DNA from: Thermodesulfovibrio sp.
GTDB lineage: Bacteria; Nitrospirota; Thermodesulfovibrionia; Thermodesulfovibrionales; Thermodesulfovibrionaceae
Length of the DNA: 64,000 nucleotides
Assembly (NCBI GenBank): GCA_020725335.1
Contig: DYFF01000002.1
Span: 62,001 to 126,000 of the forward strand
Direction: 5' to 3'
The notes below the pieces were generated by a model that was given only the letters and a program-made list of their open reading frames with translations, did not search any database and had not been told where the DNA came from. Positions 1 to 64,000 of this stretch are shown here, one piece after another; positions within the stretch are counted from its first letter, which is position 1; each line of letters begins with the position of its first letter. The translations under genes were made by a program, and so were the position numbers.

Positions 1-406
1 CACCTATACAGCAGTAAATTCCACCATCTTTTGTGGAAATTGCACCTTCAACCACAACAAGATATTTGCCCTTATACTTGTGGATAGCATCATGAAGGGA
101 TTTTTCAGCCTGATGTCCAGCTGCTGCCATGATTGTCTCGTGGTATTCAAGAGATACCACATCAAGAACAATCTGACCAATTGTTGGTTTTGTTGCTCTA
201 AGTACGCTCTCACTACATCCTGTGCAATCCTGAAAATGTAGCCATACAACAACAGGCTTTTCCTTTTTCTCCATTGCTTCTGCAATCTGTGGAATATAAG
301 AGGAGGAAAGTCCTAATACTGCTGCTGTTGATGCGCAGAATTTGAGGAAGTCTCTTCTTGAAACCCCGCGACGAACCAATCCTTCATAGATTGTTTCCTT
401 ATCCAT
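1..406 (-). CDS. [NiFe] hydrogenase small subunit, N-terminal part (cut by window edge)
   Basis: The small subunit carries the Fe-S clusters that pass electrons from the large-subunit NiFe site. The first 135 residues are visible. They start at ATG 404-406 behind a GGGGG-type ribosome site, and the frame stays open to the edge. Residues 16-23 read SRRDFLKF, a twin-arginine export signal, followed by a hydrophobic stretch and an AEA cleavage region near residue 44, so the enzyme is exported folded. The proximal cluster motif CTGCSE is at residues 61-66. After it come the family's usual segments, ending at GGIYCCIG. The large subunit should lie beyond the left edge. An overlapping frame at 4-285 is only a shadow. 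Recognition is firm; the subgroup (uptake, periplasmic) is inferred from the Tat signal. Confidence 0.93.
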   Translation of the reverse strand, partial: MDKETIYEGLVRRGVSRRDFLKFCASTAAVLGLSSSYIPQIAEAMEKKEKPVVVWLHFQDCTGCSESVLRATKPTIGQIVLDVVSLEYHETIMAAAGHQAEKSLHDAIHKYKGKYLVVVEGAISTKDGGIYCCIG

Positions 407-462
407 ACACGCCCCCTGAAAAGTTTTTTTTCGTATAGAAAGTTTATAAATTTTTTTCTAAT

Positions 463-492
463 TTGTCAAGAGGTCGCTTCAAAAAGTATAAT
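463..492 (+). promoter_or_regulatory. Sigma-70-type promoter, probably leaderless transcript
   Basis: A -35 box TTGTCA (463-468), an 18-bp spacer and a perfect -10 TATAAT (487-492) precede the oxidoreductase ATG at 502. Transcription would begin within a few bases of the start codon, and no Shine-Dalgarno sequence is present, so the mRNA is probably leaderless. On the other strand the same core reads TTGACA (464-469), with TATAAA about 15 bases further on. It may serve the divergent hydrogenase operon. Confidence 0.55.
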
Positions 493-501
493 AAATAACT
501 T

Positions 502-1464
502 ATGAAACGATTAACAGTAGGAATAATTGGTGCAGGACCAGCTGGGATTGCTGCTGGTGTTGAATGTAAAGCTAAAGGAATAAATAGAGTGTTTTTATTT
601 GAAAAAGGGACAAAATTTTGTTCTACAATAAGAAGACTCTATCCAGCGAATAAAAGAGTTGATAAGGATTATAAGGGAATTACAGTCATTAATGAAGGGA
701 TTTGTTCCTTTGAAACGGAGACAAAGGAAGAGTTTCTTCAGAGAATGAAAAAATATATACAAGATTACGATATTCAAGTAGAATATAATCTTGAAATTAA
801 TGGACTGGAAAAAAAGGGAGATGATTATATACTTAAAGCAGGCACATTCCATATTGCTGAAGCTCATATTGTTATAATAGCTACAGGTATATTTGATAGA
901 CCTAAAAAACCTTCTTATCCCATACCCGAAGAAGTAAAAGAGAGAGTATTTTTTGAACTTCCAAAAGAACTTCCACATGGAGAAAAAATACTAATTGTTG
1001 GTGGAGGAAATACTGCTGCTGAGCTTGCTTGTTTACTCGCCGGTAAGTGCGATGTTTATCTTTCATATAGAAGACCACAATTTTTCAGGATAAATGAAGA
1101 AAATTTGAAAGAACTTGAAAAAAGAAAAGAGGATATAAAATTTTTTCTTGGTAGCGAAATTAAAGCTTTAGAGGCTCATAATGGAGCAGTAAAAGTTCTA
1201 TTTAATGATGGACACAGCGAGAGTTTTTCTAAGATTTTTTATTGTCTTGGTGGAAGTACTCCTAAAATTTTTCTTGAGAAAATGGGCATTAGCTTTTCAG
1301 ACAATAAGCCAGTGATTGATGAATTTGGTGAGAGTAATCTGGAAAGAGTTTTTTTAATCGGTGATATCGCGGTAAAAAGAGGTTCAATTATGTTTGCCTT
1401 TAATTCTGCTCATAGAGCAGTAAAAAGAATGCTTGAGAAATATCCTAATATCCAATTGCTTTAA
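502..1464 (+). CDS. FAD/NAD(P)-binding oxidoreductase, thioredoxin-reductase fold
   Basis: A two-dinucleotide-fold flavoprotein of 320 residues. The N-terminal GAGPAGIAAG (residues 10-19) binds FAD. A second Rossmann motif, GGGNTAAELA near residue 168, binds NAD(P)H. GDIA near residue 290 is the usual C-terminal FAD contact. The redox CxxC of true thioredoxin reductases is absent, so its partner is not thioredoxin through that route. YpdA-like or ferredoxin-NADP reductase-like roles are possible but not shown. It is divergent from the hydrogenase gene. Its 3' end overlaps the convergent phoR by 20 bp with no terminator between them. The fold is certain; the substrate is unknown. Confidence 0.85.
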   Translation: MKRLTVGIIGAGPAGIAAGVECKAKGINRVFLFEKGTKFCSTIRRLYPANKRVDKDYKGITVINEGICSFETETKEEFLQRMKKYIQDYDIQVEYNLEINGLEKKGDDYILKAGTFHIAEAHIVIIATGIFDRPKKPSYPIPEEVKERVFFELPKELPHGEKILIVGGGNTAAELACLLAGKCDVYLSYRRPQFFRINEENLKELEKRKEDIKFFLGSEIKALEAHNGAVKVLFNDGHSESFSKIFYCLGGSTPKIFLEKMGISFSDNKPVIDEFGESNLERVFLIGDIAVKRGSIMFAFNSAHRAVKRMLEKYPNIQLL

Positions 1465-2623
1465 CATCTGTTGAAGGAATTAGAATTTTTATTTCTGTGC
1501 CTTTGCCTATTTCGCTTTCTATTTTAAAATCCCATCCATGGGCTATTACGAGGTGTTTTACTATGGCAAGTCCAAGCCCTGTGCCACCAAGTTCTCTTGA
1601 ACGTGCTCTATCAACTCTGTAAAATCTTTCACCTATTCTGTGGAGATGTTCCTTCGGAATTCCTACACCAGTATCTTCAACGGATAGTATAAGCCCTCCA
1701 TTGTACTTATAAAGCTTTACTTTAACATAACCTTTTTCTGTGAACTTAATTGAATTGTCAATGAGGTTTATCAATATCTGCGTTAACTTATTTCTGTCTG
1801 CATTTATTTGAAGATCAGGAGTAATTTCTTGTTGTAATTGGATACCTTTTTTTTGAGCTTTTTCCTTGAAAATCTGAAAGACAGAGAAGACTACATCCTC
1901 AAAAGCTATTTTTTCTTTTTCAATTTTTATTTCACCAGATTCAATTCTTGATAGAGTAAGAAGATCTTCTATAAGAATAGAGAGTCTGTCTGTTTGATTT
2001 TTAATTATTTCAACAAATTTTTTTGCATTTTCTATGTCATCAATTGCACCATCGAGGAGAGATTCTGCGTAACCCTTGATTGCAGTTATAGGTGTTTTGA
2101 GTTCATGTGAAGCATTTGCTACAAAATCTCTTCTTATTTTTTCAAGCTTTTTAAGTTTAGTTATATCATGAAGAATGATGATTAAAAATTTGACCTTACC
2201 ATCTTTACATATTACAGGCATTGCTTTTGCAAATATAAATATTTCTCCTCCACCCTTTTTTACTGTGAGTTCCTCTTCAACTTCTTTCTTTTCTGCCATT
2301 GCTGTTCTAAGAAGATTAAGCAAATTTATATTTCTTATAACTTCCATAAAATTTTTACCTTCTGGTGCTTCTTCAGCCCTAATAAGCTCCTTGAAACTTT
2401 TATTAGCAAAAAGAATGTTTCCCTTGGGGTCTAAAATTATGATGCCATCACTAATTGATTTAAGGATTACCTCAAAGTTTTCAGGTGTAATTATTCTAGG
2501 GTAGGCTTTATCATGTTCCCTTTTTTCTATAAAATCTTCTTTTGAATAAAGGCTCTTTATTTTTAGAGCCATTATAAAAATTACAAAGCACAAAAAAATT
2601 ATAATTATAATATAAAGTTCCAT
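1445..2623 (-). CDS. phoR: PhoR-type sensor histidine kinase
   Basis: Membrane-anchored kinase of 392 residues with a single N-terminal transmembrane segment (about 2-22) and no periplasmic domain, as in PhoR. A PAS domain covers about 45-150. The dimerisation H-box is FVANASHELKTPITAIKGY (about 167-185), with the phospho-accepting His. The ATPase part shows NLIDNSIKFTEKG, DTGVGIP and GGTGLGLAIVKH. It follows phoB by one base and closes the aroK-aroB-phoB-phoR operon. The pairing with PhoB and this architecture point to phosphate sensing, but no pst/phoU genes are in view, so the signal is inferred. Confidence 0.88.
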   Translation of the reverse strand: MELYIIIIIFLCFVIFIMALKIKSLYSKEDFIEKREHDKAYPRIITPENFEVILKSISDGIIILDPKGNILFANKSFKELIRAEEAPEGKNFMEVIRNINLLNLLRTAMAEKKEVEEELTVKKGGGEIFIFAKAMPVICKDGKVKFLIIILHDITKLKKLEKIRRDFVANASHELKTPITAIKGYAESLLDGAIDDIENAKKFVEIIKNQTDRLSILIEDLLTLSRIESGEIKIEKEKIAFEDVVFSVFQIFKEKAQKKGIQLQQEITPDLQINADRNKLTQILINLIDNSIKFTEKGYVKVKLYKYNGGLILSVEDTGVGIPKEHLHRIGERFYRVDRARSRELGGTGLGLAIVKHLVIAHGWDFKIESEIGKGTEIKILIPSTDVKAIGY

Positions 2624-2624
2624 C

Positions 2625-3311
2625 CTATGCCTCTATATAATATCCAACTCCTCTCATTGTTTTTATATACTCAGGATTGTCAGGGTCTTTTTCAATTTTC
2701 ATCCTTAGCCTTCTTATATGGACATCTACTGTTCTCGCATCTACATATATGTCTCGCCCCCATATAGCATCAAGCAGATGGTCTCTGCTGAATATTTTAT
2801 TAGGTCTTTCTGCAAGATAAAGAAGAAGTTTGAACTCTGTAGCAGAAAGTCTCACAGGTTCTCCCATTATAGTTACTAAGTATTTATCTTTATCAATAGC
2901 TAAATCACCAATTTTAATAATCTTTACCTGGGCTTCTGACTTGATCCTTCTTAATACAGCCTTAACTCTTGCCATTAATTCTCTCGGGCTAAAAGGCTTT
3001 GTTACATAATCATCTGCCCCCATTTCAAGTCCAATTATTCGGTCAAACTCTTCTGCTCGAGCGGTCACTATTATTATGCCTGTATTTTTCATAACAGGAT
3101 TACTTCGTACAATTTTACATATTTCAAGCCCTTGCACATGTGGAAGCATGAGGTCAAGAATTAGTAAGTCATAAATGTTATCTTTTAGTTTTTTTAGAGC
3201 TTCATTACCATTAAAAGCTATGTCTACTTGAAAATTCTCTTTCTGTAATGTATAAGCAATTAAATCAGCTATTTCTTTTTCATCCTCGATGATAAGTATT
3301 TTTTTAGTCAT
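2625..3311 (-). CDS. phoB: PhoB-type response regulator
   Basis: OmpR/PhoB-family regulator of 228 residues. The receiver domain (about 1-120) has the acidic pocket EDE near residue 9, the phosphorylated Asp in LILDLMLPHVQG and the KPFSPREL segment. The C-terminal winged helix (about 130-228) ends in VDVHIRRLRMKIEKD and RGVGYY, typical of DNA-binding PhoB proteins. Its start overlaps the 3' end of aroB by 8 bp. It is the obvious partner of the kinase that follows. It may control the phn operon 10 kb away, as PhoB does in enterobacteria; no pho box was identified here. Confidence 0.9.
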   Translation of the reverse strand: MTKKILIIEDEKEIADLIAYTLQKENFQVDIAFNGNEALKKLKDNIYDLLILDLMLPHVQGLEICKIVRSNPVMKNTGIIIVTARAEEFDRIIGLEMGADDYVTKPFSPRELMARVKAVLRRIKSEAQVKIIKIGDLAIDKDKYLVTIMGEPVRLSATEFKLLLYLAERPNKIFSRDHLLDAIWGRDIYVDARTVDVHIRRLRMKIEKDPDNPEYIKTMRGVGYYIEA

Positions 3312-4383
3312 CGATAGCTCTCTTCAATTCATTCTCATTTACTTCAAAGTTTATTTTCATCTTACCAATTTTTTCGGGTATAACCATTCTTATTTTACCC
3401 TGTAGATTTTTTTTATCAAGAAGAACTGCTTTTATTATATCCGAACTCTCAAGAATTGCTGGCATATTTATAGGTAGGCCATATTCTTTGAATATTTTTC
3501 TTATTCTTTCAAATTCTTCTTTAGTTAGAAATCCGAGCATATGGGATAGTTTTGCTTCATATACCATACCAATTGATATTGCTTCACCATGTAAATAGGA
3601 AGTGTAGCCTGTAAGGGTCTCTATTGCATGTCCAACTGAATGTCCATAGTTTAATATGGCTCTTAAAGCACTCTCTCTTTCATCCCTTGATACAACTTCA
3701 GATTTGATTTCACAGGATCGTTTGATTATTTTTATAAGGCTATTTTTATCCCGAGATAAAATTTTATTTCTATTTTTTTCAAGGAATTCAAAAAACTCTG
3801 CATCCCATATGACCCCATACTTTATAACTTCAGCAACACCTGAGAGAAATTCTCTTTCAGGGAGAGTATCAAGAGTATCTACATCTATCCAAACAAGAGC
3901 AGGCTGCCAGAAGGTTCCAATCATGTTTTTCCCAAGAGAGTGATTAACAGCAGTTTTACCTCCCACAGAACTGTCAACCTGAGCAAGAAGTGTTGTTGGT
4001 ATTTGGATATAAGGAATACCTCTCATATATAAAGATGCCACAAAACCGGTAATATCACCTATAACCCCTCCTCCCAAAGCAATAAGGCATGATTTCCTGT
4101 CAAAGCCCATTTCAAGTAATTTAGTTAGTATGTGATATGCCCAGAAATAGTCTTTGTAGGTTTCACCATCAGGTATCAAGATTAGGGAGACATCAAAAGC
4201 TTCTTTTTTGAGAGAATTTAGAACTCTTTGTCCATAGAGTTCTGCGACTGTTGGATTACTCACAACGGCTATTTTCTTGCCAATAGGGAATCTTAATAAT
4301 CTCTCACCTACGGAAGAAAGGTTATCACTGTCAATTAAGATTTCATAACTTCTCTCTCCTAATTCTACTCTAATTTTTTCCAT
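3304..4383 (-). CDS. aroB: 3-dehydroquinate synthase
   Basis: Converts DAHP to 3-dehydroquinate, the second step of the shikimate pathway, in an NAD- and metal-dependent reaction. The 359-residue length is normal. Visible signatures are the NAD-binding GGGVIGDITGFVASLYMRG (about 104-122), PTTLLAQVDSSVGGKTAVN (about 129-147), and the metal-ligand segments around LNYGHSVGHAIE and LHGEAISIGM. It overlaps aroK upstream by 14 bp and phoB downstream by 8 bp, so the four genes are translationally coupled. Nothing looks damaged. Confidence 0.97.
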   Translation of the reverse strand: MEKIRVELGERSYEILIDSDNLSSVGERLLRFPIGKKIAVVSNPTVAELYGQRVLNSLKKEAFDVSLILIPDGETYKDYFWAYHILTKLLEMGFDRKSCLIALGGGVIGDITGFVASLYMRGIPYIQIPTTLLAQVDSSVGGKTAVNHSLGKNMIGTFWQPALVWIDVDTLDTLPEREFLSGVAEVIKYGVIWDAEFFEFLEKNRNKILSRDKNSLIKIIKRSCEIKSEVVSRDERESALRAILNYGHSVGHAIETLTGYTSYLHGEAISIGMVYEAKLSHMLGFLTKEEFERIRKIFKEYGLPINMPAILESSDIIKAVLLDKKNLQGKIRMVIPEKIGKMKINFEVNENELKRAIDD

Positions 4384-4900
4384 TTGTTAACCTTTCATAT
4401 TCTTTGATTACTCTCTCTGCTACCTCAGAAGCAGACAAACCCTCTGTGTCAATTATTATATCAGCCTTCTCGTAAAATGGTCTTCTTTCATTCATAAGTT
4501 CTTTAATTTTATCCTGAGGATTATCCACTTGCAGAAGAGGCCTATCTTTGCACCCCTTTGTTCTCTCAAAGATGGTATTGGGGGAGGCAGTGAGACAAAA
4601 GATTATTCCAGATTTCTTTAGATGATGTAAATTTTCCTCTCTTAAAACCACACCTCCACCTGTTGATATTACTTGCCCTCTTTTTTTTGTTACTACCTTA
4701 ACCATTTCAGTTTCAATGTCTCTAAACCTCGGTTCTCCAAATTTTTTGAAGATTTCTGATATTTTCATTCCAGTTGTTTTTTCAATTAGTTCATCTATAT
4801 CAAGAAAGATAAAATTTAATTTATTGGAGATAATTTTCCCTACAGTTGTCTTACCTGTTCCCATAAAGCCTGTGATAATAATATTTGGTTTTTTTTTCAT
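4370..4900 (-). CDS. aroK: Shikimate kinase
   Basis: Phosphorylates shikimate with ATP. The P-loop is GFMGTGKTTVGK (residues 11-22). The shikimate-binding region appears as FRDIETEM and STGGGVVL. The lid/adenine region contains KDRPLL. The length of 176 residues is normal. It is the first gene of the aroK-aroB-phoB-phoR operon. A TATAAT-like -10 box lies about 10 bases upstream of the start codon, with only a poor -35, so the leader is very short. No clear ribosome site is seen before the ATG. Confidence 0.95.
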   Translation of the reverse strand: MKKKPNIIITGFMGTGKTTVGKIISNKLNFIFLDIDELIEKTTGMKISEIFKKFGEPRFRDIETEMVKVVTKKRGQVISTGGGVVLREENLHHLKKSGIIFCLTASPNTIFERTKGCKDRPLLQVDNPQDKIKELMNERRPFYEKADIIIDTEGLSASEVAERVIKEYERLTNGKN

Positions 4901-5013
4901 ACAATTAATTATAAACTATTGGATTGTGTAATAAAAACATACTAAAATCTTTTAATTATATTGTTAGACGAATTGCTTTAAAATACAAAATTTGAGAATG
5001 ATATAATTATAAA

Positions 5014-5562
5014 ATGAGAGTGGTTAGAAATTTAAACAGATTTTTTCTTTTAATCATTACTTTATTGTTAATTTTTAGCATTACTGTTTGTGCTAAAAAG
5101 GATGAAAATTTCTACAAAGTTACAGAAATCCACGATGGTGATACTGTTACAATCGTAAAATACTCATTTTTAGGAATTGGTGTAAAAACAGAGAAAGTGC
5201 GTTTAGTTGGAATTGACGCTCCTGAACTGGCACAGGAACCTTGGGGAAGAAGAGCAAAAAATTATCTAAAAAAACTCTTAAGAGAGAGTAATTGGCAGGT
5301 CAGGGTTGAGCTTGATGTTCAGCACAGGGACAAATATGGAAGAATTCTGGCATACTTATGGGATAAAAATGGAAATATGATTAACTACATTATGATAAGA
5401 AACGGATATGCAATGGTCTATACAATTCCACCTAATGTAAAATATGCAGATTTATTTGTTGAAGCTCAGCGACTTGCAAGAGAGGAGAAAAAAGGCATTT
5501 GGGGGAAAGATGGACTCACAGAGAAGCCCTCAGATTGGAGAAAAGAGCATCCAAGGTATTAA
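5014..5562 (+). CDS. Exported thermonuclease (SNase-like)
   Basis: Secreted or membrane-attached staphylococcal-nuclease-type enzyme that would cleave nucleic acid outside the cytoplasm. Residues 7-27 form a signal peptide. VCA just before KKDE suggests signal peptidase I cleavage; a lipoprotein reading is weaker because the residue before Cys is Val. The nuclease fold has VHDGDTVTI-like calcium/active-site residues (here IHDGDTVTI), VRLVGIDAPE with the catalytic Arg and Glu region, and DKYGRILAYLW with the second Arg. It is a single gene, divergent from aroK, with a TATAAT 11 bases before the ATG. Confidence 0.9.
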   Translation: MRVVRNLNRFFLLIITLLLIFSITVCAKKDENFYKVTEIHDGDTVTIVKYSFLGIGVKTEKVRLVGIDAPELAQEPWGRRAKNYLKKLLRESNWQVRVELDVQHRDKYGRILAYLWDKNGNMINYIMIRNGYAMVYTIPPNVKYADLFVEAQRLAREEKKGIWGKDGLTEKPSDWRKEHPRY

Positions 5563-5665
5563 TCGTTTTAAACCAAATATCCTCTAAATTTAGTTTCTAA
5601 CAATATTCCAGTTCAGTTTTAAGCTTACTCAGACATTACTAATTCTTTTTCAACAACTTTGATTC

Positions 5666-6826
5666 TTATGCTCTACAACTTGAAAAAACCGCCTTGCCTG
5701 CTCTGAAAGTTTTTATTATTTTCTTTACTTCTTTCTTATCATCAACAATAATTAAATCTGCCTCTTTACCTTTTTCAATAGAGCCAGTTATGTTGGAAAT
5801 ACCTACTGCTTGTGCTGGATATAGAGATGCCATTTTTACTAATTCATTAAGAGAGATAATTTTAAGCTCAAAAAGTGTGAAAATAGTATGCAGTATCGTC
5901 ATTGGTGAGTAATCAGAGCATAAAATGTTTGCAAGTCGCTCACTTATTGCCTCTCTTGCACTAAGATTTTTTACCTGAGAAGTTCCTCTCAGTGCATTGG
6001 GAGCTCCTACGCAGACATTTATACCATATTTTCTTGCAGCCTTGGCTGCCTCTTTATTAACTGGAAATTCGGAAATTCTAATATTTAAGTCTTTGAGCCA
6101 TTGTATTTTTTCTTCAGAATCATCATCATGGGAAGCCATTGGAACATTCAATTTTTGACATATTTTAGCAAGATGTACTATGCAATCTTTAGTTGTATTT
6201 CTAATTGCAAGCTTCTTATTGATTATCTGCGAGAGTTCCTCATCATTTTTTTTATAGACATTTCCGAAATAATTTTTAAAAGAAATAACATCTTTAAACT
6301 GTCCTTGTCCGGGAGTATGATCCATAAAAGACAGCAAGTCTATATCTCTTTCATTAAGAAGTTTTTCAATAATAGGAACTGCTTCTGCGTTAGTTATTTC
6401 AAATCGGCAATGAACCATTGTTCTTGTATTGAGATTATCCTTATTCTTACTTATTTCTTTTATAATTTTATGAGCGGTTTTGTTACATCTTAATCCAATC
6501 TCGCCTTCTGCAAATGATAGAGAGTGATAGATAGTGGTTATTCCACAGGCTGAAAGTTTTTTGTCAAGTTCATAGAGTGCTATTTTTTCTGGAAAATATA
6601 CATTAGGCCTTGGTTCTATCTCTTTCTCTAAGGCATCACTATGAATATCAACGATTCCTGGTAATACTAAGCATCCTTGAGCATTGAATTTTTTCTTACT
6701 TGACCTGAAGCCTTCCTCTTTTATATCTGCAATTATTCCATCTTCAATCATGATTGAGGCATTTTCTAAAATAATATCAGGCAAAACCACTCTTGCACTT
6801 TCTATAATCAGATCTGCCTTTTTCAT
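5666..6826 (-). CDS. phnM: PhnM, alkylphosphonate triphosphate diphosphohydrolase
   Basis: Amidohydrolase-superfamily enzyme of the C-P lyase pathway that removes pyrophosphate from ribose-1-(alkylphosphonate)-5-triphosphate. The 386-residue length fits. GIVDIHSDALE (about 57-67) supplies the first metal ligands, MVHCRFE and MASHDDDSEE later ones, and a terminal GKEADLIIVDD is typical of the fold. It is the last gene of the phn operon, 10 bp after phnL. No phnN, phnO or phnP follows, so later steps (cyclic phosphate opening, PRPP formation) must be encoded elsewhere or differ. Confidence 0.95.
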   Translation of the reverse strand: MKKADLIIESARVVLPDIILENASIMIEDGIIADIKEEGFRSSKKKFNAQGCLVLPGIVDIHSDALEKEIEPRPNVYFPEKIALYELDKKLSACGITTIYHSLSFAEGEIGLRCNKTAHKIIKEISKNKDNLNTRTMVHCRFEITNAEAVPIIEKLLNERDIDLLSFMDHTPGQGQFKDVISFKNYFGNVYKKNDEELSQIINKKLAIRNTTKDCIVHLAKICQKLNVPMASHDDDSEEKIQWLKDLNIRISEFPVNKEAAKAARKYGINVCVGAPNALRGTSQVKNLSAREAISERLANILCSDYSPMTILHTIFTLFELKIISLNELVKMASLYPAQAVGISNITGSIEKGKEADLIIVDDKKEVKKIIKTFRAGKAVFSSCRA

Positions 6827-6836
6827 AAATAATCTC

Positions 6837-7514
6837 CTATTTCATAATGTAGATTTTATCTGATATAGACTTAGCAATCTCTTCCTGATGGAATACTCCA
6901 ATTAAAGTAGAGCCTTCTTCCTTTAACTTTAAAAATTTTGATAAAACAATCTCTACAGATTCTTTGTCAAGAGAGGCAGTGGGTTCATCAAGAAGCAAAA
7001 GTCTTGGTTTCCATATGATTGCTCTTGCTATATTTATTCTTTGTTGTTCTCCTCCGCTAAATGTTGAAGGGTATGCGTCAAAGAGATATTCTGGTATTCT
7101 AAGTTGAAAGAGAAGCTCTTCTGCTCTTTTTCTTGCCTCTTTATATGAGATTTGATTTTTTAAAAGTAGAGGTTCTAAAACAACATCTATAGCTGATATT
7201 CTCGGAATGACTCTAAGAAATTGAGAGACATAACCTATCTCTCTATTTCTAAGGACAATCATTTTTCTGTCTGGAACTCTCGCAATATTGACTTTCCCAA
7301 ATATTGAGGATTCATAATAAATCTCTCCTTTAGTGGGCAGATAAGTGCGATATAGGCATTTTAGAATTGTGCTTTTTCCTATTCCACTAGGACCTAAGAT
7401 AGATAAAAACTCTCCTTCTTTAACACTAAAATTAATGTTTTCGCATCCATTAATCACCTTTGCTCCGTTTATTCTAATGTTAAAGATTTTTGAAAGTCCT
7501 ATCACATCTATCAC
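6837..7514 (-). CDS. phnL: PhnL, ABC-type ATPase of the C-P lyase complex
   Basis: ATP-binding cassette protein of 225 residues, a non-transport component of the C-P lyase machinery. Walker A is GPSGIGKSTILK (about 42-53), the signature FSGGEQQRINIARAII, Walker B LLLLDEPTAS, and a switch His in GVFHQEE. It lies between phnK and phnM with 10-bp gaps. Neighbours and order separate it from the transporter ATPase PhnC. The family forms a PhnGHIJKL assembly or assists it; that role is known from other species, not shown here. Confidence 0.95.
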   Translation of the reverse strand: MIDVIGLSKIFNIRINGAKVINGCENINFSVKEGEFLSILGPSGIGKSTILKCLYRTYLPTKGEIYYESSIFGKVNIARVPDRKMIVLRNREIGYVSQFLRVIPRISAIDVVLEPLLLKNQISYKEARKRAEELLFQLRIPEYLFDAYPSTFSGGEQQRINIARAIIWKPRLLLLDEPTASLDKESVEIVLSKFLKLKEEGSTLIGVFHQEEIAKSISDKIYIMK

Positions 7515-7524
7515 TTTCTTTCTC

Positions 7525-8382
7525 CTACAGTTGAGAGTTTACAAGCAGTTGTGTGTATGGATGTTGAGGGTCTTCAAGTATTTGATCTGTAAGTCCTACC
7601 TCAACTATTCTTCCATATTTCATTACTATGGTTCTTTGTGTGAGTACTCTTATCACTGATAAATCATGGGATACGATGATTATAGAGAGATTGTGCTGCC
7701 AATGAAGATTTCTTATTAAGTCCAGAATCCTTGCTTGAACAGAGACATCAAGCCCATTAGTGATTTCGTCAAGAAGAAGAATTATAGGATTATTTGAAAG
7801 CGCTTTTGCTATTTGTACTCTCTGTTGCATACCACCACTAAATTTTTCTGGTTGTTCGTCCATTCTATCAATTGGAAGTTCTGTTTTTTCAAAGAGTTCA
7901 GATATCTTTTTTCGAATCTTCTCAATATTTCTCCATTCCGCCATAATGAGATTTTCAGCAATATTTCCACCTGCACTTATTTTCATTCTGAGCCCTAAGT
8001 AAGGATATTGATAAACAATTCCGATTATATGATTTTTAATTAGTCTTTTTTGAAAGGAATTGAGATTAAAGAGATTAACTTTTTCATTGCCTACAAAGGT
8101 ATTAATTTTCTCATGATTTATGTAAAATTCTCCAAGTGTTGGTTCTATGTCAAAATTGAGAAGCTTTAGAAGACTACTTTTACCTGAACCACTTTCACCA
8201 ACTATACCAAGAGTCTCTCCTGGATAAAGTTCGAAAGAGACATTGCCGCAGGCAACTAAGGAGTTACAATTCACACAAATATTTGTTTCGTGCTCTGGTC
8301 CCGTATTTTCAACGCAGAGATTACAACCTTTTCCATATATTTTTGTTAAATTTTTTAACTCAACAATAGGCTGGATATGCAT
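7525..8382 (-). CDS. phnK: PhnK, ABC-type ATPase with four-cysteine insert
   Basis: C-P lyase accessory ATPase that docks on the PhnGHIJ core in the E. coli system. Walker A GESGSGKSS is at residues 62-70, the signature is FSGGMQQRVQIAKAL, Walker B is IILLLDEITNG, and PHHPYTQLL-like residues (PQHPYTQLL) close the protein. At 285 residues it is about 30 longer than the E. coli protein. The extra length is a Cys-rich segment at residues 18-46 with C20, C23, C36, C39 and C45, in a zinc-ribbon-like spacing. I recall similar inserts in other bacterial PhnK proteins. It lies 4 bp after phnJ. Confidence 0.95.
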   Translation of the reverse strand: MHIQPIVELKNLTKIYGKGCNLCVENTGPEHETNICVNCNSLVACGNVSFELYPGETLGIVGESGSGKSSLLKLLNFDIEPTLGEFYINHEKINTFVGNEKVNLFNLNSFQKRLIKNHIIGIVYQYPYLGLRMKISAGGNIAENLIMAEWRNIEKIRKKISELFEKTELPIDRMDEQPEKFSGGMQQRVQIAKALSNNPIILLLDEITNGLDVSVQARILDLIRNLHWQHNLSIIIVSHDLSVIRVLTQRTIVMKYGRIVEVGLTDQILEDPQHPYTQLLVNSQL

Positions 8383-8386
8383 CCAA

Positions 8387-9238
8387 TTACCTCTTATATA
8401 AAACTTTTTTGCTTATTAATAATTTATTGCAATAGCTCGTATCAGAACACATATATATTCTTTTCCCTTTGCTGTCATCTATTATCTCATCAAGAAAAGT
8501 ATCATCGCTTCCGCAAAGTATGCATTTTTCTCCCATAAAGTTCTCCACTCTAAATTGAAAATCTTCAAATTCTAAAGGTTCTACAGATGTATAAGGTGGA
8601 ATTGCATAGATTCTTTTTTCTCTCCCTGCCCCAAAAATATATAAAGTTTCAGCCATATTGAGCTTTTTAATGTCCCAACGGGGAATAGGGCTTGGATCCA
8701 TTATGTATCTTTTATTTACCATAACAGGATATCTTGCCCCTATACTTATTTCTCTGTAAGTGACTATATCTTCATAAAGATATAGCCACATTCTTGAGTA
8801 ATCTGCCTCTGCATGCATTCTTCTTGTTTCAAACTCTGATGGTTCAAAAACTCGCAAAGCTTCTGGATAAGGAACCTGAAGTACGAGTATTTGATTTTCA
8901 TTCATTTTTTCCTCGGGTATTCTGTGTCTTGTCTGAATAATTGAGGCTTTAGTTGTATCTGTTGTAATTTTTACATTTGTAACAGCATTAATAAATTTCT
9001 TTATATTTACAGCATTTACACTTTCATCGCATCCCTGATCAATTACTTTAAGAACATCATTTGGACCAATTAGAGATAGTGTTATTTGTATACCACCTGT
9101 TCCCCAACCTCTTGCTATTGGAAGCTCTCTTGAACTAAAAGGAACTTGATACCCTGGAACAGCTATGGCTTTTAAAATTTTTCTTCTTATCTCTCTTTTA
9201 GATGCTTCATCTAAAAAGCCAAAATTATATCCCTTCAT
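8387..9238 (-). CDS. phnJ: PhnJ, radical SAM C-P lyase
   Basis: The catalytic enzyme that breaks the carbon-phosphorus bond of ribose-phosphonate 5-phosphates, releasing the alkane (methane from methylphosphonate). The 283-residue protein keeps the unusual cluster ligands C239, C242 and C264 (CxxC then 21 residues) and the catalytic Cys, C270, five residues later. It also has the conserved ARGWGTGGIQ-type segment near residue 42. It overlaps phnI by 4 bp (ATGA). All catalytic cysteines are intact, so the pathway should be functional. Confidence 0.97.
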   Translation of the reverse strand: MKGYNFGFLDEASKREIRRKILKAIAVPGYQVPFSSRELPIARGWGTGGIQITLSLIGPNDVLKVIDQGCDESVNAVNIKKFINAVTNVKITTDTTKASIIQTRHRIPEEKMNENQILVLQVPYPEALRVFEPSEFETRRMHAEADYSRMWLYLYEDIVTYREISIGARYPVMVNKRYIMDPSPIPRWDIKKLNMAETLYIFGAGREKRIYAIPPYTSVEPLEFEDFQFRVENFMGEKCILCGSDDTFLDEIIDDSKGKRIYMCSDTSYCNKLLISKKVLYKR

Positions 9239-10323
9239 TTATTCCTCTCTAATGATTCCCTTTGAGCTTTTCTTAACCTATCTAAGTCCGATTGAAAAGT
9301 TACATAATGAGGGAGTTTATAGTGATTGCAAAAACCCATTGACTCTATTCCATCAATATGTGATAGAACAAATTCCTGATTTTCAGATATCATCTGCGGT
9401 TTTTCACTCTGCATTGCTCCGTCAAGGACTGCCATTGATATTGCTTTAGTTTCATTGTGTCCAAAGCAAAGTCCATATCCAAGTTTGAACTTTGGCTGTC
9501 CTTCACTGTCCTCAAATTTAGCTATTACTTCTACCTCGGTGACCTTTATTTCACCTATTGAGCAATAACCTTCAGAAAATGGAATTTTTACATAAACTGG
9601 AACGTATCCAACTCTTAGTTCACCTACAGTAGGGTGAATATCTCCATATCCTCGCATATTGGAATAGGCAAGAAGAAGTAATCCGCCTGTTTCTGATCTT
9701 GCCATTACTTGAAGTGAGGCACTTCTTGATGCTGGAAAGGTAAGTGACTGTCTTGTAATGTCAAAAAATCCATTTGCATTCTTTGAACCCTCCATAAGTA
9801 AGCCTTCAGCCCTTAAAATGTCTACTATTTTGGGGAAAGTCTCGGGAAAATCATAATTTGATAAGTTGATATCTTTAAGGAATTCCTTAACAAAATTTTT
9901 TCTTTTCTGTGGAGACTCATTTATAAGGTTGAAATCGAGAAGTCTTAATGTGTAGTCCGAGGTAGGACCTAAAATCTGTCCACCGGGTATTTCTTTAAAT
10001 GCTGCTGAAATTCTTCTTATGATTCTCATTTTTTTTGTATCTATTGGAAGAGAATATCCTAATCTTTCAATTGTTGTTCTGTAGGACCTTAGTATAAAGG
10101 AGGCTTCAAATATGTCCCCGGCAGTTTGTTTTATTGCTAATGCAGCAAGTTCTGGTGCATAAAGAGAACCTTCGCTAATAATTCTATCAATGAGTAAATA
10201 AAGTTCATTAGTTATTTGTCTGATTTCCAAAGGTTTTGAATTGCCCTTGATTCTTTGATATATGAGTAATTTACAGGCATTTTCAATAGCTTCTGTTCCG
10301 CCTTTAACTGCAACATATCCCAT
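9235..10323 (-). CDS. phnI: PhnI, core subunit of C-P lyase
   Basis: With PhnG, PhnH and PhnL it transfers the phosphonate to ATP in place of adenine; alone it has nucleosidase activity in E. coli. The start MGYVAVKGGTEAI is the family hallmark. Residues near 325 contain LSHIDGIESMGFCNHYKLP, a conserved stretch. The length of 362 is normal. It begins one base after phnH ends and overlaps phnJ by 4 bp. No oddities were seen. Confidence 0.96.
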   Translation of the reverse strand: MGYVAVKGGTEAIENACKLLIYQRIKGNSKPLEIRQITNELYLLIDRIISEGSLYAPELAALAIKQTAGDIFEASFILRSYRTTIERLGYSLPIDTKKMRIIRRISAAFKEIPGGQILGPTSDYTLRLLDFNLINESPQKRKNFVKEFLKDINLSNYDFPETFPKIVDILRAEGLLMEGSKNANGFFDITRQSLTFPASRSASLQVMARSETGGLLLLAYSNMRGYGDIHPTVGELRVGYVPVYVKIPFSEGYCSIGEIKVTEVEVIAKFEDSEGQPKFKLGYGLCFGHNETKAISMAVLDGAMQSEKPQMISENQEFVLSHIDGIESMGFCNHYKLPHYVTFQSDLDRLRKAQRESLERNK

Positions 10324-10914
10324 TTAGTAAACCTCCAAAATTCTTGTTGATCTTGGAAGAGATAGAATTTTACCTGATTCATAAATAAAAATTGAGTCTA
10401 AGCCGAGAGGATAGTTTGCATTTATGGTTTTAAGGAGTATAAATTCTTCTTTTTTAATTCCTTCAACTGAAACAATTTTTTCCTCTTTTATTCCGGGACC
10501 TTTTAGCTTCAATTTAACAGTTTGAATGTTATTAGGTGATAGATAATATATCAATGTAGCTCCGGAGTCAGGATATTCAGGTGTACCAATTTTTGCTTTT
10601 ACTATCTCTCCTCTACTATTACTGTCAGTGATTATTACAAAATCTGCCTCTGTTATATCTTTATATACTGAACCTGTTAATTCAAAAATTTTTTTCGCAG
10701 TTTTATCTTTATCATCTCCTATTATGCAGAAGCTTACTTCGTTGTCAATGAGTGTTTTTGCAATAAGATAAATATAACCATTTCTGTCTATAGAATCTAT
10801 AAAACTAATATCATAAATTTTCCCAGGATTACACATAGCATTAACAAGCAGGCGGAATGTTCTCTGGCAATTTAAAGTTTCCTCATTCAAGATTATGGAA
10901 TTTACGTAATTCAT
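10324..10914 (-). CDS. phnH: PhnH, core subunit of C-P lyase
   Basis: Non-catalytic core component of PhnGHIJ. It is 196 residues long, with the family features FRLLVNAMCNPGKIYD (about 20-35), FVIITDSNSRGEI, GTPEYPDSGATLIY and, near the C terminus, FPLG-like NYPLGLDSIF. It lies between phnG (7-bp gap) and phnI (adjacent). Identification rests on these motifs plus position. Confidence 0.93.
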   Translation of the reverse strand: MNYVNSIILNEETLNCQRTFRLLVNAMCNPGKIYDISFIDSIDRNGYIYLIAKTLIDNEVSFCIIGDDKDKTAKKIFELTGSVYKDITEADFVIITDSNSRGEIVKAKIGTPEYPDSGATLIYYLSPNNIQTVKLKLKGPGIKEEKIVSVEGIKKEEFILLKTINANYPLGLDSIFIYESGKILSLPRSTRILEVY

Positions 10915-10921
10915 CTATCTT

Positions 10922-11386
10922 TTACCTTTTTACCATAGTTTCAAAATTAACCTTTGTTTTTAATATTATTGCTTTTTCAATTTTTTCATTTTTTGAAATA
11001 GTTTCTCTCAACAAAGATATATATTTAATAAACTTTTTCTTTAGGCCATTATTATTTGATTTCATTAATGCCATTATAAAGGCTAATACTAAAGCTCGAT
11101 CCGGTTCATCTCCAATAATAATTCCGCATCCTTTTGAATTGTAATATTCTATACTTGCCACTGTTACTAATATCTCACCTAAGCAAAACTCAGTTTTAAA
11201 AGAATCTAAAGCAGTTGCCATGATTAATCCAGTGGCAGGTTCTCTTAAAATGGTTATTTTTTCATTTAACATTAAATTTTTGAGTTTATCTATGATTTTT
11301 TTGTCAGCCTTTGTAATTAAAATTCCCAAATCTTTCATATCTTCCATTTTATATATCCCATTTATGTTATTTTTTTTCTTAACCAA
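10922..11386 (-). CDS. phnG: PhnG, core subunit of C-P lyase
   Basis: Small core component of the C-P lyase complex, 154 residues. The conserved region REPATGLIMATALDSF followed by FCLGEILVTVASIEY corresponds to the PhnG segments that contact PhnI. Its start overlaps the end of phnE by 25 bp. The N-terminal 15 residues (many Lys/Asn) lie within that overlap and are poorly conserved, so the start could be the internal ATG of MEDMKDLG. The call is firm by motif and operon position. Confidence 0.9.
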   Translation of the reverse strand: MVKKKNNINGIYKMEDMKDLGILITKADKKIIDKLKNLMLNEKITILREPATGLIMATALDSFKTEFCLGEILVTVASIEYYNSKGCGIIIGDEPDRALVLAFIMALMKSNNNGLKKKFIKYISLLRETISKNEKIEKAIILKTKVNFETMVKR

Positions 11387-12915
11387 GACGATATCTTGTC
11401 AATAATAAGAATAGTAATAAGAATTAGTAAGATAATTGTTAGCGCTCTCTGATAATCAAAAACTCTCATACTCATTATGAGTTCAAAACCAATACCTCCA
11501 GCACCAACTACACCCATTACTGTAGAGGCTCTAATGTTTCTGTCAAGAAGATAAAGATTGTAACTGTTGAAAAGAGGAATTATCTGAGGTAAAACCGCAT
11601 GTCTTATTTTTTGGATATATTTTGCTCCAGTTGAATCTATAGCTTCTAATGGTTTTTTATCAATGTTTTCTATTGATTCACAATAAAACTTTCCTAAAAA
11701 CCCAGTAGTATGAAGTGCTATGGCAAGAACACCTGCAAAAGGACCTAAACCAACTGCTGCGACAAATAGCAGAGCAAACATCAACTCTGGCATGGCTCTG
11801 AAGAAATTGCTTGTCTCTCTTGAAAAAATATTGATTACTCTATAGTGAGTAATATTTCTTGCAGCAAGAATTCCTAAGGGTATAGATAAAATTATGGCAA
11901 GTATTGTTCCGGTTATACCCATACTAACTGTTTCAATAATTAGATAGAGATACCTTTCTATTTCTGAAATCTTAGGCGGAAATAAATCTCTTAAAAATTC
12001 AAGTATTCTTGGAATTCCATTAAAGATTTCAGATAAGTTAAAAGGTATGAAGAAGAAAGAAATTAATGAGACTAAAATAATGATACCAATAAGCATAAGA
12101 TTAATAAACTTATTTTGCTTACTCATGAAGTTGCCATCTATTATGTTTTTGCTCATTTTTGCTGATGCCCGATCTATTAGAGTTATAATTAGTATTACAA
12201 CAATAAGAATTGCAGATACTTTTTGATAATTAAAGGATCGCATTTGAGTGAAGAGTTCCACTCCCAGCCCACCTGCACCGACTAAACCTAATACCATTGC
12301 TATTCGGATGTTATGATCCAAAAGATAGAAATTATAACCCATAAATAGAGGAAATACTTGAGGCATTATTGCGTGTCTAATAATTCCAAGTTTATGGCTT
12401 CCAGTTGACTCTAAAGCCTCTACAGGTTTTTTATCAATACTTTCAATAGCTTCTGCATAAAATTTACCGAGCAAACCAACAGTGGCTAAACTAAGAGCAA
12501 GAATTCCAGGTATTGGACCTAACCCAAAGGCTGTGACAAAAATTAAGGCAAACATGATATCAGGTACAGCTCTAAAAAAATTAATCAATCCCTTTGACAC
12601 TAAATATGGAAGACCCTGTGAGATGTTATTCGCTGATAAAAGGCCTAAGGGTAATGATAGTAAAATTCCAAAAACAGTGCCCCAGAATCCTATGGCTATA
12701 GTCTCAAATGTAACTAAAAGTATTTTGTCAAATCTTGAAAAATTAGGTGGAAACATCTCTCTAATAAGAGATATAGAGTGAGAAAAACCAGTGATTAAAG
12801 AAAAAATATCAAATTTCGATATCTTAAAAGCAACTACAATGACAGCAGATATAATACTCCACGTAAAGAATATTTTTAGTCTTTTCGTGAAGTTTATTGT
12901 TAAGCTGCCATCCAT
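11362..12915 (-). CDS. phnE: PhnE-PhnE fused phosphonate ABC permease
   Basis: A 517-residue inner-membrane permease made of two complete PhnE domains in tandem, each about 250 residues. Each half has its own coupling-helix motif: FYAEAIESIDKKPVEALEST (first half) and FYCESIENIDKKPLEAIDST (second half). Each ends in a GLVGAGGLG- or GVVGAGGIG-type segment. About twelve transmembrane stretches are expected. Normally PhnE works as a homodimer; here one chain would supply both halves. It overlaps phnC by 16 bp and phnG by 25 bp. It is a duplication-fusion that has diverged at sequence level. Confidence 0.95.
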   Translation of the reverse strand: MDGSLTINFTKRLKIFFTWSIISAVIVVAFKISKFDIFSLITGFSHSISLIREMFPPNFSRFDKILLVTFETIAIGFWGTVFGILLSLPLGLLSANNISQGLPYLVSKGLINFFRAVPDIMFALIFVTAFGLGPIPGILALSLATVGLLGKFYAEAIESIDKKPVEALESTGSHKLGIIRHAIMPQVFPLFMGYNFYLLDHNIRIAMVLGLVGAGGLGVELFTQMRSFNYQKVSAILIVVILIITLIDRASAKMSKNIIDGNFMSKQNKFINLMLIGIIILVSLISFFFIPFNLSEIFNGIPRILEFLRDLFPPKISEIERYLYLIIETVSMGITGTILAIILSIPLGILAARNITHYRVINIFSRETSNFFRAMPELMFALLFVAAVGLGPFAGVLAIALHTTGFLGKFYCESIENIDKKPLEAIDSTGAKYIQKIRHAVLPQIIPLFNSYNLYLLDRNIRASTVMGVVGAGGIGFELIMSMRVFDYQRALTIILLILITILIIDKISSWLRKKIT

Positions 12916-13676
12916 TCAAATTCCTCACTCTCTTCTATTTCATAAAGGCTCAAGAGTTCGGTTTTATTAAGTAAGGATATTTTTCCATCAAAAATTATTT
13001 TTCCTTTTTTAAGAGCTATTACTCTGTTAAAATTATCCTTTACTGTATCTATGTGATGGAGAACACAAAGTAGGGTTATTCCCTTTTCTTCATTTATTTT
13101 AAGAAGAAGATCAATTATTTTTTGGCTTGTTTTTGGGTCAAGATTAGCAATAGGTTCATCGGCAAGCAGTATGTCTGGATTTTGCATAAGAGCTCTTGCA
13201 ATAGCAACCCTCTGTTTTTCTCCACCGCTTAGTCTGTCTACTCTTTCTGATGCTTTATGCTCTATATCAACAAATCTTAGTAGCTCCATTGCCTTTTCTT
13301 TTTCTTCTTTACTGAAAAGCCCAATTGTTGAGAGAACAAGTCCTACTCCATTGTCATATCTTCCAAGTGAACCAGCCAGAACATTCTCAAGAACAGATGT
13401 TCTTTCAACAAGATTAAAAAGTTGATATATCATTCCTATTCTTTTTCTCATTTGACGTAAATTTTTTTTGTCTGAATATTTTATTTCTTTTCCATCAATA
13501 GAGATGGAACCATTATCAGGTATAACAAAGCCATTTATAGTCCTTATCAGAGTTGTTTTGCCTGAACCACTTGGTCCAATTATTGCTATTGATTCGCCTT
13601 GCTGGATTTTTAGACAAATATTATCTAAAACAGTGTCTCCCTTAAATTTTTTTGTAATATTTTGTAATGAAATCAT
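12900..13676 (-). CDS. phnC: PhnC, phosphonate transporter ATPase
   Basis: ATP-binding component of the phosphonate importer, 258 residues. Walker A is GPSGSGKTTLIRTING (about 34-49), the signature RLSGGEKQRVAIARALMQ, Walker B ILLADEPIANLDP, and a switch His in VLHHID. A strong AGGAGG ribosome site precedes the ATG. It is separated from the binding-protein gene phnD by a 59-bp gap that holds a perfect inverted repeat. Its stop region overlaps the start of phnE. Confidence 0.96.
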   Translation of the reverse strand: MISLQNITKKFKGDTVLDNICLKIQQGESIAIIGPSGSGKTTLIRTINGFVIPDNGSISIDGKEIKYSDKKNLRQMRKRIGMIYQLFNLVERTSVLENVLAGSLGRYDNGVGLVLSTIGLFSKEEKEKAMELLRFVDIEHKASERVDRLSGGEKQRVAIARALMQNPDILLADEPIANLDPKTSQKIIDLLLKINEEKGITLLCVLHHIDTVKDNFNRVIALKKGKIIFDGKISLLNKTELLSLYEIEESEEFEWMAA

Positions 13677-13691
13677 TTAAAACCTCCTTTT

Positions 13692-13723
13692 TTAAGAGGA
13701 CTGAGTATACTCAGTCCTCTTAA
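13692..13723. repeat. Perfect 32-bp inverted repeat between phnD and phnC
   Basis: Two 16-base arms meet at 13707/13708 with no mismatch; the right arm reads TACTCAGTCCTCTTAA. In the phn mRNA it forms a long hairpin right after the phnD stop and just before the phnC ribosome site. No U-run follows on the transcribed strand (AAAAAAGGAGG instead), so it is not a simple terminator. A hairpin in this place usually stabilises the upstream message or reduces downstream expression, giving more binding protein than transporter. On the plus strand a T5 run follows, so it could stop antisense transcription. Confidence 0.8.
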
Positions 13724-13735
13724 TTTTTAGTATTG

Positions 13736-14641
13736 CTATTTCAAAGTGTCTATAAATTTTTTTATTTCCTTGATTGTTCTATAATCTGAGTCACTGGCTA
13801 ATTTATATCCTTTAATTCTTGGAGAAGGCGTAATATTGGATGGTACCTTGAGGATTGCATTTCTTAAACGTGATTTTGTATCCTTATCAAGGTCAGATCT
13901 ATATGCGAAAGGTTCACCAACTATTTCTGGAGATTTCCAAATTATTACAACAGAATCAGTTGATATCTTCCCCTTATCTATCATATCGTGGTAAACTTCA
14001 TCGTATACTGATGCCATGTCAATGATTTTATTTTTCACTGTAAGAGCTGCTGCGTCATGGGTTCCTATATATCCTACTTTTTTAAAAACCTTTTCTGGAA
14101 CTATATCACCTAAATGCATATAATATCTTGGCACTGCATAGCCAGAGGTGGAAGCTGTTTCAGTAAAAGTAAATGTAAATTTTTTTCTAAACTCGCCATT
14201 AAGTTTTTCACTAATAAATTTCAACCCTTCAATGCCTTCTAAGGTTTTCGAAATACCAAGTTTTTGAGCCACTTCCGGAGTTGCAACGAGATATGAATGA
14301 TAAGTTGTCTTTCCATTTTTATCAACACCTACAGCGAATGCTTCAGCTCCTGCTCTTTCATTAGCAAGAACATAGGAAAAAGGGCCAAACCAAGCAACAT
14401 CTAACTTTTTTGCTCTCATTGCTTCAATAATGCCTGTATAATCTGTGGCTGTAAAAAGCTCTATACATCTACCAATTTCCTTTTCCATGAAATTTTTGAG
14501 CGGAGTATGTTTGTCAATCAATGCTTTAGGGTCTTCAGTTGGAATTAATCCCATAATAAGGCATTTTTCTTTTGCGATGGCAAAATTAAATGATAATATC
14601 AAAATGAAGATAATTAATAAACTTGATATTAGTCCTTTCAT
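13736..14641 (-). CDS. phnD: PhnD, periplasmic phosphonate-binding protein
   Basis: Captures phosphonates and hands them to PhnCE. Residues 1-23 are a signal peptide ending in NFAIA before KEKC. The mature part shows the family pattern: GLIPTEDP, an AMRAKKLDVAWFGPFSY segment (phosphonate contact and Tyr/Phe cage), TASTSGYAVPRYYM and VYHDM. A clear AGGAGG site lies 6-7 bases before the ATG. It is the first structural gene after phnF (14-bp gap). Length 301. Confidence 0.95.
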   Translation of the reverse strand: MKGLISSLLIIFILILSFNFAIAKEKCLIMGLIPTEDPKALIDKHTPLKNFMEKEIGRCIELFTATDYTGIIEAMRAKKLDVAWFGPFSYVLANERAGAEAFAVGVDKNGKTTYHSYLVATPEVAQKLGISKTLEGIEGLKFISEKLNGEFRKKFTFTFTETASTSGYAVPRYYMHLGDIVPEKVFKKVGYIGTHDAAALTVKNKIIDMASVYDEVYHDMIDKGKISTDSVVIIWKSPEIVGEPFAYRSDLDKDTKSRLRNAILKVPSNITPSPRIKGYKLASDSDYRTIKEIKKFIDTLK

Positions 14642-14655
14642 TTCAAAACCTCCTT

Positions 14656-15468
14656 TTAGATTGATTTAGAGTTTAAAGTTAAATGAATGCAATCAAGATT
14701 TCGTGTTTTAGGATTTTCTTTGTGATTATCACCTCCTTTATTCTGAAAATCTAAGTAAATAGAGCAGATGTCTCCTCTAAATTTTGTAATACAGTATTCA
14801 ATCGGGATTTGCTTAAAATCAGCAGATAAGCTTTTTACAACTAACAGAGGAGTTTTATTAGATATACCAAGCACTTTCATTTCATAGCTGTCTGGCAAGG
14901 TTACTTCAAATTCAGATGAAAGTCTTACAGGCTGTATATTGTAAATACTTTCAAAAATTTGATAAAGAGAGAAAAAGCCTTTGATGTGTTTATTTATATC
15001 CTTGAATCTTTCTGAATCTAAAAAAGACTTTGTATAGCAAAAAGGTATATTATCAACATACCTCAAAATCTCTAAAACTATGATTTTCCTTGAAGGTTCA
15101 ATCCCTAATTTTTTAGAAATTATTTTTTCTGGATATATCTCATAAGATTCAAGAATTTTGGCATCAGGGTTAAAACCTAAATTGAGAATTGATTCTGTAA
15201 ACCTTGTTTTTTTTGAAACTTTGTAAGATATTTTATTTACTGAAACAAACGTGCCTTTTCCTTTGATAGTGTAAATAAATCCTTCGTTTCTCATTTTTTC
15301 AATAGCTTTCCTGACAGTATGCCTATTGATTTTATATGTTTTACTTAATTCATATTCAGAAGGAATTTTATGATTTGCCTTGAATTCTCCTCTGCAGATT
15401 TTTTCTTTAAGAATTCTATAAAGTTGCTCATATAAATATAAGCTTGAATTTCCATCAATAAAACTCAA
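14656..15468 (-). CDS. phnF: PhnF-like GntR/HutC transcription regulator
   Basis: Repressor-type regulator with an N-terminal winged helix (KIPSEYELSKTYKINRHTVR followed by KGKGTFVS) and a C-terminal UTRA ligand domain. Its ligand is probably a phosphonate or phosphate compound, as it leads the phn operon. The start is chosen at TTG 15466-15468, because GGAGGT sits five bases upstream. A longer reading from ATG 15490-15492 (8 more residues) would put that ribosome site inside the gene. About 270 residues. A small inverted repeat upstream may be its operator. Confidence 0.88.
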   Translation of the reverse strand: MSFIDGNSSLYLYEQLYRILKEKICRGEFKANHKIPSEYELSKTYKINRHTVRKAIEKMRNEGFIYTIKGKGTFVSVNKISYKVSKKTRFTESILNLGFNPDAKILESYEIYPEKIISKKLGIEPSRKIIVLEILRYVDNIPFCYTKSFLDSERFKDINKHIKGFFSLYQIFESIYNIQPVRLSSEFEVTLPDSYEMKVLGISNKTPLLVVKSLSADFKQIPIEYCITKFRGDICSIYLDFQNKGGDNHKENPKTRNLDCIHLTLNSKSI

Positions 15469-15493
15469 CTCAACCTCCATTAAGTTATACATC

Positions 15494-15505
15494 TATACAA
15501 GTATA
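15494..15505. promoter_or_regulatory. Candidate operator upstream of phnF
   Basis: TATACAAGTATA has two 5-base arms around a 2-base centre. It sits 25-36 bases before the chosen phnF start and overlaps the likely -10 region (TATACT on the minus strand). GntR/HutC regulators bind short symmetric sites of this sort, so autoregulation by PhnF is plausible. In AT-rich DNA a 12-base repeat can also arise by chance. Confidence 0.35.
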
Positions 15506-15674
15506 AAACTAATTCTGTTAAGCAATTGTTAAGGATAAATTAAAATTTTGTTAAAATTATTAAGCTACTTTTTGATGATGTCTATTAGTTAAAAAAGTTG
15601 AATAAAAATGAATTAAAAACTCAGTTCAGAGTGGAAAAATTAGAATTTGAAACTTAGCTTCTCTCAACTATAAT

Positions 15675-16997
15675 TTAAATATAGAATTTTTGCTTTTTTA
15701 AATAATTTTTTACTTCTTCTCCTTCAGTTTCAAAGCCTCTTTTACCCATTGCACCATAGGTGAGTCTTTTACCAAGTTCTACGCCAGGCTGGTTAAAGGG
15801 ATTTACTCCATAAAGCAAACCCGCCATTGTAGTTGTTACCTGAAGAAACTGAAAGATTTGACCAATTATGAATGGATTAATTTTGGGTATTATGATTTTC
15901 ATATTTGGTTTTTTGTTCATCCATAAAGCCATTTCAGTGGCAAGCTGTTCTGTATTTATTAATTCTTCAAGTGTGTGTCCTCCTAAAAATCTTAACCCCT
16001 CAATATCATGAAATTCTTCTGGGATTTCCTCTTGAAAATTATGCTGTTCAACAGCCATAAAAAGAATCACTTTATCTTCAGGACCTTCCATCCAAAGCTG
16101 AAGCTGAGAATGCTGGTCAGTTGTTCCTAAGGAAGGATAAGGAGTAGTACCTTTGCCTTCCTTTCCCAAACTTTCTGCCCATAGCTGACAAAACCACTCA
16201 GAGAGAGTTTTGAGTCTGTCTGAATAAGGAAGAAATACGACAATTTTTCTTTCTTTTAGAGTATCCATTAAATAAAGACAGGAAGCAAGGAATGCCATTG
16301 GATTTTCAGGAAGATTTTCTTTAAAAGCTCTATCTGATACCTCTTTTGCTCCTTCAAGAATGGACTCGCTTTTTATTCCTATTGCTTCAGCTAATAGAAG
16401 ACCAACAGGTGACAATACAGAATATCTTCCAACTACATTTTTAGGAATTTCTAAGGCTGGAATTTCATATTCTTCTGCTAATCTTTTTAAATTTCCCTTT
16501 TCAGGGTCTGTTGTGAAAACGAAATGTTCATTCACTTTAAGTTTTTTGTCTCTAATCATTCGCCAAAGGATTAAAAATGATGCAAGAGTCTCTGAAGTGC
16601 TACCTGATTTGGAAATTACATTTATAAGAGTCCTTTTTAAATCTATAATCTCTATTATATGTTTTAAGGTAGTAGGGTCCACATTGTCATATATAAATAC
16701 TTTTGGTTTTTTAGTTAAATTATGGAAAGGGCTTAGAGATTCTAAAATAACTCTTGGACCAAGAGCGCTTCCACCAATTCCAAGGATGATAAAATGTTCA
16801 TACTCTCTCGCTCTTTCACCAATCTCCTTAACTTTTTTTAAATCTTGATAAGGAAGATTTAGAAAGTCGAGTTCACTGTACTTTTTTTCATTTAGAAGGG
16901 TAATAGCCTTTTTAGCATTCTGTTCAATTTCATAAAAATTAAGACCTTTTTTGCCTATTACTTCTGTCAAAACATTAGAAAGGTCAAGCTTTATCAC
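15675..16997 (-). CDS. pgi: Glucose-6-phosphate isomerase
   Basis: Interconverts glucose 6-phosphate and fructose 6-phosphate. At 440 residues it is the short bacterial type. Two SIS domains are visible: GIGGSALGPRVILESL (about 74-89) and INVISKSGSTSETLASF (about 123-139). The catalytic Glu/His region lies in TDQHSQLQLWMEG, and the C-terminal Lys region is near QPGVELGK. The start is GTG, with AGGAGG correctly spaced before it. The first bases overlap the end of a 52-residue membrane protein gene. No terminator is evident downstream. Confidence 0.95.
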   Translation of the reverse strand: MIKLDLSNVLTEVIGKKGLNFYEIEQNAKKAITLLNEKKYSELDFLNLPYQDLKKVKEIGERAREYEHFIILGIGGSALGPRVILESLSPFHNLTKKPKVFIYDNVDPTTLKHIIEIIDLKRTLINVISKSGSTSETLASFLILWRMIRDKKLKVNEHFVFTTDPEKGNLKRLAEEYEIPALEIPKNVVGRYSVLSPVGLLLAEAIGIKSESILEGAKEVSDRAFKENLPENPMAFLASCLYLMDTLKERKIVVFLPYSDRLKTLSEWFCQLWAESLGKEGKGTTPYPSLGTTDQHSQLQLWMEGPEDKVILFMAVEQHNFQEEIPEEFHDIEGLRFLGGHTLEELINTEQLATEMALWMNKKPNMKIIIPKINPFIIGQIFQFLQVTTTMAGLLYGVNPFNQPGVELGKRLTYGAMGKRGFETEGEEVKNYLKKQKFYI

Positions 16998-17142
16998 TTT
17001 TGCCTCCTTTTTTTGAAAAATAGGCTACCAAGAAAACTATAAGAACAGATAGAAGAATAATAATAGCAAGAACCTTTGTTATCTTGAAAGCCATAATTAC
17101 AAGAAGCGCGAGAGCCAAAAGAAGATATAGTTGCCAACTCAA
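16984..17142 (-). CDS. Small hydrophobic membrane protein (52 aa), TTG start
   Basis: An unannotated-looking small gene between the ATP synthase I-like gene and pgi. It starts at TTG 17140-17142, five bases after GGAGG, and encodes MSWQLYLLLALALLVIMAFK and onward, ending KKGGKSDKA. Residues 4-20 and 24-43 form two hydrophobic helices separated by KITK; the tail is basic. Its stop overlaps the pgi GTG by 14 bp, which suggests translational coupling. An overlapping frame (16994-17194) with no ribosome site is the likely mis-call. The function is unknown; the neighbourhood suggests a link with ATP synthase assembly, but this is only position. Confidence 0.65.
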   Translation of the reverse strand: MSWQLYLLLALALLVIMAFKITKVLAIIILLSVLIVFLVAYFSKKGGKSDKA

Positions 17143-17156
17143 ATATAGCCTCCTTT

Positions 17157-17561
17157 TTACTCTTTTCTTTCGGTCGAGGTTTCAGCAGAAGCATCTTCTC
17201 CTTTCTGCTTTTTTATATAAACATATGCTTCCTTTGCAGAAACTATGAGAATTGCTATGAAACCAATTAGTAAGCCTTTAATGTTAAATAATCCTTTTAT
17301 AGCTATAAACCAAAGAAACAGAAATATAGCCCCCAGCTTTAGATAACTAAGCCCTATAACAGTAAGCTGAAACATTGGTTTACCAAAAAATTTTTTTACA
17401 GCCCAGGCAAGCTCTCTTAAGCTTAACCAACTTATAAATCCTCCGAGAATCACATTAAATGCTACGATTTCATTTTGCCACATTAGATAGCTTGCTGCAG
17501 CAAGTATGGGAACAAAAATAATTGTTTGCCTATTTATTCTCCTGATTACTTCCTTGTCCAT
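17157..17561 (-). CDS. atpI: ATP synthase subunit I family protein
   Basis: Integral membrane protein of 134 residues with four predicted helices (about 12-28, 33-50, 63-87, 91-108) and a charged C-terminal tail rich in Glu and Lys. This is the pattern of ATP synthase I chain proteins that assist assembly of the c-ring. The start overlaps the end of the AtpZ-like gene by 32 bp, a pairing typical of the 5' end of atp operons. No atpB or atpE follows: the next gene is a small membrane protein and then pgi. The family call is good; the precise role is inferred. Confidence 0.75.
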   Translation of the reverse strand: MDKEVIRRINRQTIIFVPILAAASYLMWQNEIVAFNVILGGFISWLSLRELAWAVKKFFGKPMFQLTVIGLSYLKLGAIFLFLWFIAIKGLFNIKGLLIGFIAILIVSAKEAYVYIKKQKGEDASAETSTERKE

Positions 17562-17784
17562 CTGCCTTGTTCACCTTCCTTATAAATCGAAAAATTTCTT
17601 TTACTCCGGCGGCAAAGCCAGCCATAAGAAAAATTATAGAAAAAATAGGGAATGTGCCTACAAACTTATCTATTAAATAACCCATTACAACACCAATAAC
17701 TACACAAAGAACAAAATTTATTCCTAATGCTGATGCTTCAAGGATTACTTTGAAAATGGATTTTTTACTTGCTTCTTCACTCAT
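17530..17784 (-). CDS. atpZ: AtpZ-like F0F1 ATP synthase accessory protein
   Basis: 84-residue protein with two transmembrane helices (about 18-36 and 44-62) flanked by charged ends. The GVVMGYLIDKFVGTFPIF stretch and the following AGFAAGVKEIFRFIRKV match the AtpZ/AtpI small-subunit family. In other bacteria such proteins help assemble or supply ions to the F0 sector. It overlaps the TorD-like gene by 4 bp upstream and the subunit I gene by 32 bp downstream. Confidence 0.8.
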   Translation of the reverse strand: MSEEASKKSIFKVILEASALGINFVLCVVIGVVMGYLIDKFVGTFPIFSIIFLMAGFAAGVKEIFRFIRKVNKADGQGSNQENK

Positions 17785-18305
17785 CCAGTTCCCTCACTTT
17801 CTGATAATACAAACTCCTTTAATGAAGTTGCAACTTCCTTATAAAAGTCAGTCTTTGCTTTATCATATAGATTATCACAGAATAAGGGAATCCAGGCATG
17901 AAGTCTTCTCAAAAAGTCTATCTGTAAATCTAAGAGATTTCGTTCAATAAGATAACTCATAAAGAGAAGTTCCATAGATATATGGTCTGGTGGCAGGTCA
18001 AATTCTTCATCAATGTCTACTCCTGCATTCCAGTAGAAATGCTGCACATTAAGGAGACTCAGATCAATAGGTGCATCCTTATATAGGAGTTCTCTATAAT
18101 AATCTTCATAATTTGGCACTTGACCTTCATTAAATAGATTAATAAAATCCTCACATATCTCTTCATAGCTATCGTTTATAGAAATTCCTGCAAAATTCTC
18201 GAATTCCTCAATAAGCTCAAACTCGGGAATGTTCATAAAAAGATATGCAAAAAGCCTATAAGCTTCAGCTCTTTCCTGTTGTCCTAAGGGGTCTAAAAAG
18301 TTCAT
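17781..18305 (-). CDS. TorD/DmsD-family cytoplasmic chaperone
   Basis: All-helical protein of 174 residues. These chaperones hold molybdoenzyme or other exported redox subunits until the cofactor is inserted. Visible features are [13 protein letters not shown] near the N terminus and the family core [20 protein letters not shown] (about 95-115), followed by [16 protein letters not shown]. The client is not encoded nearby. It overlaps hemL by 4 bp upstream and atpZ by 4 bp downstream, so it belongs to a hemL-led operon. Confidence 0.82.
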
Positions 18306-19585
18306 AGTTCCTTAAACGTTTTGTAAGCAGACTGAATAGTCTTTTCTATATCTTTCTCGCTATGACTAAGAGAGATAAAACCTGCTTCAAATTGAGATGG
18401 CGCTATATAGACTCCTTTTTGGAGCATTCCCCAGAAGAATTTTTTGAATTTTTCTGTATCGGAAGTTTTTGCTGTTTTTGCGTCAATAACTTCAGTCTCG
18501 GTAAAATAAGTGCAAAACATAGTTCCTGCTCTGTAAAACTTAACCTTTATTCCAGACTTTTCAGAGGCTTCTTTAAGGCCATACTCAAGTTGGGACATTA
18601 TTTTTTCCAGCTTTTTATATGTAGAGGATTTTTTAAGAATTTTTAATGTCTCAATTCCTGCAGTCATTGCGAGTGGATTACCCGATAGTGTTCCTGCTTG
18701 ATAAACTCCTCCTTCGGGTGCAACCATTTGCATTATTTCTTTTTTCCCTCCGTAAGCACCAACAGGCAAGCCTCCTCCTATTACTTTGCCGAGACATGTA
18801 AGATCAGGTTTTATTCCATAGTAAGCTTGAGCACCACCAAAAGAAACTCTGAAGCCGGTCATAACCTCATCAAAAATTAAAACAATACCAAATTTTTCAG
18901 TTTCCTCTCTCAAAGTAATTAAAAATTGCTCCTTTGGTAAGATGCAACCCATATTACCAACAACGGGTTCAAGAATTACACAAGCTATATCCTTCCAGTG
19001 TTCTTTTAAAGTGGTTTTAAATGCTTCTGTATCATTGAATGGAAGGACTATTGTTTCTGTTATATATGAAAGAGGTACTCCAAGACTATCAGGTATTCCT
19101 AATGTAGCACCACCTGAACCAGCAGAGACAAGGAGACCATCTACATGACCGTGATAGCATCCCTCAAATTTTATAACCTTAGAGCGTTTTGTGAAACCAC
19201 GTGCTACCCTGATGGCAGACATGGTAGCCTCAGTACCTGAATTAACCATGCGCATTTTTTCTATTGATGGGAAAGCTTTCCTTACAAGTTCAGCAAGTTC
19301 TATTTCAAGCTTTGTTGGCGCGCCATAGCTTGTACCTTTTTCAGTAGCTTTTTTTAGAGCCTTAACTACGGACGGATAGGCATGACCTAATATAAGCGGA
19401 CCCCATGATAAAACGTAGTCTATGTATTGATTTCCGTCAACATCGTATAACTTTGAGCCTTTTGCCTTTGCTATAAAAAGAGGATTGCCGCCCACAGCCT
19501 TGAAAGCTCGCACAGGGCTATTGACTCCACCGGGCATAAGATTTATAGCTTTTTTATAAAGCTTTTGAGATTTTTTTGTTTTCAT
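18302..19585 (-). CDS. hemL: Glutamate-1-semialdehyde 2,1-aminomutase
   Basis: PLP enzyme that makes 5-aminolevulinate from glutamate-1-semialdehyde in the C5 route to tetrapyrroles. Key segments are [17 protein letters not shown] (cofactor phosphate), the [13 protein letters not shown]-type Asp region and [16 protein letters not shown] with the Schiff-base Lys. The start is set at ATG 19583-19585 because GGAGGT lies just upstream; an ATG four codons earlier would overlap that site. 427 residues. First gene of a run continuing through pgi. Confidence 0.96.
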
Positions 19586-20109
19586 CTTGACCTCCATTTA
19601 AGAAAAATAAAACAAGCTTTTTTACAAATTTAATAAAAATAACAAAAAAATATTTAAAATCGCAAATGATTGTAATTAATTTTTCATAAAAAGTTTTTAG
19701 TAAATTCTATTCTAAGATTCTACGGATTTTCTCAAATTAAATCTTTTTGGAATTTAGCTTATATTACTTTTACCTTTTTTAATATAAAAAATTAAAAGTC
19801 CTATCTGAGATTGAAATCTTAAAAAAATGTATAATTTGAATTAGCATTGAAAACAATTTGTGAGCTATACTCTAAAATATATATCAATCAAGTGCAAATC
19901 TTTTTCTTTCAATTTCCAATCTTTAGTAGATGTATTTTCATTTTTTGTTTTTATTCTCAAAATTTTTGTTAAGACTAAAAGTATATGTAGAAACTGAAAG
20001 CTAAAGATATACTTATATTTGCATCCATTTCTGTTAATGTTTCTATCATATCTAACAAAGGAGATTAGGGTATTGAATTAACCTTGAAAAGAGGGTATAT
20101 TTTTATAAG
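19586..20109. other. AT-rich divergent intergenic region
   Basis: About 520 bases between hemL (leftward) and a sensor kinase (rightward). It is very AT-rich and stop-dense in all frames. I see no tRNA, no convincing small gene, no clear terminator and no riboswitch-like conserved stem. It must hold both divergent promoters. TTGAAAAGAGGG just before the kinase and a weak GGAG element further upstream (near 20060) are the only patterned parts. Confidence 0.5.
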
Positions 20110-21885
20110 ATGTTTCAGAAGAGATATACATTTATCATAGTAATTATCTACGCCTTAATCGGAGCTCTATGGATACTTTTTTCTGATAAGGTGCTTTCCA
20201 AGTATGTTCAAGACATAGAGCTTTATGCACAGCTACAGACATATAAAGGATGGTTATACATAGCTTCTACTGCAACATTACTTTATATTTTAATCAGGGC
20301 TTATGTTGTAAGACTTGAAAAATACGAAAGTGAATTGAGAAAACAAAGGGATTACAACAGGCTTCTTTTTACTAAATCCTCAATAGGACTTGCGCTATGT
20401 AGGATGGATGGAACACTTATTGATGTAAATGAAGCTTATGCAAAAATAATAGGCAGAACAGTGGAGGAAACCCTTAAACTTACTTACTGGGATATTACAC
20501 CAGATAAATACAAAGAGGAAGAATTAAGAATTCTTGAGTTACTGAAAAATAAAGGAAGATACGGACCTTATGAAAAACACTATATCCATAAAGATGGGCA
20601 TTTAGTTCCTGTGAGGCTTCAAGGAACATTAATAAAAATAGATGGAGAAGAGTACATATGGTCAAGCGTTGAAGATATAACAGAACTAAAAAAAGCTGAG
20701 AAGGCATTAATAGAAAGTGAGAAGAAATACAGAGAAATAGTTGATAATGCAGTAAGCATAATTCTCAGAATGAGTCTTGATGGAGAAGTTAAATTTATTA
20801 ATAAGTACGGAGAAGAATTTTTTGGTTTTACTTCTGATGAACTGATTGGGAGGAATGTGGTAGGAACAATTGTGCCAGAAAGAGAAACTACAGGGAGAGA
20901 CCTGAAAGAATTGATGGACAAAATTTTAAAATATCCTGAAAAATTTGAATATAACATTAACGAAAATATCAAAAAGAATGGAGAAAGAGTCTGGATATTC
21001 TGGGTCAATAAAGCCATATACGATGAACAGGGTCAGGTAAAGGAAATTCTCAGTATCGGAACAGACATTACCGAGTTAAAAAGGGCACAGGAGGAACTTG
21101 AAAAATATAAAGAACATCTTGAAGAACTTGTAAGGGAAAGAACTAAGGAACTTGAAGAGGCAAATGAAAAGCTTAAGGAACTTGACAGATTAAAATCAAT
21201 GTTTATTGCAAGCATGAGTCATGAACTTAGAACGCCTCTTAATTCAATAATAGGCTTTTCAAGTATTATTCTTAATGAATGGCTGGGTCCTCTTAATGAG
21301 GAACAAAAGATAAATATTGCAACAATTCATAGGTCAGGTAAGCATCTTCTTGCTCTTATCAATGATGTAATAGATATATCAAAAATAGAAGCTGGTGTAA
21401 TAGATATAATTCCTGAGGAGTTTGAACTATCTGATTTGCTTAAAGAAGCGATTGAGAATTTTGAAAAAGATATTGTTCAGAAGGGTTTGGAATTTAGTAT
21501 TGAAATATTACCCGTTAAGATGAATACGGACAGAAGAAGAGTTTTTCAGTGTGTTACAAATCTTTTAAGTAACGCTGTTAAATTCACTGAAAATGGATAT
21601 ATCAAACTCACATCATCGGAGGATGAGAAAGACGCTGATTTTGTCCAAATAACAATAGAAGACTCAGGAATAGGAATAAAGGAGGAAGATTTAAGAAGGC
21701 TTTTTCAACCTTTTCAGAGATTTGATTCACCGAACAAAGGTAAAATTCCAGGTACAGGCTTAGGACTCTATATAACAAAAAAGATTGTTACTGAGGTTCT
21801 TAAGGGTGATATAATTGTTGAAAGTAAGTATGGAAAAGGAAGTAAATTTATAATAAGGATACCCAAAAGACTAATTAAAAAATGA
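20110..21885 (+). CDS. PAS-PAS membrane sensor histidine kinase
   Basis: 591-residue kinase. Transmembrane helices lie at about 7-27 and 58-74, with a short 30-residue outside loop. Two PAS domains (about 85-195 and 205-325) are each followed by an ITELK-type connector, and then comes a Glu/Lys-rich coiled coil. The H-box is FIASMSHELRTPLNSIIGF (about 365-383). ATPase boxes are NLLSNAVKFTENGY, EDSGIGIKEEDL and GTGLGLYITKK. The 3' end overlaps a lone receiver gene by 4 bp, its likely partner. A shredded relative lies at 26902-27231. Signal unknown. Confidence 0.93.
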   Translation: MFQKRYTFIIVIIYALIGALWILFSDKVLSKYVQDIELYAQLQTYKGWLYIASTATLLYILIRAYVVRLEKYESELRKQRDYNRLLFTKSSIGLALCRMDGTLIDVNEAYAKIIGRTVEETLKLTYWDITPDKYKEEELRILELLKNKGRYGPYEKHYIHKDGHLVPVRLQGTLIKIDGEEYIWSSVEDITELKKAEKALIESEKKYREIVDNAVSIILRMSLDGEVKFINKYGEEFFGFTSDELIGRNVVGTIVPERETTGRDLKELMDKILKYPEKFEYNINENIKKNGERVWIFWVNKAIYDEQGQVKEILSIGTDITELKRAQEELEKYKEHLEELVRERTKELEEANEKLKELDRLKSMFIASMSHELRTPLNSIIGFSSIILNEWLGPLNEEQKINIATIHRSGKHLLALINDVIDISKIEAGVIDIIPEEFELSDLLKEAIENFEKDIVQKGLEFSIEILPVKMNTDRRRVFQCVTNLLSNAVKFTENGYIKLTSSEDEKDADFVQITIEDSGIGIKEEDLRRLFQPFQRFDSPNKGKIPGTGLGLYITKKIVTEVLKGDIIVESKYGKGSKFIIRIPKRLIKK

Positions 21886-22250
21886 AGAGAGTTCTTGTAA
21901 TAGAGGATAATCCTGATAATCTAAGATTAATAAGCTATGCCTTAAAAAGGTATGGATACGATATTATTCATGCTGAAAGCGGTGAGGAAGGAATTGAAAT
22001 GGCTAAAAAAGAAAAGCCCTTTTTTATCATAATGGATATAAACCTTCCTGGAATTGATGGATTGGAGGCAACCAAAAGAATTAGAGAGATAGAAGAATTA
22101 AAAGATATTCCAATTATAGCAATAACATCTTTTGCAATGGCAGGAGACAGAGAGAGAATTCTTCAGGCAGGATGTAATGGATATTTTGAAAAACCCATTG
22201 ACTCTCTCACCATCATAGAGTCAATTCACAAAATTTTAAAGATTAGCTAA
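21882..22250 (+). CDS. Single-domain response regulator (DivK/CheY-like)
   Basis: 122-residue receiver without an output domain. The acidic pair is in VIEDNPDN, the phosphoacceptor in FFIIMDINLPGIDGLEATKR (Asp near residue 52), the Thr/Ser switch in IAITSFAMAG, and the conserved Lys in GYFEKPID. It overlaps the kinase gene upstream by 4 bp and is followed 17 bp later by a hybrid kinase, so it probably shuttles phosphoryl groups within this array. Confidence 0.92.
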   Translation: MKRVLVIEDNPDNLRLISYALKRYGYDIIHAESGEEGIEMAKKEKPFFIIMDINLPGIDGLEATKRIREIEELKDIPIIAITSFAMAGDRERILQAGCNGYFEKPIDSLTIIESIHKILKIS

Positions 22251-22267
22251 TTTTAGAGGTATTTAAA

Positions 22268-24280
22268 ATGAAAGTTTTGATAGTTGAAGACAATTATGAT
22301 GACAGAAGATTATTAAAGCTCAATATGCAACATCATGGATGTGAGGTTATTGAGGCATCTGATGGCAAGGAAGCATTAGATAAAGCAATAATTGAAAAAC
22401 CCGACCTGATAATATCGGATATTCTTATGCCAAAGATGGATGGTTTTGAGCTTTTATGGAGTCTCAAACAAAACGAGCAAACTAAAAATATTCCCTTCAT
22501 CTTCTATTCAGCCATATATACAGGAGAGAAAGACAAAAAGCTTGCCATGGCACTTGGAGCAGAGGCATTTATTGAAAAACCAAAAGAACCAGAGGAGCTT
22601 TATAGAAAAATCTGTGAGATTACCGAGCAATGTAAAATTACCAGTTCTTCAAGGCTTCCTGACATGGAATTAATTTTGAAAGAACAGGATTTTCTTAAAG
22701 CATATAGCCATATAGTTGCCGCAAAACTGGAAGAAAAGGTAAAAGAATTATCTGAATTAAATAAAAAACATTCTCAGCTTTGTAATGAATATAAAACATT
22801 TCTTGATTCCTTACCAGATAATATTTTCTTGATTGACTCAGATTTAAAGGTATTGTGGATTAATAAAGGTGTTGAAAGATGTTTTAATATAAATGCTGAT
22901 GAAGTTATAGGAAAGCACTGTTATGAATTTTTTCATGATAAAGACACACCTTGCAGTATTTGTCCTGTTCAGAAGGCTTTTGTAACGGGAAATATGCAAT
23001 CAATGGAAAAATCAACAAGAGATGGAAGAATATGGGATATAAGAGCTGTGCCAATAAAGGATGATAAAGGTAATGTTCTGAATGTAATAGAGATTGCAAG
23101 AGAAATCACACAAGAGAAAAAAACACAGGAACAACTTTTCCATGCACAAAGGATGGAAGACATAGGCATACTTGCAGGAGGAATTGCCCATGATTTTAGG
23201 AATATGCTTACACCTATTGTAGGCTTTGCACAGTTAATAAAGCTTTCTGTTGATAGAGACTCCCCTCTTTACAAATATGCAGAAAACATAATTTCTGCTG
23301 GAGAGAAAGCATCTACCTTGGCGCAGGGATTGCTTGCCTTTAGTAGAAGACAATTACTTGATATAAAGCCTCTCCTGATTGATGATTTAATTTATGCTTT
23401 TTCTAAGATTATATCAAGAATAATTGGAGAAGATATTGAATTAAAATTAAATTTAAATGCGGGAAAACATACAGTAATGGCTGATATAACACAGATTCAG
23501 CAAGTCTTAATGAATTTAGTTACTAATGCAAGAGATGCTATGTTAAAAGGAGGAATGCTTACAATTTCAACTGAATTGATGGAGATTGATGATAATTTTA
23601 TAAGAATTCACGGTTTTGGAAAGTCCGGGAAATATATTCTTATAACAGTAACTGATACAGGAATAGGAATGGATGAAAATATAAAATCCAAGATTTTTGA
23701 GCCTTTCTTTACCACAAAACCTGTTGGAAAAGGCACAGGTTTTGGTCTTTCAATAGTCTATGGAATAGTAAAGCAACACAACGGATATATCAATGTTTAT
23801 AGTGAACCGGGTATTGGAACTACCTTTAGAATTTATCTACCTGTATCAGAAGAAAGGGAAGAGATTATAAAAAAGGAAACTCCTTTAGATTGGAGTCTTC
23901 TTAAAGGTGAAGGTGAAACAATTCTTGTAGTAGAGGATGATGAAAGCGTTAGAGCTTACATAACAACAGTATTAAAGGAAGCTAATTATGATGTAATAGA
24001 AGCCACAAATGGTCAGGAAGGAATAGAGAAATTTATTGAAAATAAAGATGAAATAGAACTTGTTATCCTTGATGTAATAATGCCTGTTAAGAATGGAAGA
24101 GAAACTATAGAGGAAATAAAGAAGATTAATCCTGAAGTGAAGTATATATTTATCAGTGGATATACTTCAGACATACTTTTTGAAAAAGGCATTTTTGAAG
24201 AAGAAATTGAATATTTATCAAAACCCATAGCACCTTTTGAACTTTTACAGAAAGTAAAGGAAGTTTTATTAAAAAAATAA
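22268..24280 (+). CDS. REC-PAS-kinase-REC hybrid histidine kinase
   Basis: Soluble 670-residue hybrid with no membrane segment. It has an N-terminal receiver (1-120, Asp in LIISDILMPKMDG), a coiled linker, and a PAS domain (about 170-285) containing the Cys-bearing segment DKDTPCSICPVQK that could bind a metal or sense redox. The kinase core has H-box GGIAHDFRNMLTPIVGFAQL and ATPase boxes NLVTNARDAM, DTGIGMDE and GTGFGLSIVYGIVKQH. The C-terminal receiver (about 548-670) has its Asp in VILDVIMPVKNG. A two-receiver design like this suits a phosphorelay. Intact. Confidence 0.93.
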   Translation: MKVLIVEDNYDDRRLLKLNMQHHGCEVIEASDGKEALDKAIIEKPDLIISDILMPKMDGFELLWSLKQNEQTKNIPFIFYSAIYTGEKDKKLAMALGAEAFIEKPKEPEELYRKICEITEQCKITSSSRLPDMELILKEQDFLKAYSHIVAAKLEEKVKELSELNKKHSQLCNEYKTFLDSLPDNIFLIDSDLKVLWINKGVERCFNINADEVIGKHCYEFFHDKDTPCSICPVQKAFVTGNMQSMEKSTRDGRIWDIRAVPIKDDKGNVLNVIEIAREITQEKKTQEQLFHAQRMEDIGILAGGIAHDFRNMLTPIVGFAQLIKLSVDRDSPLYKYAENIISAGEKASTLAQGLLAFSRRQLLDIKPLLIDDLIYAFSKIISRIIGEDIELKLNLNAGKHTVMADITQIQQVLMNLVTNARDAMLKGGMLTISTELMEIDDNFIRIHGFGKSGKYILITVTDTGIGMDENIKSKIFEPFFTTKPVGKGTGFGLSIVYGIVKQHNGYINVYSEPGIGTTFRIYLPVSEEREEIIKKETPLDWSLLKGEGETILVVEDDESVRAYITTVLKEANYDVIEATNGQEGIEKFIENKDEIELVILDVIMPVKNGRETIEEIKKINPEVKYIFISGYTSDILFEKGIFEEEIEYLSKPIAPFELLQKVKEVLLKK

Positions 24281-24336
24281 TTCTTTGAATTATATTAAAT
24301 TGTATTAGTCAATATTTAGTTTGACATTTTAGTTTT

Positions 24337-24500
24337 TTATACCTCTATTTTCGAATTATATCCTATCATTTTTCCCTTTGCAAGATGAATTGAGTCTTTA
24401 AATGTCTGCATCGGTTTTTCCCTTAATAATGCTTCTCGATGTGTGGTCTTTCCTCATTATAATGTTTAACCCATTCATCTAAATACAAATGAATACTTCC
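24337..24500 (-). pseudogene. Remnant of a DDE integrase-type transposase (IS481/IS3-like C terminus)
   Basis: The minus strand reads LYLDEWVKHYNEERPH and, after a one-base frame change, REALLREKPMQTFKDSIHLA then KGKMIGY to a stop at 24337-24339. YNEERPH followed by KPMQTF is the C-terminal tail of IS481/IS3-family transposases. Nothing upstream (24500-24610) reads as the catalytic core, and no terminal repeats were found. This is a truncated, frameshifted relic wedged between two sensor kinase genes. Confidence 0.8.
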
Positions 24501-24611
24501 TTACTGCATTTATAAATCTCAAAGGTCATGGGTTTTTAAATAAACTCGACTGCTAAATTAAAAGCTTTTATCATCTATAATTTTAGTAATAAAGTTCATT
24601 ATAATTAAGAT

Positions 24612-26905
24612 ATGATGGATAAAAATATTTTTTCCAGATTGGCAGCAAGTATTTGACTCTATTTTTGATTTAGTTGCCTTTGTAAAGCCTGATGGTAACA
24701 TATTTTACTGTAATCAGAGATTTGCTGAATTTATAAATAAAGATTTAGACTCAATAATTGGACAGAGATGTCATAAGCTTGTCCATGGAACTGAAAATTT
24801 TCTTGAGAACTGTCCGTTAATCCGTTCTCTTCGTTCTGGCAAAAGAGAGACATGGGAACTTAAAGAAAGAGAAAAATACTTTTCTATTGTTGTTGACCCA
24901 ATAAGAGACAGAGATGGCAAAATAGTGGGATTTATTCATGTTTTCCATGATATAACTGAACAGAAAATAGCTGAGGAGGCATTAAAGGAAAATTTAGAAA
25001 GATATAGACACATCTCTGAACTTATTACTGATTATGCCTATGCTTTCACAGTTACATCTGACGGTGAGCTCATAGGGGAATGGATAACAGATTCCTTCAC
25101 AAAGGTTTTTGGATTTACAAAGGAAGAGATCGACGAAAGGGGTGGCTGGAAAAGCATGGTATATCCTGAAGACTTACCCAAGGCTATAGAGCATGCAAGA
25201 AAAGTAGCAAATGGGCAGGTTAATATAGCAGAGTTCAGATTTGTAACTCGCAATGGTGAGATAAGATGGCTTAGGGATTATGCAATCCCCTTTTTTGATA
25301 AGTCAGGTGAAAGAGTAATAAAAATATATGGAGCATCACAGGATATAACAGAAAGAAAAAAATTACTTGAAGAAATAAAAAAGAGTGAAGAGAAATATAG
25401 AACAGTTGTTGAGAATGCGGGTGAGATCATATTGATAGCTCAGGATGAAATGATTAAATATGCCAATAAAAGGGCAGAAGAAGTTTCAGGATACTCCATA
25501 GAAGAAATCTTATCAAAACCTTTTATTGAGTTTATCCATCCTGATGATAGAGAGATGGCATTAGAGTATTACAGAAAAGTAGTAAATAGAGAAATAAAAA
25601 AGAAGTCCAATTATCCTCTAAGGATTATAGATAAACAGGGTAATATAAAATGGCTTGAGATAAATGCAGTACCAATTGAATGGGAGGGTAAGCCCGCAGG
25701 GTTGAATTTTATAAGGGATATTACTGAATTAAAAAAAGGAGAAGAAGAAAAAGCACACCTTTACAAACAGCTTCTTCATGCACAAAAGATGGAGGCGATT
25801 GGAAGACTCAGTGCTGGCATAGCCCATGACTTTAACAATATGCTTACTTCTATAAAAGGATTTACGCAACTTGCACTTTTATCTTTATCTGAAAATGATC
25901 CAATGAGAAAGTATCTTCAAAATGTTTTAGAATCTTCAGAAAAAGCAGAAAAGTTAGTTAAAGGGTTACTTGCTTTCAGCAGAAAGCAATTTTTAGAAAA
26001 AAGGGTTATAAATATCAATGAATTAATTAACGGGATGGAAAATCTTATTAAAAGATTAATAGGTGAGGATATTATTTTAAATTTAAACCTTTCTCCTGAC
26101 TTAGGATTGGTGGAAGTAGATCCAGTTCAGATAGAAAATGCCTTGGTTAATCTTATTGTAAATGCAAGAGATGCTGCCACTGGGAGGAATGCTTACAATT
26201 GAAACAGCTAATTTTGAAATGGATGAGGAATTTACAAGGACACATCAGGGAGCTCAATTAGGAAAGTATGTAATGGTTTCTGTAAAAGATACAGGAGTTG
26301 TTATTCCTGAGGAGATAAGGGATAAAGTTTTTGAACCTTTTTTTACAACTAAGGTTGATATTGGAACAGGATTAGGACTTTCAACAGTGTATGGTATTGT
26401 GAAACAACATGATGGAAATATTTATTTTGATAGTGAAATAGGCAGAGGCACAGTATTTAAAATTTTTCTTCCAAGAGTAAGAGAAGATACTGAAAAGGTA
26501 GTATTAGAAAAGCTTGAAGGCAAATTAATTAAAGGGCAAGAAACCGTGCTTGTCATAGATGACGATGAAAAGGTAAGAGCTACAGTACTTGAAATGTTGA
26601 AAAGGCTTGGCTATAAAACCCTTGAGGCATCAAATCATGATATAGCATTGTTTTTAGCCCAATTTTATAATAATCCAATAGACCTTTTAATTTGTGATGT
26701 GGTTATGCCGGTAATGAGCGGACCAAAGCTTTTCAGTAAAATAAAACAATATAGGCCTGATATAAAAATTCTATATATGTCAGGTTATGCAGATGATGTT
26801 ATAGCCAAGCACGGAGTGCTTGAAAAGGGAATCAAATTCCTTCAGAAACCCTTCACCATAGAGACTCTTTCAAGGAAAATTAGAGAAGTTCTTGATAAAA
26901 AATGA
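24612..26905 (+). pseudogene. PAS-PAS-PAS-kinase-REC hybrid kinase with two frameshifts
   Basis: The start ATGATGGATAAAAATA runs into a T6 tract. As written the frame stops after 14 codons; with one T fewer it becomes MMDKNIFPDWQQVFDSIFDL and joins an open PAS domain with CHKLVHGTENFLENCP. Two more PAS domains and a kinase core (GIAHDFNNMLTSIKGFTQL) follow. A second break lies at about 26173-26180: the frame reads NARDA and then leaves the coding phase, while the downstream phase continues as PLGGMLTIETANF, DTGVVIPEE, GLGLSTVYGIVKQHDG and a receiver (LLICDVVMPVMSG). A two-base loss at GCTGCC explains it. DTGVVIP (normally DTGVGIP) also suggests decay. Confidence 0.82.
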
Positions 26906-27231
26906 AGTTTAAAAAAGGATGGGTCTATGTCTTTGCTATCGGGGTATTAAATTATCTTCTGATTATAGCTTATGTTAAGAGGCTTTAAATTTAAGAGAGA
27001 AAACCTAAAAAAGAAAGGGATTAAAACAGAATTCTTTTTGAGAAAACATTAATAGGACTTGCACTATGCAAAATGGACTGAAACTTATTGATGTAAATAA
27101 GCCTTACGCAAAAATAATAGGTAGAATAGTTGATGAAAAGATAAGCAAGAAAGAAACCACTGAAGATGGGCTCTTGGTAAAGGAAATGGAGATTCAATTC
27201 TGATAGTAGAAGACGATGAAAAAGTAATATA
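26902..27231 (+). pseudogene. Shredded paralog of the PAS sensor kinase
   Basis: Fragments match the kinase at 20110 in order. The first, KKGWVYVFAIGVLNYLLIIAYV, corresponds to its second membrane helix; the actual string is split here as KKGWVYVFAIG and VLNYLLIIAYVKRL. The second, LIGLALCKMD then LIDVNKPYAKIIGRIVDEK with stops and frame changes, matches its first PAS domain. Last, GDSILIVEDDEKV resembles the start of a receiver. Everything between (second PAS, kinase core) is gone. It is a duplicated kinase reduced by deletion. No intact ORF remains, and trpE begins about 100 bases later. Confidence 0.8.
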
Positions 27232-27333
27232 ATTTCTTAAATTGATGTTCTGCCTTTTCTTCCTATCCTAAGATAATAATATGATGTCTATTACAAATTG
27301 CCTTTTTCAAATAAATTCTATAAAATAAAAGTA

Positions 27334-28815
27334 ATGAATTTATCCTTAAAAGATTTTGAGGAACTTTCAAAGAATTTCAACGTTATCCCACTTTACAGAG
27401 AGTTTGTGGCTGATCTTGATACGCCGGTTGGTGCTTATCTAAAACTTAATAGAAAGCCTTCCTTTCTTCTTGAAAGCGTTATTGGAGGGGAAAAATGGGG
27501 TAGATTTTCCTTTATAGGAATAGAACCTCAAATTATAATTAAGTTTCATAAAGATACTTTAACAATAAATAAAAAGAGAAAGACAGAATCTTATTCAAAC
27601 ATTAATCCTCTTTTATTTTTAAGGGAATATTTTAGAAATTTTAATGCTTACATAGACCCCGAGCTTCCAAGATTTTTCGGAGGTATGGTTGGATACATAT
27701 CCTATGACATGGTAAAAGTATATGAAAAAGTCCCTGAGCTTGGTAAAAAATCTTTAAATACTCCGGAAATTTTTCTCATGGTTCCAGAAGTTCTGCTTAT
27801 TTTTGATAATTTAAAACAGTCTGTAAAAATTGTAGTTAATGCATTTATAAATGGAGATAGTAAAAAAATTTATAAAAAGGCAAAGGAAAAAATAGATGAT
27901 ATAATTCAATCTTTTAAAGATTATAAAGACAAGAGATTTAAAAGTTACTTTATAAATCCAGTGAACAATAATATTTTTTTAGATAATTTTAAATCAAACT
28001 TCACAAAAAAAGACTTCCTAAATGCTGTCAGGAAAGCGAAAAAATATGTTCTATCTGGTGATGTGGTACAAGTTGTAATTTCTCAACGATTTGAAACTAA
28101 AAGGAATTATCACCCCTTTGATATTTACAGAGCTTTAAGAATAATTAACCCATCACCCTATATGTTTTATATTGATACAGAAGATATAAAACTTATTGGT
28201 TCTTCTCCTGAGATTCTTGTTAGATTGGAAGACGAAAAAATCACCTTAAGACCAATTGCAGGTACTCGAAGAAGAGGTAAAACAGAAGAAGAAGACAAAA
28301 TACTTGAAAAAGAACTTTTGACAGATGAAAAGGAAAAGGCTGAACACATAATGCTTGTGGATCTCGGCAGAAATGATGTGGGTAGGGTATCAGAGATAGG
28401 CTCAGTTAATGTTACTGAATTGATGACTGTAGAAAGATACAGTCATGTTATGCATATCGTAAGTAATGTGGAGGGTAAACTTAAAAAAGGGTTCGATATG
28501 TTTGATGTTTTCATGTCCTGTTTCCCAGCAGGTACTGTGACAGGTGCTCCTAAGGTTAGAGCAATGCAGATTATTGAAGAACTTGAACCCTCACTGCGAG
28601 GTCCCTATGCTGGAGCTGTTGGTTATTTCGGCTTCAGTAATAATATGGATATGTGTATTGGAATAAGAATGCTTTTAGTAAAGAAAGATAGAGTTTTTGT
28701 ACAGGCAGGTGCTGGAATTGTTGCAGATTCAATTCCGGAAAATGAGTATAATGAAACGGTTAATAAAGCAATGGCAATGCTAAAATCTGTTAATTTTTTA
28801 AAAATTGAGGAATAA
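27334..28815 (+). CDS. trpE: Anthranilate synthase component I
   Basis: Makes anthranilate from chorismate with TrpG, the first step of tryptophan synthesis. The N-terminal LLES motif (in [19 protein letters not shown]) marks the feedback site for tryptophan. The catalytic part has [35 protein letters not shown] and [19 protein letters not shown]. The start is taken at ATG 27334; a TTG 12 codons earlier gives an unconserved extension. No strong ribosome site is visible at either. trpG follows 2 bases after the stop. Confidence 0.96.
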
Positions 28816-28817
28816 TA

Positions 28818-29381
28818 ATGATATTGATAATAGATAACTACGATTCTTTTACATACAATCTATATCAATATATAGGTGAGATTTATCCAGATGTTAGGGT
28901 TTACAGAAATGATGTAATAACTTTAAAGGAGATTGAAGGGATGTCTCCAGAAAAGATTATTATTTCGCCTGGTCCCTGTTCTCCTCGAGAAGCAGGTATT
29001 TCAATAGATGTGATAAAATATTTTGCAGGGAAAATCCCAATTCTCGGTGTTTGTTTAGGACATCAGGCAATTGGTGCAGCTTTTGGCGGTAGAATAATTC
29101 GTTCTCCTGAGATAATGCATGGGAAAACTTCCTTAATATATCACGATGAAAAAACTATTTTCAGAGGAATTCCGAATCCCTTTGAGGCAACAAGATATCA
29201 TTCACTTATAATAGAAAGAGAAACTTTGCCAGATTGCCTTACAGTATCTGCTTGGACTTCAAAGGGTTTAATTATGGGAGTAAGACATAAAGAATATTCG
29301 ATCGAAGGTGTTCAGTTCCATCCTGAAAGTATATTAACAAAGATAGGTAAAGATTTACTTAGGAATTTTTTGAAATTATGA
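28818..29381 (+). CDS. trpG: Anthranilate synthase component II (glutamine amidotransferase)
   Basis: Class I glutamine amidotransferase, 187 residues, supplying ammonia to TrpE; it may also serve aminodeoxychorismate synthase. It begins [20 protein letters not shown]. The oxyanion/nucleophile motif is [15 protein letters not shown] (Cys near residue 79), and His-Glu are in [11 protein letters not shown]. It sits between trpE and trpD, overlapping trpD by 4 bp (ATGA), so the three genes are coupled. Confidence 0.95.
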
Positions 29382-30388
29382 TTACAGAAGCAATACAACA
29401 GTTATCTAAAAAGAAAAATTTATCCTCTGAAACAATTGAAAGAAGTTTTATTGAAATAATAGAGGGAAACGCTTCAGATGCTCAGATCGCTGCATTTCTT
29501 ATGGGGCTGTCAATGAAAGGAGAGACAGAAGAAGAAATTTTAGCAACTGTTAAGGTTTTTAGAAATTATGCAATAAAAATAAAATGTCCTCCTGGTACAG
29601 TGGATATTGTGGGCACAGGAGGTGATATGGCTGGTACTTTTAATGTTTCTACTGCAACGAGTTTTGTTGTCGCTGGGGCAGGAGTGCCGGTAGCAAAGCA
29701 TGGAAATCGTTCAGCTTCAAGTCAGTGTGGAAGTATAGATGTTTTAGAGGAACTTGGGGTTAAAGTTGATATGAACCCGCAGATAGCTGAAAGATGTCTT
29801 TTTGATTGTGGAATTACGGTGCTATTTGCTCCAATTTATCATCCTGCAATGAAAAGGGTTGTTCCTGTAAGAAAAGAATTAAAAATTAGAACAATTTTTA
29901 ATATTTTAGGTCCCATGCTTAATCCAGCATTTGTTAAAAGACAACTTATAGGAGTATTTTCAAGGGAATATATGGAGATAATAGCAAAAGTTCTATCTAA
30001 TCTCGGCTCTGAAGATATAGCAGTTGTTCATAGTGAAGAAGGTTTAGATGAGATATCTATAGGAAGTAAAACGTATTTATTAAGATATAAAGATGGAAAA
30101 TTTTATGACATGACCATATCTCCAGAAAATTTTGGTTTACAAACAGCAAGTATTGATAAAATAAAAGGTGGAGATAAAAGGAAAAATGCAGAAATCATTG
30201 TCTCCATGTTAAAAGGCAAAAAGGATGTGGTTAGAGATATGGTATTAATGAATGCTGCTGTTGCCCTTGTTATTGCTGGTAAAACAGAAGATTTTGTCGA
30301 GGGAGTTGAAATTGCGAAAGAGAGTATTGACAGTGGAAAAGCTTATGATAAGTTATTAGAATTAATACAGTTATCAAAAACAAATTAA
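29378..30388 (+). CDS. trpD: Anthranilate phosphoribosyltransferase
   Basis: Transfers phosphoribose to anthranilate. The 336-residue protein contains the PRPP-binding [19 protein letters not shown] (about 80-98), [20 protein letters not shown] (about 109-128), and [14 protein letters not shown]. It overlaps trpG by 4 bp. trpC, trpF, trpB and trpA are not in the window, so the pathway is split in this genome; an uncharacterised gene follows instead. Confidence 0.96.
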
Positions 30389-30390
30389 TT

Positions 30391-31005
30391 ATGGCAGAGT
30401 TAGGGAAAATACAGAGATTAAATATCGAAGATTTCAAGGGTAAAAGAAGACTTTTTTGTATTCCTAATATTTTTGTTCCTGACGACCAAGACGAAGTTTT
30501 AAAAAATCTTATAGAGAAGTATTGGCAGGGGGCAATTGCTCATATTGAAAAACTTGAAAAATTAGGTTTTGTTACAAAAATTTTTGTTGAGACAATTTTC
30601 ATTGAAGGACAAGAAGCTGTTGATGTAATAAGAGAGACAAATCCTTATCTTTACATATTAGTAGAAAGAAAAACATCAGAAGGGGCTGTTGTTTTAGGAA
30701 TAGAAAATCCAGAAACTTTTGAAGCTTTCATAGATTGGGGAAATTGTTTACGAATTGTAAAAAGCATAAAAGTTATGGAACAAATATTTAAATTTTTTAA
30801 TGAAATATCTGAAAGAAGAATTTTAGAAATTTCAACAAAAATAAATGATTATCTTAAGGAAGGAGAATCTGCAATACTGATTCTCAGAGATCAGGATAGA
30901 TTAAAACTTTCTTTACCTAACGACATAGAGCTTTTCCTTGTAGTTCCGTCAGTTTATGATGATATCTTAAGGTATTTAAGAGATAAATATTTAAAGTCTT
31001 CATGA
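30391..31005 (+). CDS. Uncharacterised 204-aa protein downstream of trpD
   Basis: I do not recognise this family. The protein is soluble, mixed alpha/beta, without signal peptide or metal-binding cysteine pairs. The first 40 residues contain KGKRRLFCIPNIFVPDDQDE. A middle region reads IEKYWQGAIAHIEKLEKLGF, and the last third is helical (EISERRILEISTKINDYLKE) and ends in a short beta stretch. It starts 2 bases after the trpD stop, so it is transcribed with the trp genes; whether it acts in that pathway is unknown. tRNA-Sec follows 66 bases later. Coding quality looks normal for the region. Confidence 0.75.
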   Translation: MAELGKIQRLNIEDFKGKRRLFCIPNIFVPDDQDEVLKNLIEKYWQGAIAHIEKLEKLGFVTKIFVETIFIEGQEAVDVIRETNPYLYILVERKTSEGAVVLGIENPETFEAFIDWGNCLRIVKSIKVMEQIFKFFNEISERRILEISTKINDYLKEGESAILILRDQDRLKLSLPNDIELFLVVPSVYDDILRYLRDKYLKSS

Positions 31006-31070
31006 TAAGTTGACCAACTAAATATCAATTACTTTGAAAAATATTTAGAAATCGTTTAAAATTCTATATC

Positions 31071-31168
31071 GGGAGTGTATGGGGTTCTGGTGTCCCCCCT
31101 GGACTTCAAATCCAGTGTTGCCTGTGAGGAGCAGGCATGGTGGGTTCGATTCCCACACGCTCCCGCCA
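31071..31168 (+). tRNA. selC: tRNA-Sec (UCA anticodon)
   Basis: 98-nt selenocysteine tRNA with encoded CCA end. The 8-bp acceptor stem (GGGAGTGT with ACGCTCCC) stacks on a 5-bp T stem (GTGGG/CCCAC around TTCGATT), giving the 8+5 bacterial tRNA-Sec fold. The anticodon stem CTGGA/TCCAG holds loop CTTCAAA with anticodon TCA at 31106-31108. The long variable arm has a TGCCTG/CAGGCA stem. It shows that UGA can be read as selenocysteine in this organism. selA, selB and selD are not in the window. Confidence 0.96.
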
Positions 31169-31190
31169 TTAAAAAATGGAGGTTTCTATT

Positions 31191-31532
31191 ATGATCACCC
31201 ATTATTCTTTTGGTAAGGTAATAATAGACAAAAAAGAATACACAGCAGATCTAATTGTTTTTCCTGACAGTATTTCCCCATCTTGGTGGAGAAAGGAAGG
31301 TCATGGATTGTGTTTGGAAGACCTCAGCGAGGTATTAAAAAAGGACATTAAGTATCTTGTGGTTGGCACAGGAGCTTATGGAAGAATGAAAGTATCAGAA
31401 AGCCTTATAGCAGAACTAAAGGCTAAAGGAATAGAAACATATGTAATGGAAACAGATAAAGCTATTTCTCTATTTAACCAATTTCTTGGGGAAGGTAAAA
31501 AAGTAGCAGGTGCTTTTCATTTAACTTGCTAA
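31191..31532 (+). CDS. Mth938-like domain protein
   Basis: About 113-residue single-domain protein. The segment DLIVFPDSISPSWWRKEGH, then YLVVGTGAYGRMKVSE and the C-terminal AVAGAFHLTC-type end (VAGAFHLTC) match the Mth938/NDUFAF3-like fold, whose biochemical role in bacteria is unclear. The start is ATG 31191; an ATG five codons earlier lies directly on the GGAGGT ribosome site. It lies 22 bases after tRNA-Sec and 18 before the next small gene, on the way to fhs. Confidence 0.82.
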   Translation: MITHYSFGKVIIDKKEYTADLIVFPDSISPSWWRKEGHGLCLEDLSEVLKKDIKYLVVGTGAYGRMKVSESLIAELKAKGIETYVMETDKAISLFNQFLGEGKKVAGAFHLTC

Positions 31533-31550
31533 ATAAAAAGGAGAATTAAC

Positions 31551-31733
31551 ATGAGAGAACAAAAAAAGCCTGATCCAATAAGGATAGCCATAGTTAAAGC
31601 TTTGCCAAGAGATATTAAAGAAAACTTAACTATTGATGAAATGAATGCTTTACTTTATGATGAAGTACTGCCAGATTCTTTAATGGAAAAGATAAAAGAT
31701 TATTTAGCAGATTTTGATAGTCCTAAAGAATAG
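31551..31733 (+). CDS. Small hypothetical protein (60 aa)
   Basis: A short acidic, mostly helical protein beginning MREQKKPDPIRIAIVKALPR and ending DYLADFDSPKE. It has no cysteines, membrane segment or motif that I recognise. An AAGGAG ribosome site precedes the ATG at good spacing, and the gene is tightly packed between the Mth938-like gene and fhs, which supports it being real. It could be an accessory to formate/folate metabolism, but only position suggests this. Confidence 0.6.
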   Translation: MREQKKPDPIRIAIVKALPRDIKENLTIDEMNALLYDEVLPDSLMEKIKDYLADFDSPKE

Positions 31734-31760
31734 AAAAATTTTTTGTAAGGAGTATGTTTT

Positions 31761-33530
31761 ATGCTGCCTGATCCTTCTTTACATCCTGATTGGCTAATTG
31801 CACAGGAAGCGGAAAAATCAATGAAATCAATATATCAGCTTGCTGAGGAAGCTGGTATAAAGGAAGATGAGATAATTCCCTATGGAAATTATATCGCAAA
31901 GGTTGATTACAAAAAAATTTATGATAGAGTAAAAGAGAATCCCCAAGGTAAATATATTGTAGTTACAGCAATTACCCCAACTCCTTTTGGAGAAGGTAAA
32001 TCTACCACAACTCTTGGAGTTGTTCAAGGTCTATCCAAGAGAGGGAAAAAAGTTGGTTGTGCAATCAGACAACCGTCGGCAGGACCATTGATGAATGTTA
32101 AAGGTACAGCTGCTGGCGGAGGACTCTCTCAATGTATTCCAAGAACTGAATTTTCTTTAGGATTTACAGGAGATATAAATGCCATAATGAATGCCCACAA
32201 TCTCGCAATGGTTGCTTTAACATCAAGGATTCTTCACGAATCAAACTATTCTGATGAGATTTTAACCAAAAAAGGACTTAAAAGGCTTCATATAGACCCT
32301 AAAAATGTCCAAATGGGTTGGGTTATTGACTTCTGTGTTCAGGCTTTAAGAAAAATAGTTATCGGATTAGGTAGCAAAAAAGACGGGATACCAATGGAAT
32401 CTCGTTTTGATATAGCTACATCCTCTGAAGTTATGGCAATTTTAAGTTTAATCAACGATATCAAGGAGTTAAGAGAGAGAATAGGCAGAATTATTGTTGC
32501 TTACTCTAAGAAAGGATTTCCAATTACAACTGAAGATTTGGAAGTAGCAGGGGCAATGGCAGCTTTAGTAATGCCTACTGTCAATCCAAATTTAATTCAA
32601 ACTATTGAAGGACAGCCAGTTTTTGTTCATGCTGCGCCATTCGCCAATATTGCCATTGGTCAGTCTTCAATCATCGCAGATAGAATAGGCTTAAAACTTT
32701 TTGATTATCATGTTACGGAAAGTGGTTTCGGAGCAGACATAGGATTCGAAAAGTTTTGGAATATAAAATGTCGACATTCTGGGCTCAAACCAGATATGGC
32801 AATAATTGTAGCTACCCTAAGAGCTTTAAAATATCATGGAGCTGATGAATCGGCACCTAAGATTATAACTGGTAATTCTTTACCTAAAGATTATTATCTA
32901 AAAAACTATAAATGGCTTGAAAAGGGTATGGAAAATCTTTTTCATCATGTTGAAATAGTGAAAAAATCCGGTATAGTTCCTTTAGTTTGTATAAATAAGT
33001 TTAAGCAGGATAGCGTTGAAGAATTAGAGTTTATAAAAAAATTCTGTGAAGAAAGGGGAATTCTGGTTGCTGTTTCAGAACATTGGAGTAAAGGTGGAGA
33101 AGGGGCTTTAGAATTGGCTGATAAAGTTATTGAGACAAGTAAGATTAAATCAAAATTTAAGTTTTTATATGATCTTGACCTTCCTCATATATCAAGGATT
33201 GAAGTGGTTGCAAGAACGATTTATGGAGCAGACTCTGTTGAATTTTCACCTATTGCTCTTGATAAACTTAATAAAATTAACTCTAAGCAAGAATTTTCTG
33301 ATTTTTCAATCTGTATTGCTAAAACACATCTCAGTTTATCAGACAATCCTAATCTAAGAGGTGTTCCTAAGGGGTGGCAACTTTATGTGAGAGATGTTTT
33401 GATTTTTAATGGAGCAAAGCTTATTGTGCCTGTAGCAGGTGAAATTAGCCTGATGCCAGGAACTGCCTCAAATCCTAATTTTAGAAATATAGATATAGAT
33501 TTAGAAACCTTTAAAGTAAAGGGAATTTAA
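31761..33530 (+). CDS. fhs: Formate-tetrahydrofolate ligase
   Basis: ATP-dependent activation of formate to 10-formyl-tetrahydrofolate, the entry of the methyl branch of the Wood-Ljungdahl pathway and of purine C1 supply. The nucleotide-binding motif is TPTPFGEGKSTTTLGVVQGL (residues about 73-92); most relatives have Thr where Ser follows Lys. Other family segments are RQPSAGPLMNVKGTAAGGG, NLAMVALTSRI and GVPLVCINKF-like IVPLVCINKFKQD. At 589 residues it is about 30 longer than common bacterial forms, mostly at the N terminus. AAGGAG lies before the ATG. Confidence 0.95.
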   Translation: MLPDPSLHPDWLIAQEAEKSMKSIYQLAEEAGIKEDEIIPYGNYIAKVDYKKIYDRVKENPQGKYIVVTAITPTPFGEGKSTTTLGVVQGLSKRGKKVGCAIRQPSAGPLMNVKGTAAGGGLSQCIPRTEFSLGFTGDINAIMNAHNLAMVALTSRILHESNYSDEILTKKGLKRLHIDPKNVQMGWVIDFCVQALRKIVIGLGSKKDGIPMESRFDIATSSEVMAILSLINDIKELRERIGRIIVAYSKKGFPITTEDLEVAGAMAALVMPTVNPNLIQTIEGQPVFVHAAPFANIAIGQSSIIADRIGLKLFDYHVTESGFGADIGFEKFWNIKCRHSGLKPDMAIIVATLRALKYHGADESAPKIITGNSLPKDYYLKNYKWLEKGMENLFHHVEIVKKSGIVPLVCINKFKQDSVEELEFIKKFCEERGILVAVSEHWSKGGEGALELADKVIETSKIKSKFKFLYDLDLPHISRIEVVARTIYGADSVEFSPIALDKLNKINSKQEFSDFSICIAKTHLSLSDNPNLRGVPKGWQLYVRDVLIFNGAKLIVPVAGEISLMPGTASNPNFRNIDIDLETFKVKGI

Positions 33531-33596
33531 ATAGATATTGACAAATTTGTGTTTTTTTTCATAATTTATTAAACCAAAATTAAAAGGGAGGAAAAT

Positions 33597-35024
33597 ATGC
33601 CTAAAAAAATAGAGGCTGAAAGAAAAATTCTTTCCATATCTCTTTATAGAAAATTTCTTATTGTTTTTAATGTATCTATAATTGTATCTACTGTAATCTT
33701 ATTAGCTGGCTTGATAATTACTGGATACAATATTTATGGAGAAGAGTTTATAACTAAAAAAATAGGAATAATAAATACTTTAATTAAATTTGCTCCAACT
33801 CTAATAATTTTTGCATTAGCTTTAATAGGTATATCTACTGCTAATGTTATATGGTTTAGAAAACAAATTATTGCTCCCATATCAGTAATAGAAGACGCTA
33901 TAGATGCGATTAAGCAGGGAAATTTTGACAGAAGAATTGATATAAAAACAGGCGATGAATTCCAGAAAATTGCAGAAGCTTTCAATCAAATGATGGATAA
34001 ATTATCAACTCTTATCCAAACAGAAGAAGAAAAAAGAGAAATGCAGAATAACATAATAAAATTTTTACAAATTATGACTTCAGCTTCTGAAGGAGATCTC
34101 ACAAAAAGAGCAGAAGTCACACCTGATGTTTTTGGCTCTTTAGCAGATGCCTTTAATCTTATGGCTGATGGTCTCAGTCAACTTGTTCAAGAGGTACAAG
34201 CTTCAGCTGGTGATGTGGGAGAAAAAACGGTTGTTATAAACGACATTATTAAAAAATTGAAGGAAGGTGCTCAGATACAGAAGAAAGAAATAGAGAAAAT
34301 AGCAGCTATGATTGCAGAATCTTCAGAAATTGCTACATCCACCACAGACAAAACAATGGTCGCTACTGATGTGTCAGAGGAGGCATTAAATGCAATAAAT
34401 AAGGGAAATGAGATTATTACGGAGACCATGAGTAGTATCCAATTGATTAGAGCTGCTGTTCAGATCATTAATAGACGAATGAAGTTGCTTTCCGAAAAAC
34501 TGATGGAAATTGGAACTATATCAACAATTATTAGTGAAATTGCAAATAGAACAAATCTTCTTGCACTAAATGCTTCCTTAGAAGCAGCAAGAGCAGGGGA
34601 GGAAGGCAAGGGTTTTATTGTTATTGCAGAAGAAATAAGGTCTCTTTCTGATAAAACAGCAAAATCATCAAAAAATATTGCTGAGATTCTTACTTCTATT
34701 CAGGAGGAAGCAAGTTTAGTAACAAAGCATCTTGAGGAAGAAACTAACTATGTTGAAGTTGGGACAAAAATGATTACTGAGACAACTTCTATTTTTGAAA
34801 AAATAGACGCTGTTATTAGAAAAATAGGAGATATAATTGTTGAGATTAATGATTTTGCTAAAAAGCAAAAGGAAATAACTTTTGATGAAGTTAATTCTAT
34901 AAACGAAGTTAAGGAAGTTACAAATAACATAACAAGAATAACAGAAGGATTAACTGATATTTCGGAATCTCTCTCTAAAACTTCTAATGAACTTGTTGCA
35001 ATTACTGGAAGATTTAAGGTTTAG
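33597..35024 (+). CDS. Methyl-accepting chemotaxis protein, PilJ-like
   Basis: 475-residue transducer with two transmembrane helices (about 19-45 and 60-88) separated by only about 15 residues, so it has no real periplasmic sensor. A HAMP domain follows (about 88-140), then a second HAMP-like unit (about 155-195, [17 protein letters not shown]). The signalling tip is [20 protein letters not shown] with [20 protein letters not shown]. Tandem HAMP resembles PilJ. It faces the other chemosensory genes; its stop overlaps the cheA-like stop by 4 bp. A GGGAGG site precedes the ATG. Confidence 0.92.
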
Positions 35025-37264
35025 AATATTTGATTTTTGATAATATTAAAATTATTTAATAATTCTGTTATTGTTTTTTCATCGAAGGGTTTTACTAAAA
35101 ATCCATCTGCACCTAAATCTATAGCTTTTTCCTGATGCTTTTTAGTGCCTCTGGAAGTTAGAACAATAATTGGTAAATCTTTAAATCTAATATCTTTTCT
35201 TAGCCTATTTATTAATTCATAACCGTGCATTACTGGCATTTCGAGATCTGTAATAATTATATCTACATTTTTATCCTCGAGAATATTTAATGCTTCTAAG
35301 CCATCTTTTGCAGTATAGACTTTTAAATTTTTTGCTTCTAATAATGTTTGCAGAGATTTTCTTACGCTTATTGAATCATCAACTACAAGTACTCTTCCCG
35401 TATAGGAGGTGCTTTCAAAGGTAAGAGTAATAGGTAAGGTAAAGATAAATTCTTCTTCGAATATTTTTATGGGGTCAATAACAAATCTTGGAGTACCCTT
35501 TGCTGATAGAACATACCCTAAATATTGGTTTAATCCCTCTAAAAATTTACCGAGAGAATAAATTGCTGCTTCTTCTTGGCCTAAAATGTCATCTACTAAG
35601 AGGGCCTTGCGAATGCCTGAAAAATTAAAAATTATTATATATCCTTTTTCTAAAGGTTTACCATTAGATGAAAAATATAATTCAGAGAAAATCTTAATAG
35701 GAATAAATCTATTTTTATGATTTATGAGCCTTTCATTTTTAACATCTGGGAAATCTTCAATGGTTAAAATTTCTTCTATATAATTTATTGGTACAGCAAA
35801 CTCTAAGTCCGAAGATTTAAAAATTAACAGATTGGTGATGCTCAGAGATTGAGGGATTTTTATTGTAAAAGTTGTTTGTTTTTGAATTTCAGAAAATACT
35901 TCAATAGTTCCTTTAAGTTTAGTAATAGCTGTTTTAACTATATTAAGTCCCATTCCTCTTCCACTCTGAAAATCTACATCTTCGGAAGTTGAAAAACCCG
36001 GCACAAATATATATGATAAAATTTCTTCATTGCTCATATAGTGTATTTGTTCTTTATTTAATAAGCCTTTGTTTATGGCTCTCTCTTTTACTTTTTCAAT
36101 ATCTATTCCTTTGCCATCATCTGTAATTGATATTACAACGTACTTACCTTCTTTTTTTACATGGAGTTTTATGTTACCTTTTTCTGATTTGCCAAAGGCT
36201 AATCTTTGTTCAGGAGTTTCTATTCCATGGTCAATGGCATTTCTTAATATGTGTATTAAAGGTTCATATAGTAAATCGAAAACGGGTTTATCTATTTTTA
36301 TATCACCACCTTTAATTTCAATATTTATATGCTTACCTAAATTATTTGCAGTATCCTTTATGGCTTCTGAGATTTTATTTAATAATCTACCTATGGGTAA
36401 CATTCTTATAGACAATAGATTATCTTTTAGGCTTATGATTTCTTTGCCTAAATTTTTAAAATTTGAAGAAAGATTTTCAGAGAATGAAATCAATTCATTT
36501 AAACCTTCATTAATATCATTAGTTATCTCAGCTATTTTCCTTGTGAAGATATGATATTCATCATATTTGTCAAATTCTAAATCACTGAAATCAGTAAAAA
36601 ATGTATCAAGCACTTTAGATTTATCAGTTAGAGGTGAAAGCCAGTATCTGTCTGAGAAAGATATTATTTCACTAAATAGTTTTTTACCGCTTTTTAAAAT
36701 TTCTTCAACTAAAGATTTTAGTTCTTTTTCTCTATCATTAATTATATTTTTTTGAACTATGATTTCGCCTAAAATGTCAAGGATATTATCAATGATACTA
36801 AGATCAACTCTAACAGAATTGATAACAGGAAGAGCTGCATATGTTTCTTGAGCTTCTTTCTCCATTTGTAAAATAACTTTTTTTCTAATTATTTCATCAA
36901 TTAAATTTACAAGATTGCTATCTAATTCTGTTCTTTCTTCATTATATTGTGAGACTTCATTGATTAAGCTGATTATAGAGTTAACAATTCTTCTGACAAT
37001 ATTAAGGATAGATATATCTTGTTGGATTTCCTTATTTATTATAGCTTCAAAAAGGTCCTCCAATTTATGAGCTAATGTAGCTATTTTATTAAATTTTACA
37101 ATAGAAGCAGAACCTTTAAGGGTATGAGTTGCCCTATATAGGGCTTCTAATGTTTCTTGACTGAAACTTTTATTTTCTAAGTCTTCTAAACCTTCAATTA
37201 ATGTATTGATGTAATCTTCTGATTCTAAAAGGAAATATTTTATTAGTTCAGTCTGATCTATCAT
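35021..37264 (-). CDS. cheA: CheA-type hybrid histidine kinase with C-terminal receiver
   Basis: Chemosensory kinase of 747 residues. The Hpt (P1) domain carries its phospho-His, H47, in [14 protein letters not shown]. There is a long linker and dimerisation part, the P4 ATPase ([38 protein letters not shown]), a CheW-like P5 domain (about 465-600), and a C-terminal receiver (about 625-747, Asp in [17 protein letters not shown]). One Hpt plus a receiver makes it a compact relative of ChpA/FrzE-type kinases. It starts 2 bases after the cheW gene. Confidence 0.92.
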
Positions 37265-37266
37265 CC

Positions 37267-37677
37267 TTATGATAAGGTTTCATTTTTTTTATTTGAAGAA
37301 GGTTGTTTGATTTTTAATTCTTCATAAAGTTTCTTGGGATCAAGATAATCGTCCACCATTATTTCTTTATCAAAACTTACAAAGAAAGGAGTTATATCAG
37401 AGAGTATTCCTATTTTTTCTCCCTCTACGTCTAATACTAAAAGTTTATTTTCAGAATAATTTATTCTTTCAATATTATATACCTTTGCAAGATCAATAGC
37501 AGGTACAATTTTCCCTCTAACAGGTAAAGCACCAACTATGTAGTCAGGAGAGCCAGGAATAGGAAAGATTTTGGTGACATCAAGGATTTGGATAACAGAT
37601 TCTTTTGGAATAAGAAACTCTCTTTCACCTATGCCAAAAACGCAAAAATGTTTTTCTTCTCTTATTTCTTCAGACAT
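37267..37677 (-). CDS. cheW: CheW/PilI-type adaptor
   Basis: Couples the receptor to the CheA-like kinase. The 136-residue protein has the CheW SH3-like repeats: CVFGIGEREFLIPKESVIQI, IFPIPGSPDYIVGALPVRGK and VPAIDLAKVY. The C terminus after about residue 120 is a short Lys/Ser-rich tail. It overlaps the upstream receiver gene by 16 bp and is followed 2 bases later by the kinase, so the three are coupled. Confidence 0.9.
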   Translation of the reverse strand: MSEEIREEKHFCVFGIGEREFLIPKESVIQILDVTKIFPIPGSPDYIVGALPVRGKIVPAIDLAKVYNIERINYSENKLLVLDVEGEKIGILSDITPFFVSFDKEIMVDDYLDPKKLYEELKIKQPSSNKKNETLS

Positions 37678-38027
37678 TTTTTAACCACCGATAATAAATC
37701 AATAGGTTCGAAAGGTTTAGTTATGTATTCATCAGCACCTTGCATTTTGCCCCAATATTTATCAGCTTCTTCTTTTTTAGATGTAATGAGAACAACAGGT
37801 ATATGCTTAGTATTTTCATTTTTCTTAATCTCTCTACAAAGTTGAAATCCATTTTTCTTAGGCATAACAACATCGAGCAAAATCAAATCAAAATTATTGG
37901 CATTGATTAAGTTTTCAGCTTCCTCTCCGTCTTTAGCAAAAAAAAGTTCATATCCTTTATCTTCTAAAATTGATTCAATATATTTTGCATCTGTTATAGA
38001 ATCTTCAGCAATTAATATTTTTACCAT
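37662..38027 (-). CDS. Single-domain response regulator (PilH/CheY-like)
   Basis: 121-residue receiver with EDS at residues 8-10, phospho-Asp in DLILLDVVMPKKNGFQLCRE (near residue 52), a VVLITSKKE switch and the Lys in YITKPFEPIDL. It is the first of three coupled genes (receiver, adaptor, kinase). The 119-base gap upstream holds TATA-rich DNA and could carry a separate promoter. It would be the output of the adjoining kinase, acting on a pilus motor or another machine; the target is not in the window. Confidence 0.9.
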   Translation of the reverse strand: MVKILIAEDSITDAKYIESILEDKGYELFFAKDGEEAENLINANNFDLILLDVVMPKKNGFQLCREIKKNENTKHIPVVLITSKKEEADKYWGKMQGADEYITKPFEPIDLLSVVKKCLKK

Positions 38028-38146
38028 TTAATAACTCTCCATTTCAAAATTAACAAAATCAGATAAAAAATGCAATTACTTTTTTTAATTTAAGTATTAT
38101 AGTTTTTAAAGTTTTATTTAGTCAATATTAAATAAAATCTTAGTTT

Positions 38147-39502
38147 CTAAATAATTTCTTTAATATCATAACGGGGCAGCGTATCTAAATAAGTATCAGA
38201 TTTATCTCTTTCTTCGAGTATGAAACTATCAGTTTTAGTTTTCATAAGAATATCAAGACTTTGTACTGTTAATTTTTTTATTTCTTCAGCTGTAAAATCC
38301 TTTAAAAATCTACTGCCAAATTCTGATTTTAATGAACTTGCAATTCCATAAACAATTTTACCTTCAATTAATAGGAATTCGAAGGTAAGATCATATCCAA
38401 AAATTGTGAGAAATCCTGTTAATTTTGATTTGCTCATAAACTCGATTAATTCCTTAACATCGCATGTAGATGTTTTACCTCCTAAAATTATCCTTTCGTC
38501 TTTAATAATTCCAAATTTTTTGAAACTACTTTCTATTGAGTATTTAATCAACTCATTTATCTTATCGTAAAATTGATTAAGCTTATCATCTATTATTTTT
38601 TCTATTCCTTCGATTTTAGCTTCAGGAGTTTCCTCTTTAACAAGAGGTAATTCTTTAGATTGAGTTTCTTCTATTATCACAGGAATTTCTTCTAATTCTT
38701 CTGATATTTTTACTTCCTCTATTTTCTCTTCAATATCAATTATTTCTTCAGGAATATAGGTTATCTCTTCCTTTATCTCTTCTGTTTTTTCCTCTGTTAT
38801 AGGTTTTTCATATAATTCAAAATCTTCTGAGAAAGATAATTCTATTTCCTTTTCAGTGCTTGCAGGCTGTATTTCTTTTTCCAAAGTTTCTTCGGATTTC
38901 TCAACCGGAGATTCTTCAATTCCCTCAAAAAATGGAAATTCAATAGGTTTTTCCTCTGGGATCTCAGTAGAAATTTCTTCTGCAGAAGGAAGTTTGATTT
39001 TTTCAAAAGGTTTTTGAGGTATAATTGTTTCTTCTTCTGGGATTAATTTAATTTCCGCTTCAAATATTTCTGGAATTTTTTCTTCAGATGGTAACTCAAC
39101 ACTAATTTCTTCTTTCTTCTCCTCTGGCAGAAACTTTCCTAACATGATTTCAACTTTTTCCACTAAGTCTTCAGATTTGAAAGGTTTTATAAAATAGTCT
39201 TGAACTCCGTATTTTTCTATAAAAGCTTGCCCTACAGCCTCTCCTTTCCCAGTTATTAAAAGAATAGGAATATCTTTTAATTTTTCATTTTCTTTTAGCA
39301 GAATACAAAATTGTGATCCTGTCATTTTGGGCATTATAAAATCAACTAATATTAAATCCGGTATTTCTTTTTCCGCAATTTTTAATCCATCTTCTCCGTT
39401 GTCAGCTGTAAAAACTTCATAACCAGCTTCTTGTAAAGAAACTTCTGCAAGTTTTCTTACAAGAGGGCTGTCATCAATTACTAAAATTTTACCTTTTGAC
39501 AT
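38147..39502 (-). CDS. Receiver protein with Glu-rich linker and DUF4388-like domain
   Basis: N-terminal receiver (1-118, Asp in LILVDFIMPKMTG) resembling PilG, then about 190 residues dominated by Glu, Pro and Ile (for example PEEKPIEFPFFEGIEESPVE), then a C-terminal globular domain (about 340-450) whose LTGFLTIFGYDLTFEFLLIE with GKIVYG matches the DUF4388/PATAN pattern. The start is ATG 39500-39502, because AGGAGT sits eight bases upstream; a TTG six codons earlier would include that site. It lies 10 bp after the HAMP gene. Confidence 0.85.
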   Translation of the reverse strand: MSKGKILVIDDSPLVRKLAEVSLQEAGYEVFTADNGEDGLKIAEKEIPDLILVDFIMPKMTGSQFCILLKENEKLKDIPILLITGKGEAVGQAFIEKYGVQDYFIKPFKSEDLVEKVEIMLGKFLPEEKKEEISVELPSEEKIPEIFEAEIKLIPEEETIIPQKPFEKIKLPSAEEISTEIPEEKPIEFPFFEGIEESPVEKSEETLEKEIQPASTEKEIELSFSEDFELYEKPITEEKTEEIKEEITYIPEEIIDIEEKIEEVKISEELEEIPVIIEETQSKELPLVKEETPEAKIEGIEKIIDDKLNQFYDKINELIKYSIESSFKKFGIIKDERIILGGKTSTCDVKELIEFMSKSKLTGFLTIFGYDLTFEFLLIEGKIVYGIASSLKSEFGSRFLKDFTAEEIKKLTVQSLDILMKTKTDSFILEERDKSDTYLDTLPRYDIKEII

Positions 39503-39512
39503 TTTTTTACTC

Positions 39513-40337
39513 CTATTCAAGAAGTTTTTTCATTGTTACACGCATTCTTTCTATGGATTTAGCAAGTACTGCAATTTCGCCTCTAGCATTTTGAATTTGA
39601 ATCTTTTCTGAAGTTTTACCCATAGATATATTATCTGCTGCGTTAGTTAAAGCAATTATAGGATTAATTACGTATTTATGCATACCATAACCTATTAAAA
39701 GGGAAATTAAAATTAATATTAAAATGTAAGCTATAATGTTTACTCCAAGAATCTTGAATATTGTAAAGCTCGAGAGGATTCTTTCTTTGGTAATATATAT
39801 AAATCCTAAAGTTTTACCTGTTTGATCTTGAATTGGTATGTAAATAACGAAATAGTCCTGTTCATCTGTAGTTATTTTATCTAAATAGTATTTATCTTGA
39901 ACTTGTATTTTATAGATTGACTGCTCAGAGATGAACTGTTTAGGGTCTTTCCCTGTAAAATAAATTGAAACCCATTGCCCAAAAATATTTTTAGATGATT
40001 TTTGATTGAGTTCTGCAGATAATAAATCTTTTTTATTTATCAAGCCTGTTTCTGCATTGATTGCTTTTTTAAGTTTATTTAAAATTTTCTCTAAATTTGA
40101 GTAACTTTCAGAAATATTGATATTGTTATTTATATTTATTATAAGTTGATATAAGGTTGTAACTTCTAAAAAAACATTTGTAGTATTAATCGCAGACTCA
40201 ATCTCTCTAACTTCTTGTTCCTTTATGACATTTAGTTGAGATATATAATTAAAACCAACTAATATACTCATTCCAATTATTAGGGTGGCAAGAAGAGGTA
40301 GAGCAATTCCTGCTCTTAATCCTAATTCTATTTTCAT
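39513..40337 (-). CDS. HAMP-domain membrane protein without output domain
   Basis: 274 residues. One transmembrane helix lies at about 10-31, an extracytoplasmic region of about 155 residues (Asn/Ile-rich, single Cache-like pattern near YFVIYIPIQDQTGKTLGFIY), and a second helix at about 190-212. A cytoplasmic HAMP segment (INPIIALTNAADNISMGKTS, then RGEIAVLAKSIERMRVTM) runs to the end. No kinase or methyl-accepting module follows. It probably senses a signal and acts by contacting another protein of this chemosensory cluster. It overlaps the DUF4388 gene by 4 bp. Confidence 0.8.
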   Translation of the reverse strand: MKIELGLRAGIALPLLATLIIGMSILVGFNYISQLNVIKEQEVREIESAINTTNVFLEVTTLYQLIININNNINISESYSNLEKILNKLKKAINAETGLINKKDLLSAELNQKSSKNIFGQWVSIYFTGKDPKQFISEQSIYKIQVQDKYYLDKITTDEQDYFVIYIPIQDQTGKTLGFIYITKERILSSFTIFKILGVNIIAYILILILISLLIGYGMHKYVINPIIALTNAADNISMGKTSEKIQIQNARGEIAVLAKSIERMRVTMKKLLE

Positions 40338-40894
40338 TTGAAAGCCTCCTCAATAAAACTTTTTGCTTCTCTTTGAAATTCATTTTTACCCTCTTGATCC
40401 TCAATTTCATCTTTTAGCAATTCTATTAAATTATATAAATCGTCTTTAGAGGGAGATATTTGAGTATTCCATTTTTCTTGAATTATTTTTTCAATAACTC
40501 TATTGCCGATAGGTCCAATTTGTTTTATTAAGGCTACTGTTAGTTTTTCCTTTATTTTTCTGAACTGAAAATTAGCAGATGACTCTTTATTATCTAAATA
40601 GATGTATAAGTTAGAATTTTTAATTTTTTTTATTATTTCTTCTGTATTTGGAAGGTCTTCACTTTTTACATCAATTGTTATATCTGATATAAAGTTAATT
40701 TTATATAATTCTTTTTGAAACAGTTCTTTTAAGCTTTCCATTCCTTTTTTCAGTCCATAAGAAATATGATATATATCACCATTTTTGAAATAAAATTTAA
40801 ATAAACTTTTCTCAGAACTCATAGATATATTAAGAATACCAGTTTTTTTTTCATTAAACAAGTTTTCTAAAATATCTCCCAATGGTTTTTTCAT
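40334..40894 (-). CDS. DUF4388/PATAN-like protein
   Basis: 186-residue soluble protein. The first half has GDILENLFNEKKTGILNISM, then a FKFYFKNGDIYHISYG hairpin as in DUF4388 (PATAN) domains found with receivers. The second half (about 105-186) is helical, with LIKQIGPIGNRVIEKIIQE. It is a companion of the receiver-DUF4388 gene two positions downstream. It overlaps thiE by 4 bp and the HAMP gene by 4 bp, linking the chemosensory genes to the housekeeping run. Role unknown. Confidence 0.7.
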   Translation of the reverse strand: MKKPLGDILENLFNEKKTGILNISMSSEKSLFKFYFKNGDIYHISYGLKKGMESLKELFQKELYKINFISDITIDVKSEDLPNTEEIIKKIKNSNLYIYLDNKESSANFQFRKIKEKLTVALIKQIGPIGNRVIEKIIQEKWNTQISPSKDDLYNLIELLKDEIEDQEGKNEFQREAKSFIEEAFK

Positions 40895-41508
40895 TTTTTA
40901 TACGGTTTATTAAGGATATTCATAAATTTTTCTATATTTTTTTCTATATCACCTAATAATATCCCTGATGAAACAGCTATATGTTTACAACCACATTTTA
41001 TAATTTTTTCAAGATTATTGAAGTTGATTCCTCCAATCGCGACTATAGGGATTTTAATTTTTTTTTGTATCAAAGATAACATAGAAAGTCCCCTTGGTTC
41101 AAGGGCGTTCTTTTTAGTCTTGGTTTTAAAAATTGGTCCGAAACCTATATAATCAGCAGATTTTCCCTCTGCTTTTAAAGCTTCTTGTAAATTATGTGTG
41201 GAAATTCCTATTATCCCGAAAAAAAGTTTTTTTGCGACATCAATTGGAAGATCATCTTGTCCTAAATGAATTCCTTGTGCTTCTGAGGCTATCGCGATAT
41301 CTAAATAGTCATTTATTGTAAGAATAGAATTATATTTATCAGTTAATTCTTTTAGTTTCAAAGCAGAATATAATATGTCTCTTCTGGGTAAATCTTTCTC
41401 TCTCAACTGAATCCATTTTATTCCGGATTTGAGCGCTCGCTCTGCTTTAATTGGTACATCATTAGATGAAATAATCAGACAGATAGAGGGAAGTTCAGCT
41501 TTTTTCAT
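40891..41508 (-). CDS. thiE: Thiamine-phosphate synthase
   Basis: Joins HMP-pyrophosphate and thiazole phosphate into thiamine phosphate. The TIM-barrel motifs are visible: IQLREKDLPRRDILYSALKL, INDYLDIAIASEAQGIHLGQ (diphosphate-binding), GISTHNLQEALKA, DYIGFGPIFKTKTK and IVAIGGI. At 205 residues the length is normal. The start overlaps accC by 14 bp and the end overlaps a DUF4388-type gene by 4 bp. No thi-box riboswitch was seen upstream, as expected for an internal operon gene. Confidence 0.94.
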   Translation of the reverse strand: MKKAELPSICLIISSNDVPIKAERALKSGIKWIQLREKDLPRRDILYSALKLKELTDKYNSILTINDYLDIAIASEAQGIHLGQDDLPIDVAKKLFFGIIGISTHNLQEALKAEGKSADYIGFGPIFKTKTKKNALEPRGLSMLSLIQKKIKIPIVAIGGINFNNLEKIIKCGCKHIAVSSGILLGDIEKNIEKFMNILNKPYKK

Positions 41509-42850
41509 TAATCTGCATAGTTTGAACGAAATCAGTAAAGAATTTCCCTTTTATAAAATCTGGATGCTCAAGCACTTTTAAGAAAAATGGAATATTTGTC
41601 TTTATGCCTCTGATGTTTGTTTCTTCTAATGCTCTTTTCATCCTTGCTATAGCTTCATGTCTATTGGAGCCTTTTGCAATAATTTTAGCAACAAGAGAAT
41701 CATAGTAAGGAGATACCTTGCATCCATGATAGAGAAAACTATCCACTCTTATACCAGGTCCTCCTGGGAAATGGATAAACTCTATTATACCTGGAGAAGG
41801 TGTGAATTTTTCAGGATCCTCAGCATTTATTCTACATTCAATGGCATGACCTTCGAACTTTATTTGGGATTGTTTAAAAGATAATGGATATCCTTTGGCT
41901 ATGCGTATTTGTTCTTTAATTATATCTGTATCAGTTATTTCTTCTGTTATAGGATGTTCTACCTGAACTCTTGTATTTATTTCTATAAAATAGGGATTGA
42001 ATTCATCATCTACAATAAACTCAAACGTTCCAGCATTTCTATATTTTAAAGCTTTTGCAGCTTTAACTGCATATTCACCTATTTTTTTTCTTAATTTTTC
42101 TGTTAATACAGGTGAAGGTGCTTCTTCAATTAGTTTCTGATGTCTTCTCTGTATTGTGCAATCTCTTTCTCCAAGATGGACAATATTCCCTTGCTTGTCA
42201 GCTATTATTTGAATTTCTATGTGTCTTACCTTAGGGAAATATTTTTCAATATATAATTCTCCATTTCCAAAGGCTGCTAATGCCTCTCTCTGAGCCATGA
42301 AGAAAGTCTGTTCTATTTCTTTTTCATCATAAACTATTCGCATTCCTCTTCCTCCACCACCTGAAGAGGCTTTGAATATAACAGGAAGGCCGATCTTTTT
42401 TATAATTTTTATGCATGCTTCTTCAGAGCTTACAGGTCCGTCACTTCCTGGAACAACAGGTATTCCTTTTCTTTTTAATATTTGCCTTGCTTTTGCTTTA
42501 TCACCACCAATGCGAATATTCTCTGGTGTTGGTCCAATGAAAGTAATACCAGAATTTATACATGCTTCAGCAAACTGTGCATTTTCAGATAAAAAACCAT
42601 ATCCAGGATGAATTGCCTCAGCATCAGTTATATCAGCTGCAGAAAGTATGGCAGTAATATTGAGATAACTTTGTGCTGGGGTGGGCGGTCCTATACAAAT
42701 TGCTTCATCAGCAAGTTTTACATGGAGGGATTCTTTGTCAGCTTCTGAATATACAGCAACAACCTTAATTCCAAGTTCTTTACATGCTCGAATTATTCTG
42801 ACAGCTATTTCACCTCTGTTTGCTATCAGGATTTTTCTAAATAATTCCAT
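41495..42850 (-). CDS. accC: Acetyl-CoA carboxylase, biotin carboxylase subunit
   Basis: Carboxylates the biotin on AccB with bicarbonate and ATP. The length of 451 is standard. The ATP-grasp signatures are SSGGGGRGMRIVYDEKEIE (about 163-181), GNGELYIEKYFPKVRHIEIQ and FIEINTRVQVEHPITEEITD, with active-site residues intact. It starts immediately after the accB stop and overlaps thiE downstream by 14 bp. accA and accD are elsewhere. Confidence 0.97.
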   Translation of the reverse strand: MELFRKILIANRGEIAVRIIRACKELGIKVVAVYSEADKESLHVKLADEAICIGPPTPAQSYLNITAILSAADITDAEAIHPGYGFLSENAQFAEACINSGITFIGPTPENIRIGGDKAKARQILKRKGIPVVPGSDGPVSSEEACIKIIKKIGLPVIFKASSGGGGRGMRIVYDEKEIEQTFFMAQREALAAFGNGELYIEKYFPKVRHIEIQIIADKQGNIVHLGERDCTIQRRHQKLIEEAPSPVLTEKLRKKIGEYAVKAAKALKYRNAGTFEFIVDDEFNPYFIEINTRVQVEHPITEEITDTDIIKEQIRIAKGYPLSFKQSQIKFEGHAIECRINAEDPEKFTPSPGIIEFIHFPGGPGIRVDSFLYHGCKVSPYYDSLVAKIIAKGSNRHEAIARMKRALEETNIRGIKTNIPFFLKVLEHPDFIKGKFFTDFVQTMQINEKS

Positions 42851-43297
42851 TTATGACACCTCAATTAAGAATAGAGGTTCACCATACTCGACAGGTTGTC
42901 CACTTTCTACCAAAACTTTTTTAACAATTCCCGATACATCACTTTCTATTTCATTCATTATTTTCATAGCCTCTATAATGCATAAAACCTGGCCTTTTTC
43001 TATTCTTGTACCAACTTCAACGAATGGTGCAGAATCAGGTGAGGGACCTCTATAAAAAGTTCCTACAAGGGGTGATGTTATGGTATGAAGCGTCTCTTCC
43101 TCCTCTTTTAAAGACTCCATTGGATAAGAGGGCTTGCCAGTTTCTTCTGCAGGTTTTACAGTTCTTGTTATTTCAATTGGGCCGTATATATATCCCCTTT
43201 TTATTCTTATTTTAAAACCTTCCCTTTCAATATTTAATTCTGTTACGTCTGTATCCTTTAGAAAGGATATAATATCTTTTATGTCCTCAAGTTCCAT
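42851..43297 (-). CDS. accB: Biotin carboxyl carrier protein
   Basis: Carries the biotin that shuttles carboxyl groups. The 148-residue protein has an N-terminal helix, a Pro/Glu linker (about 45-70) and a lipoyl-like domain with the biotinylation motif EAMKIMNEI, Lys112 being the attachment site. It begins 3 bases after the efp stop and is directly adjacent to accC. It looks complete. Confidence 0.95.
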
Positions 43298-43300
43298 GTT

Positions 43301-43864
43301 TTACTCCTTTACTTTTTCTATGTACTCACCTGTTCTTGTGTCAATTTTTAAAAGATCACCAGTTTGTATATGAAATGGTACTTTTACAACGAGACCTGTT
43401 TCAAGTTTTGCAGGTTTTGCACCTCCAGAGGCTGTATCACCTCTGAATGCTGGTTCTGTTTCTTCAACTCTTAATTCAACAAACATAGGAGGCTCTATTA
43501 CAAGAGGTTCTTCTTTATAATAAATTACATCCACCAGCATTTCTTCTTTTATATAGTAGAGAGCATCTCCTATTCTTTCTTTTGGAATTGATATTTGATC
43601 ATAGGATTCCATATCCATGAAAACATATGAGTCTCCCTGAGAATAAAGAAACTGCATTTGCTTTTCCTCAAGTTGAGGTTTTTCAAATTTCTCACCAGCT
43701 GAAAAATTTTCTTCAAGTACTCTTCCTGTCTTAAGATGTTTTATCTTTGTTCTTACAATGGGAGCTCTTTGTTGCATTTTTACATGCTGAAAATCGATTA
43801 TTTCATATGGTTCTCCTTTGTATTCGATTTTTAATCCCTTTTTGAAATCTGTTGTTGATATCAA
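43301..43864 (-). CDS. efp: Elongation factor P, non-Lys loop tip
   Basis: Rescues ribosomes stalled on proline runs. The 187-residue, three-domain protein keeps DFKKGLKIEYKGEPYEIIDF at the start and the C-terminal VKVPFHIQTGDLLKIDTRTG signature. The loop that reaches the peptidyl-transfer centre reads HVKMQQRAP (27-35). Aligned to E. coli HVKPGKGQA-type loops, the modified Lys34 is replaced by Gln32, followed by Arg33. It lies between pepP-like and accB genes with small gaps. Confidence 0.95.
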   Translation of the reverse strand: MISTTDFKKGLKIEYKGEPYEIIDFQHVKMQQRAPIVRTKIKHLKTGRVLEENFSAGEKFEKPQLEEKQMQFLYSQGDSYVFMDMESYDQISIPKERIGDALYYIKEEMLVDVIYYKEEPLVIEPPMFVELRVEETEPAFRGDTASGGAKPAKLETGLVVKVPFHIQTGDLLKIDTRTGEYIEKVKE

Positions 43865-43875
43865 TTTTACACCTC

Positions 43876-44943
43876 CTATAAAGTTTCTAACTCTGTTGAA
43901 AGATTTGTAAGTATCTCTACGGAGTCGTTTTTTACGAGTATCATATCTTCTATTCTTACTCCACCCAATCCTTCAATGTAAATTCCTGGTTCAATAGTAA
44001 AAACCATTCCAGATTGAATAATTTCCTCTGATTTTGTATTGATTCTCGGAAGTTCATGAACATCTATTCCCACCCCATGACCTGTTGCATGTCCAAAGTT
44101 TTCACCATATCCAGATTGTTTTATCAAATTTCTTGCCTTTGCGTCAATTTTTTTTGCCATTACTCCTGCTGAGACTTTCTTAATAGCTTCTATTCTTGCC
44201 TTGTTAACTATTTCATAGATTTCAATCTGTTTTTTAGAAGGCTTTCCTACTATAAAAGTTCTTGTCATGTCAGAATAATAGCCTTTATATTCTGCTCCCC
44301 AGTCAATTATAACAAAGTCTCCTTTTTTTAATATCCTTTCTGAATTTCTCCAATGAGGCATTGAAGCATTATACCCCGATGCTACAATAACAGGAAAAGG
44401 CAATGTTTCTGAACCTTGTTTTTTTAGTTCATACTCAAGCATTATGGCAATGTTTCTTTCGCTTTCCCCTTGTTTTATGTAGGGTTTAATTTCTAAGAAG
44501 GCTCTTTCAGCTCTTTTTACAGCTTCTTTAATATTTTTAATCTCTACTTTGTCTTTTAAAGCTCTTATTTTTTCAACCACAAAACTCTCTGGTATAAAGC
44601 TAATTTTTTTAATTTCTGCTAATAGCTTATAAGTTTCATAGGTAAGAGAGGATTCAAAAGAGAGTTTTTTAATGTTTTTTTTACGAATGATTTTCTTTAG
44701 AGCTTCTAACCATGAATTTTTAAATTCTACTATTTCTACATCTACTTCTTTTTTTGCTTGTTCTGTATATCTAAAATCGACAAATAAAAAGTTTTCCTCA
44801 TTAGTGCAAAGAAATATGGCAAAGCTTCCGGTAAAACCTGTTAGATATCTTATATTTTTAATATTTGTTATTAAAAAGGCATCTGCCTCTGAAGAGATAG
44901 ATTCTAATATCTTCTCTCTTCGTTTTATTAGATTATTTACCAA
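43876..44943 (-). CDS. Xaa-Pro aminopeptidase (M24 family)
   Basis: Metallopeptidase that removes an N-terminal residue before proline, in the classic PepP/PepQ-efp gene pair. The N-terminal creatinase-like domain (1-125) is followed by the pita-bread fold with metal ligands in DWGAEYKGYYSDMTRTF (two Asp), GHATGHGVGIDVHELPRI (His), VFTIEPGIYIEGLGG (Glu) and VRIEDMI (Glu). 355 residues. It overlaps coaBC by 11 bp. PepP and PepQ roles cannot be separated by eye. Confidence 0.92.
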   Translation of the reverse strand: MVNNLIKRREKILESISSEADAFLITNIKNIRYLTGFTGSFAIFLCTNEENFLFVDFRYTEQAKKEVDVEIVEFKNSWLEALKKIIRKKNIKKLSFESSLTYETYKLLAEIKKISFIPESFVVEKIRALKDKVEIKNIKEAVKRAERAFLEIKPYIKQGESERNIAIMLEYELKKQGSETLPFPVIVASGYNASMPHWRNSERILKKGDFVIIDWGAEYKGYYSDMTRTFIVGKPSKKQIEIYEIVNKARIEAIKKVSAGVMAKKIDAKARNLIKQSGYGENFGHATGHGVGIDVHELPRINTKSEEIIQSGMVFTIEPGIYIEGLGGVRIEDMILVKNDSVEILTNLSTELETL

Positions 44944-46123
44944 GTTTTAGCTCCCTTATTTTTGAGATGATGATATTAGCAACCTCCTCTTTAGTCAACA
45001 AAGGGGTTTTTTCTTGATAAAAATTATTTCCTTTCTTATAAATTATAATAATCTCATTATACTCTGAACACATTCCACCATGCTTACCTGTTATATCATT
45101 AAGTACTATCATATGAAGGGCTTTTTCCTTTAATTTTCTCTTTGCTCTTTCTGTGTTAAAGCCCCATTCAGCAGAAAAACCTACTTTGAAAAGTTTTTTC
45201 TTGGTTTTAGCAATCTCTTTAAGTATGTCAGGACACAGTTTTAAGGGTATGGATTTTATTGAATTTTTATCAAGCTTTGTTTTGAAAGTCTTTTCTGGTT
45301 CAAAATCTAATGGTGCTGCTGCCATAATTAACGTATTTATATCACCTATATTTTCTATTACAGCTTTAAGCATATCCAACGTTGTGTCAACCATTATGAG
45401 TCTATCTACCTCTGGTGGAGAAATATTTACAGGCCCACTTATCAGGGTGACTTTAGCTCCTCTTCTTTTTGCTATTTTTGCAAGAGCATATCCCATCTTC
45501 CCAGAAGATTTATTAGTTATAAATCTAATAGGGTCTATATACTGTCTTGTAGGCCCTGCTGTTATAAGAATATGTTCATCTTGTAAGTCTTTTTCTGTTA
45601 AAGCGCTAATAGCTATTTCATAGATTTTCTTTACTTCTGCAAGTCTTCCTTTACCTTCTTCTCCACATGCAAGAGAGCCTTCTTCGGGTTCTATGAAGGA
45701 AACGCCGATGCTTTTGAGATAACCTATGCTTTTTTGAACCTGAGGGGATTCATACATTCTCCAGTTCATTGCTGGAGCAATTATAACAGGACCTTTATAA
45801 GCAAGAATTGTTGTTGTGAGCAGATCATCAGCAATGCCAGAGGCGTATTTATTTATAAAATTTGCTGTTGCTGGTGCGATTAAAAATAAATCAGCCTTCT
45901 TTGCTAATTCGATATGAGACAGTGGGGATTCAAACATATCAACTAAAACTTTATTCCCACAGGCAATCTCTATGCTTAAGGGAGTTACAAAGTAAGTTGC
46001 TTTTAGAGTCATTACAGGTAAAATACAAGCACCTGCATCCTTAAAATATTTAATTAATTCAAATATTTTGTATGCAGCTATGCTTCCTGTAATTCCTAAG
46101 ACAATTTTTTTATCCTTAAGCAA
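44933..46123 (-). CDS. coaBC: Bifunctional phosphopantothenoylcysteine decarboxylase/synthetase
   Basis: Two steps of coenzyme A synthesis in one 396-residue protein. The N-terminal flavoprotein decarboxylase (about 1-180) has GITGSIAAYKIFELIKYFKD, APAMNWRMYESP and a catalytic-Cys flap with GSLACGEEGKGRL. The C-terminal synthetase (about 185-396) has ITAGPTRQYIDPIRFITN, SSGKMGYALA and AAAPLDFEP. It follows rpoZ by 17 bp. Confidence 0.95.
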   Translation of the reverse strand: MLKDKKIVLGITGSIAAYKIFELIKYFKDAGACILPVMTLKATYFVTPLSIEIACGNKVLVDMFESPLSHIELAKKADLFLIAPATANFINKYASGIADDLLTTTILAYKGPVIIAPAMNWRMYESPQVQKSIGYLKSIGVSFIEPEEGSLACGEEGKGRLAEVKKIYEIAISALTEKDLQDEHILITAGPTRQYIDPIRFITNKSSGKMGYALAKIAKRRGAKVTLISGPVNISPPEVDRLIMVDTTLDMLKAVIENIGDINTLIMAAAPLDFEPEKTFKTKLDKNSIKSIPLKLCPDILKEIAKTKKKLFKVGFSAEWGFNTERAKRKLKEKALHMIVLNDITGKHGGMCSEYNEIIIIYKKGNNFYQEKTPLLTKEEVANIIISKIRELKLGK

Positions 46124-46140
46124 TATTCAAATCCCAGCTA

Positions 46141-46548
46141 TTATTCTTCAGTTTGTTCAACATTTTCAGTGAAAAGGTCTTCAAGCATTTTCTCTGCAGA
46201 TTCTTTACCGTGAAGATAAACCTTGAGGTCCTTTTCAAGTTCAGAGAGGTCTGGGATAGCTTTTCTTTTCTCCTCAAGAAGTTTTTTAACATCAATTTTT
46301 TCAATTTTTTCTTTTGCCTTAATGGCTTCTTCACCAGTAATGTATTGAATTTTATCAGACAGAATTTCTAAAAGAGCAGTGGTTGTCACTTTTTTTGCTT
46401 TTTTTTCTATTCTTGCGTTAGCTCCCAATGAAAGTTCAGATGCTCTTTGTGCTGCAATCAAAGTAAGTCGATATCTACTGTCAATCGCGTTCCTATCTAA
46501 TTCTATAGGTAGTGAAATAATGTCCATTCCTTTTTCTTTTTTTTCCAT
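46141..46548 (-). CDS. rpoZ: RNA polymerase omega subunit
   Basis: Small RNA polymerase assembly subunit. The core is DRNAIDSRYRLTLIAAQRAS followed by ELSLGANARI and KKVTTTALLEIL, with a long charged C-terminal helix that makes it 135 residues, longer than the E. coli form. A GGAGGT site precedes the ATG. It lies between gmk and coaBC, the common arrangement. Confidence 0.93.
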   Translation of the reverse strand: MEKKEKGMDIISLPIELDRNAIDSRYRLTLIAAQRASELSLGANARIEKKAKKVTTTALLEILSDKIQYITGEEAIKAKEKIEKIDVKKLLEEKRKAIPDLSELEKDLKVYLHGKESAEKMLEDLFTENVEQTEE

Positions 46549-46566
46549 AAATACCTCCGTAAATTT

Positions 46567-47178
46567 TTATTGTAAGAAATTTTTTATAAAGTTTTTGCTA
46601 ACTCTTTTTATTTTTAACCTTTCTGATTGGATAATACACATAACTTTTTTTAAAGCTTCTTCAAAATCATCATTTATTACTAAATAATCATAAAACTTAT
46701 ATTCATTAATTTCATCAGCTACTTTATTTAATCTTTTTTGTATTATTTCAGGCTCCTCGTTTCTATTCTGCAGTCTTCTTTTTAATTCTTCAATAGAGGG
46801 CGGAAGTATAAAGATTAGAACGCTTTTTTTATAAATTTTTTTTATATTTTTTGCTCCTTGAATATCAATGTCAAGTAATATATCATTACCACTATTTAAT
46901 AAATCATTTATCATTTTTTTTGATGTACCGTATAAATTTCCATAAACCTCTGCCCATTCAATAAAATCTCCTTTTTCTATCATTTCTTTAAACTTTGCCT
47001 TGTTTATAAAGTAGTAATTTACTCCATTTTTTTCACCTGTTCGAGGTTTTCGAGTTGTATGAGATATGCTCATTTTTAAATTATTTAAATTTTTAAGCAA
47101 GTGTTCACATATAGTTGTTTTACCTGCTCCAGAAGGAGCTGATATTACAAATATAATACCTTTATTATTGATTTTCAT
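46567..47178 (-). CDS. gmk: Guanylate kinase
   Basis: Phosphorylates GMP to GDP. P-loop [14 protein letters not shown] (about 14-27), the GMP-binding [20 protein letters not shown] (about 39-58), then [17 protein letters not shown] and [11 protein letters not shown]. 203 residues, normal. It overlaps remA upstream by 14 bp, in the usual yicC-remA-gmk-rpoZ order. Confidence 0.96.
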
Positions 47179-47422
47179 CTTCTACTCTATTTATTTCGTT
47201 AATTCTTTGTAATATGGTTTCAACCTGTAAAGCACTTAATATTACATGGTCACTATCTGTAATAATTATCGAACGAGTTTTTCTTCCCTCTGTAGCATCA
47301 ATAAGTTTCCCTCTGTTTTTAGCTTCGTCCTTTAATCTTTTCATAGGCGATGAACCAGGATTTATTATAGCTATGATTCTTGATAAATAAATAATATTTC
47401 CAAAACCTATATTAACAAACAT
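47165..47422 (-). CDS. remA: RemA/DUF370-family regulator
   Basis: 85-residue protein of the extracellular-matrix regulator family, which in Bacillus binds DNA upstream of matrix and osmolyte genes. It starts [20 protein letters not shown] and has the family core [19 protein letters not shown] followed by [15 protein letters not shown]. The position between yicC and gmk is the standard one. The target in this organism is unknown. Confidence 0.92.
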
Positions 47423-47424
47423 TT

Positions 47425-48276
47425 TTATTGTATATTTTGAATCTGTTCTTTGAGTCTTTCTGTTTGAGTTTTTATTTCTAAAGAAAGAGTTTTAGCCTGG
47501 AAATCCTCTGTTTTTGCAAGAATAGTGTTTGTTTCCCTGTTAATCTCCTGTAGTAAAAAGTCAAGTTTTTTCCCTATTATGCCGCCCATATTAAGAATTT
47601 CCTTAAATTGGATAATATGACTTTTCAATCTATCTACTTCCTCTTTGATATCAGCTCGTTGAGCAATAACTATAATTTGCTCAAAAATTCTATTTTCATC
47701 TAAATTATTATGGCTTATAATTTCTTTTACTCTATTTTTTAATGTATTAATATAACTATTATAACTTATATCTACTAATCTTTCTAATTTTATTAAATTT
47801 TTTTCCATTTCAGAAAGAATATCCAAAAGACTTTTCTTTATAATTTCACCCTCTCTTATTCTCATTTGATGAAGACTTTCAACAGCTTCTAAAACTGTGC
47901 TTAGCAAAGTATCTAAATCCGGCTCTTCTTCCTCATAAATAAAAAGTTCTTTAAAATTTGAAAACATTGATATATCAATAGACCCGAGTATACTCAATTC
48001 TTTTTTTAGATCAATGAATGCGGAATATAGCTGAAGCGCAAGATTTTTATTTAAATAAATTTTCCCAGTTTTCTCTTTCTGATTGATAGATACAGTAACA
48101 TCAATTTTGCCTCTTTGGAATCTTTGTTTTATTAAATTTTTTATTTCAATCTCATATCTTGATAGAATAATTGGTAGTTTAATGTTTATCTCGAGAAATC
48201 TATGATTTAAAGATTTTGCTTCTACTCTAAAAATACCTTTTTCTGAACTCCCATAACCTGTTAAACTTTCTATCAT
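47425..48276 (-). CDS. yicC: YicC-family endoribonuclease
   Basis: 283 residues. Starts [20 protein letters not shown], the YicC hallmark (usually MTGYG), with a [14 protein letters not shown] segment and the C-terminal [20 protein letters not shown] followed by TILAKTEDF. Members of this family are RNases in E. coli. It overlaps the yggU-type gene by 4 bp and is followed by remA after 2 bases. Confidence 0.94.
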
Positions 48277-48536
48277 TCTATTTTTCCTTGTATTTGAATA
48301 ACTTTATGTTTTGATGTTATTCCTTTTATTATTTCAATTTTAGATTTTGGTATATTTAACAATACTGATAATCTTTCTATTAATTCTTTGTTTGCTAATC
48401 CATCATATGGTTGAGATTTTAATCTGATTTCAAGTTTATCTTTATCAATTTTTTCAACTCCTGGTTTTTTAGAACCTGTTTTAACACTAACTTTTAAAAT
48501 ATATCCGTCTTTATCCTTTATGAAAGGAATTTCCAT
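48273..48536 (-). CDS. DUF167/YggU family protein
   Basis: 87-residue protein with the DUF167 pattern: ILKVSVKTGSKKPGVEKIDK, then LEIRLKSQPYDGLANKELIE and KSKIEIIKGITSKHKVIQIQ. Function of the family is not settled. It overlaps the PAP2 gene by 26 bp and yicC by 4 bp. Confidence 0.9.
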   Translation of the reverse strand: MEIPFIKDKDGYILKVSVKTGSKKPGVEKIDKDKLEIRLKSQPYDGLANKELIERLSVLLNIPKSKIEIIKGITSKHKVIQIQGKIE

Positions 48537-49395
48537 TTTTCTTCAACCAAAAATTATAGTATAAATTACCTGTAAGTAAAGTTACAACTGTTAAAATCAT
48601 GCCTGCTATTACATCAATAACATAATGATATCTGCAGTATACAGTGGAAATTATTAATAATATTACTGGTAATAGAGTTATCCAGAAAAATTTTTTATTA
48701 TATTGATAAAATATCAATAGAATCAAAAGAGATATTCCCACATGCCCACTCGGGAAAGCATCTCTTTTTATTCCCTCCAATGAATTTAGAATATTATTAA
48801 TAGTATCTGCTAATAAAATACCATCAAGTTCATTTTGAAACATATGAGCAATGCTAAATCGAGGTCCTAAGGCTGGGAAAATAATATAACCTATATATGA
48901 GAGATAAAAACAAAGAAGAACGAGAAATAAAGCTTTTTGAAAATCTTCTTTTTTGCCCTGTCTAAGCAGATAAGCACCTAATATAAAGGGAAGTAAATAG
49001 TAAACACAGTAAGAAAGTTGCATTATTTCTGTTAAATAGGGAGTAGAATATTTTTCCAAATAAACATAGGGATAAAAACCGAAAATTTTATAATCAATTG
49101 CCAAAAAAACATGATCCATATCTTTGTTGATATATGGAATTATTTCCCCAATAGTATCAAAAGCTATTAACACAGAAAATGTAGGAAACGCTATGTTTTT
49201 TAAAATATTGATAAATTTATCATTATTGAACTGGCATATAAAAAGTTGAAAAATTGCCATAGATATATAAATTACTAAAAGATAAGATGCCATAGGTATT
49301 TTCGGATAAAAAAAGCCAACCAATAAGCTAAGACCAATAAAAAAAACAATATTTAATTGAGCTGATGGATAAAGTTTTAAAAATTGTTTCGTCAT
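48511..49395 (-). CDS. PAP2-superfamily membrane phosphatase/phosphotransferase
   Basis: 294-residue membrane protein with about six helices. The catalytic motifs are GPRFSIAHMF (about 180), RDAFPSGHVGISLLIL with the PSGH His (about 216) and CRYHYVIDVIAGM with the nucleophile-region His and Asp. The AUR1/inositolphosphotransferase-like arrangement suggests action on a lipid phosphate. It shares one base with the yacP-like gene and overlaps the next gene by 26 bp. Confidence 0.88.
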   Translation of the reverse strand: MTKQFLKLYPSAQLNIVFFIGLSLLVGFFYPKIPMASYLLVIYISMAIFQLFICQFNNDKFINILKNIAFPTFSVLIAFDTIGEIIPYINKDMDHVFLAIDYKIFGFYPYVYLEKYSTPYLTEIMQLSYCVYYLLPFILGAYLLRQGKKEDFQKALFLVLLCFYLSYIGYIIFPALGPRFSIAHMFQNELDGILLADTINNILNSLEGIKRDAFPSGHVGISLLILLIFYQYNKKFFWITLLPVILLIISTVYCRYHYVIDVIAGMILTVVTLLTGNLYYNFWLKKNGNSFHKG

Positions 49396-49841
49396 TATAG
49401 TTTTTCAATTGTCCTTATTATTGCTTTATCTTTTTTTGAAAGGGTTATACCCTTTTGTTTTTCAAAATAAAATTTTTCTCCCATCAAAATATCAAAAAAA
49501 ATGGAAGAATCTATAGCAACGCAGTTTTTTCTCCACACTGTTTTTTCTATATCTCGGTCAGAGGTCACTACAATCCAAAAAGTCTTATCATTTTTAAGAA
49601 TTCTCTTTATAACGTCATCAGCTTTTTCACCTGCGCCCGAATAGATTATTCTTATACCACCTCTTATTTCACATGTTTCTTTTCCAGGACCTTCCTTATA
49701 TCCATCAAATACTAAAGTTATATCATGCTTTTTCTCTTTAGAGTAATTAATCAAATTTTGTATTAAATTTTCTCTTGCTTTTTTTATATCTTTGTGATAA
49801 ATTCCTATAAGATTGTAACCATCTATTAGAATTTTACTCAT
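49395..49841 (-). CDS. YacP-like NYN-domain nuclease
   Basis: 148-residue PIN/NYN-fold RNase of the Rae1/YacP family, which in Bacillus cleaves mRNA on the ribosome. ILIDGYNLIGIYH at the start, LVFDGYKEGPG in the middle, YSGAGEKADDVI, and VVTSDRDIEKTVW supply the acidic active site. The gene begins 33 bp after the stop of the candidate selenoprotein and heads the housekeeping run. Confidence 0.88.
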   Translation of the reverse strand: MSKILIDGYNLIGIYHKDIKKARENLIQNLINYSKEKKHDITLVFDGYKEGPGKETCEIRGGIRIIYSGAGEKADDVIKRILKNDKTFWIVVTSDRDIEKTVWRKNCVAIDSSIFFDILMGEKFYFEKQKGITLSKKDKAIIRTIEKL

Positions 49842-49874
49842 AAATAATATTTTAACTCTAAATAAGATTCTTGT

Positions 49875-50066
49875 TTAAGCTCGATCACACGATCGGCGAG
49901 ATATTATATCCCATGTTTCTTCGTCTATTTCTTCGATATATTCGGAAACTTTAAATTCTGCTCCGCATTCAATACAGCAGAGCACTATACGCCTTCAATA
50001 AAAAAAGACTGTTATATTATTTCTGCAAAATTTACATTTTACATTTTTTAATACTCTTTTTCTCAA
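49875..50066 (-). CDS. Small dual-CxxC selenoprotein (in-frame UGA)
   Basis: Read through one TGA (49995-49997), this minus-strand frame encodes about 63 residues: CKFC, then NNITVFFY, the UGA-coded residue, RRIVLCCIECGAEFKVSEYI, an acidic stretch EEIDEETWDII, and SRRSCDRA to TAA. Two CxxC pairs flanking the Sec give a zinc-ribbon-like redox protein, and it resembles the family I know as dual CXXC motif small (seleno)protein, where Cys or Sec precedes RR. The start is TTG 50064-50066, with AAGGAG nine bases upstream; an ATG at 50087 has no ribosome site. Read as a stop, the TGA would leave two useless halves. Function unknown; redox or metal handling inferred. Confidence 0.8.
49959..49984 (-). 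promoter_or_regulatory. Candidate bacterial SECIS element
   Basis: In the transcript the stem starts 10 nt after the UGA: arms UGCUCUGC and GCGGAGCA form 8 pairs (one U-G), closed by a 10-nt loop UGUAUUGAAU whose second base is G. Bacterial SECIS elements are stem-loops directly 3' of the UGA with a guanine at the start of the apical loop; spacing and size fit. The hairpin lies wholly in coding sequence and the flanking region is AT-rich, so a stem this strong is unlikely to be chance. Confidence 0.7.
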
Positions 50067-50108
50067 AAGATTATTCTCCTTGTTCATTATATTTTATAAT
50101 ATCTTAAC

Positions 50109-50645
50109 ATGGAAAGATTTTCCTTTATCAATAAGGGAGAAATTCTTTTGTGGGATAATATTCCAGAATTAATTCAACTTGTCGATAAAGTTGATGCCCT
50201 TTTTAAAAATTTTCCAGAATTGTTTGTGGAATCTATGAATTTAGCATTAGAGATTAAAGATCATATGTTAAAACTTGATCCATTCATGGATGCCTATTCA
50301 AAGAAAGTCTGTTCTTTATGTGCAAATATATGTTGTCTTAATAAGAATAGCAGATATGAATACGACGACCTGATTTACATAGTTGCTTTAAGAGAGAACT
50401 TTCCTATTCCTGATAGGAATCTCAAAGAAAATGAACCCTGTTATCTTCTTACTGAGAGAGGATGTAAAATACCCCGATATTTAAGACCCTTGAGATGTAA
50501 CTGGTATTTATGCAAAGACCTTTTAAAGGAGATGGAGTCAGCACCTGCAAGAGTTTTTAGAGAATTTTCCAATACGTTTAATAAAATGCTATATATAAGA
50601 CAGCAGATGCTGAACTCCTTTTTTAGATCACTTTCCGGTATCTAA
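50109..50645 (+). CDS. Cysteine-cluster protein, YkgJ-like
   Basis: 178-residue soluble protein that I place near the YkgJ (zinc/iron-chelating) family without certainty. Cysteines are grouped as KVCSLCANICCLNKN (about 67-81) and EPCYLLTERGCKIPRYLRPL followed by RCNWYLCKDL (about 116-145), eight in all, enough for a metal cluster. A TATAAT at 50095-50100 lies 8 bases before the ATG and there is no ribosome site, so the mRNA may be leaderless. It diverges from the selenoprotein operon and overlaps the convergent htrA end by 18 bp. Confidence 0.75.
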   Translation: MERFSFINKGEILLWDNIPELIQLVDKVDALFKNFPELFVESMNLALEIKDHMLKLDPFMDAYSKKVCSLCANICCLNKNSRYEYDDLIYIVALRENFPIPDRNLKENEPCYLLTERGCKIPRYLRPLRCNWYLCKDLLKEMESAPARVFREFSNTFNKMLYIRQQMLNSFFRSLSGI

Positions 50646-52088
50646 GGTTATGTAGGATACTACTCCATTTCTGTAAAACCAGATTATAGCTCTTCCTTTT
50701 GTCTGATTAGAAACCTTAGAAAAATCTTTTATATTATTTATTTTTTGATTATTAATTTCCATAATGACATCCCCCTGTTTTAACATTCCTTCAGCTGGTG
50801 AGCCAGGCTCAATGGATGATACAACAACTCCATTGATTCTCTTTGGGATATTAAGCTGATTTCTTATTTTTGGTGTTAATTCTTCTACGTATATGCCAGC
50901 GAGAACGTATTGGTGAGCTGAAAGTTTTTGTTCAGAAGGAAGTTCTCCTATGGTAGCATTCACAGAATAGGGTTTACCATTTCTTATTATCTCTAATTTC
51001 ACCAATTTCCCAGGAGGTGTGCTAACTACCAGATTTCTTAGATGGGCAGAATCTTCAACTTCTTTACCATCAAAGCTGATTATTATATCTTTCATCTGTA
51101 GTTTTGCTTTCTCTGCAGGACTTCCTTCCATAACATCTGTTATAACCGCACCCTTGATTTCTCTCATATTATTTGATTTTGCCATTTCAGGGTCTACATC
51201 CATTACAGTTACTCCAAGCCAGCCACGAACAACTTTTTTATGTTTTATTAAATTGTCCATTACAACCCTTGCCATATTGCTTGGTATGGCAAAACCTATT
51301 CCCTGATATCCACCTGTTGTGCTGAATATGGCAGTGTTTAATCCTATAAGCTCACCTCTAACATTGACCAGAGGACCTCCAGAGTTTCCTGGATTTATGG
51401 GTGCATCTGTTTGGATAAAATCTTCATAATCAGATATACCAACATTTGCTCTACCAGTAGCGCTTACTATTCCGCTTGTAACAGTAAGATTTAGTCCATA
51501 GGGATTTCCAATTGCAATAACTGTTTCACCTACTTTTAACTTATCTGAATCACCCCATTTTATTGCTCTTAATCCATCAGCTTTAATTTTTATTACTGCT
51601 ACATCAGTTTTAGCATCATACCCTATAATTGTGCCATCAAATACTCTTTTATCAAAAAGCTTAACCTTAATTTCATCTGCTCCTTTTATAACATGATAAT
51701 TGGTTAGAATATATCCATTGGTTCCGTCGACAATTACTCCAGAACCAAGAGATGTCTGAGTAAATTCTCTTTGTCTATCAAAAAGTCCACCGAACTCCTC
51801 ATCGAAGAATCTTCTGAAAAATGGGTCGTTGAAAGGAAATGGAATAGTCTGTCTTTTAATTTTCTTAGTAGTATAAATGTTTACTACTGAAGGTCTTACT
51901 GCCTGAACAACCTCTGCCATGGCATTTCCAATTTTTGAAAGAGTTTCCTGCGACTCTTTTGATATTTGATAATCCTCCGAGTATCCCTTTGTTTGAAAGT
52001 CAAAATTTGAGGCTATTATTAATCCTATGGTTATCCCTATGAGAATTAATATTGCCGCTGAAAGGATAAATTTTTTATTTCCTCTCAT
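50628..52088 (-). CDS. HtrA/DegP-type periplasmic serine protease
   Basis: Do-family protease for envelope protein quality control. An N-terminal anchor helix (about 8-25) is followed by the trypsin-like domain with His in LTNYHVIKGA, Asp in AKTDVAVIKI and Ser in PINPGNSGGPL. Two PDZ domains follow (about 270-370 and 395-485). The start is ATG 52086-52088, with GGAGGT eight bases ahead; an in-frame start 11 codons earlier would swallow that site. About 486 residues. Last gene of a six-gene run starting at the radical SAM gene. Confidence 0.95.
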   Translation of the reverse strand: MRGNKKFILSAAILILIGITIGLIIASNFDFQTKGYSEDYQISKESQETLSKIGNAMAEVVQAVRPSVVNIYTTKKIKRQTIPFPFNDPFFRRFFDEEFGGLFDRQREFTQTSLGSGVIVDGTNGYILTNYHVIKGADEIKVKLFDKRVFDGTIIGYDAKTDVAVIKIKADGLRAIKWGDSDKLKVGETVIAIGNPYGLNLTVTSGIVSATGRANVGISDYEDFIQTDAPINPGNSGGPLVNVRGELIGLNTAIFSTTGGYQGIGFAIPSNMARVVMDNLIKHKKVVRGWLGVTVMDVDPEMAKSNNMREIKGAVITDVMEGSPAEKAKLQMKDIIISFDGKEVEDSAHLRNLVVSTPPGKLVKLEIIRNGKPYSVNATIGELPSEQKLSAHQYVLAGIYVEELTPKIRNQLNIPKRINGVVVSSIEPGSPAEGMLKQGDVIMEINNQKINNIKDFSKVSNQTKGRAIIWFYRNGVVSYITLDTGK

Positions 52089-52099
52089 TTTTTCACCTC

Positions 52100-52744
52100 C
52101 TACTTTTGAAGTTTCTCCCAATCCTTCAAGAATTTTTCAATACCTATATCTGTTAAAGGATGTTTAATTAATTGTTTTATTACAGAATATGGAATTGTCG
52201 CAATATCAGCTCCAATTCTTGCTGCTTCAAGAACATGGAGAGGGTTACGTATGCTTGCCACAATAACTTCTGTTTCAAAATCATAGTTTTCAAAAATTAT
52301 CTGTATATCTCTTATCAGATCCATACCGAAATGACTTATATCGTCTAACCTACCAACAAACGGACTAACATAAGTTGCACCTGCTTTTGCTGCAAGCAAT
52401 GCTTGCGTCGCTGAAAAAACCAGAGTTACATTTGTTTTAATTCCCTCCTTTGAGAGTTTTTTTACTGTTTTTAAACCATCCTCAGTCATTGGAATTTTAA
52501 TTACTATATTAGGAGCAACTTTGCTTAGCTCGATAGATTCCTTTAGCATGTCTTCGTAATTAAGAGATACCGCTTCAGCGCTTACCGGACCATCAACTAT
52601 TTGACATATTTCTCTAAGCAAACTTATTGGTTCTTTACCTTCTTTAGCAAGTAAAGAAGGATTAGTAGTTACACCATCAATAACTCCAACTTCCCATGCT
52701 TTTTTAATCTCTTCAAGATTTGCTGTGTCAATGAAAAATTTCAT
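52100..52744 (-). CDS. tal: Transaldolase, TalC/FSA type
   Basis: 214-residue short transaldolase family protein. [20 protein letters not shown] and [13 protein letters not shown] open it; the Schiff-base Lys is K83 in [32 protein letters not shown] and SPFVGRLDD follow. Either transaldolase or fructose-6-phosphate aldolase activity is possible. It overlaps the YkgJ-type gene by 4 bp and lies 11 bp before htrA. Confidence 0.93.
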
Positions 52745-53538
52745 TCCTCTTCCTCCTGCATAACTTTAGTTACAAAATTTTCTCCTTCTTTTTCTATTAT
52801 TAATCCGTAAAAGGGAGCTATCTCAAAAAGACTTCTTCCTAAAAGTAAAGGTAAAACGTCATCAGATAGTGAAAGTTTTTCTTTAAGCCAATCTCTTAAA
52901 GAGGAGTCATAAAGAATCATTTCTGCAATTTTTTCTATGTTTTCTTGCTTATCTTTTTTTAATTCACATATGATGTCTTCGAATTTATGAAGAGAACATT
53001 TTTCTTCATGTTTTTTTATTGCTTCGGTTAAAAAGTCTATTCTACCAAATAAGTCAGCCCTTGTTAGTCTTCTTGTTTCAATTCCTGTTATGGAAATATT
53101 TTGTGACCAACATTCATAAATTCTACATACTACAGGTCTTTGTTCATAAATTGTGCAGCCTTCTGCAGGGTCATAAAAAAGACATGTAAAGCTTCCAAAA
53201 ATTGGTTTTATTTTTATTAGTTCCATTGAAGAGTAATACATCTCTCCATCTATAGCAGAACGTATTTTTTCCCCTTCTCTTATAGTATATAAGTCCCTTT
53301 CAGAAATAATGCCTTTTGTGAGAAGAACGATGTCTTCTTTGAGAATTATTGGAGTATCTCTTCTACAGCACTCTCCACAACGATCACAGCCATTTTTTGT
53401 TGAAAATATCATTTTTTTCGGTTTTCCATCGGGATCGTAACCCCTCACTCCGCTATAAGTCTCTCTGTCAGCTTTTTTAGGTTTGTAGATTGTGCCATCA
53501 GGTAAAACTATTTCAAAATTAGAATTTTCCTCTGTCAT
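52741..53538 (-). CDS. YkgJ-family cysteine cluster protein
   Basis: 265 residues. The N-terminal cluster is [18 protein letters not shown] (about 49-66), with later cysteines in [20 protein letters not shown] and VCRIYECW, the pattern of YkgJ/UPF0153 proteins thought to chelate zinc or iron. A C-terminal helical region of about 100 residues is specific to this protein. AAGGAG precedes the ATG, inside the upstream gene, which it overlaps by 20 bp. Function not established. Confidence 0.85.
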
Positions 53539-54676
53539 TTTTTTCTCCTTTTAAAATATTTTTCTCAATAAACTCAGCATAATGGAGTATTTTTTTATTC
53601 TCCATCGCAAATTTAAATTGAATTATACAGTTAGGGCAAGAGCTTATTATCATATCTGCTTTTTCATATTCTAAAACTTTTTTTCTAAGAATATCCATAG
53701 ACTCCTTCTGAAACAAAAATGAGAAAAGACCAGCAAAACCGCAACAGCCTTCTCTTTTTTCAATATTAAGTCCTAAGTTATTAAAAAGATTTAATATTTT
53801 ATGACTCTCCTTTATATAGTTTGATGAATGACATGATACGTGGAAAAAAATTTTTTTATTAGAGGTTTTAAGAAAGTTGAATTCTATATTTTCTATTATA
53901 TCAGCAAGGTTTATAACATTTATCTTTTCACCTGTAAGTTCGCTATAAACATTATCTATAAAATGAGCACATGTGGGACATGGAGCGATTACCCCGTCAA
54001 TATTAAATGATTTATAGTTTTGCAAATTTTTTTTTGCAAGATTAACCATTTCTTCCTTGAAACCAGCTCCTAATAGAGGTGCACCACAGCAGTTTTGTTT
54101 GGGAACAATAACTTCATAATTAGCTTTTGATAAAATTTCTATTATGGCATTTGAAACAGAAGGCATAAGGAAGTTAGTAGTACAACCTAAGAATAGAGCT
54201 ATTCTACCTTTGGGTTTAATTTTATTAAAAATCTTTAAATAGGAAGAAGAAAAACTTTTTTTTTCAAAGATAGATACTTTATCTAAAAAAGTTACACTAA
54301 ATTTTTTCTGTTTTCTCGCAAAATACTTTAATGGTTTAAAATTATTAAAAATTCTCATAGCAGAAAAAAATAATCCTGGATAAAGGGAGAAGTATTTAAA
54401 AAGATGAAGCACCCAATTTTTGCTCATTTTTGCTCTCGATTCATAAATTAAAGAGGTAATATTGACTTTAAGGGGGCAGTTTACTTGACATGAACCACAG
54501 AGAAGACAACTAAAAATTCTCTCTTTGAGACTCTTGCTATCGGGTAGATTTTCATTTTTGAAAAGATTGAAAATTTGAACCCTTCCTCTTGGAGAGAAGG
54601 CTTCATTAAGAAATATTCTATAACTTGGACAAACTTCTTTACATTTTGCGCATTTATTACATTCATTAAAGTCCAT
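53519..54676 (-). CDS. GlcF/HdrD-like (Fe-S)-binding oxidoreductase subunit
   Basis: 385 residues. Two ferredoxin-type [4Fe-4S] motifs, CNKCAKCKEVCPSYR and CLLCGSCQVNCPLK, occupy about 6-66. Two CCG domains follow, with QNCCGAPLLGAGFKEEM and REGCCGFAGLFSF, plus CPTCAHF and CPNCIIQF. This layout is shared by glycolate oxidase iron-sulfur subunit and heterodisulfide reductase D. The flavin partner is not adjacent, so the substrate is unknown. The start is 3 bases after the RNase G stop. Confidence 0.9.
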   Translation of the reverse strand: MDFNECNKCAKCKEVCPSYRIFLNEAFSPRGRVQIFNLFKNENLPDSKSLKERIFSCLLCGSCQVNCPLKVNITSLIYESRAKMSKNWVLHLFKYFSLYPGLFFSAMRIFNNFKPLKYFARKQKKFSVTFLDKVSIFEKKSFSSSYLKIFNKIKPKGRIALFLGCTTNFLMPSVSNAIIEILSKANYEVIVPKQNCCGAPLLGAGFKEEMVNLAKKNLQNYKSFNIDGVIAPCPTCAHFIDNVYSELTGEKINVINLADIIENIEFNFLKTSNKKIFFHVSCHSSNYIKESHKILNLFNNLGLNIEKREGCCGFAGLFSFLFQKESMDILRKKVLEYEKADMIISSCPNCIIQFKFAMENKKILHYAEFIEKNILKGEKNDRGKF

Positions 54677-54679
54677 TTT

Positions 54680-56191
54680 TTACTCAATTAGGGGTTGATT
54701 TTTATGGATATGGTAGTTTTCCTGATGTAAAGATGAATCTTTTTTAATTGTTATTCTAATTTTTCTAATATTTTCGAGTTCTTCAAGAGAATCTCTTTCC
54801 TCATCTGTAAGCAAGTCAGCAACTTGAGGGTGAGCAACTACAGTTATCTCTGTTCCCTCTTGCGGAGTAAGATGTTTTAGTTTTCTCAATATTTCATACG
54901 CTACAGACTTGATACTCATTACTCTACCTTTTCCTTCACAGTAGGGACAACTGTCACAGAGGATGTGTTCAAGGCTTTCTCTGGTTCTTTTTCTTGTCAT
55001 CTGAACTATACCAAGTTCTGTAATATTGTATATTGTTGTTTTAGCTCTGTCTTTTTTTATTGCTTCAGCCATTGCATTAATTACTTTTTGTTTATTTTCT
55101 TCCTTCTCCATGTCAATAAAATCTACAAGTATTATTCCACCTAAATTTCTAAGTCTGATTTGATAGGCAATTTCTTTAACTGCTTCAAGATTTGTTCTTA
55201 GAATTGTATCCTCCAAATTCTCTTTACCTACAAATTTGCCTGTATTAACATCGATTACTGTCATGGCTTCTGTTTGGTCAATTACTATATAACCACCAGA
55301 TTTTAACCAAACTTTTCTTTCAAGTGCTCTATCAATATCAACTTCGATACCAAAGGCTTCAAAAATAGGCTCATCGCCTTCATAAAGCTCTATTTTATCG
55401 GCAATACGAGGGAAATAGACATGGGCAAATTCCTCTAACCTATTCCATTCTGTATAGCTATCAATTATAAGTCTGTCAACATTCTGATTCATAAAGTCTC
55501 GTAAACTTCTAAGTACAAGGTCAAATTCACTATGAATTAATGCAGGGGCATGGACTTTATCTTTCTTTTTTTGAATATTATCCCAGAGGAGTAATAGAAA
55601 ATCGATATCTTTCTGTATTTCTTCTTCTGTAGCATCTTCACTCACCGTCCTCATTATGAGACCAAATCCAGAAGGCTTGATTTTTGTTGCAAGTTCTTTC
55701 AATTCTTTTCTTTTCTCCTCATCTTCTATTTTTCTTGATATTCCCACATGTTCCATTCCTGGCATAAGCACTACATATCTACCTGGAAGGGTTATTCTTG
55801 AGGTAACTCTTGCTCCTTTTGTCCCTATGGGATCTTTAGCTACCTGAACAAGAATTTCTTGTCCTTGTTGAACAAGTTCTTCAATGGAGGCATCTTTGAA
55901 ATCAAGCTTTGATAGGAATTCAGTTTCCTCTTCTGCTTCTAAAAAAGGATAGAGTTCTTTGATTCCACCTCTTATGTCATCGATATAAAGAAATGCTGCT
56001 TTGTCCAATCCTATATCAATAAAGCATGCCTGCATCCCCTTTAATACTTTTACGACTCTACCTTTGTAAATATTACCGACAAAACTTGAGTCTCCCTTCC
56101 TTTCAATATAAAACTCAACAACCTGTCCTCCTTCAAGGAGGGCAACTCGGCACTCCTGTTTAGTTATATTAATTAAGAGCTCATTGTTCAA
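54680..56191 (-). CDS. rng: Ribonuclease G/E family
   Basis: 503-residue endoribonuclease, size of RNase G. S1-domain region (about 35-120), then the 5' sensor/DNase-like core with DQTEAMTVIDVNTGKFVGKE (catalytic Asp), NLGGIILVDFIDM and ITELGIVQMTRKRTRESL. CPYCEGKGRV is the zinc link. No long RNase E scaffold tail is present. The TTG start overlaps the stop of the radical SAM gene in TTGA. Confidence 0.94.
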   Translation of the reverse strand: MNNELLINITKQECRVALLEGGQVVEFYIERKGDSSFVGNIYKGRVVKVLKGMQACFIDIGLDKAAFLYIDDIRGGIKELYPFLEAEEETEFLSKLDFKDASIEELVQQGQEILVQVAKDPIGTKGARVTSRITLPGRYVVLMPGMEHVGISRKIEDEEKRKELKELATKIKPSGFGLIMRTVSEDATEEEIQKDIDFLLLLWDNIQKKKDKVHAPALIHSEFDLVLRSLRDFMNQNVDRLIIDSYTEWNRLEEFAHVYFPRIADKIELYEGDEPIFEAFGIEVDIDRALERKVWLKSGGYIVIDQTEAMTVIDVNTGKFVGKENLEDTILRTNLEAVKEIAYQIRLRNLGGIILVDFIDMEKEENKQKVINAMAEAIKKDRAKTTIYNITELGIVQMTRKRTRESLEHILCDSCPYCEGKGRVMSIKSVAYEILRKLKHLTPQEGTEITVVAHPQVADLLTDEERDSLEELENIRKIRITIKKDSSLHQENYHIHKNQPLIE

Positions 56192-58596
56192 GGTTCTATC
56201 AGGCCTCCTTTATATCCATACATTTGCATTCTTTTTATCTGAAGCTCTTTTGCTGAAATACCAAAAAGGGCTTCAGCAATTTCACTTATTCGTGCTTTTA
56301 CTTCACCATCTTTAACTATTATACATAGTTCATTGTCATAAATCTGAATCTTTTCAATAAAATCTTTTAGTGAATAGGACTTATAGTTTCTTTTTATCTC
56401 GATTCTTTCTATATCAATCTGAGGTATCGTAGGAGGATTAATAATCATATACTCATATGCCTGGACAAAGGCGCTTAAAGCAGGTGTTACACCCTCGATT
56501 ATCTTAGCGTACTTAATCTTTATTCCTTCAGGTAAAAGATTATTTAATCTTACAATGTATTCTGATTTAAAGTCTCCGTATATTTTTAGATCAAAATATT
56601 CTGATTCACTTTCTATCCCAACAGGAAGGGAAGGGCAGAAGGATATTTCAGGCTTAGGATGAAAACCCTTTGATAACACAAAAGGAATGTTAGCTCTTCT
56701 CAATATTCTCGTAAGTAAATTAGCAAGTTCAAGTTGGGAAAGATACTTCATTTCTCCTAATTTAGTATGACAGAATCTAATCACCTTCACAGGTATTTCT
56801 TCTTGAATTCTCTCAGGTTCTGAATATGACTTTATAATAATTTCTCCTTCTGTTTTTCTACCGTCATCCCATTTACAGTTTAAACCGCATCCTTCACATT
56901 TTACATTGCACTCTTTTGTTTTTTCACTCCTCAATGCTCTTTCAAATTCTCTTACTAAAAACTCCTTTTTTACTCCTGTATCTACGAAATCCCAAGGGAG
57001 AGCTTCAAAAATTGAGTAATTTTTAGTTGCTTTAGAAAATAGGTCAATCCCTGTATCATCCATTGCAGAAAGCCATCTTTTAAAATTAAAAAGGTCTGTC
57101 CAGGCTGATAGAACTTCTCCTTTCTCCCATGCCTTATAAATAACTTCGCTAACCTTTTCATCTCCTCTTGAAATAGCAGCCTCAAGAATGCTCATTTTAG
57201 GGTTGTGTCCTTTGTAGTGAATTTTACTTTTTTGAAAATTACTTTTTATGAATTCAAGTTTAGTTTTCATTTCATCAAAGGGGATCTGTCCAAGCCATTG
57301 AAAGGGTGTATGGGGCTTAGGAATAAAAGGTGAAACAGTAATGTTTAGGTCGACAAATTTTTTTGTAAAAGTCTTTGCAAACTTTAGAATCCTCTTTGAC
57401 AAATTAACAATTTCTCCAATATCTTCCTCTGTTTCCGTGGGAAGTCCTATCATAAAATAGAGCTTTATACTAAGCCATCCTTCTTCAAAAAGAAGTGCGC
57501 AGGCTCTCTCAATGTCCTCATTTGATATATTTTTGTTTATTATCAATCTAAGCCTTTCTGTTGCTGCCTCTGGTGCAATTGTAAAGCCTGTTTTCCTTGC
57601 AAATTTTATCTTTTTAAGAAGTTCCTTAGTTACCCTGTCAACTCTGATAGAAGGTAACGATACTGCAACACCTTGGGCAAAAAAGGTTTTATTTAAAATA
57701 TCAATCAGTTCTATAAGATAGGGATAGTGTCCGATACTAAAGGAAAGAAGAGAGACTTCTTCATAACCTGTATTTTCTATTGATTTTTTTGCTATGTCTA
57801 AAACTTTTTCAGGTGTTCTCAGCCTGAGAGGCCTGTAAATCATTCCTGCTTGACAGAATCTACATCCAGATGGACAACCCCGGGATACTTCTATAGATAT
57901 TCGATCATGAACAATCTTTATGTATGGAAGTATTGGAGTAGTAGGGAAATCAGCCTGATCTAAATGCTTTACATAGCGTCGTTTTACATTTCTTTTACCA
58001 ACCATAGGAACATAAAAACCTTCAATTTGAGTAATTGCATTAAGTAATTCTTCTTTTTTGTTACCAGAGATTTTCCATTCCCTGTAAAGGTTTATTAGTT
58101 CAACAACTGCCTCTTCGCCTTCTCCAATTAAAAAGGCATCCATAAACTCAGACAAGGGCAAAGGATTTGATGCACATGGCCCACCGCCTATTATGATTGG
58201 ATACTTTTGCGAGAGTCTGTCTTGCCATTTGAGAGGGATTTGTCCCAGACTAAGCATATTAAGCACCGAGGGATAAGAAAGTTCATACTGAAGGCTAAAG
58301 CCTGCAATATCAAAATTTTTAAGTGGAGTTTTTGTTTCAAGTGAATATAGAGGCATTTTTTCATGTCTCATATAATTCTGTAAATCAATCCATGGAGAAA
58401 ATACTCTTTCTGCATGAACATCTGGAATTTTGTTTAGAATATGATAGAGAATTTTAAGCCCAACATGGGACATGCCTATTTCATATATGTCAGGGAAGCA
58501 TAGGGCAAATTTTATGAGATTTTTACCGTACTTTAATACAGAATTAATTTCTCTGTTTATATATCTTGTTGGTTTTTCAAAATAAAGAAGATTCAT
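56188..58596 (-). CDS. TIGR03960-type radical SAM protein fused to DUF2344
   Basis: 802-residue fusion. The N-terminal part has a B12-binding-like region (about 30-160) and the radical SAM cluster motif in EVSRGCPSGCRFCQAGMIYR (about 235-255). A second Cys group, CNVKCEGCGLNC, lies near 560. The C-terminal 210 residues (KLGEMKYLSQLELANLLTRI, SKGFHPKPEISFCPSLPVG) are a DUF2344 domain. In many bacteria this pair adjoins RNase G, as here. Substrate unknown, probably RNA or a translation factor. Confidence 0.92.
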   Translation of the reverse strand: MNLLYFEKPTRYINREINSVLKYGKNLIKFALCFPDIYEIGMSHVGLKILYHILNKIPDVHAERVFSPWIDLQNYMRHEKMPLYSLETKTPLKNFDIAGFSLQYELSYPSVLNMLSLGQIPLKWQDRLSQKYPIIIGGGPCASNPLPLSEFMDAFLIGEGEEAVVELINLYREWKISGNKKEELLNAITQIEGFYVPMVGKRNVKRRYVKHLDQADFPTTPILPYIKIVHDRISIEVSRGCPSGCRFCQAGMIYRPLRLRTPEKVLDIAKKSIENTGYEEVSLLSFSIGHYPYLIELIDILNKTFFAQGVAVSLPSIRVDRVTKELLKKIKFARKTGFTIAPEAATERLRLIINKNISNEDIERACALLFEEGWLSIKLYFMIGLPTETEEDIGEIVNLSKRILKFAKTFTKKFVDLNITVSPFIPKPHTPFQWLGQIPFDEMKTKLEFIKSNFQKSKIHYKGHNPKMSILEAAISRGDEKVSEVIYKAWEKGEVLSAWTDLFNFKRWLSAMDDTGIDLFSKATKNYSIFEALPWDFVDTGVKKEFLVREFERALRSEKTKECNVKCEGCGLNCKWDDGRKTEGEIIIKSYSEPERIQEEIPVKVIRFCHTKLGEMKYLSQLELANLLTRILRRANIPFVLSKGFHPKPEISFCPSLPVGIESESEYFDLKIYGDFKSEYIVRLNNLLPEGIKIKYAKIIEGVTPALSAFVQAYEYMIINPPTIPQIDIERIEIKRNYKSYSLKDFIEKIQIYDNELCIIVKDGEVKARISEIAEALFGISAKELQIKRMQMYGYKGGLIEP

Positions 58597-58689
58597 AAAT
58601 TAATTAAAACAGAGGTTAAGATTTTAAAGCAATTATTAAAGAAGAGGTAAGCTGATAAATTATCTATTATAGAATGTAATTCAAAGTTT

Positions 58690-58715
58690 TTCTGGGGGGA
58701 GGAAATCCCCCAGAA
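58690..58715. repeat. Strong stem-loop just after the flgE stop
   Basis: A 9-bp stem (TTCTGGGGG with CCCCCAGAA) and an 8-base loop start 2 bases beyond the flgE stop codon. On the flgE transcript the sequence after the stem is AAAAC rather than a U-run, so it resembles a 3' end-protecting hairpin more than a textbook intrinsic terminator. It may still end the flagellar transcript with Rho or processing. Confidence 0.55.
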
Positions 58716-58717
58716 GA

Positions 58718-59977
58718 TTATCTTACTATATTCATCAATTCATTAAGCATATTGTCTGTAGTCGTAATAACCCTAACATTTGCCTGATAGGCTCTCTGCG
58801 CTGCAATCATTCGGATGAATTCCTCAGCAAGATCTACATTACTTGATTCAAGGGAATTTGCGTATATAGTTCCAACTCCTACTGTTCCTGGTGCTCCTAA
58901 GGTAGGACTTCCTGAGGAATAGGATTCAAGATATAAATTGCTACCTGCCTTTGTTAAATTATGAGGTGCTACAAACTTTGCAAGTACTACTTGGGCAACA
59001 TTCTTAACCTGTCCATTAGTAAAAACTCCTGATATTACTCCGTTCTGATCGACTGTAACAGCTATAAGATTACCTGATGAGTAACCATTCTGAGTTTGGA
59101 AAACAACAGCATTTGGAGAACCGTATTGAGTTGTATCTTGAAAGTTTAGTGTAATATCTGAACTTTGTGCTCCCCAGGGTGTAAAATCAAAAGTAAAGGA
59201 AGTAGCTGGAGGGTCAGTAGTAAGTTTACCTGTATCATCAAAAGTTAAATTAAATGAACCAACCTCTGTATAGTTTGGATTAGTGGGGTCATTACTTGTG
59301 TCATAAATTACATGGGCATCCCAAGTATTTACATCTGTCTTTGTAAAATAGCTATAAACAATATGAGGATTGCCTAAACTATCGTAAACAGTTATGGCAG
59401 TGGAATAGTTATAAGCATCTACGCTTGGTAAATTGGAACCTGCTGTAAAAGTCCAAGTTTTAGTTGCTTCTCTCGAATCAAGATTAAGTTGAGTTTTTAT
59501 TTCTGTTGTTGCTGTTGGATCACTCATCAAACCTGCAAGATAGACATCTCCTATCCCACCTGTTACATTACCTGTGGAATCCATCAGATAAGCTTGTAAC
59601 CGATAACCGTTAGAGTCAACCACATATCCGTCTTTGTCCAATCTAAATTGTCCTGCCCTTGTATAATAAGTGGGACCATTTACTTGCTTTACAACAAAAA
59701 ACCCATCTCCTTCTATTGCTAAATCAAGAGGATTAGCTGTTGTCTCAAGAGTGCCCTGAGTGAACATTTTTTGAATATCAATAATCATTGTTCCACGACC
59801 AACTTGCATTGCCGAAGAACCACTTAGGGTTTGGCTTAATATGTCTCCAAAATTTGCTCGGCTTGCTTTAAATCCAACGGTGTTTGCATTAGCAATATTA
59901 TCTCCAATAACTGAAAGAGCAAGGCCGTTAGCATTAAGTCCGCTAATTCCTGAAAATAAAGATGTTAACATTGCCAT
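58718..59977 (-). CDS. flgE: Flagellar hook protein FlgE
   Basis: Builds the hook. 419 residues. The N-terminal rod/hook motif SLFSGISGLNANGLALSVIG with NIANANTVGFKASRANF (7-42) and the C-terminal NVDLAEEFIRMIAAQRAYQA plus NVRVITTTDNMLNELM form the coiled-coil ends. The middle is Thr/Ser/Asn-rich. AGGAGG precedes the ATG. It ends the fliH-to-flgE flagellar run. Confidence 0.96.
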   Translation of the reverse strand: MAMLTSLFSGISGLNANGLALSVIGDNIANANTVGFKASRANFGDILSQTLSGSSAMQVGRGTMIIDIQKMFTQGTLETTANPLDLAIEGDGFFVVKQVNGPTYYTRAGQFRLDKDGYVVDSNGYRLQAYLMDSTGNVTGGIGDVYLAGLMSDPTATTEIKTQLNLDSREATKTWTFTAGSNLPSVDAYNYSTAITVYDSLGNPHIVYSYFTKTDVNTWDAHVIYDTSNDPTNPNYTEVGSFNLTFDDTGKLTTDPPATSFTFDFTPWGAQSSDITLNFQDTTQYGSPNAVVFQTQNGYSSGNLIAVTVDQNGVISGVFTNGQVKNVAQVVLAKFVAPHNLTKAGSNLYLESYSSGSPTLGAPGTVGVGTIYANSLESSNVDLAEEFIRMIAAQRAYQANVRVITTTDNMLNELMNIVR

Positions 59978-59988
59978 TTTATCACCTC

Positions 59989-60402
59989 CTAAGCTTTAAT
60001 TTCCCTTATTTGACTCATTGATATGTAAGTGTTGCCAACATTTATTTTTAGCTTCCCGTCTTCTAATGCAATCCCCTGAGCTACATATTCTTTGCCGTCA
60101 GTTGTACTTACTGTTTTACCAATGATATTTGAACCAATCATTAAGGCATTAGAGTAAATTTGATAGGTAGCTAAATCCTGCAGTGTAGAATTCATATTTA
60201 TAATCTGTTCAAGGGTTGTCATAGCAGTTAATTGTCCCATAAACTCTGTATCTTTTAATGGATTTAAAGGGTCTTGATACTTAAGTTGAGCTGTAAGAAG
60301 TTTTAGAAAAGCTTCTTTGTCAAGTTTATTGCTCCCTGTAGTTGATTTGTTATTCTGTACAGTGTACAAAGGATTGTCAAAGACTGATGTTATTTCTGAC
60401 AT
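59989..60402 (-). CDS. flgD: Flagellar hook cap protein FlgD
   Basis: Caps the growing hook. 137 residues, shorter than the 220-residue enterobacterial form: it has the N-terminal LDKEAFLKLLTAQLKYQDPL with NPLKDTEFMGQLTAMTTLEQ (about 27-66), then only about 70 residues, so the usual Ig-like cap domain is missing or reduced. It lies between fliK (12-bp gap) and flgE (11-bp gap). Confidence 0.92.
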   Translation of the reverse strand: MSEITSVFDNPLYTVQNNKSTTGSNKLDKEAFLKLLTAQLKYQDPLNPLKDTEFMGQLTAMTTLEQIINMNSTLQDLATYQIYSNALMIGSNIIGKTVSTTDGKEYVAQGIALEDGKLKINVGNTYISMSQIREIKA

Positions 60403-60414
60403 AATTTACTCCTC

Positions 60415-61479
60415 CTATGCAAAATATTCATAAAATTTTTGATTATTTTTATTTTTTCTCTGCCCTTGTCCATAAGATGAGTCGGAATAGCCCTTTTGAT
60501 CACGTGTTAAATCAAGTAGAAAATCTGAAATTTTTACCCCAGAGGATTGGAGGTTATTTTTAATCTCAGGTATAAGATTTGTTAACATCTCCTTAACATG
60601 AGGATAATCAACCTTCATATCAGCTCTTACTCCTGAGCTATCCATAGAGAGTTTAATAAGGATTTTGCCGAGTTCAGGAGGTTCAAGATGTACAATAAGC
60701 GTTTTTTGTGAGGTAGAAAGTGCCTTGAAAATAATGTCTGGTATTTCATTAAGTTTTGTTAAAGGAAGTTCTGCTTTTTGTTGAATATTGTTGTATTGAA
60801 GAGTTTCTGTAGAATTGAGATTTAACTGTGATGATAAGTTCTCACTATTTATTTTTTGATGTTTGATTATTTGATTTTCATCTATCGTTACTTTTTCATT
60901 TTTTAAAGATTCAATACTAATTAAATTGTTTTTTATAGAATCTGAAGTCTCTGTTATCTTTTCAATTTCTTTGTTAGAGATTGAGGAAGACATTTCTAAA
61001 GAATTTTTATTCTTCTGGGAAGTTATAATTTTAAAAATCTCTTTGATATTATTTTTTTCTAAATTTATTAAAACATTCTCAGTAGAGTTATCGGTGGCAG
61101 AAAAATTCTGATTATCTTTGCTTGCAAGTTTTAAACTTTCTAAAACATCATTTAATTCCACTTGCCCTGATTTAAGGAGTTCATATAGAGAATATAAGCC
61201 TTCCTTTTGAATTTTCATATTTTCAAAAAATTTATCTAAATTAGCTATATCCTGAGATGTCAACATGGAAAAAGGTAAAAAAGGTGTAAAAATAATGTTT
61301 CCAGAATCTGGGTTTTTTTGATTTTCAAGCAGCATTTTAAATAGTTCTTTTAAAAATCCTTCAATTTCTAATTTGGTTTCAGATAAATTTGGGTTCGAAT
61401 AGTTATTTAGATTTAATCCACTGAGATTTATGTTTATTGTATTAATCATGAAATAATATATATTCAAGTTCCATGCCAT
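60415..61479 (-). CDS. fliK: Flagellar hook-length control protein FliK
   Basis: 354 residues; measures hook length and switches export specificity. The N-terminal two thirds are rich in Asn, Ser and Lys with little conservation. The C-terminal Flg_hook domain (about 250-335) has LIVHLEPPELGKILIKLSMD followed by SSGVRADMKVDYPHVKEML. No ribosome site is visible at either candidate ATG (61477-61479 or ten codons later, MINTININLSG), so the start is uncertain. Confidence 0.85.
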   Translation of the reverse strand: MAWNLNIYYFMINTININLSGLNLNNYSNPNLSETKLEIEGFLKELFKMLLENQKNPDSGNIIFTPFLPFSMLTSQDIANLDKFFENMKIQKEGLYSLYELLKSGQVELNDVLESLKLASKDNQNFSATDNSTENVLINLEKNNIKEIFKIITSQKNKNSLEMSSSISNKEIEKITETSDSIKNNLISIESLKNEKVTIDENQIIKHQKINSENLSSQLNLNSTETLQYNNIQQKAELPLTKLNEIPDIIFKALSTSQKTLIVHLEPPELGKILIKLSMDSSGVRADMKVDYPHVKEMLTNLIPEIKNNLQSSGVKISDFLLDLTRDQKGYSDSSYGQGQRKNKNNQKFYEYFA

Positions 61480-61546
61480 AATAAAAATTTAAATTTTTCG
61501 AGCTTTTACGGGGTTTTATCAAATCAAAAGGAAGGGAAAATTTTTC

Positions 61547-62005
61547 CTACTTGGATGCCTTTTCCTTAATAATCACTATTCTTTTTGATATTATAGCAGC
61601 TTTTTCTGGATTAACATTAGCAAGAATTTTGGCTGCCTGACGAGGTTTAATGGCAAGGATAAGAGTAGTAGCTGTGTCATCATCGAGTTTTTCAAGACGA
61701 GCTGCTGCTTCTTCAGGAGGCATAGATTCATATATTTTAGCCAGTCTCTGGTAATTTTCACTTCTTGCTTTTTCAAGTTGAGCTTTTATTTCTTCTTGTT
61801 CTTTTATTTTTACATTTATTTCTTCACGAAGCTTTTTTAATTCTTCAATTTTTTTAGAGAGGTCTTCTTGTATTATTTTCGCTCTTTCTTCTTCAATAGA
61901 GGGATTTTGATTTTCTTTAGGTATAGTTTGCTGCCCAATAATTGTTCCAGCTGCGATACCGAAAACAGTTATGAATATTGCTAATAAAATAGATTTTTTT
62001 AACAT
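61547..62005 (-). CDS. MotE-like flagellar protein with MgtE-N domain
   Basis: 152 residues. A signal/anchor helix lies at about 5-24, a Glu/Lys-rich coiled coil at 35-90, and a C-terminal MgtE intracellular N-like domain (YESMPPEEAAARLEKLDDDT then ALILAIKP-type LILAIKPRQAAKIL). Such proteins sit next to fliJ and fliI and help stator or export function. It shares one base with fliJ. Confidence 0.85.
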   Translation of the reverse strand: MLKKSILLAIFITVFGIAAGTIIGQQTIPKENQNPSIEEERAKIIQEDLSKKIEELKKLREEINVKIKEQEEIKAQLEKARSENYQRLAKIYESMPPEEAAARLEKLDDDTATTLILAIKPRQAAKILANVNPEKAAIISKRIVIIKEKASK

Positions 62006-62427
62006 TAAATGCTCCTAAATCTTCCAGAAAATATGTCAGAAATCATCTTTTCTTCGAGTTTTTCTCTTTCTTTTTTAATTAGTAAAATCAATTTTTCGTA
62101 AAGTCTTTCAACCTTCTTTCTTTCTTTGAAAGATGCTTCGTAAATTTGTCTTTGCTTTTCCACTTCTTCTTCAATTGTTTTTAAAATTTCTTTTGCTTCA
62201 TTAATTAAATTTGTGAGATATTGGATTTCATTATAAATAGCATTAAGTTCATTTGATGTCATCTGCCCTTCTTTTTTCTGATTGATATAATCGAACCTTT
62301 CTTCTATCTCATTAATATAATTTTCAATATTTTTCATCTCTAACAAAAATTTTGTATATTTTTGTTTTTCCACTTCCTCTTCCCATTCTTTGAGTTTTAA
62401 AATCATATTTAAAGTGTTTTTGTTCAT
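62005..62427 (-). CDS. fliJ: Flagellar export protein FliJ
   Basis: 140 residues of almost continuous coiled coil (for example KEWEEEVEKQKYTKFLLEMK and EKLILLIKKEREKLEEKMIS), the gamma-subunit-like stalk of the flagellar export ATPase. Sequence conservation is low in this family; identification depends on length, coiled-coil character and position directly after fliI (2-bp gap). Confidence 0.8.
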   Translation of the reverse strand: MNKNTLNMILKLKEWEEEVEKQKYTKFLLEMKNIENYINEIEERFDYINQKKEGQMTSNELNAIYNEIQYLTNLINEAKEILKTIEEEVEKQRQIYEASFKERKKVERLYEKLILLIKKEREKLEEKMISDIFSGRFRSI

Positions 62428-62429
62428 TG

Positions 62430-63743
62430 TTATTTAAAAAGTTCAAACAGTTCTTTTATGCTATCATCAATGCTTGCCTTTTTATTTATATGTTGTTTTA
62501 GAAATTCATTAATTCGGTCAATCATTTTTATTGCTTGGTCTACTTGTGGATTCGTTCCTTCCTTATAAGCACCAATACTTATTACGTCTTCATATTTAGA
62601 ATAGGTAGCTAAAATATCAAGTAATTTGCCAGCAATTTTTATATGCTTTTCGTCAACTATATCTTTCATTATTCTGCTAATACTCTTCAAGACATCTATC
62701 GCAGGATAGTGATTTCTGTTTGCTAAATCTCTTGAAAGTACTATATGTCCATCCAGAATAGATCTTGCAGCATCTGTTACTGGATCTGTGAGATCATCTC
62801 CTTCAACTAAAACCGTATATATGCCGGTTATTGACCCTCCGCTTTTGGTTACACCAACTCTTTCAAGAAGCTTTGGCATTAATTTGAAAACTGACGGTGG
62901 ATAGCCTTTCATAGTTGGTGGTTCACCTGCAGCAAGTCCTATTTCTCTTTGAGCCATTGCAAATCTTGTTAGAGAGTCCATTAAAAGAAGCACATCTTTA
63001 CCTTTTTCTCTAAAATATTCTGCAATTGCGGTTGCAACAAATGCTCCTCTTATCCTTGCAAGTGCTGGAGTATCAGAAGTAGAAACAACAATTACAGATT
63101 TTTTTAAACCATCTTCCCCTAAGTCTTTTTCAATAAACTCTCTTACTTCTCTTCCTCTTTCACCAATTAGTGCTATAACATTTATATCAGCAGATGTATA
63201 TCTTGCTATCATCCCAAGTAGAACACTTTTGCCAACTCCACTGCCTGCCATTATTCCGATTTTTTGTCCTTTCCCACAGGTAAGCAGGGCATTTATTGCT
63301 CTAATTCCAAGGTCAAGAGGTTCTTTAATAATTTCTCTTTCAAGAGGATTTATTGCTTCCCTATATATAGGATAGGGTATACCAGTTAGAGGAATTGTGC
63401 TGTCAAGAGGATTGCCTATGCCATCAATTATTCTTCCTAATATGCGATTATCAATTTTTATGTAACTTTGTTTACCCTTTAAGAAGATTTTATCTCCTGG
63501 CTTAATTCCGTATATGTCACCAAGTGGTGAAAGCAGTGTTATATTATTTTTAAAGCCTACTACCTCTGCTTCAATAGAATGTTCATTTGAAATGATTTCG
63601 CATATATCTCCTACGCTTGCATTAACACCAACTCCCTCTACTATAAGCCCTACCGCTTTTATTACTTTGCCATAAATTTTTACGGGCTTTATTTGTTCGA
63701 TTATTTTTTCAGTCTTTTGAATAAATGACTGAATTGAGGACAT
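62430..63743 (-). CDS. fliI: Flagellar export ATPase FliI
   Basis: F1-beta-like ATPase of the flagellar type III export apparatus, 437 residues. Walker A is MAGSGVGKSVLLGMIARYT (about 166-184), Walker B DVLLLMDSLTRFAMAQREIG, followed by AAGEPPTMKGYPPSVF and EGDDLTDPVTDAAR. No damage seen. Its first 35 bases overlap the end of fliH. Confidence 0.96.
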   Translation of the reverse strand: MSSIQSFIQKTEKIIEQIKPVKIYGKVIKAVGLIVEGVGVNASVGDICEIISNEHSIEAEVVGFKNNITLLSPLGDIYGIKPGDKIFLKGKQSYIKIDNRILGRIIDGIGNPLDSTIPLTGIPYPIYREAINPLEREIIKEPLDLGIRAINALLTCGKGQKIGIMAGSGVGKSVLLGMIARYTSADINVIALIGERGREVREFIEKDLGEDGLKKSVIVVSTSDTPALARIRGAFVATAIAEYFREKGKDVLLLMDSLTRFAMAQREIGLAAGEPPTMKGYPPSVFKLMPKLLERVGVTKSGGSITGIYTVLVEGDDLTDPVTDAARSILDGHIVLSRDLANRNHYPAIDVLKSISRIMKDIVDEKHIKIAGKLLDILATYSKYEDVISIGAYKEGTNPQVDQAIKMIDRINEFLKQHINKKASIDDSIKELFELFK

Positions 63744-64000
63744 TTTCTATCTCCTTAAATTTCTCTTCTATTGTTGCGTCAATTATCTGTTCTTGAGACT
63801 CAATATAACAACCTCCTTGATTAACATCTGGTGATGTAATAATCTTAATTGAAGGATTATCTGAGATTAATTGATTTAGTTCTTCCGATAGATTTTTAAA
63901 GTCTAAGGGATTAATTTTAATTATAATTTGCTCACTTAAGGTTATTTCTTTTAATGCTTCTTTTATTATATTTAAGATGATTTTTTCATTAATTGATATT
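63709..64000 (-). CDS. fliH: Flagellar assembly protein FliH, C-terminal part (cut by window edge)
   Basis: The minus-strand frame open to the right edge encodes 96 residues ending at TGA 63709-63711. It contains ISINEKIILNIIKEALKEIT, IKINPLDFKNLSEELNQLIS and, near the end, GGCYIESQEQIIDATIEEKF. This matches FliH/YscL C termini (GGCxIE followed by the DATxxxK segment). It regulates FliI, whose gene it overlaps by 35 bp. Confidence 0.85.
   Translation of the reverse strand, partial: ISINEKIILNIIKEALKEITLSEQIIIKINPLDFKNLSEELNQLISDNPSIKIITSPDVNQGGCYIESQEQIIDATIEEKFKEIENVLNSVIYSKD

Follow-up and report, generated by a model that had tools for sequence, protein, structure and literature searches.

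The closest described system to the gene analyzed here is NF041197, the "dual CXXC motif small (seleno)protein" family, which is listed as OS_HP3, RxU, in Table 1 of a 2026 review (PMC13188914). NF041197 belongs to the predicted selenoprotein families that have no assigned function; it is already catalogued with its Sec form included (PMC13188914), and its function is undescribed in the literature searched, as the original prediction had stated. Its members share a CxxC motif, nine residues, Sec or Cys, six residues, and a second CxxC motif. The bacterial SECIS model given in the same review places a G at the first or second position of the loop, at a distance of 16-37 nt from the UGA (PMC13188914). 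Two further proteins are relevant to the neighborhood of the gene, YkgJ (PF03692), with a CxxCxxCC motif, and FliB, which has a CX4CX3CC motif and binds a [4Fe-4S] cluster (PMC8598068). Literature searches on YkgJ and on FliB, with the terms taken separately, revealed no link to selenoproteins.

The window, by which we mean the whole 64,000-nucleotide stretch of Thermodesulfovibrio sp. DNA that was analyzed, contains on its minus strand (50087-49875) a frame with a single TGA and a small, Cys-rich product. The read-through product is MNKENNLLRKRVLKNVKCKFCRNNITVFFY-U-RRIVLCCIECGAEFKVSEYIEEIDEETWDIISRRSCDRA-stop, and the parts of the gene are as follows.

49875-50066, minus strand: selenoprotein gene, with a TTG start at 50066-50064, a TAA stop at 49877-49875, and 63 residues, assigned from the NF041197 match and the homologous starts in the genus
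49995-49997, minus strand: in-frame TGA, predicted to encode selenocysteine at position 24 in the 63-residue form, from the TGA in 80 and the TGT or TGC in 11 distinct homologs
50076-50081, minus strand: predicted Shine-Dalgarno sequence AAGGAG, 9 nt before the TTG, assigned from the sequence

The read-through product matched NF041197 with 48.1 bits (E 9.2e-13), compared with a curated cut-off of 40 bits, and the match extended over residues 18-69, spanned the TGA, and covered almost all of the 53 model positions. Such a match is far beyond chance; it bears out the earlier claims that one TGA interrupts the otherwise open frame of one small protein and that this protein belongs to the dual-CXXC family. 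By this comparison, the window locus genuinely adds a member to a selenoprotein family that was already known. The spacing of its motifs is CKFC-9-U-6-CIEC, and the CxxC/Sec layout forms the invariant columns of the family alignments. The window protein differs from the catalogued family in having an additional Cys beside the second CxxC (LCCIEC), and in most of its genus the residue before Sec is Tyr, not Gly. Relatives that align across the TGA were found in 80 of the 196 Nitrospirota genomes sampled (82 matched, and two weak partial matches were discounted), nearly all with exactly one TGA, and relatives were present in 72 of 247 Desulfobacterota genomes when a second subgroup was counted in. 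These searches rest on query alignment A2, alignment A1 being too diverse. A plasmid search gave no match. A 41% match in the window's own genome (L002) was rejected as a chance hit without the CxxC-Sec-CxxC layout.

The second subgroup, subgroup B, has the same CxxC-Sec-CxxC layout and scores 36-42 bits with NF041197, so that this GxU group, which resembles a Lar-like zinc ribbon, lies near or above the family cut-off. It differs in its CxxCGG..I.G.U..A.V.C..CG pattern and in being without the C(N/D)R tail. By motif alone it is probably the 'hypothetical protein DW', GxU, of PMC13188914, and NF041197 appears to combine two subfamilies. Subgroup B occurs in Desulfobacterota (L124-L138) and in one genome of the window's genus (G009; L141 2648, plus strand); a search of the window's own genome did not find it.

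Recoding was assessed from the codons at the Sec site. Among 91 distinct family-A sequences the codon was TGA in 80, TGC in 7, and TGT in 4; the collecting pattern demanded TGA or Cys at this site, and the non-TGA members that it missed also had Cys there. The original prediction had proposed a search for homologs with Cys at residue 31 (ATG numbering; residue 24 in the TTG form), and 11 such distinct sequences were found, the same genus included. The Cys forms are scattered over G005 (the window's genus), G168, G054, L083, and one Desulfobacterota group, and in G005 the site is TGT and the hairpin described below is broken. Both recoding and Cys/Sec exchange are shown by sequence comparison, and the natural Sec-to-Cys replacements in close relatives provide matched pairs for asking why selenium is used. 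That the TGA is instead a true stop, or marks a decaying gene that has left two unrelated fragments, follows from just the raw frame under standard translation and is extremely improbable, being refuted by homologs from two phyla whose alignment continues on either side of it, relatives with Cys at the site, and conservation of the hairpin and of the downstream codons. The same homologs in Nitrospirota and Desulfobacterota uphold the view that the gene encodes a real selenoprotein. A C-terminal Cys is present in 66 of the 80 Sec sequences and could act as the resolver of the selenol. In the Desulfobacterota Cys lineage the C terminus reads IIYD where others have C(N/D)R plus one residue.

The machinery for decoding was then compared with the distribution of the two forms.

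31071-31168, plus strand: tRNA-Sec, needed for TGA decoding and found in the window as predicted

SelA, SelB, and tRNA-Sec were all found in the window's genome. No SelA match was found in G005 (72% complete) or G168 (99%), the tRNA-Sec model scored 52 and 40 bits in these genomes versus 71-74 in other genomes, with neither hit convincing, and G005 had no SelB over the cut-off. G054 and several Desulfobacterota keep SelA yet use the Cys form, so Sec can be exchanged for Cys without the machinery being lost. G054 also has two SelB matches over the cut-off. For G045 (locus L140, 99% complete) a TGA-form gene was present but SelA and SelB were not found; we rejected this case as a paradox because its 71-bit tRNA-Sec match makes an assembly gap probably the better explanation.

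A candidate SECIS element lies downstream of the TGA.

49959-49984, minus strand: SECIS-like hairpin, with arms 49984-49977 and 49966-49959 and loop UGUAUUGAAU at 49976-49967

Its stem has eight pairs (UGCUCUGC/GCGGAGCA), and the loop UGUAUUGAAU begins 18 nt from the UGA, in agreement with the SECIS model of PMC13188914. The minimum free energy was -12.8 kcal/mol, a stability reached by 2% of synonymous variants, and the z-score against dinucleotide shuffles was a modest -1.95. In 14 distinct Sec sequences of the genus, six of the eight pairs form in 14/14 and the two outer pairs in 13/14, one pair varying as U.G, U-A, or C-G; in the Cys homolog L163 the stem is broken. Other Nitrospirota have a shifted hairpin, GCUGCAU/AUGCGGC with a GGA or GUC loop, 23 nt after the UGA. 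Among 67 non-genus Nitrospirota Sec sequences, six of its seven pairs are present in 61 to 67 sequences, and in nearly all a G occupies the first or second loop position. When folding was compared with that of synonymous variants, the mean z was -1.40 for Sec and -0.64 for Cys sequences (Mann-Whitney p 0.023), a contrast that is significant yet small. Conservation of the hairpin by itself is no proof, because the RCxxCG coding constraint fixes the same bases too.

The start of the gene was assigned by comparison within the genus, where homologs begin with TTG, GTG, or ATG directly before a (R/K)(K/R)xxLKNxK stretch. The alternative start, an ATG at 50087, overlaps with a TATAAT and is not common to the genus relatives. 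These alignments support TTG, rather than the upstream ATG, as the start of the window gene, in line with the TTG start behind AAGGAG proposed originally, and the product has 63 residues because translation would begin at 50066, nine bases past AAGGAG.

The predicted structure of the selenoprotein (pLDDT 78, pTM 0.56) consists of three strands followed by short helices. Fold searches with this model recovered zinc ribbons most often (Rpc10, Rpb9, and ZifS) at non-significant scores (best E 0.33), and Pfam and PDB sequence searches with the selenoprotein returned generic zinc fingers only. The window protein resembles the Lar, LysW, and S27e zinc ribbons in its pair of CxxC knuckles, placed on predicted short beta strands, and differs in that its similarity to them is below cut-offs. 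To our knowledge, zinc ribbons of the Lar/LysW/S27e type have no Sec between the knuckles. One explanation for these resemblances is a structural role, in which the protein, as a zinc ribbon, would dock on a large complex such as RNA polymerase, the ribosome, or a methyltransferase, as do Rpb9/Rpc10, S27e, and Trm112, with Sec serving as a redox sensor or as a replaceable Cys. Weak similarities in profile and fold searches, to S27e, LysW, Lar, Trm112, RPC10, and ZifS, point in this direction, as does the conserved C-terminal tail of the family, DEID..W..I..R.C(N/D)R, which resembles a docking motif. All of these similarities are, however, below thresholds and typical for any zinc ribbon, and a purely structural role leaves the strong retention of Sec unexplained; we consider this explanation unlikely.

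The most consistent neighbor of the selenoprotein gene is a divergently transcribed cysteine-cluster gene, of which the original prediction had made no mention.

50109-50645, plus strand: cysteine-cluster protein of 178 residues, CxxC-x3-CC ... C-x6-GC ... RPxRC-x4-C, proposed as the partner from its head-to-head position with the selenoprotein gene and from co-occurrence

Its product resembles YkgJ in the CxxC-x3-CC motif and the later GC and RPxRC cysteines. It differs in being below detection by Pfam and NCBIfam, neither of which gave a match (the PF03692 gathering score was not reached), so that the resemblance is one of motif only. The predicted structure is helical (pLDDT 83), and a fold search of the PDB gave no match to any solved structure. 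By analogy with FliB, whose related motif binds [4Fe-4S], the partner might bind Zn or an Fe-S cluster.

The partner adjoins the selenoprotein gene in 20 genomes from three families and is divergent in every case, so that comparison shows a conserved pairing of the two genes. A partner profile identified 68 of the 196 Nitrospirota genomes, 63 of which also have the selenoprotein; the full distribution was 63 with both, 5 with the partner only, 17 with the selenoprotein only, and 111 with neither, a phylum-wide comparison in which Sec use or an anaerobic lifestyle could drive the presence of both genes. Within one order, in which SelB was over the cut-off in nearly all genomes tested, the corresponding numbers were 49, 3, 13, and 8 (Fisher p 0.0014, a value that ignores shared ancestry). 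Some genomes have both genes but far apart. In Desulfobacterota, with the count restricted to strong matches (E below about 1e-20), the partner was found in 21 of 40 Sec-form genomes versus 0 of 16 Cys-form genomes, and the two genes were not adjacent in the loci examined. Because the partner is wholly absent from the Desulfobacterota Cys lineage, the NF041197 protein must work without it there. This conserved head-to-head gene, which tracks the Sec form, offers a concrete hypothesis for the target of NF041197.

On the basis of these patterns we tentatively favor, at somewhat less than an even chance, a selenoprotein that acts on the cysteine-cluster partner by means of a zinc-ribbon scaffold bearing one selenol. 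As a member of the RxU/xGU branch of NF041197, the protein would be produced by inserting selenocysteine at the UGA, aided by the SECIS hairpin beginning 10 nt further downstream. One structural metal site, zinc-ribbon or rubredoxin-like, would most likely be formed by the pair of CxxC motifs, and the selenol held between them on the ribbon would be the reactive group. We infer a physical partnership, with chemistry directed from the selenoprotein to its neighbor: thiol/selenol redox reactions or metal hand-over to the divergent YkgJ-like protein, itself a likely Zn or Fe-S binder, might for example hold the partner's cysteines in the reduced state, or preserve its cluster, in anaerobes. Counting against this reading are the Nitrospirota genomes that have one of the two genes alone, the partner-free Cys lineage and non-adjacent loci of Desulfobacterota, the non-significant fold matches, and the Sec sequences that lack the C-terminal Cys. 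The stronger proposal is more doubtful: that the two proteins make up a dedicated and so far unrecognized system for redox or metal transfer in anaerobic Nitrospirota and Desulfobacterota, where the zinc-ribbon selenol reduces, metallates, or demetallates the partner's cysteine cluster.

A general small redox or metal-handling protein that serves many clients, as a thiol reductant or as a carrier of metal or selenium, is also a possible explanation, and the cysteine-cluster gene would then be a mere frequent neighbor that shares the intergenic promoter region. Such a role is consistent with the wide variation of neighbors between lineages and with the Desulfobacterota that have the Cys form and no partner; against it, the partner and the selenoprotein also co-occur where they are unlinked, and their co-occurrence holds inside a single order of nearly universal Sec capability. 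We favor action on the partner, with the general carrier close behind, because a ribbon with a selenol fits redox or metal transfer and because of the FliB analogy. The literature searched contained no report of the partner-gene link, the within-genus Sec/Cys pair, or the frequent leaderless-looking promoters, which is no proof of novelty.

The remaining neighbors and the upstream region were examined as well.

49395-49841, minus strand: yacP-like gene (PF05991), next downstream, a neighbor that is not generally conserved
50086-50115, minus strand: promoter-like TTTCCA-18-TATAAT, with 10 of 12 matches, assigned only by its likeness to the consensus, such sites in this region being not above chance in number

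The original prediction had placed the selenoprotein gene first in a yacP-led operon. YacP does follow directly downstream in the window, as it does in some relatives, but other genes occupy this position in many members of the genus and in most other lineages, and we rejected the yacP operon as the general context. The gene often seems, from its upstream sequence, to have its own promoter: a TATAAT-like hexamer ends 4-9 nt before the start codon in 21 of 41 Nitrospirota members (loci L049-L092), compared with 5.5% of ORFs as the background in these loci, a difference whose p-value is overstated by the relatedness of the sequences. This placement suggests leaderless mRNAs in these Nitrospirota members. 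Neighbors of the selenoprotein gene in Nitrospirota include yacP, MBL-fold, PurH-like, and DsbC-like genes, and those in Desulfobacterota include pyrE, fabD, asd, and def-like genes, the latter names being read from the sequence and not from a database search. Four Cys-form members from Desulfobacterota (L102, L106, L107, and L112) are located directly behind pyrE-like genes. A separate YkgJ-like gene (PF03692, 20.4 bits; cut-off 23) is directly downstream of the selenoprotein gene in 11 of 46 loci. The window itself encodes a second cysteine-cluster protein near the selenoprotein gene, at 52741-53538 on the minus strand, with a PF03692 score of 43 bits.
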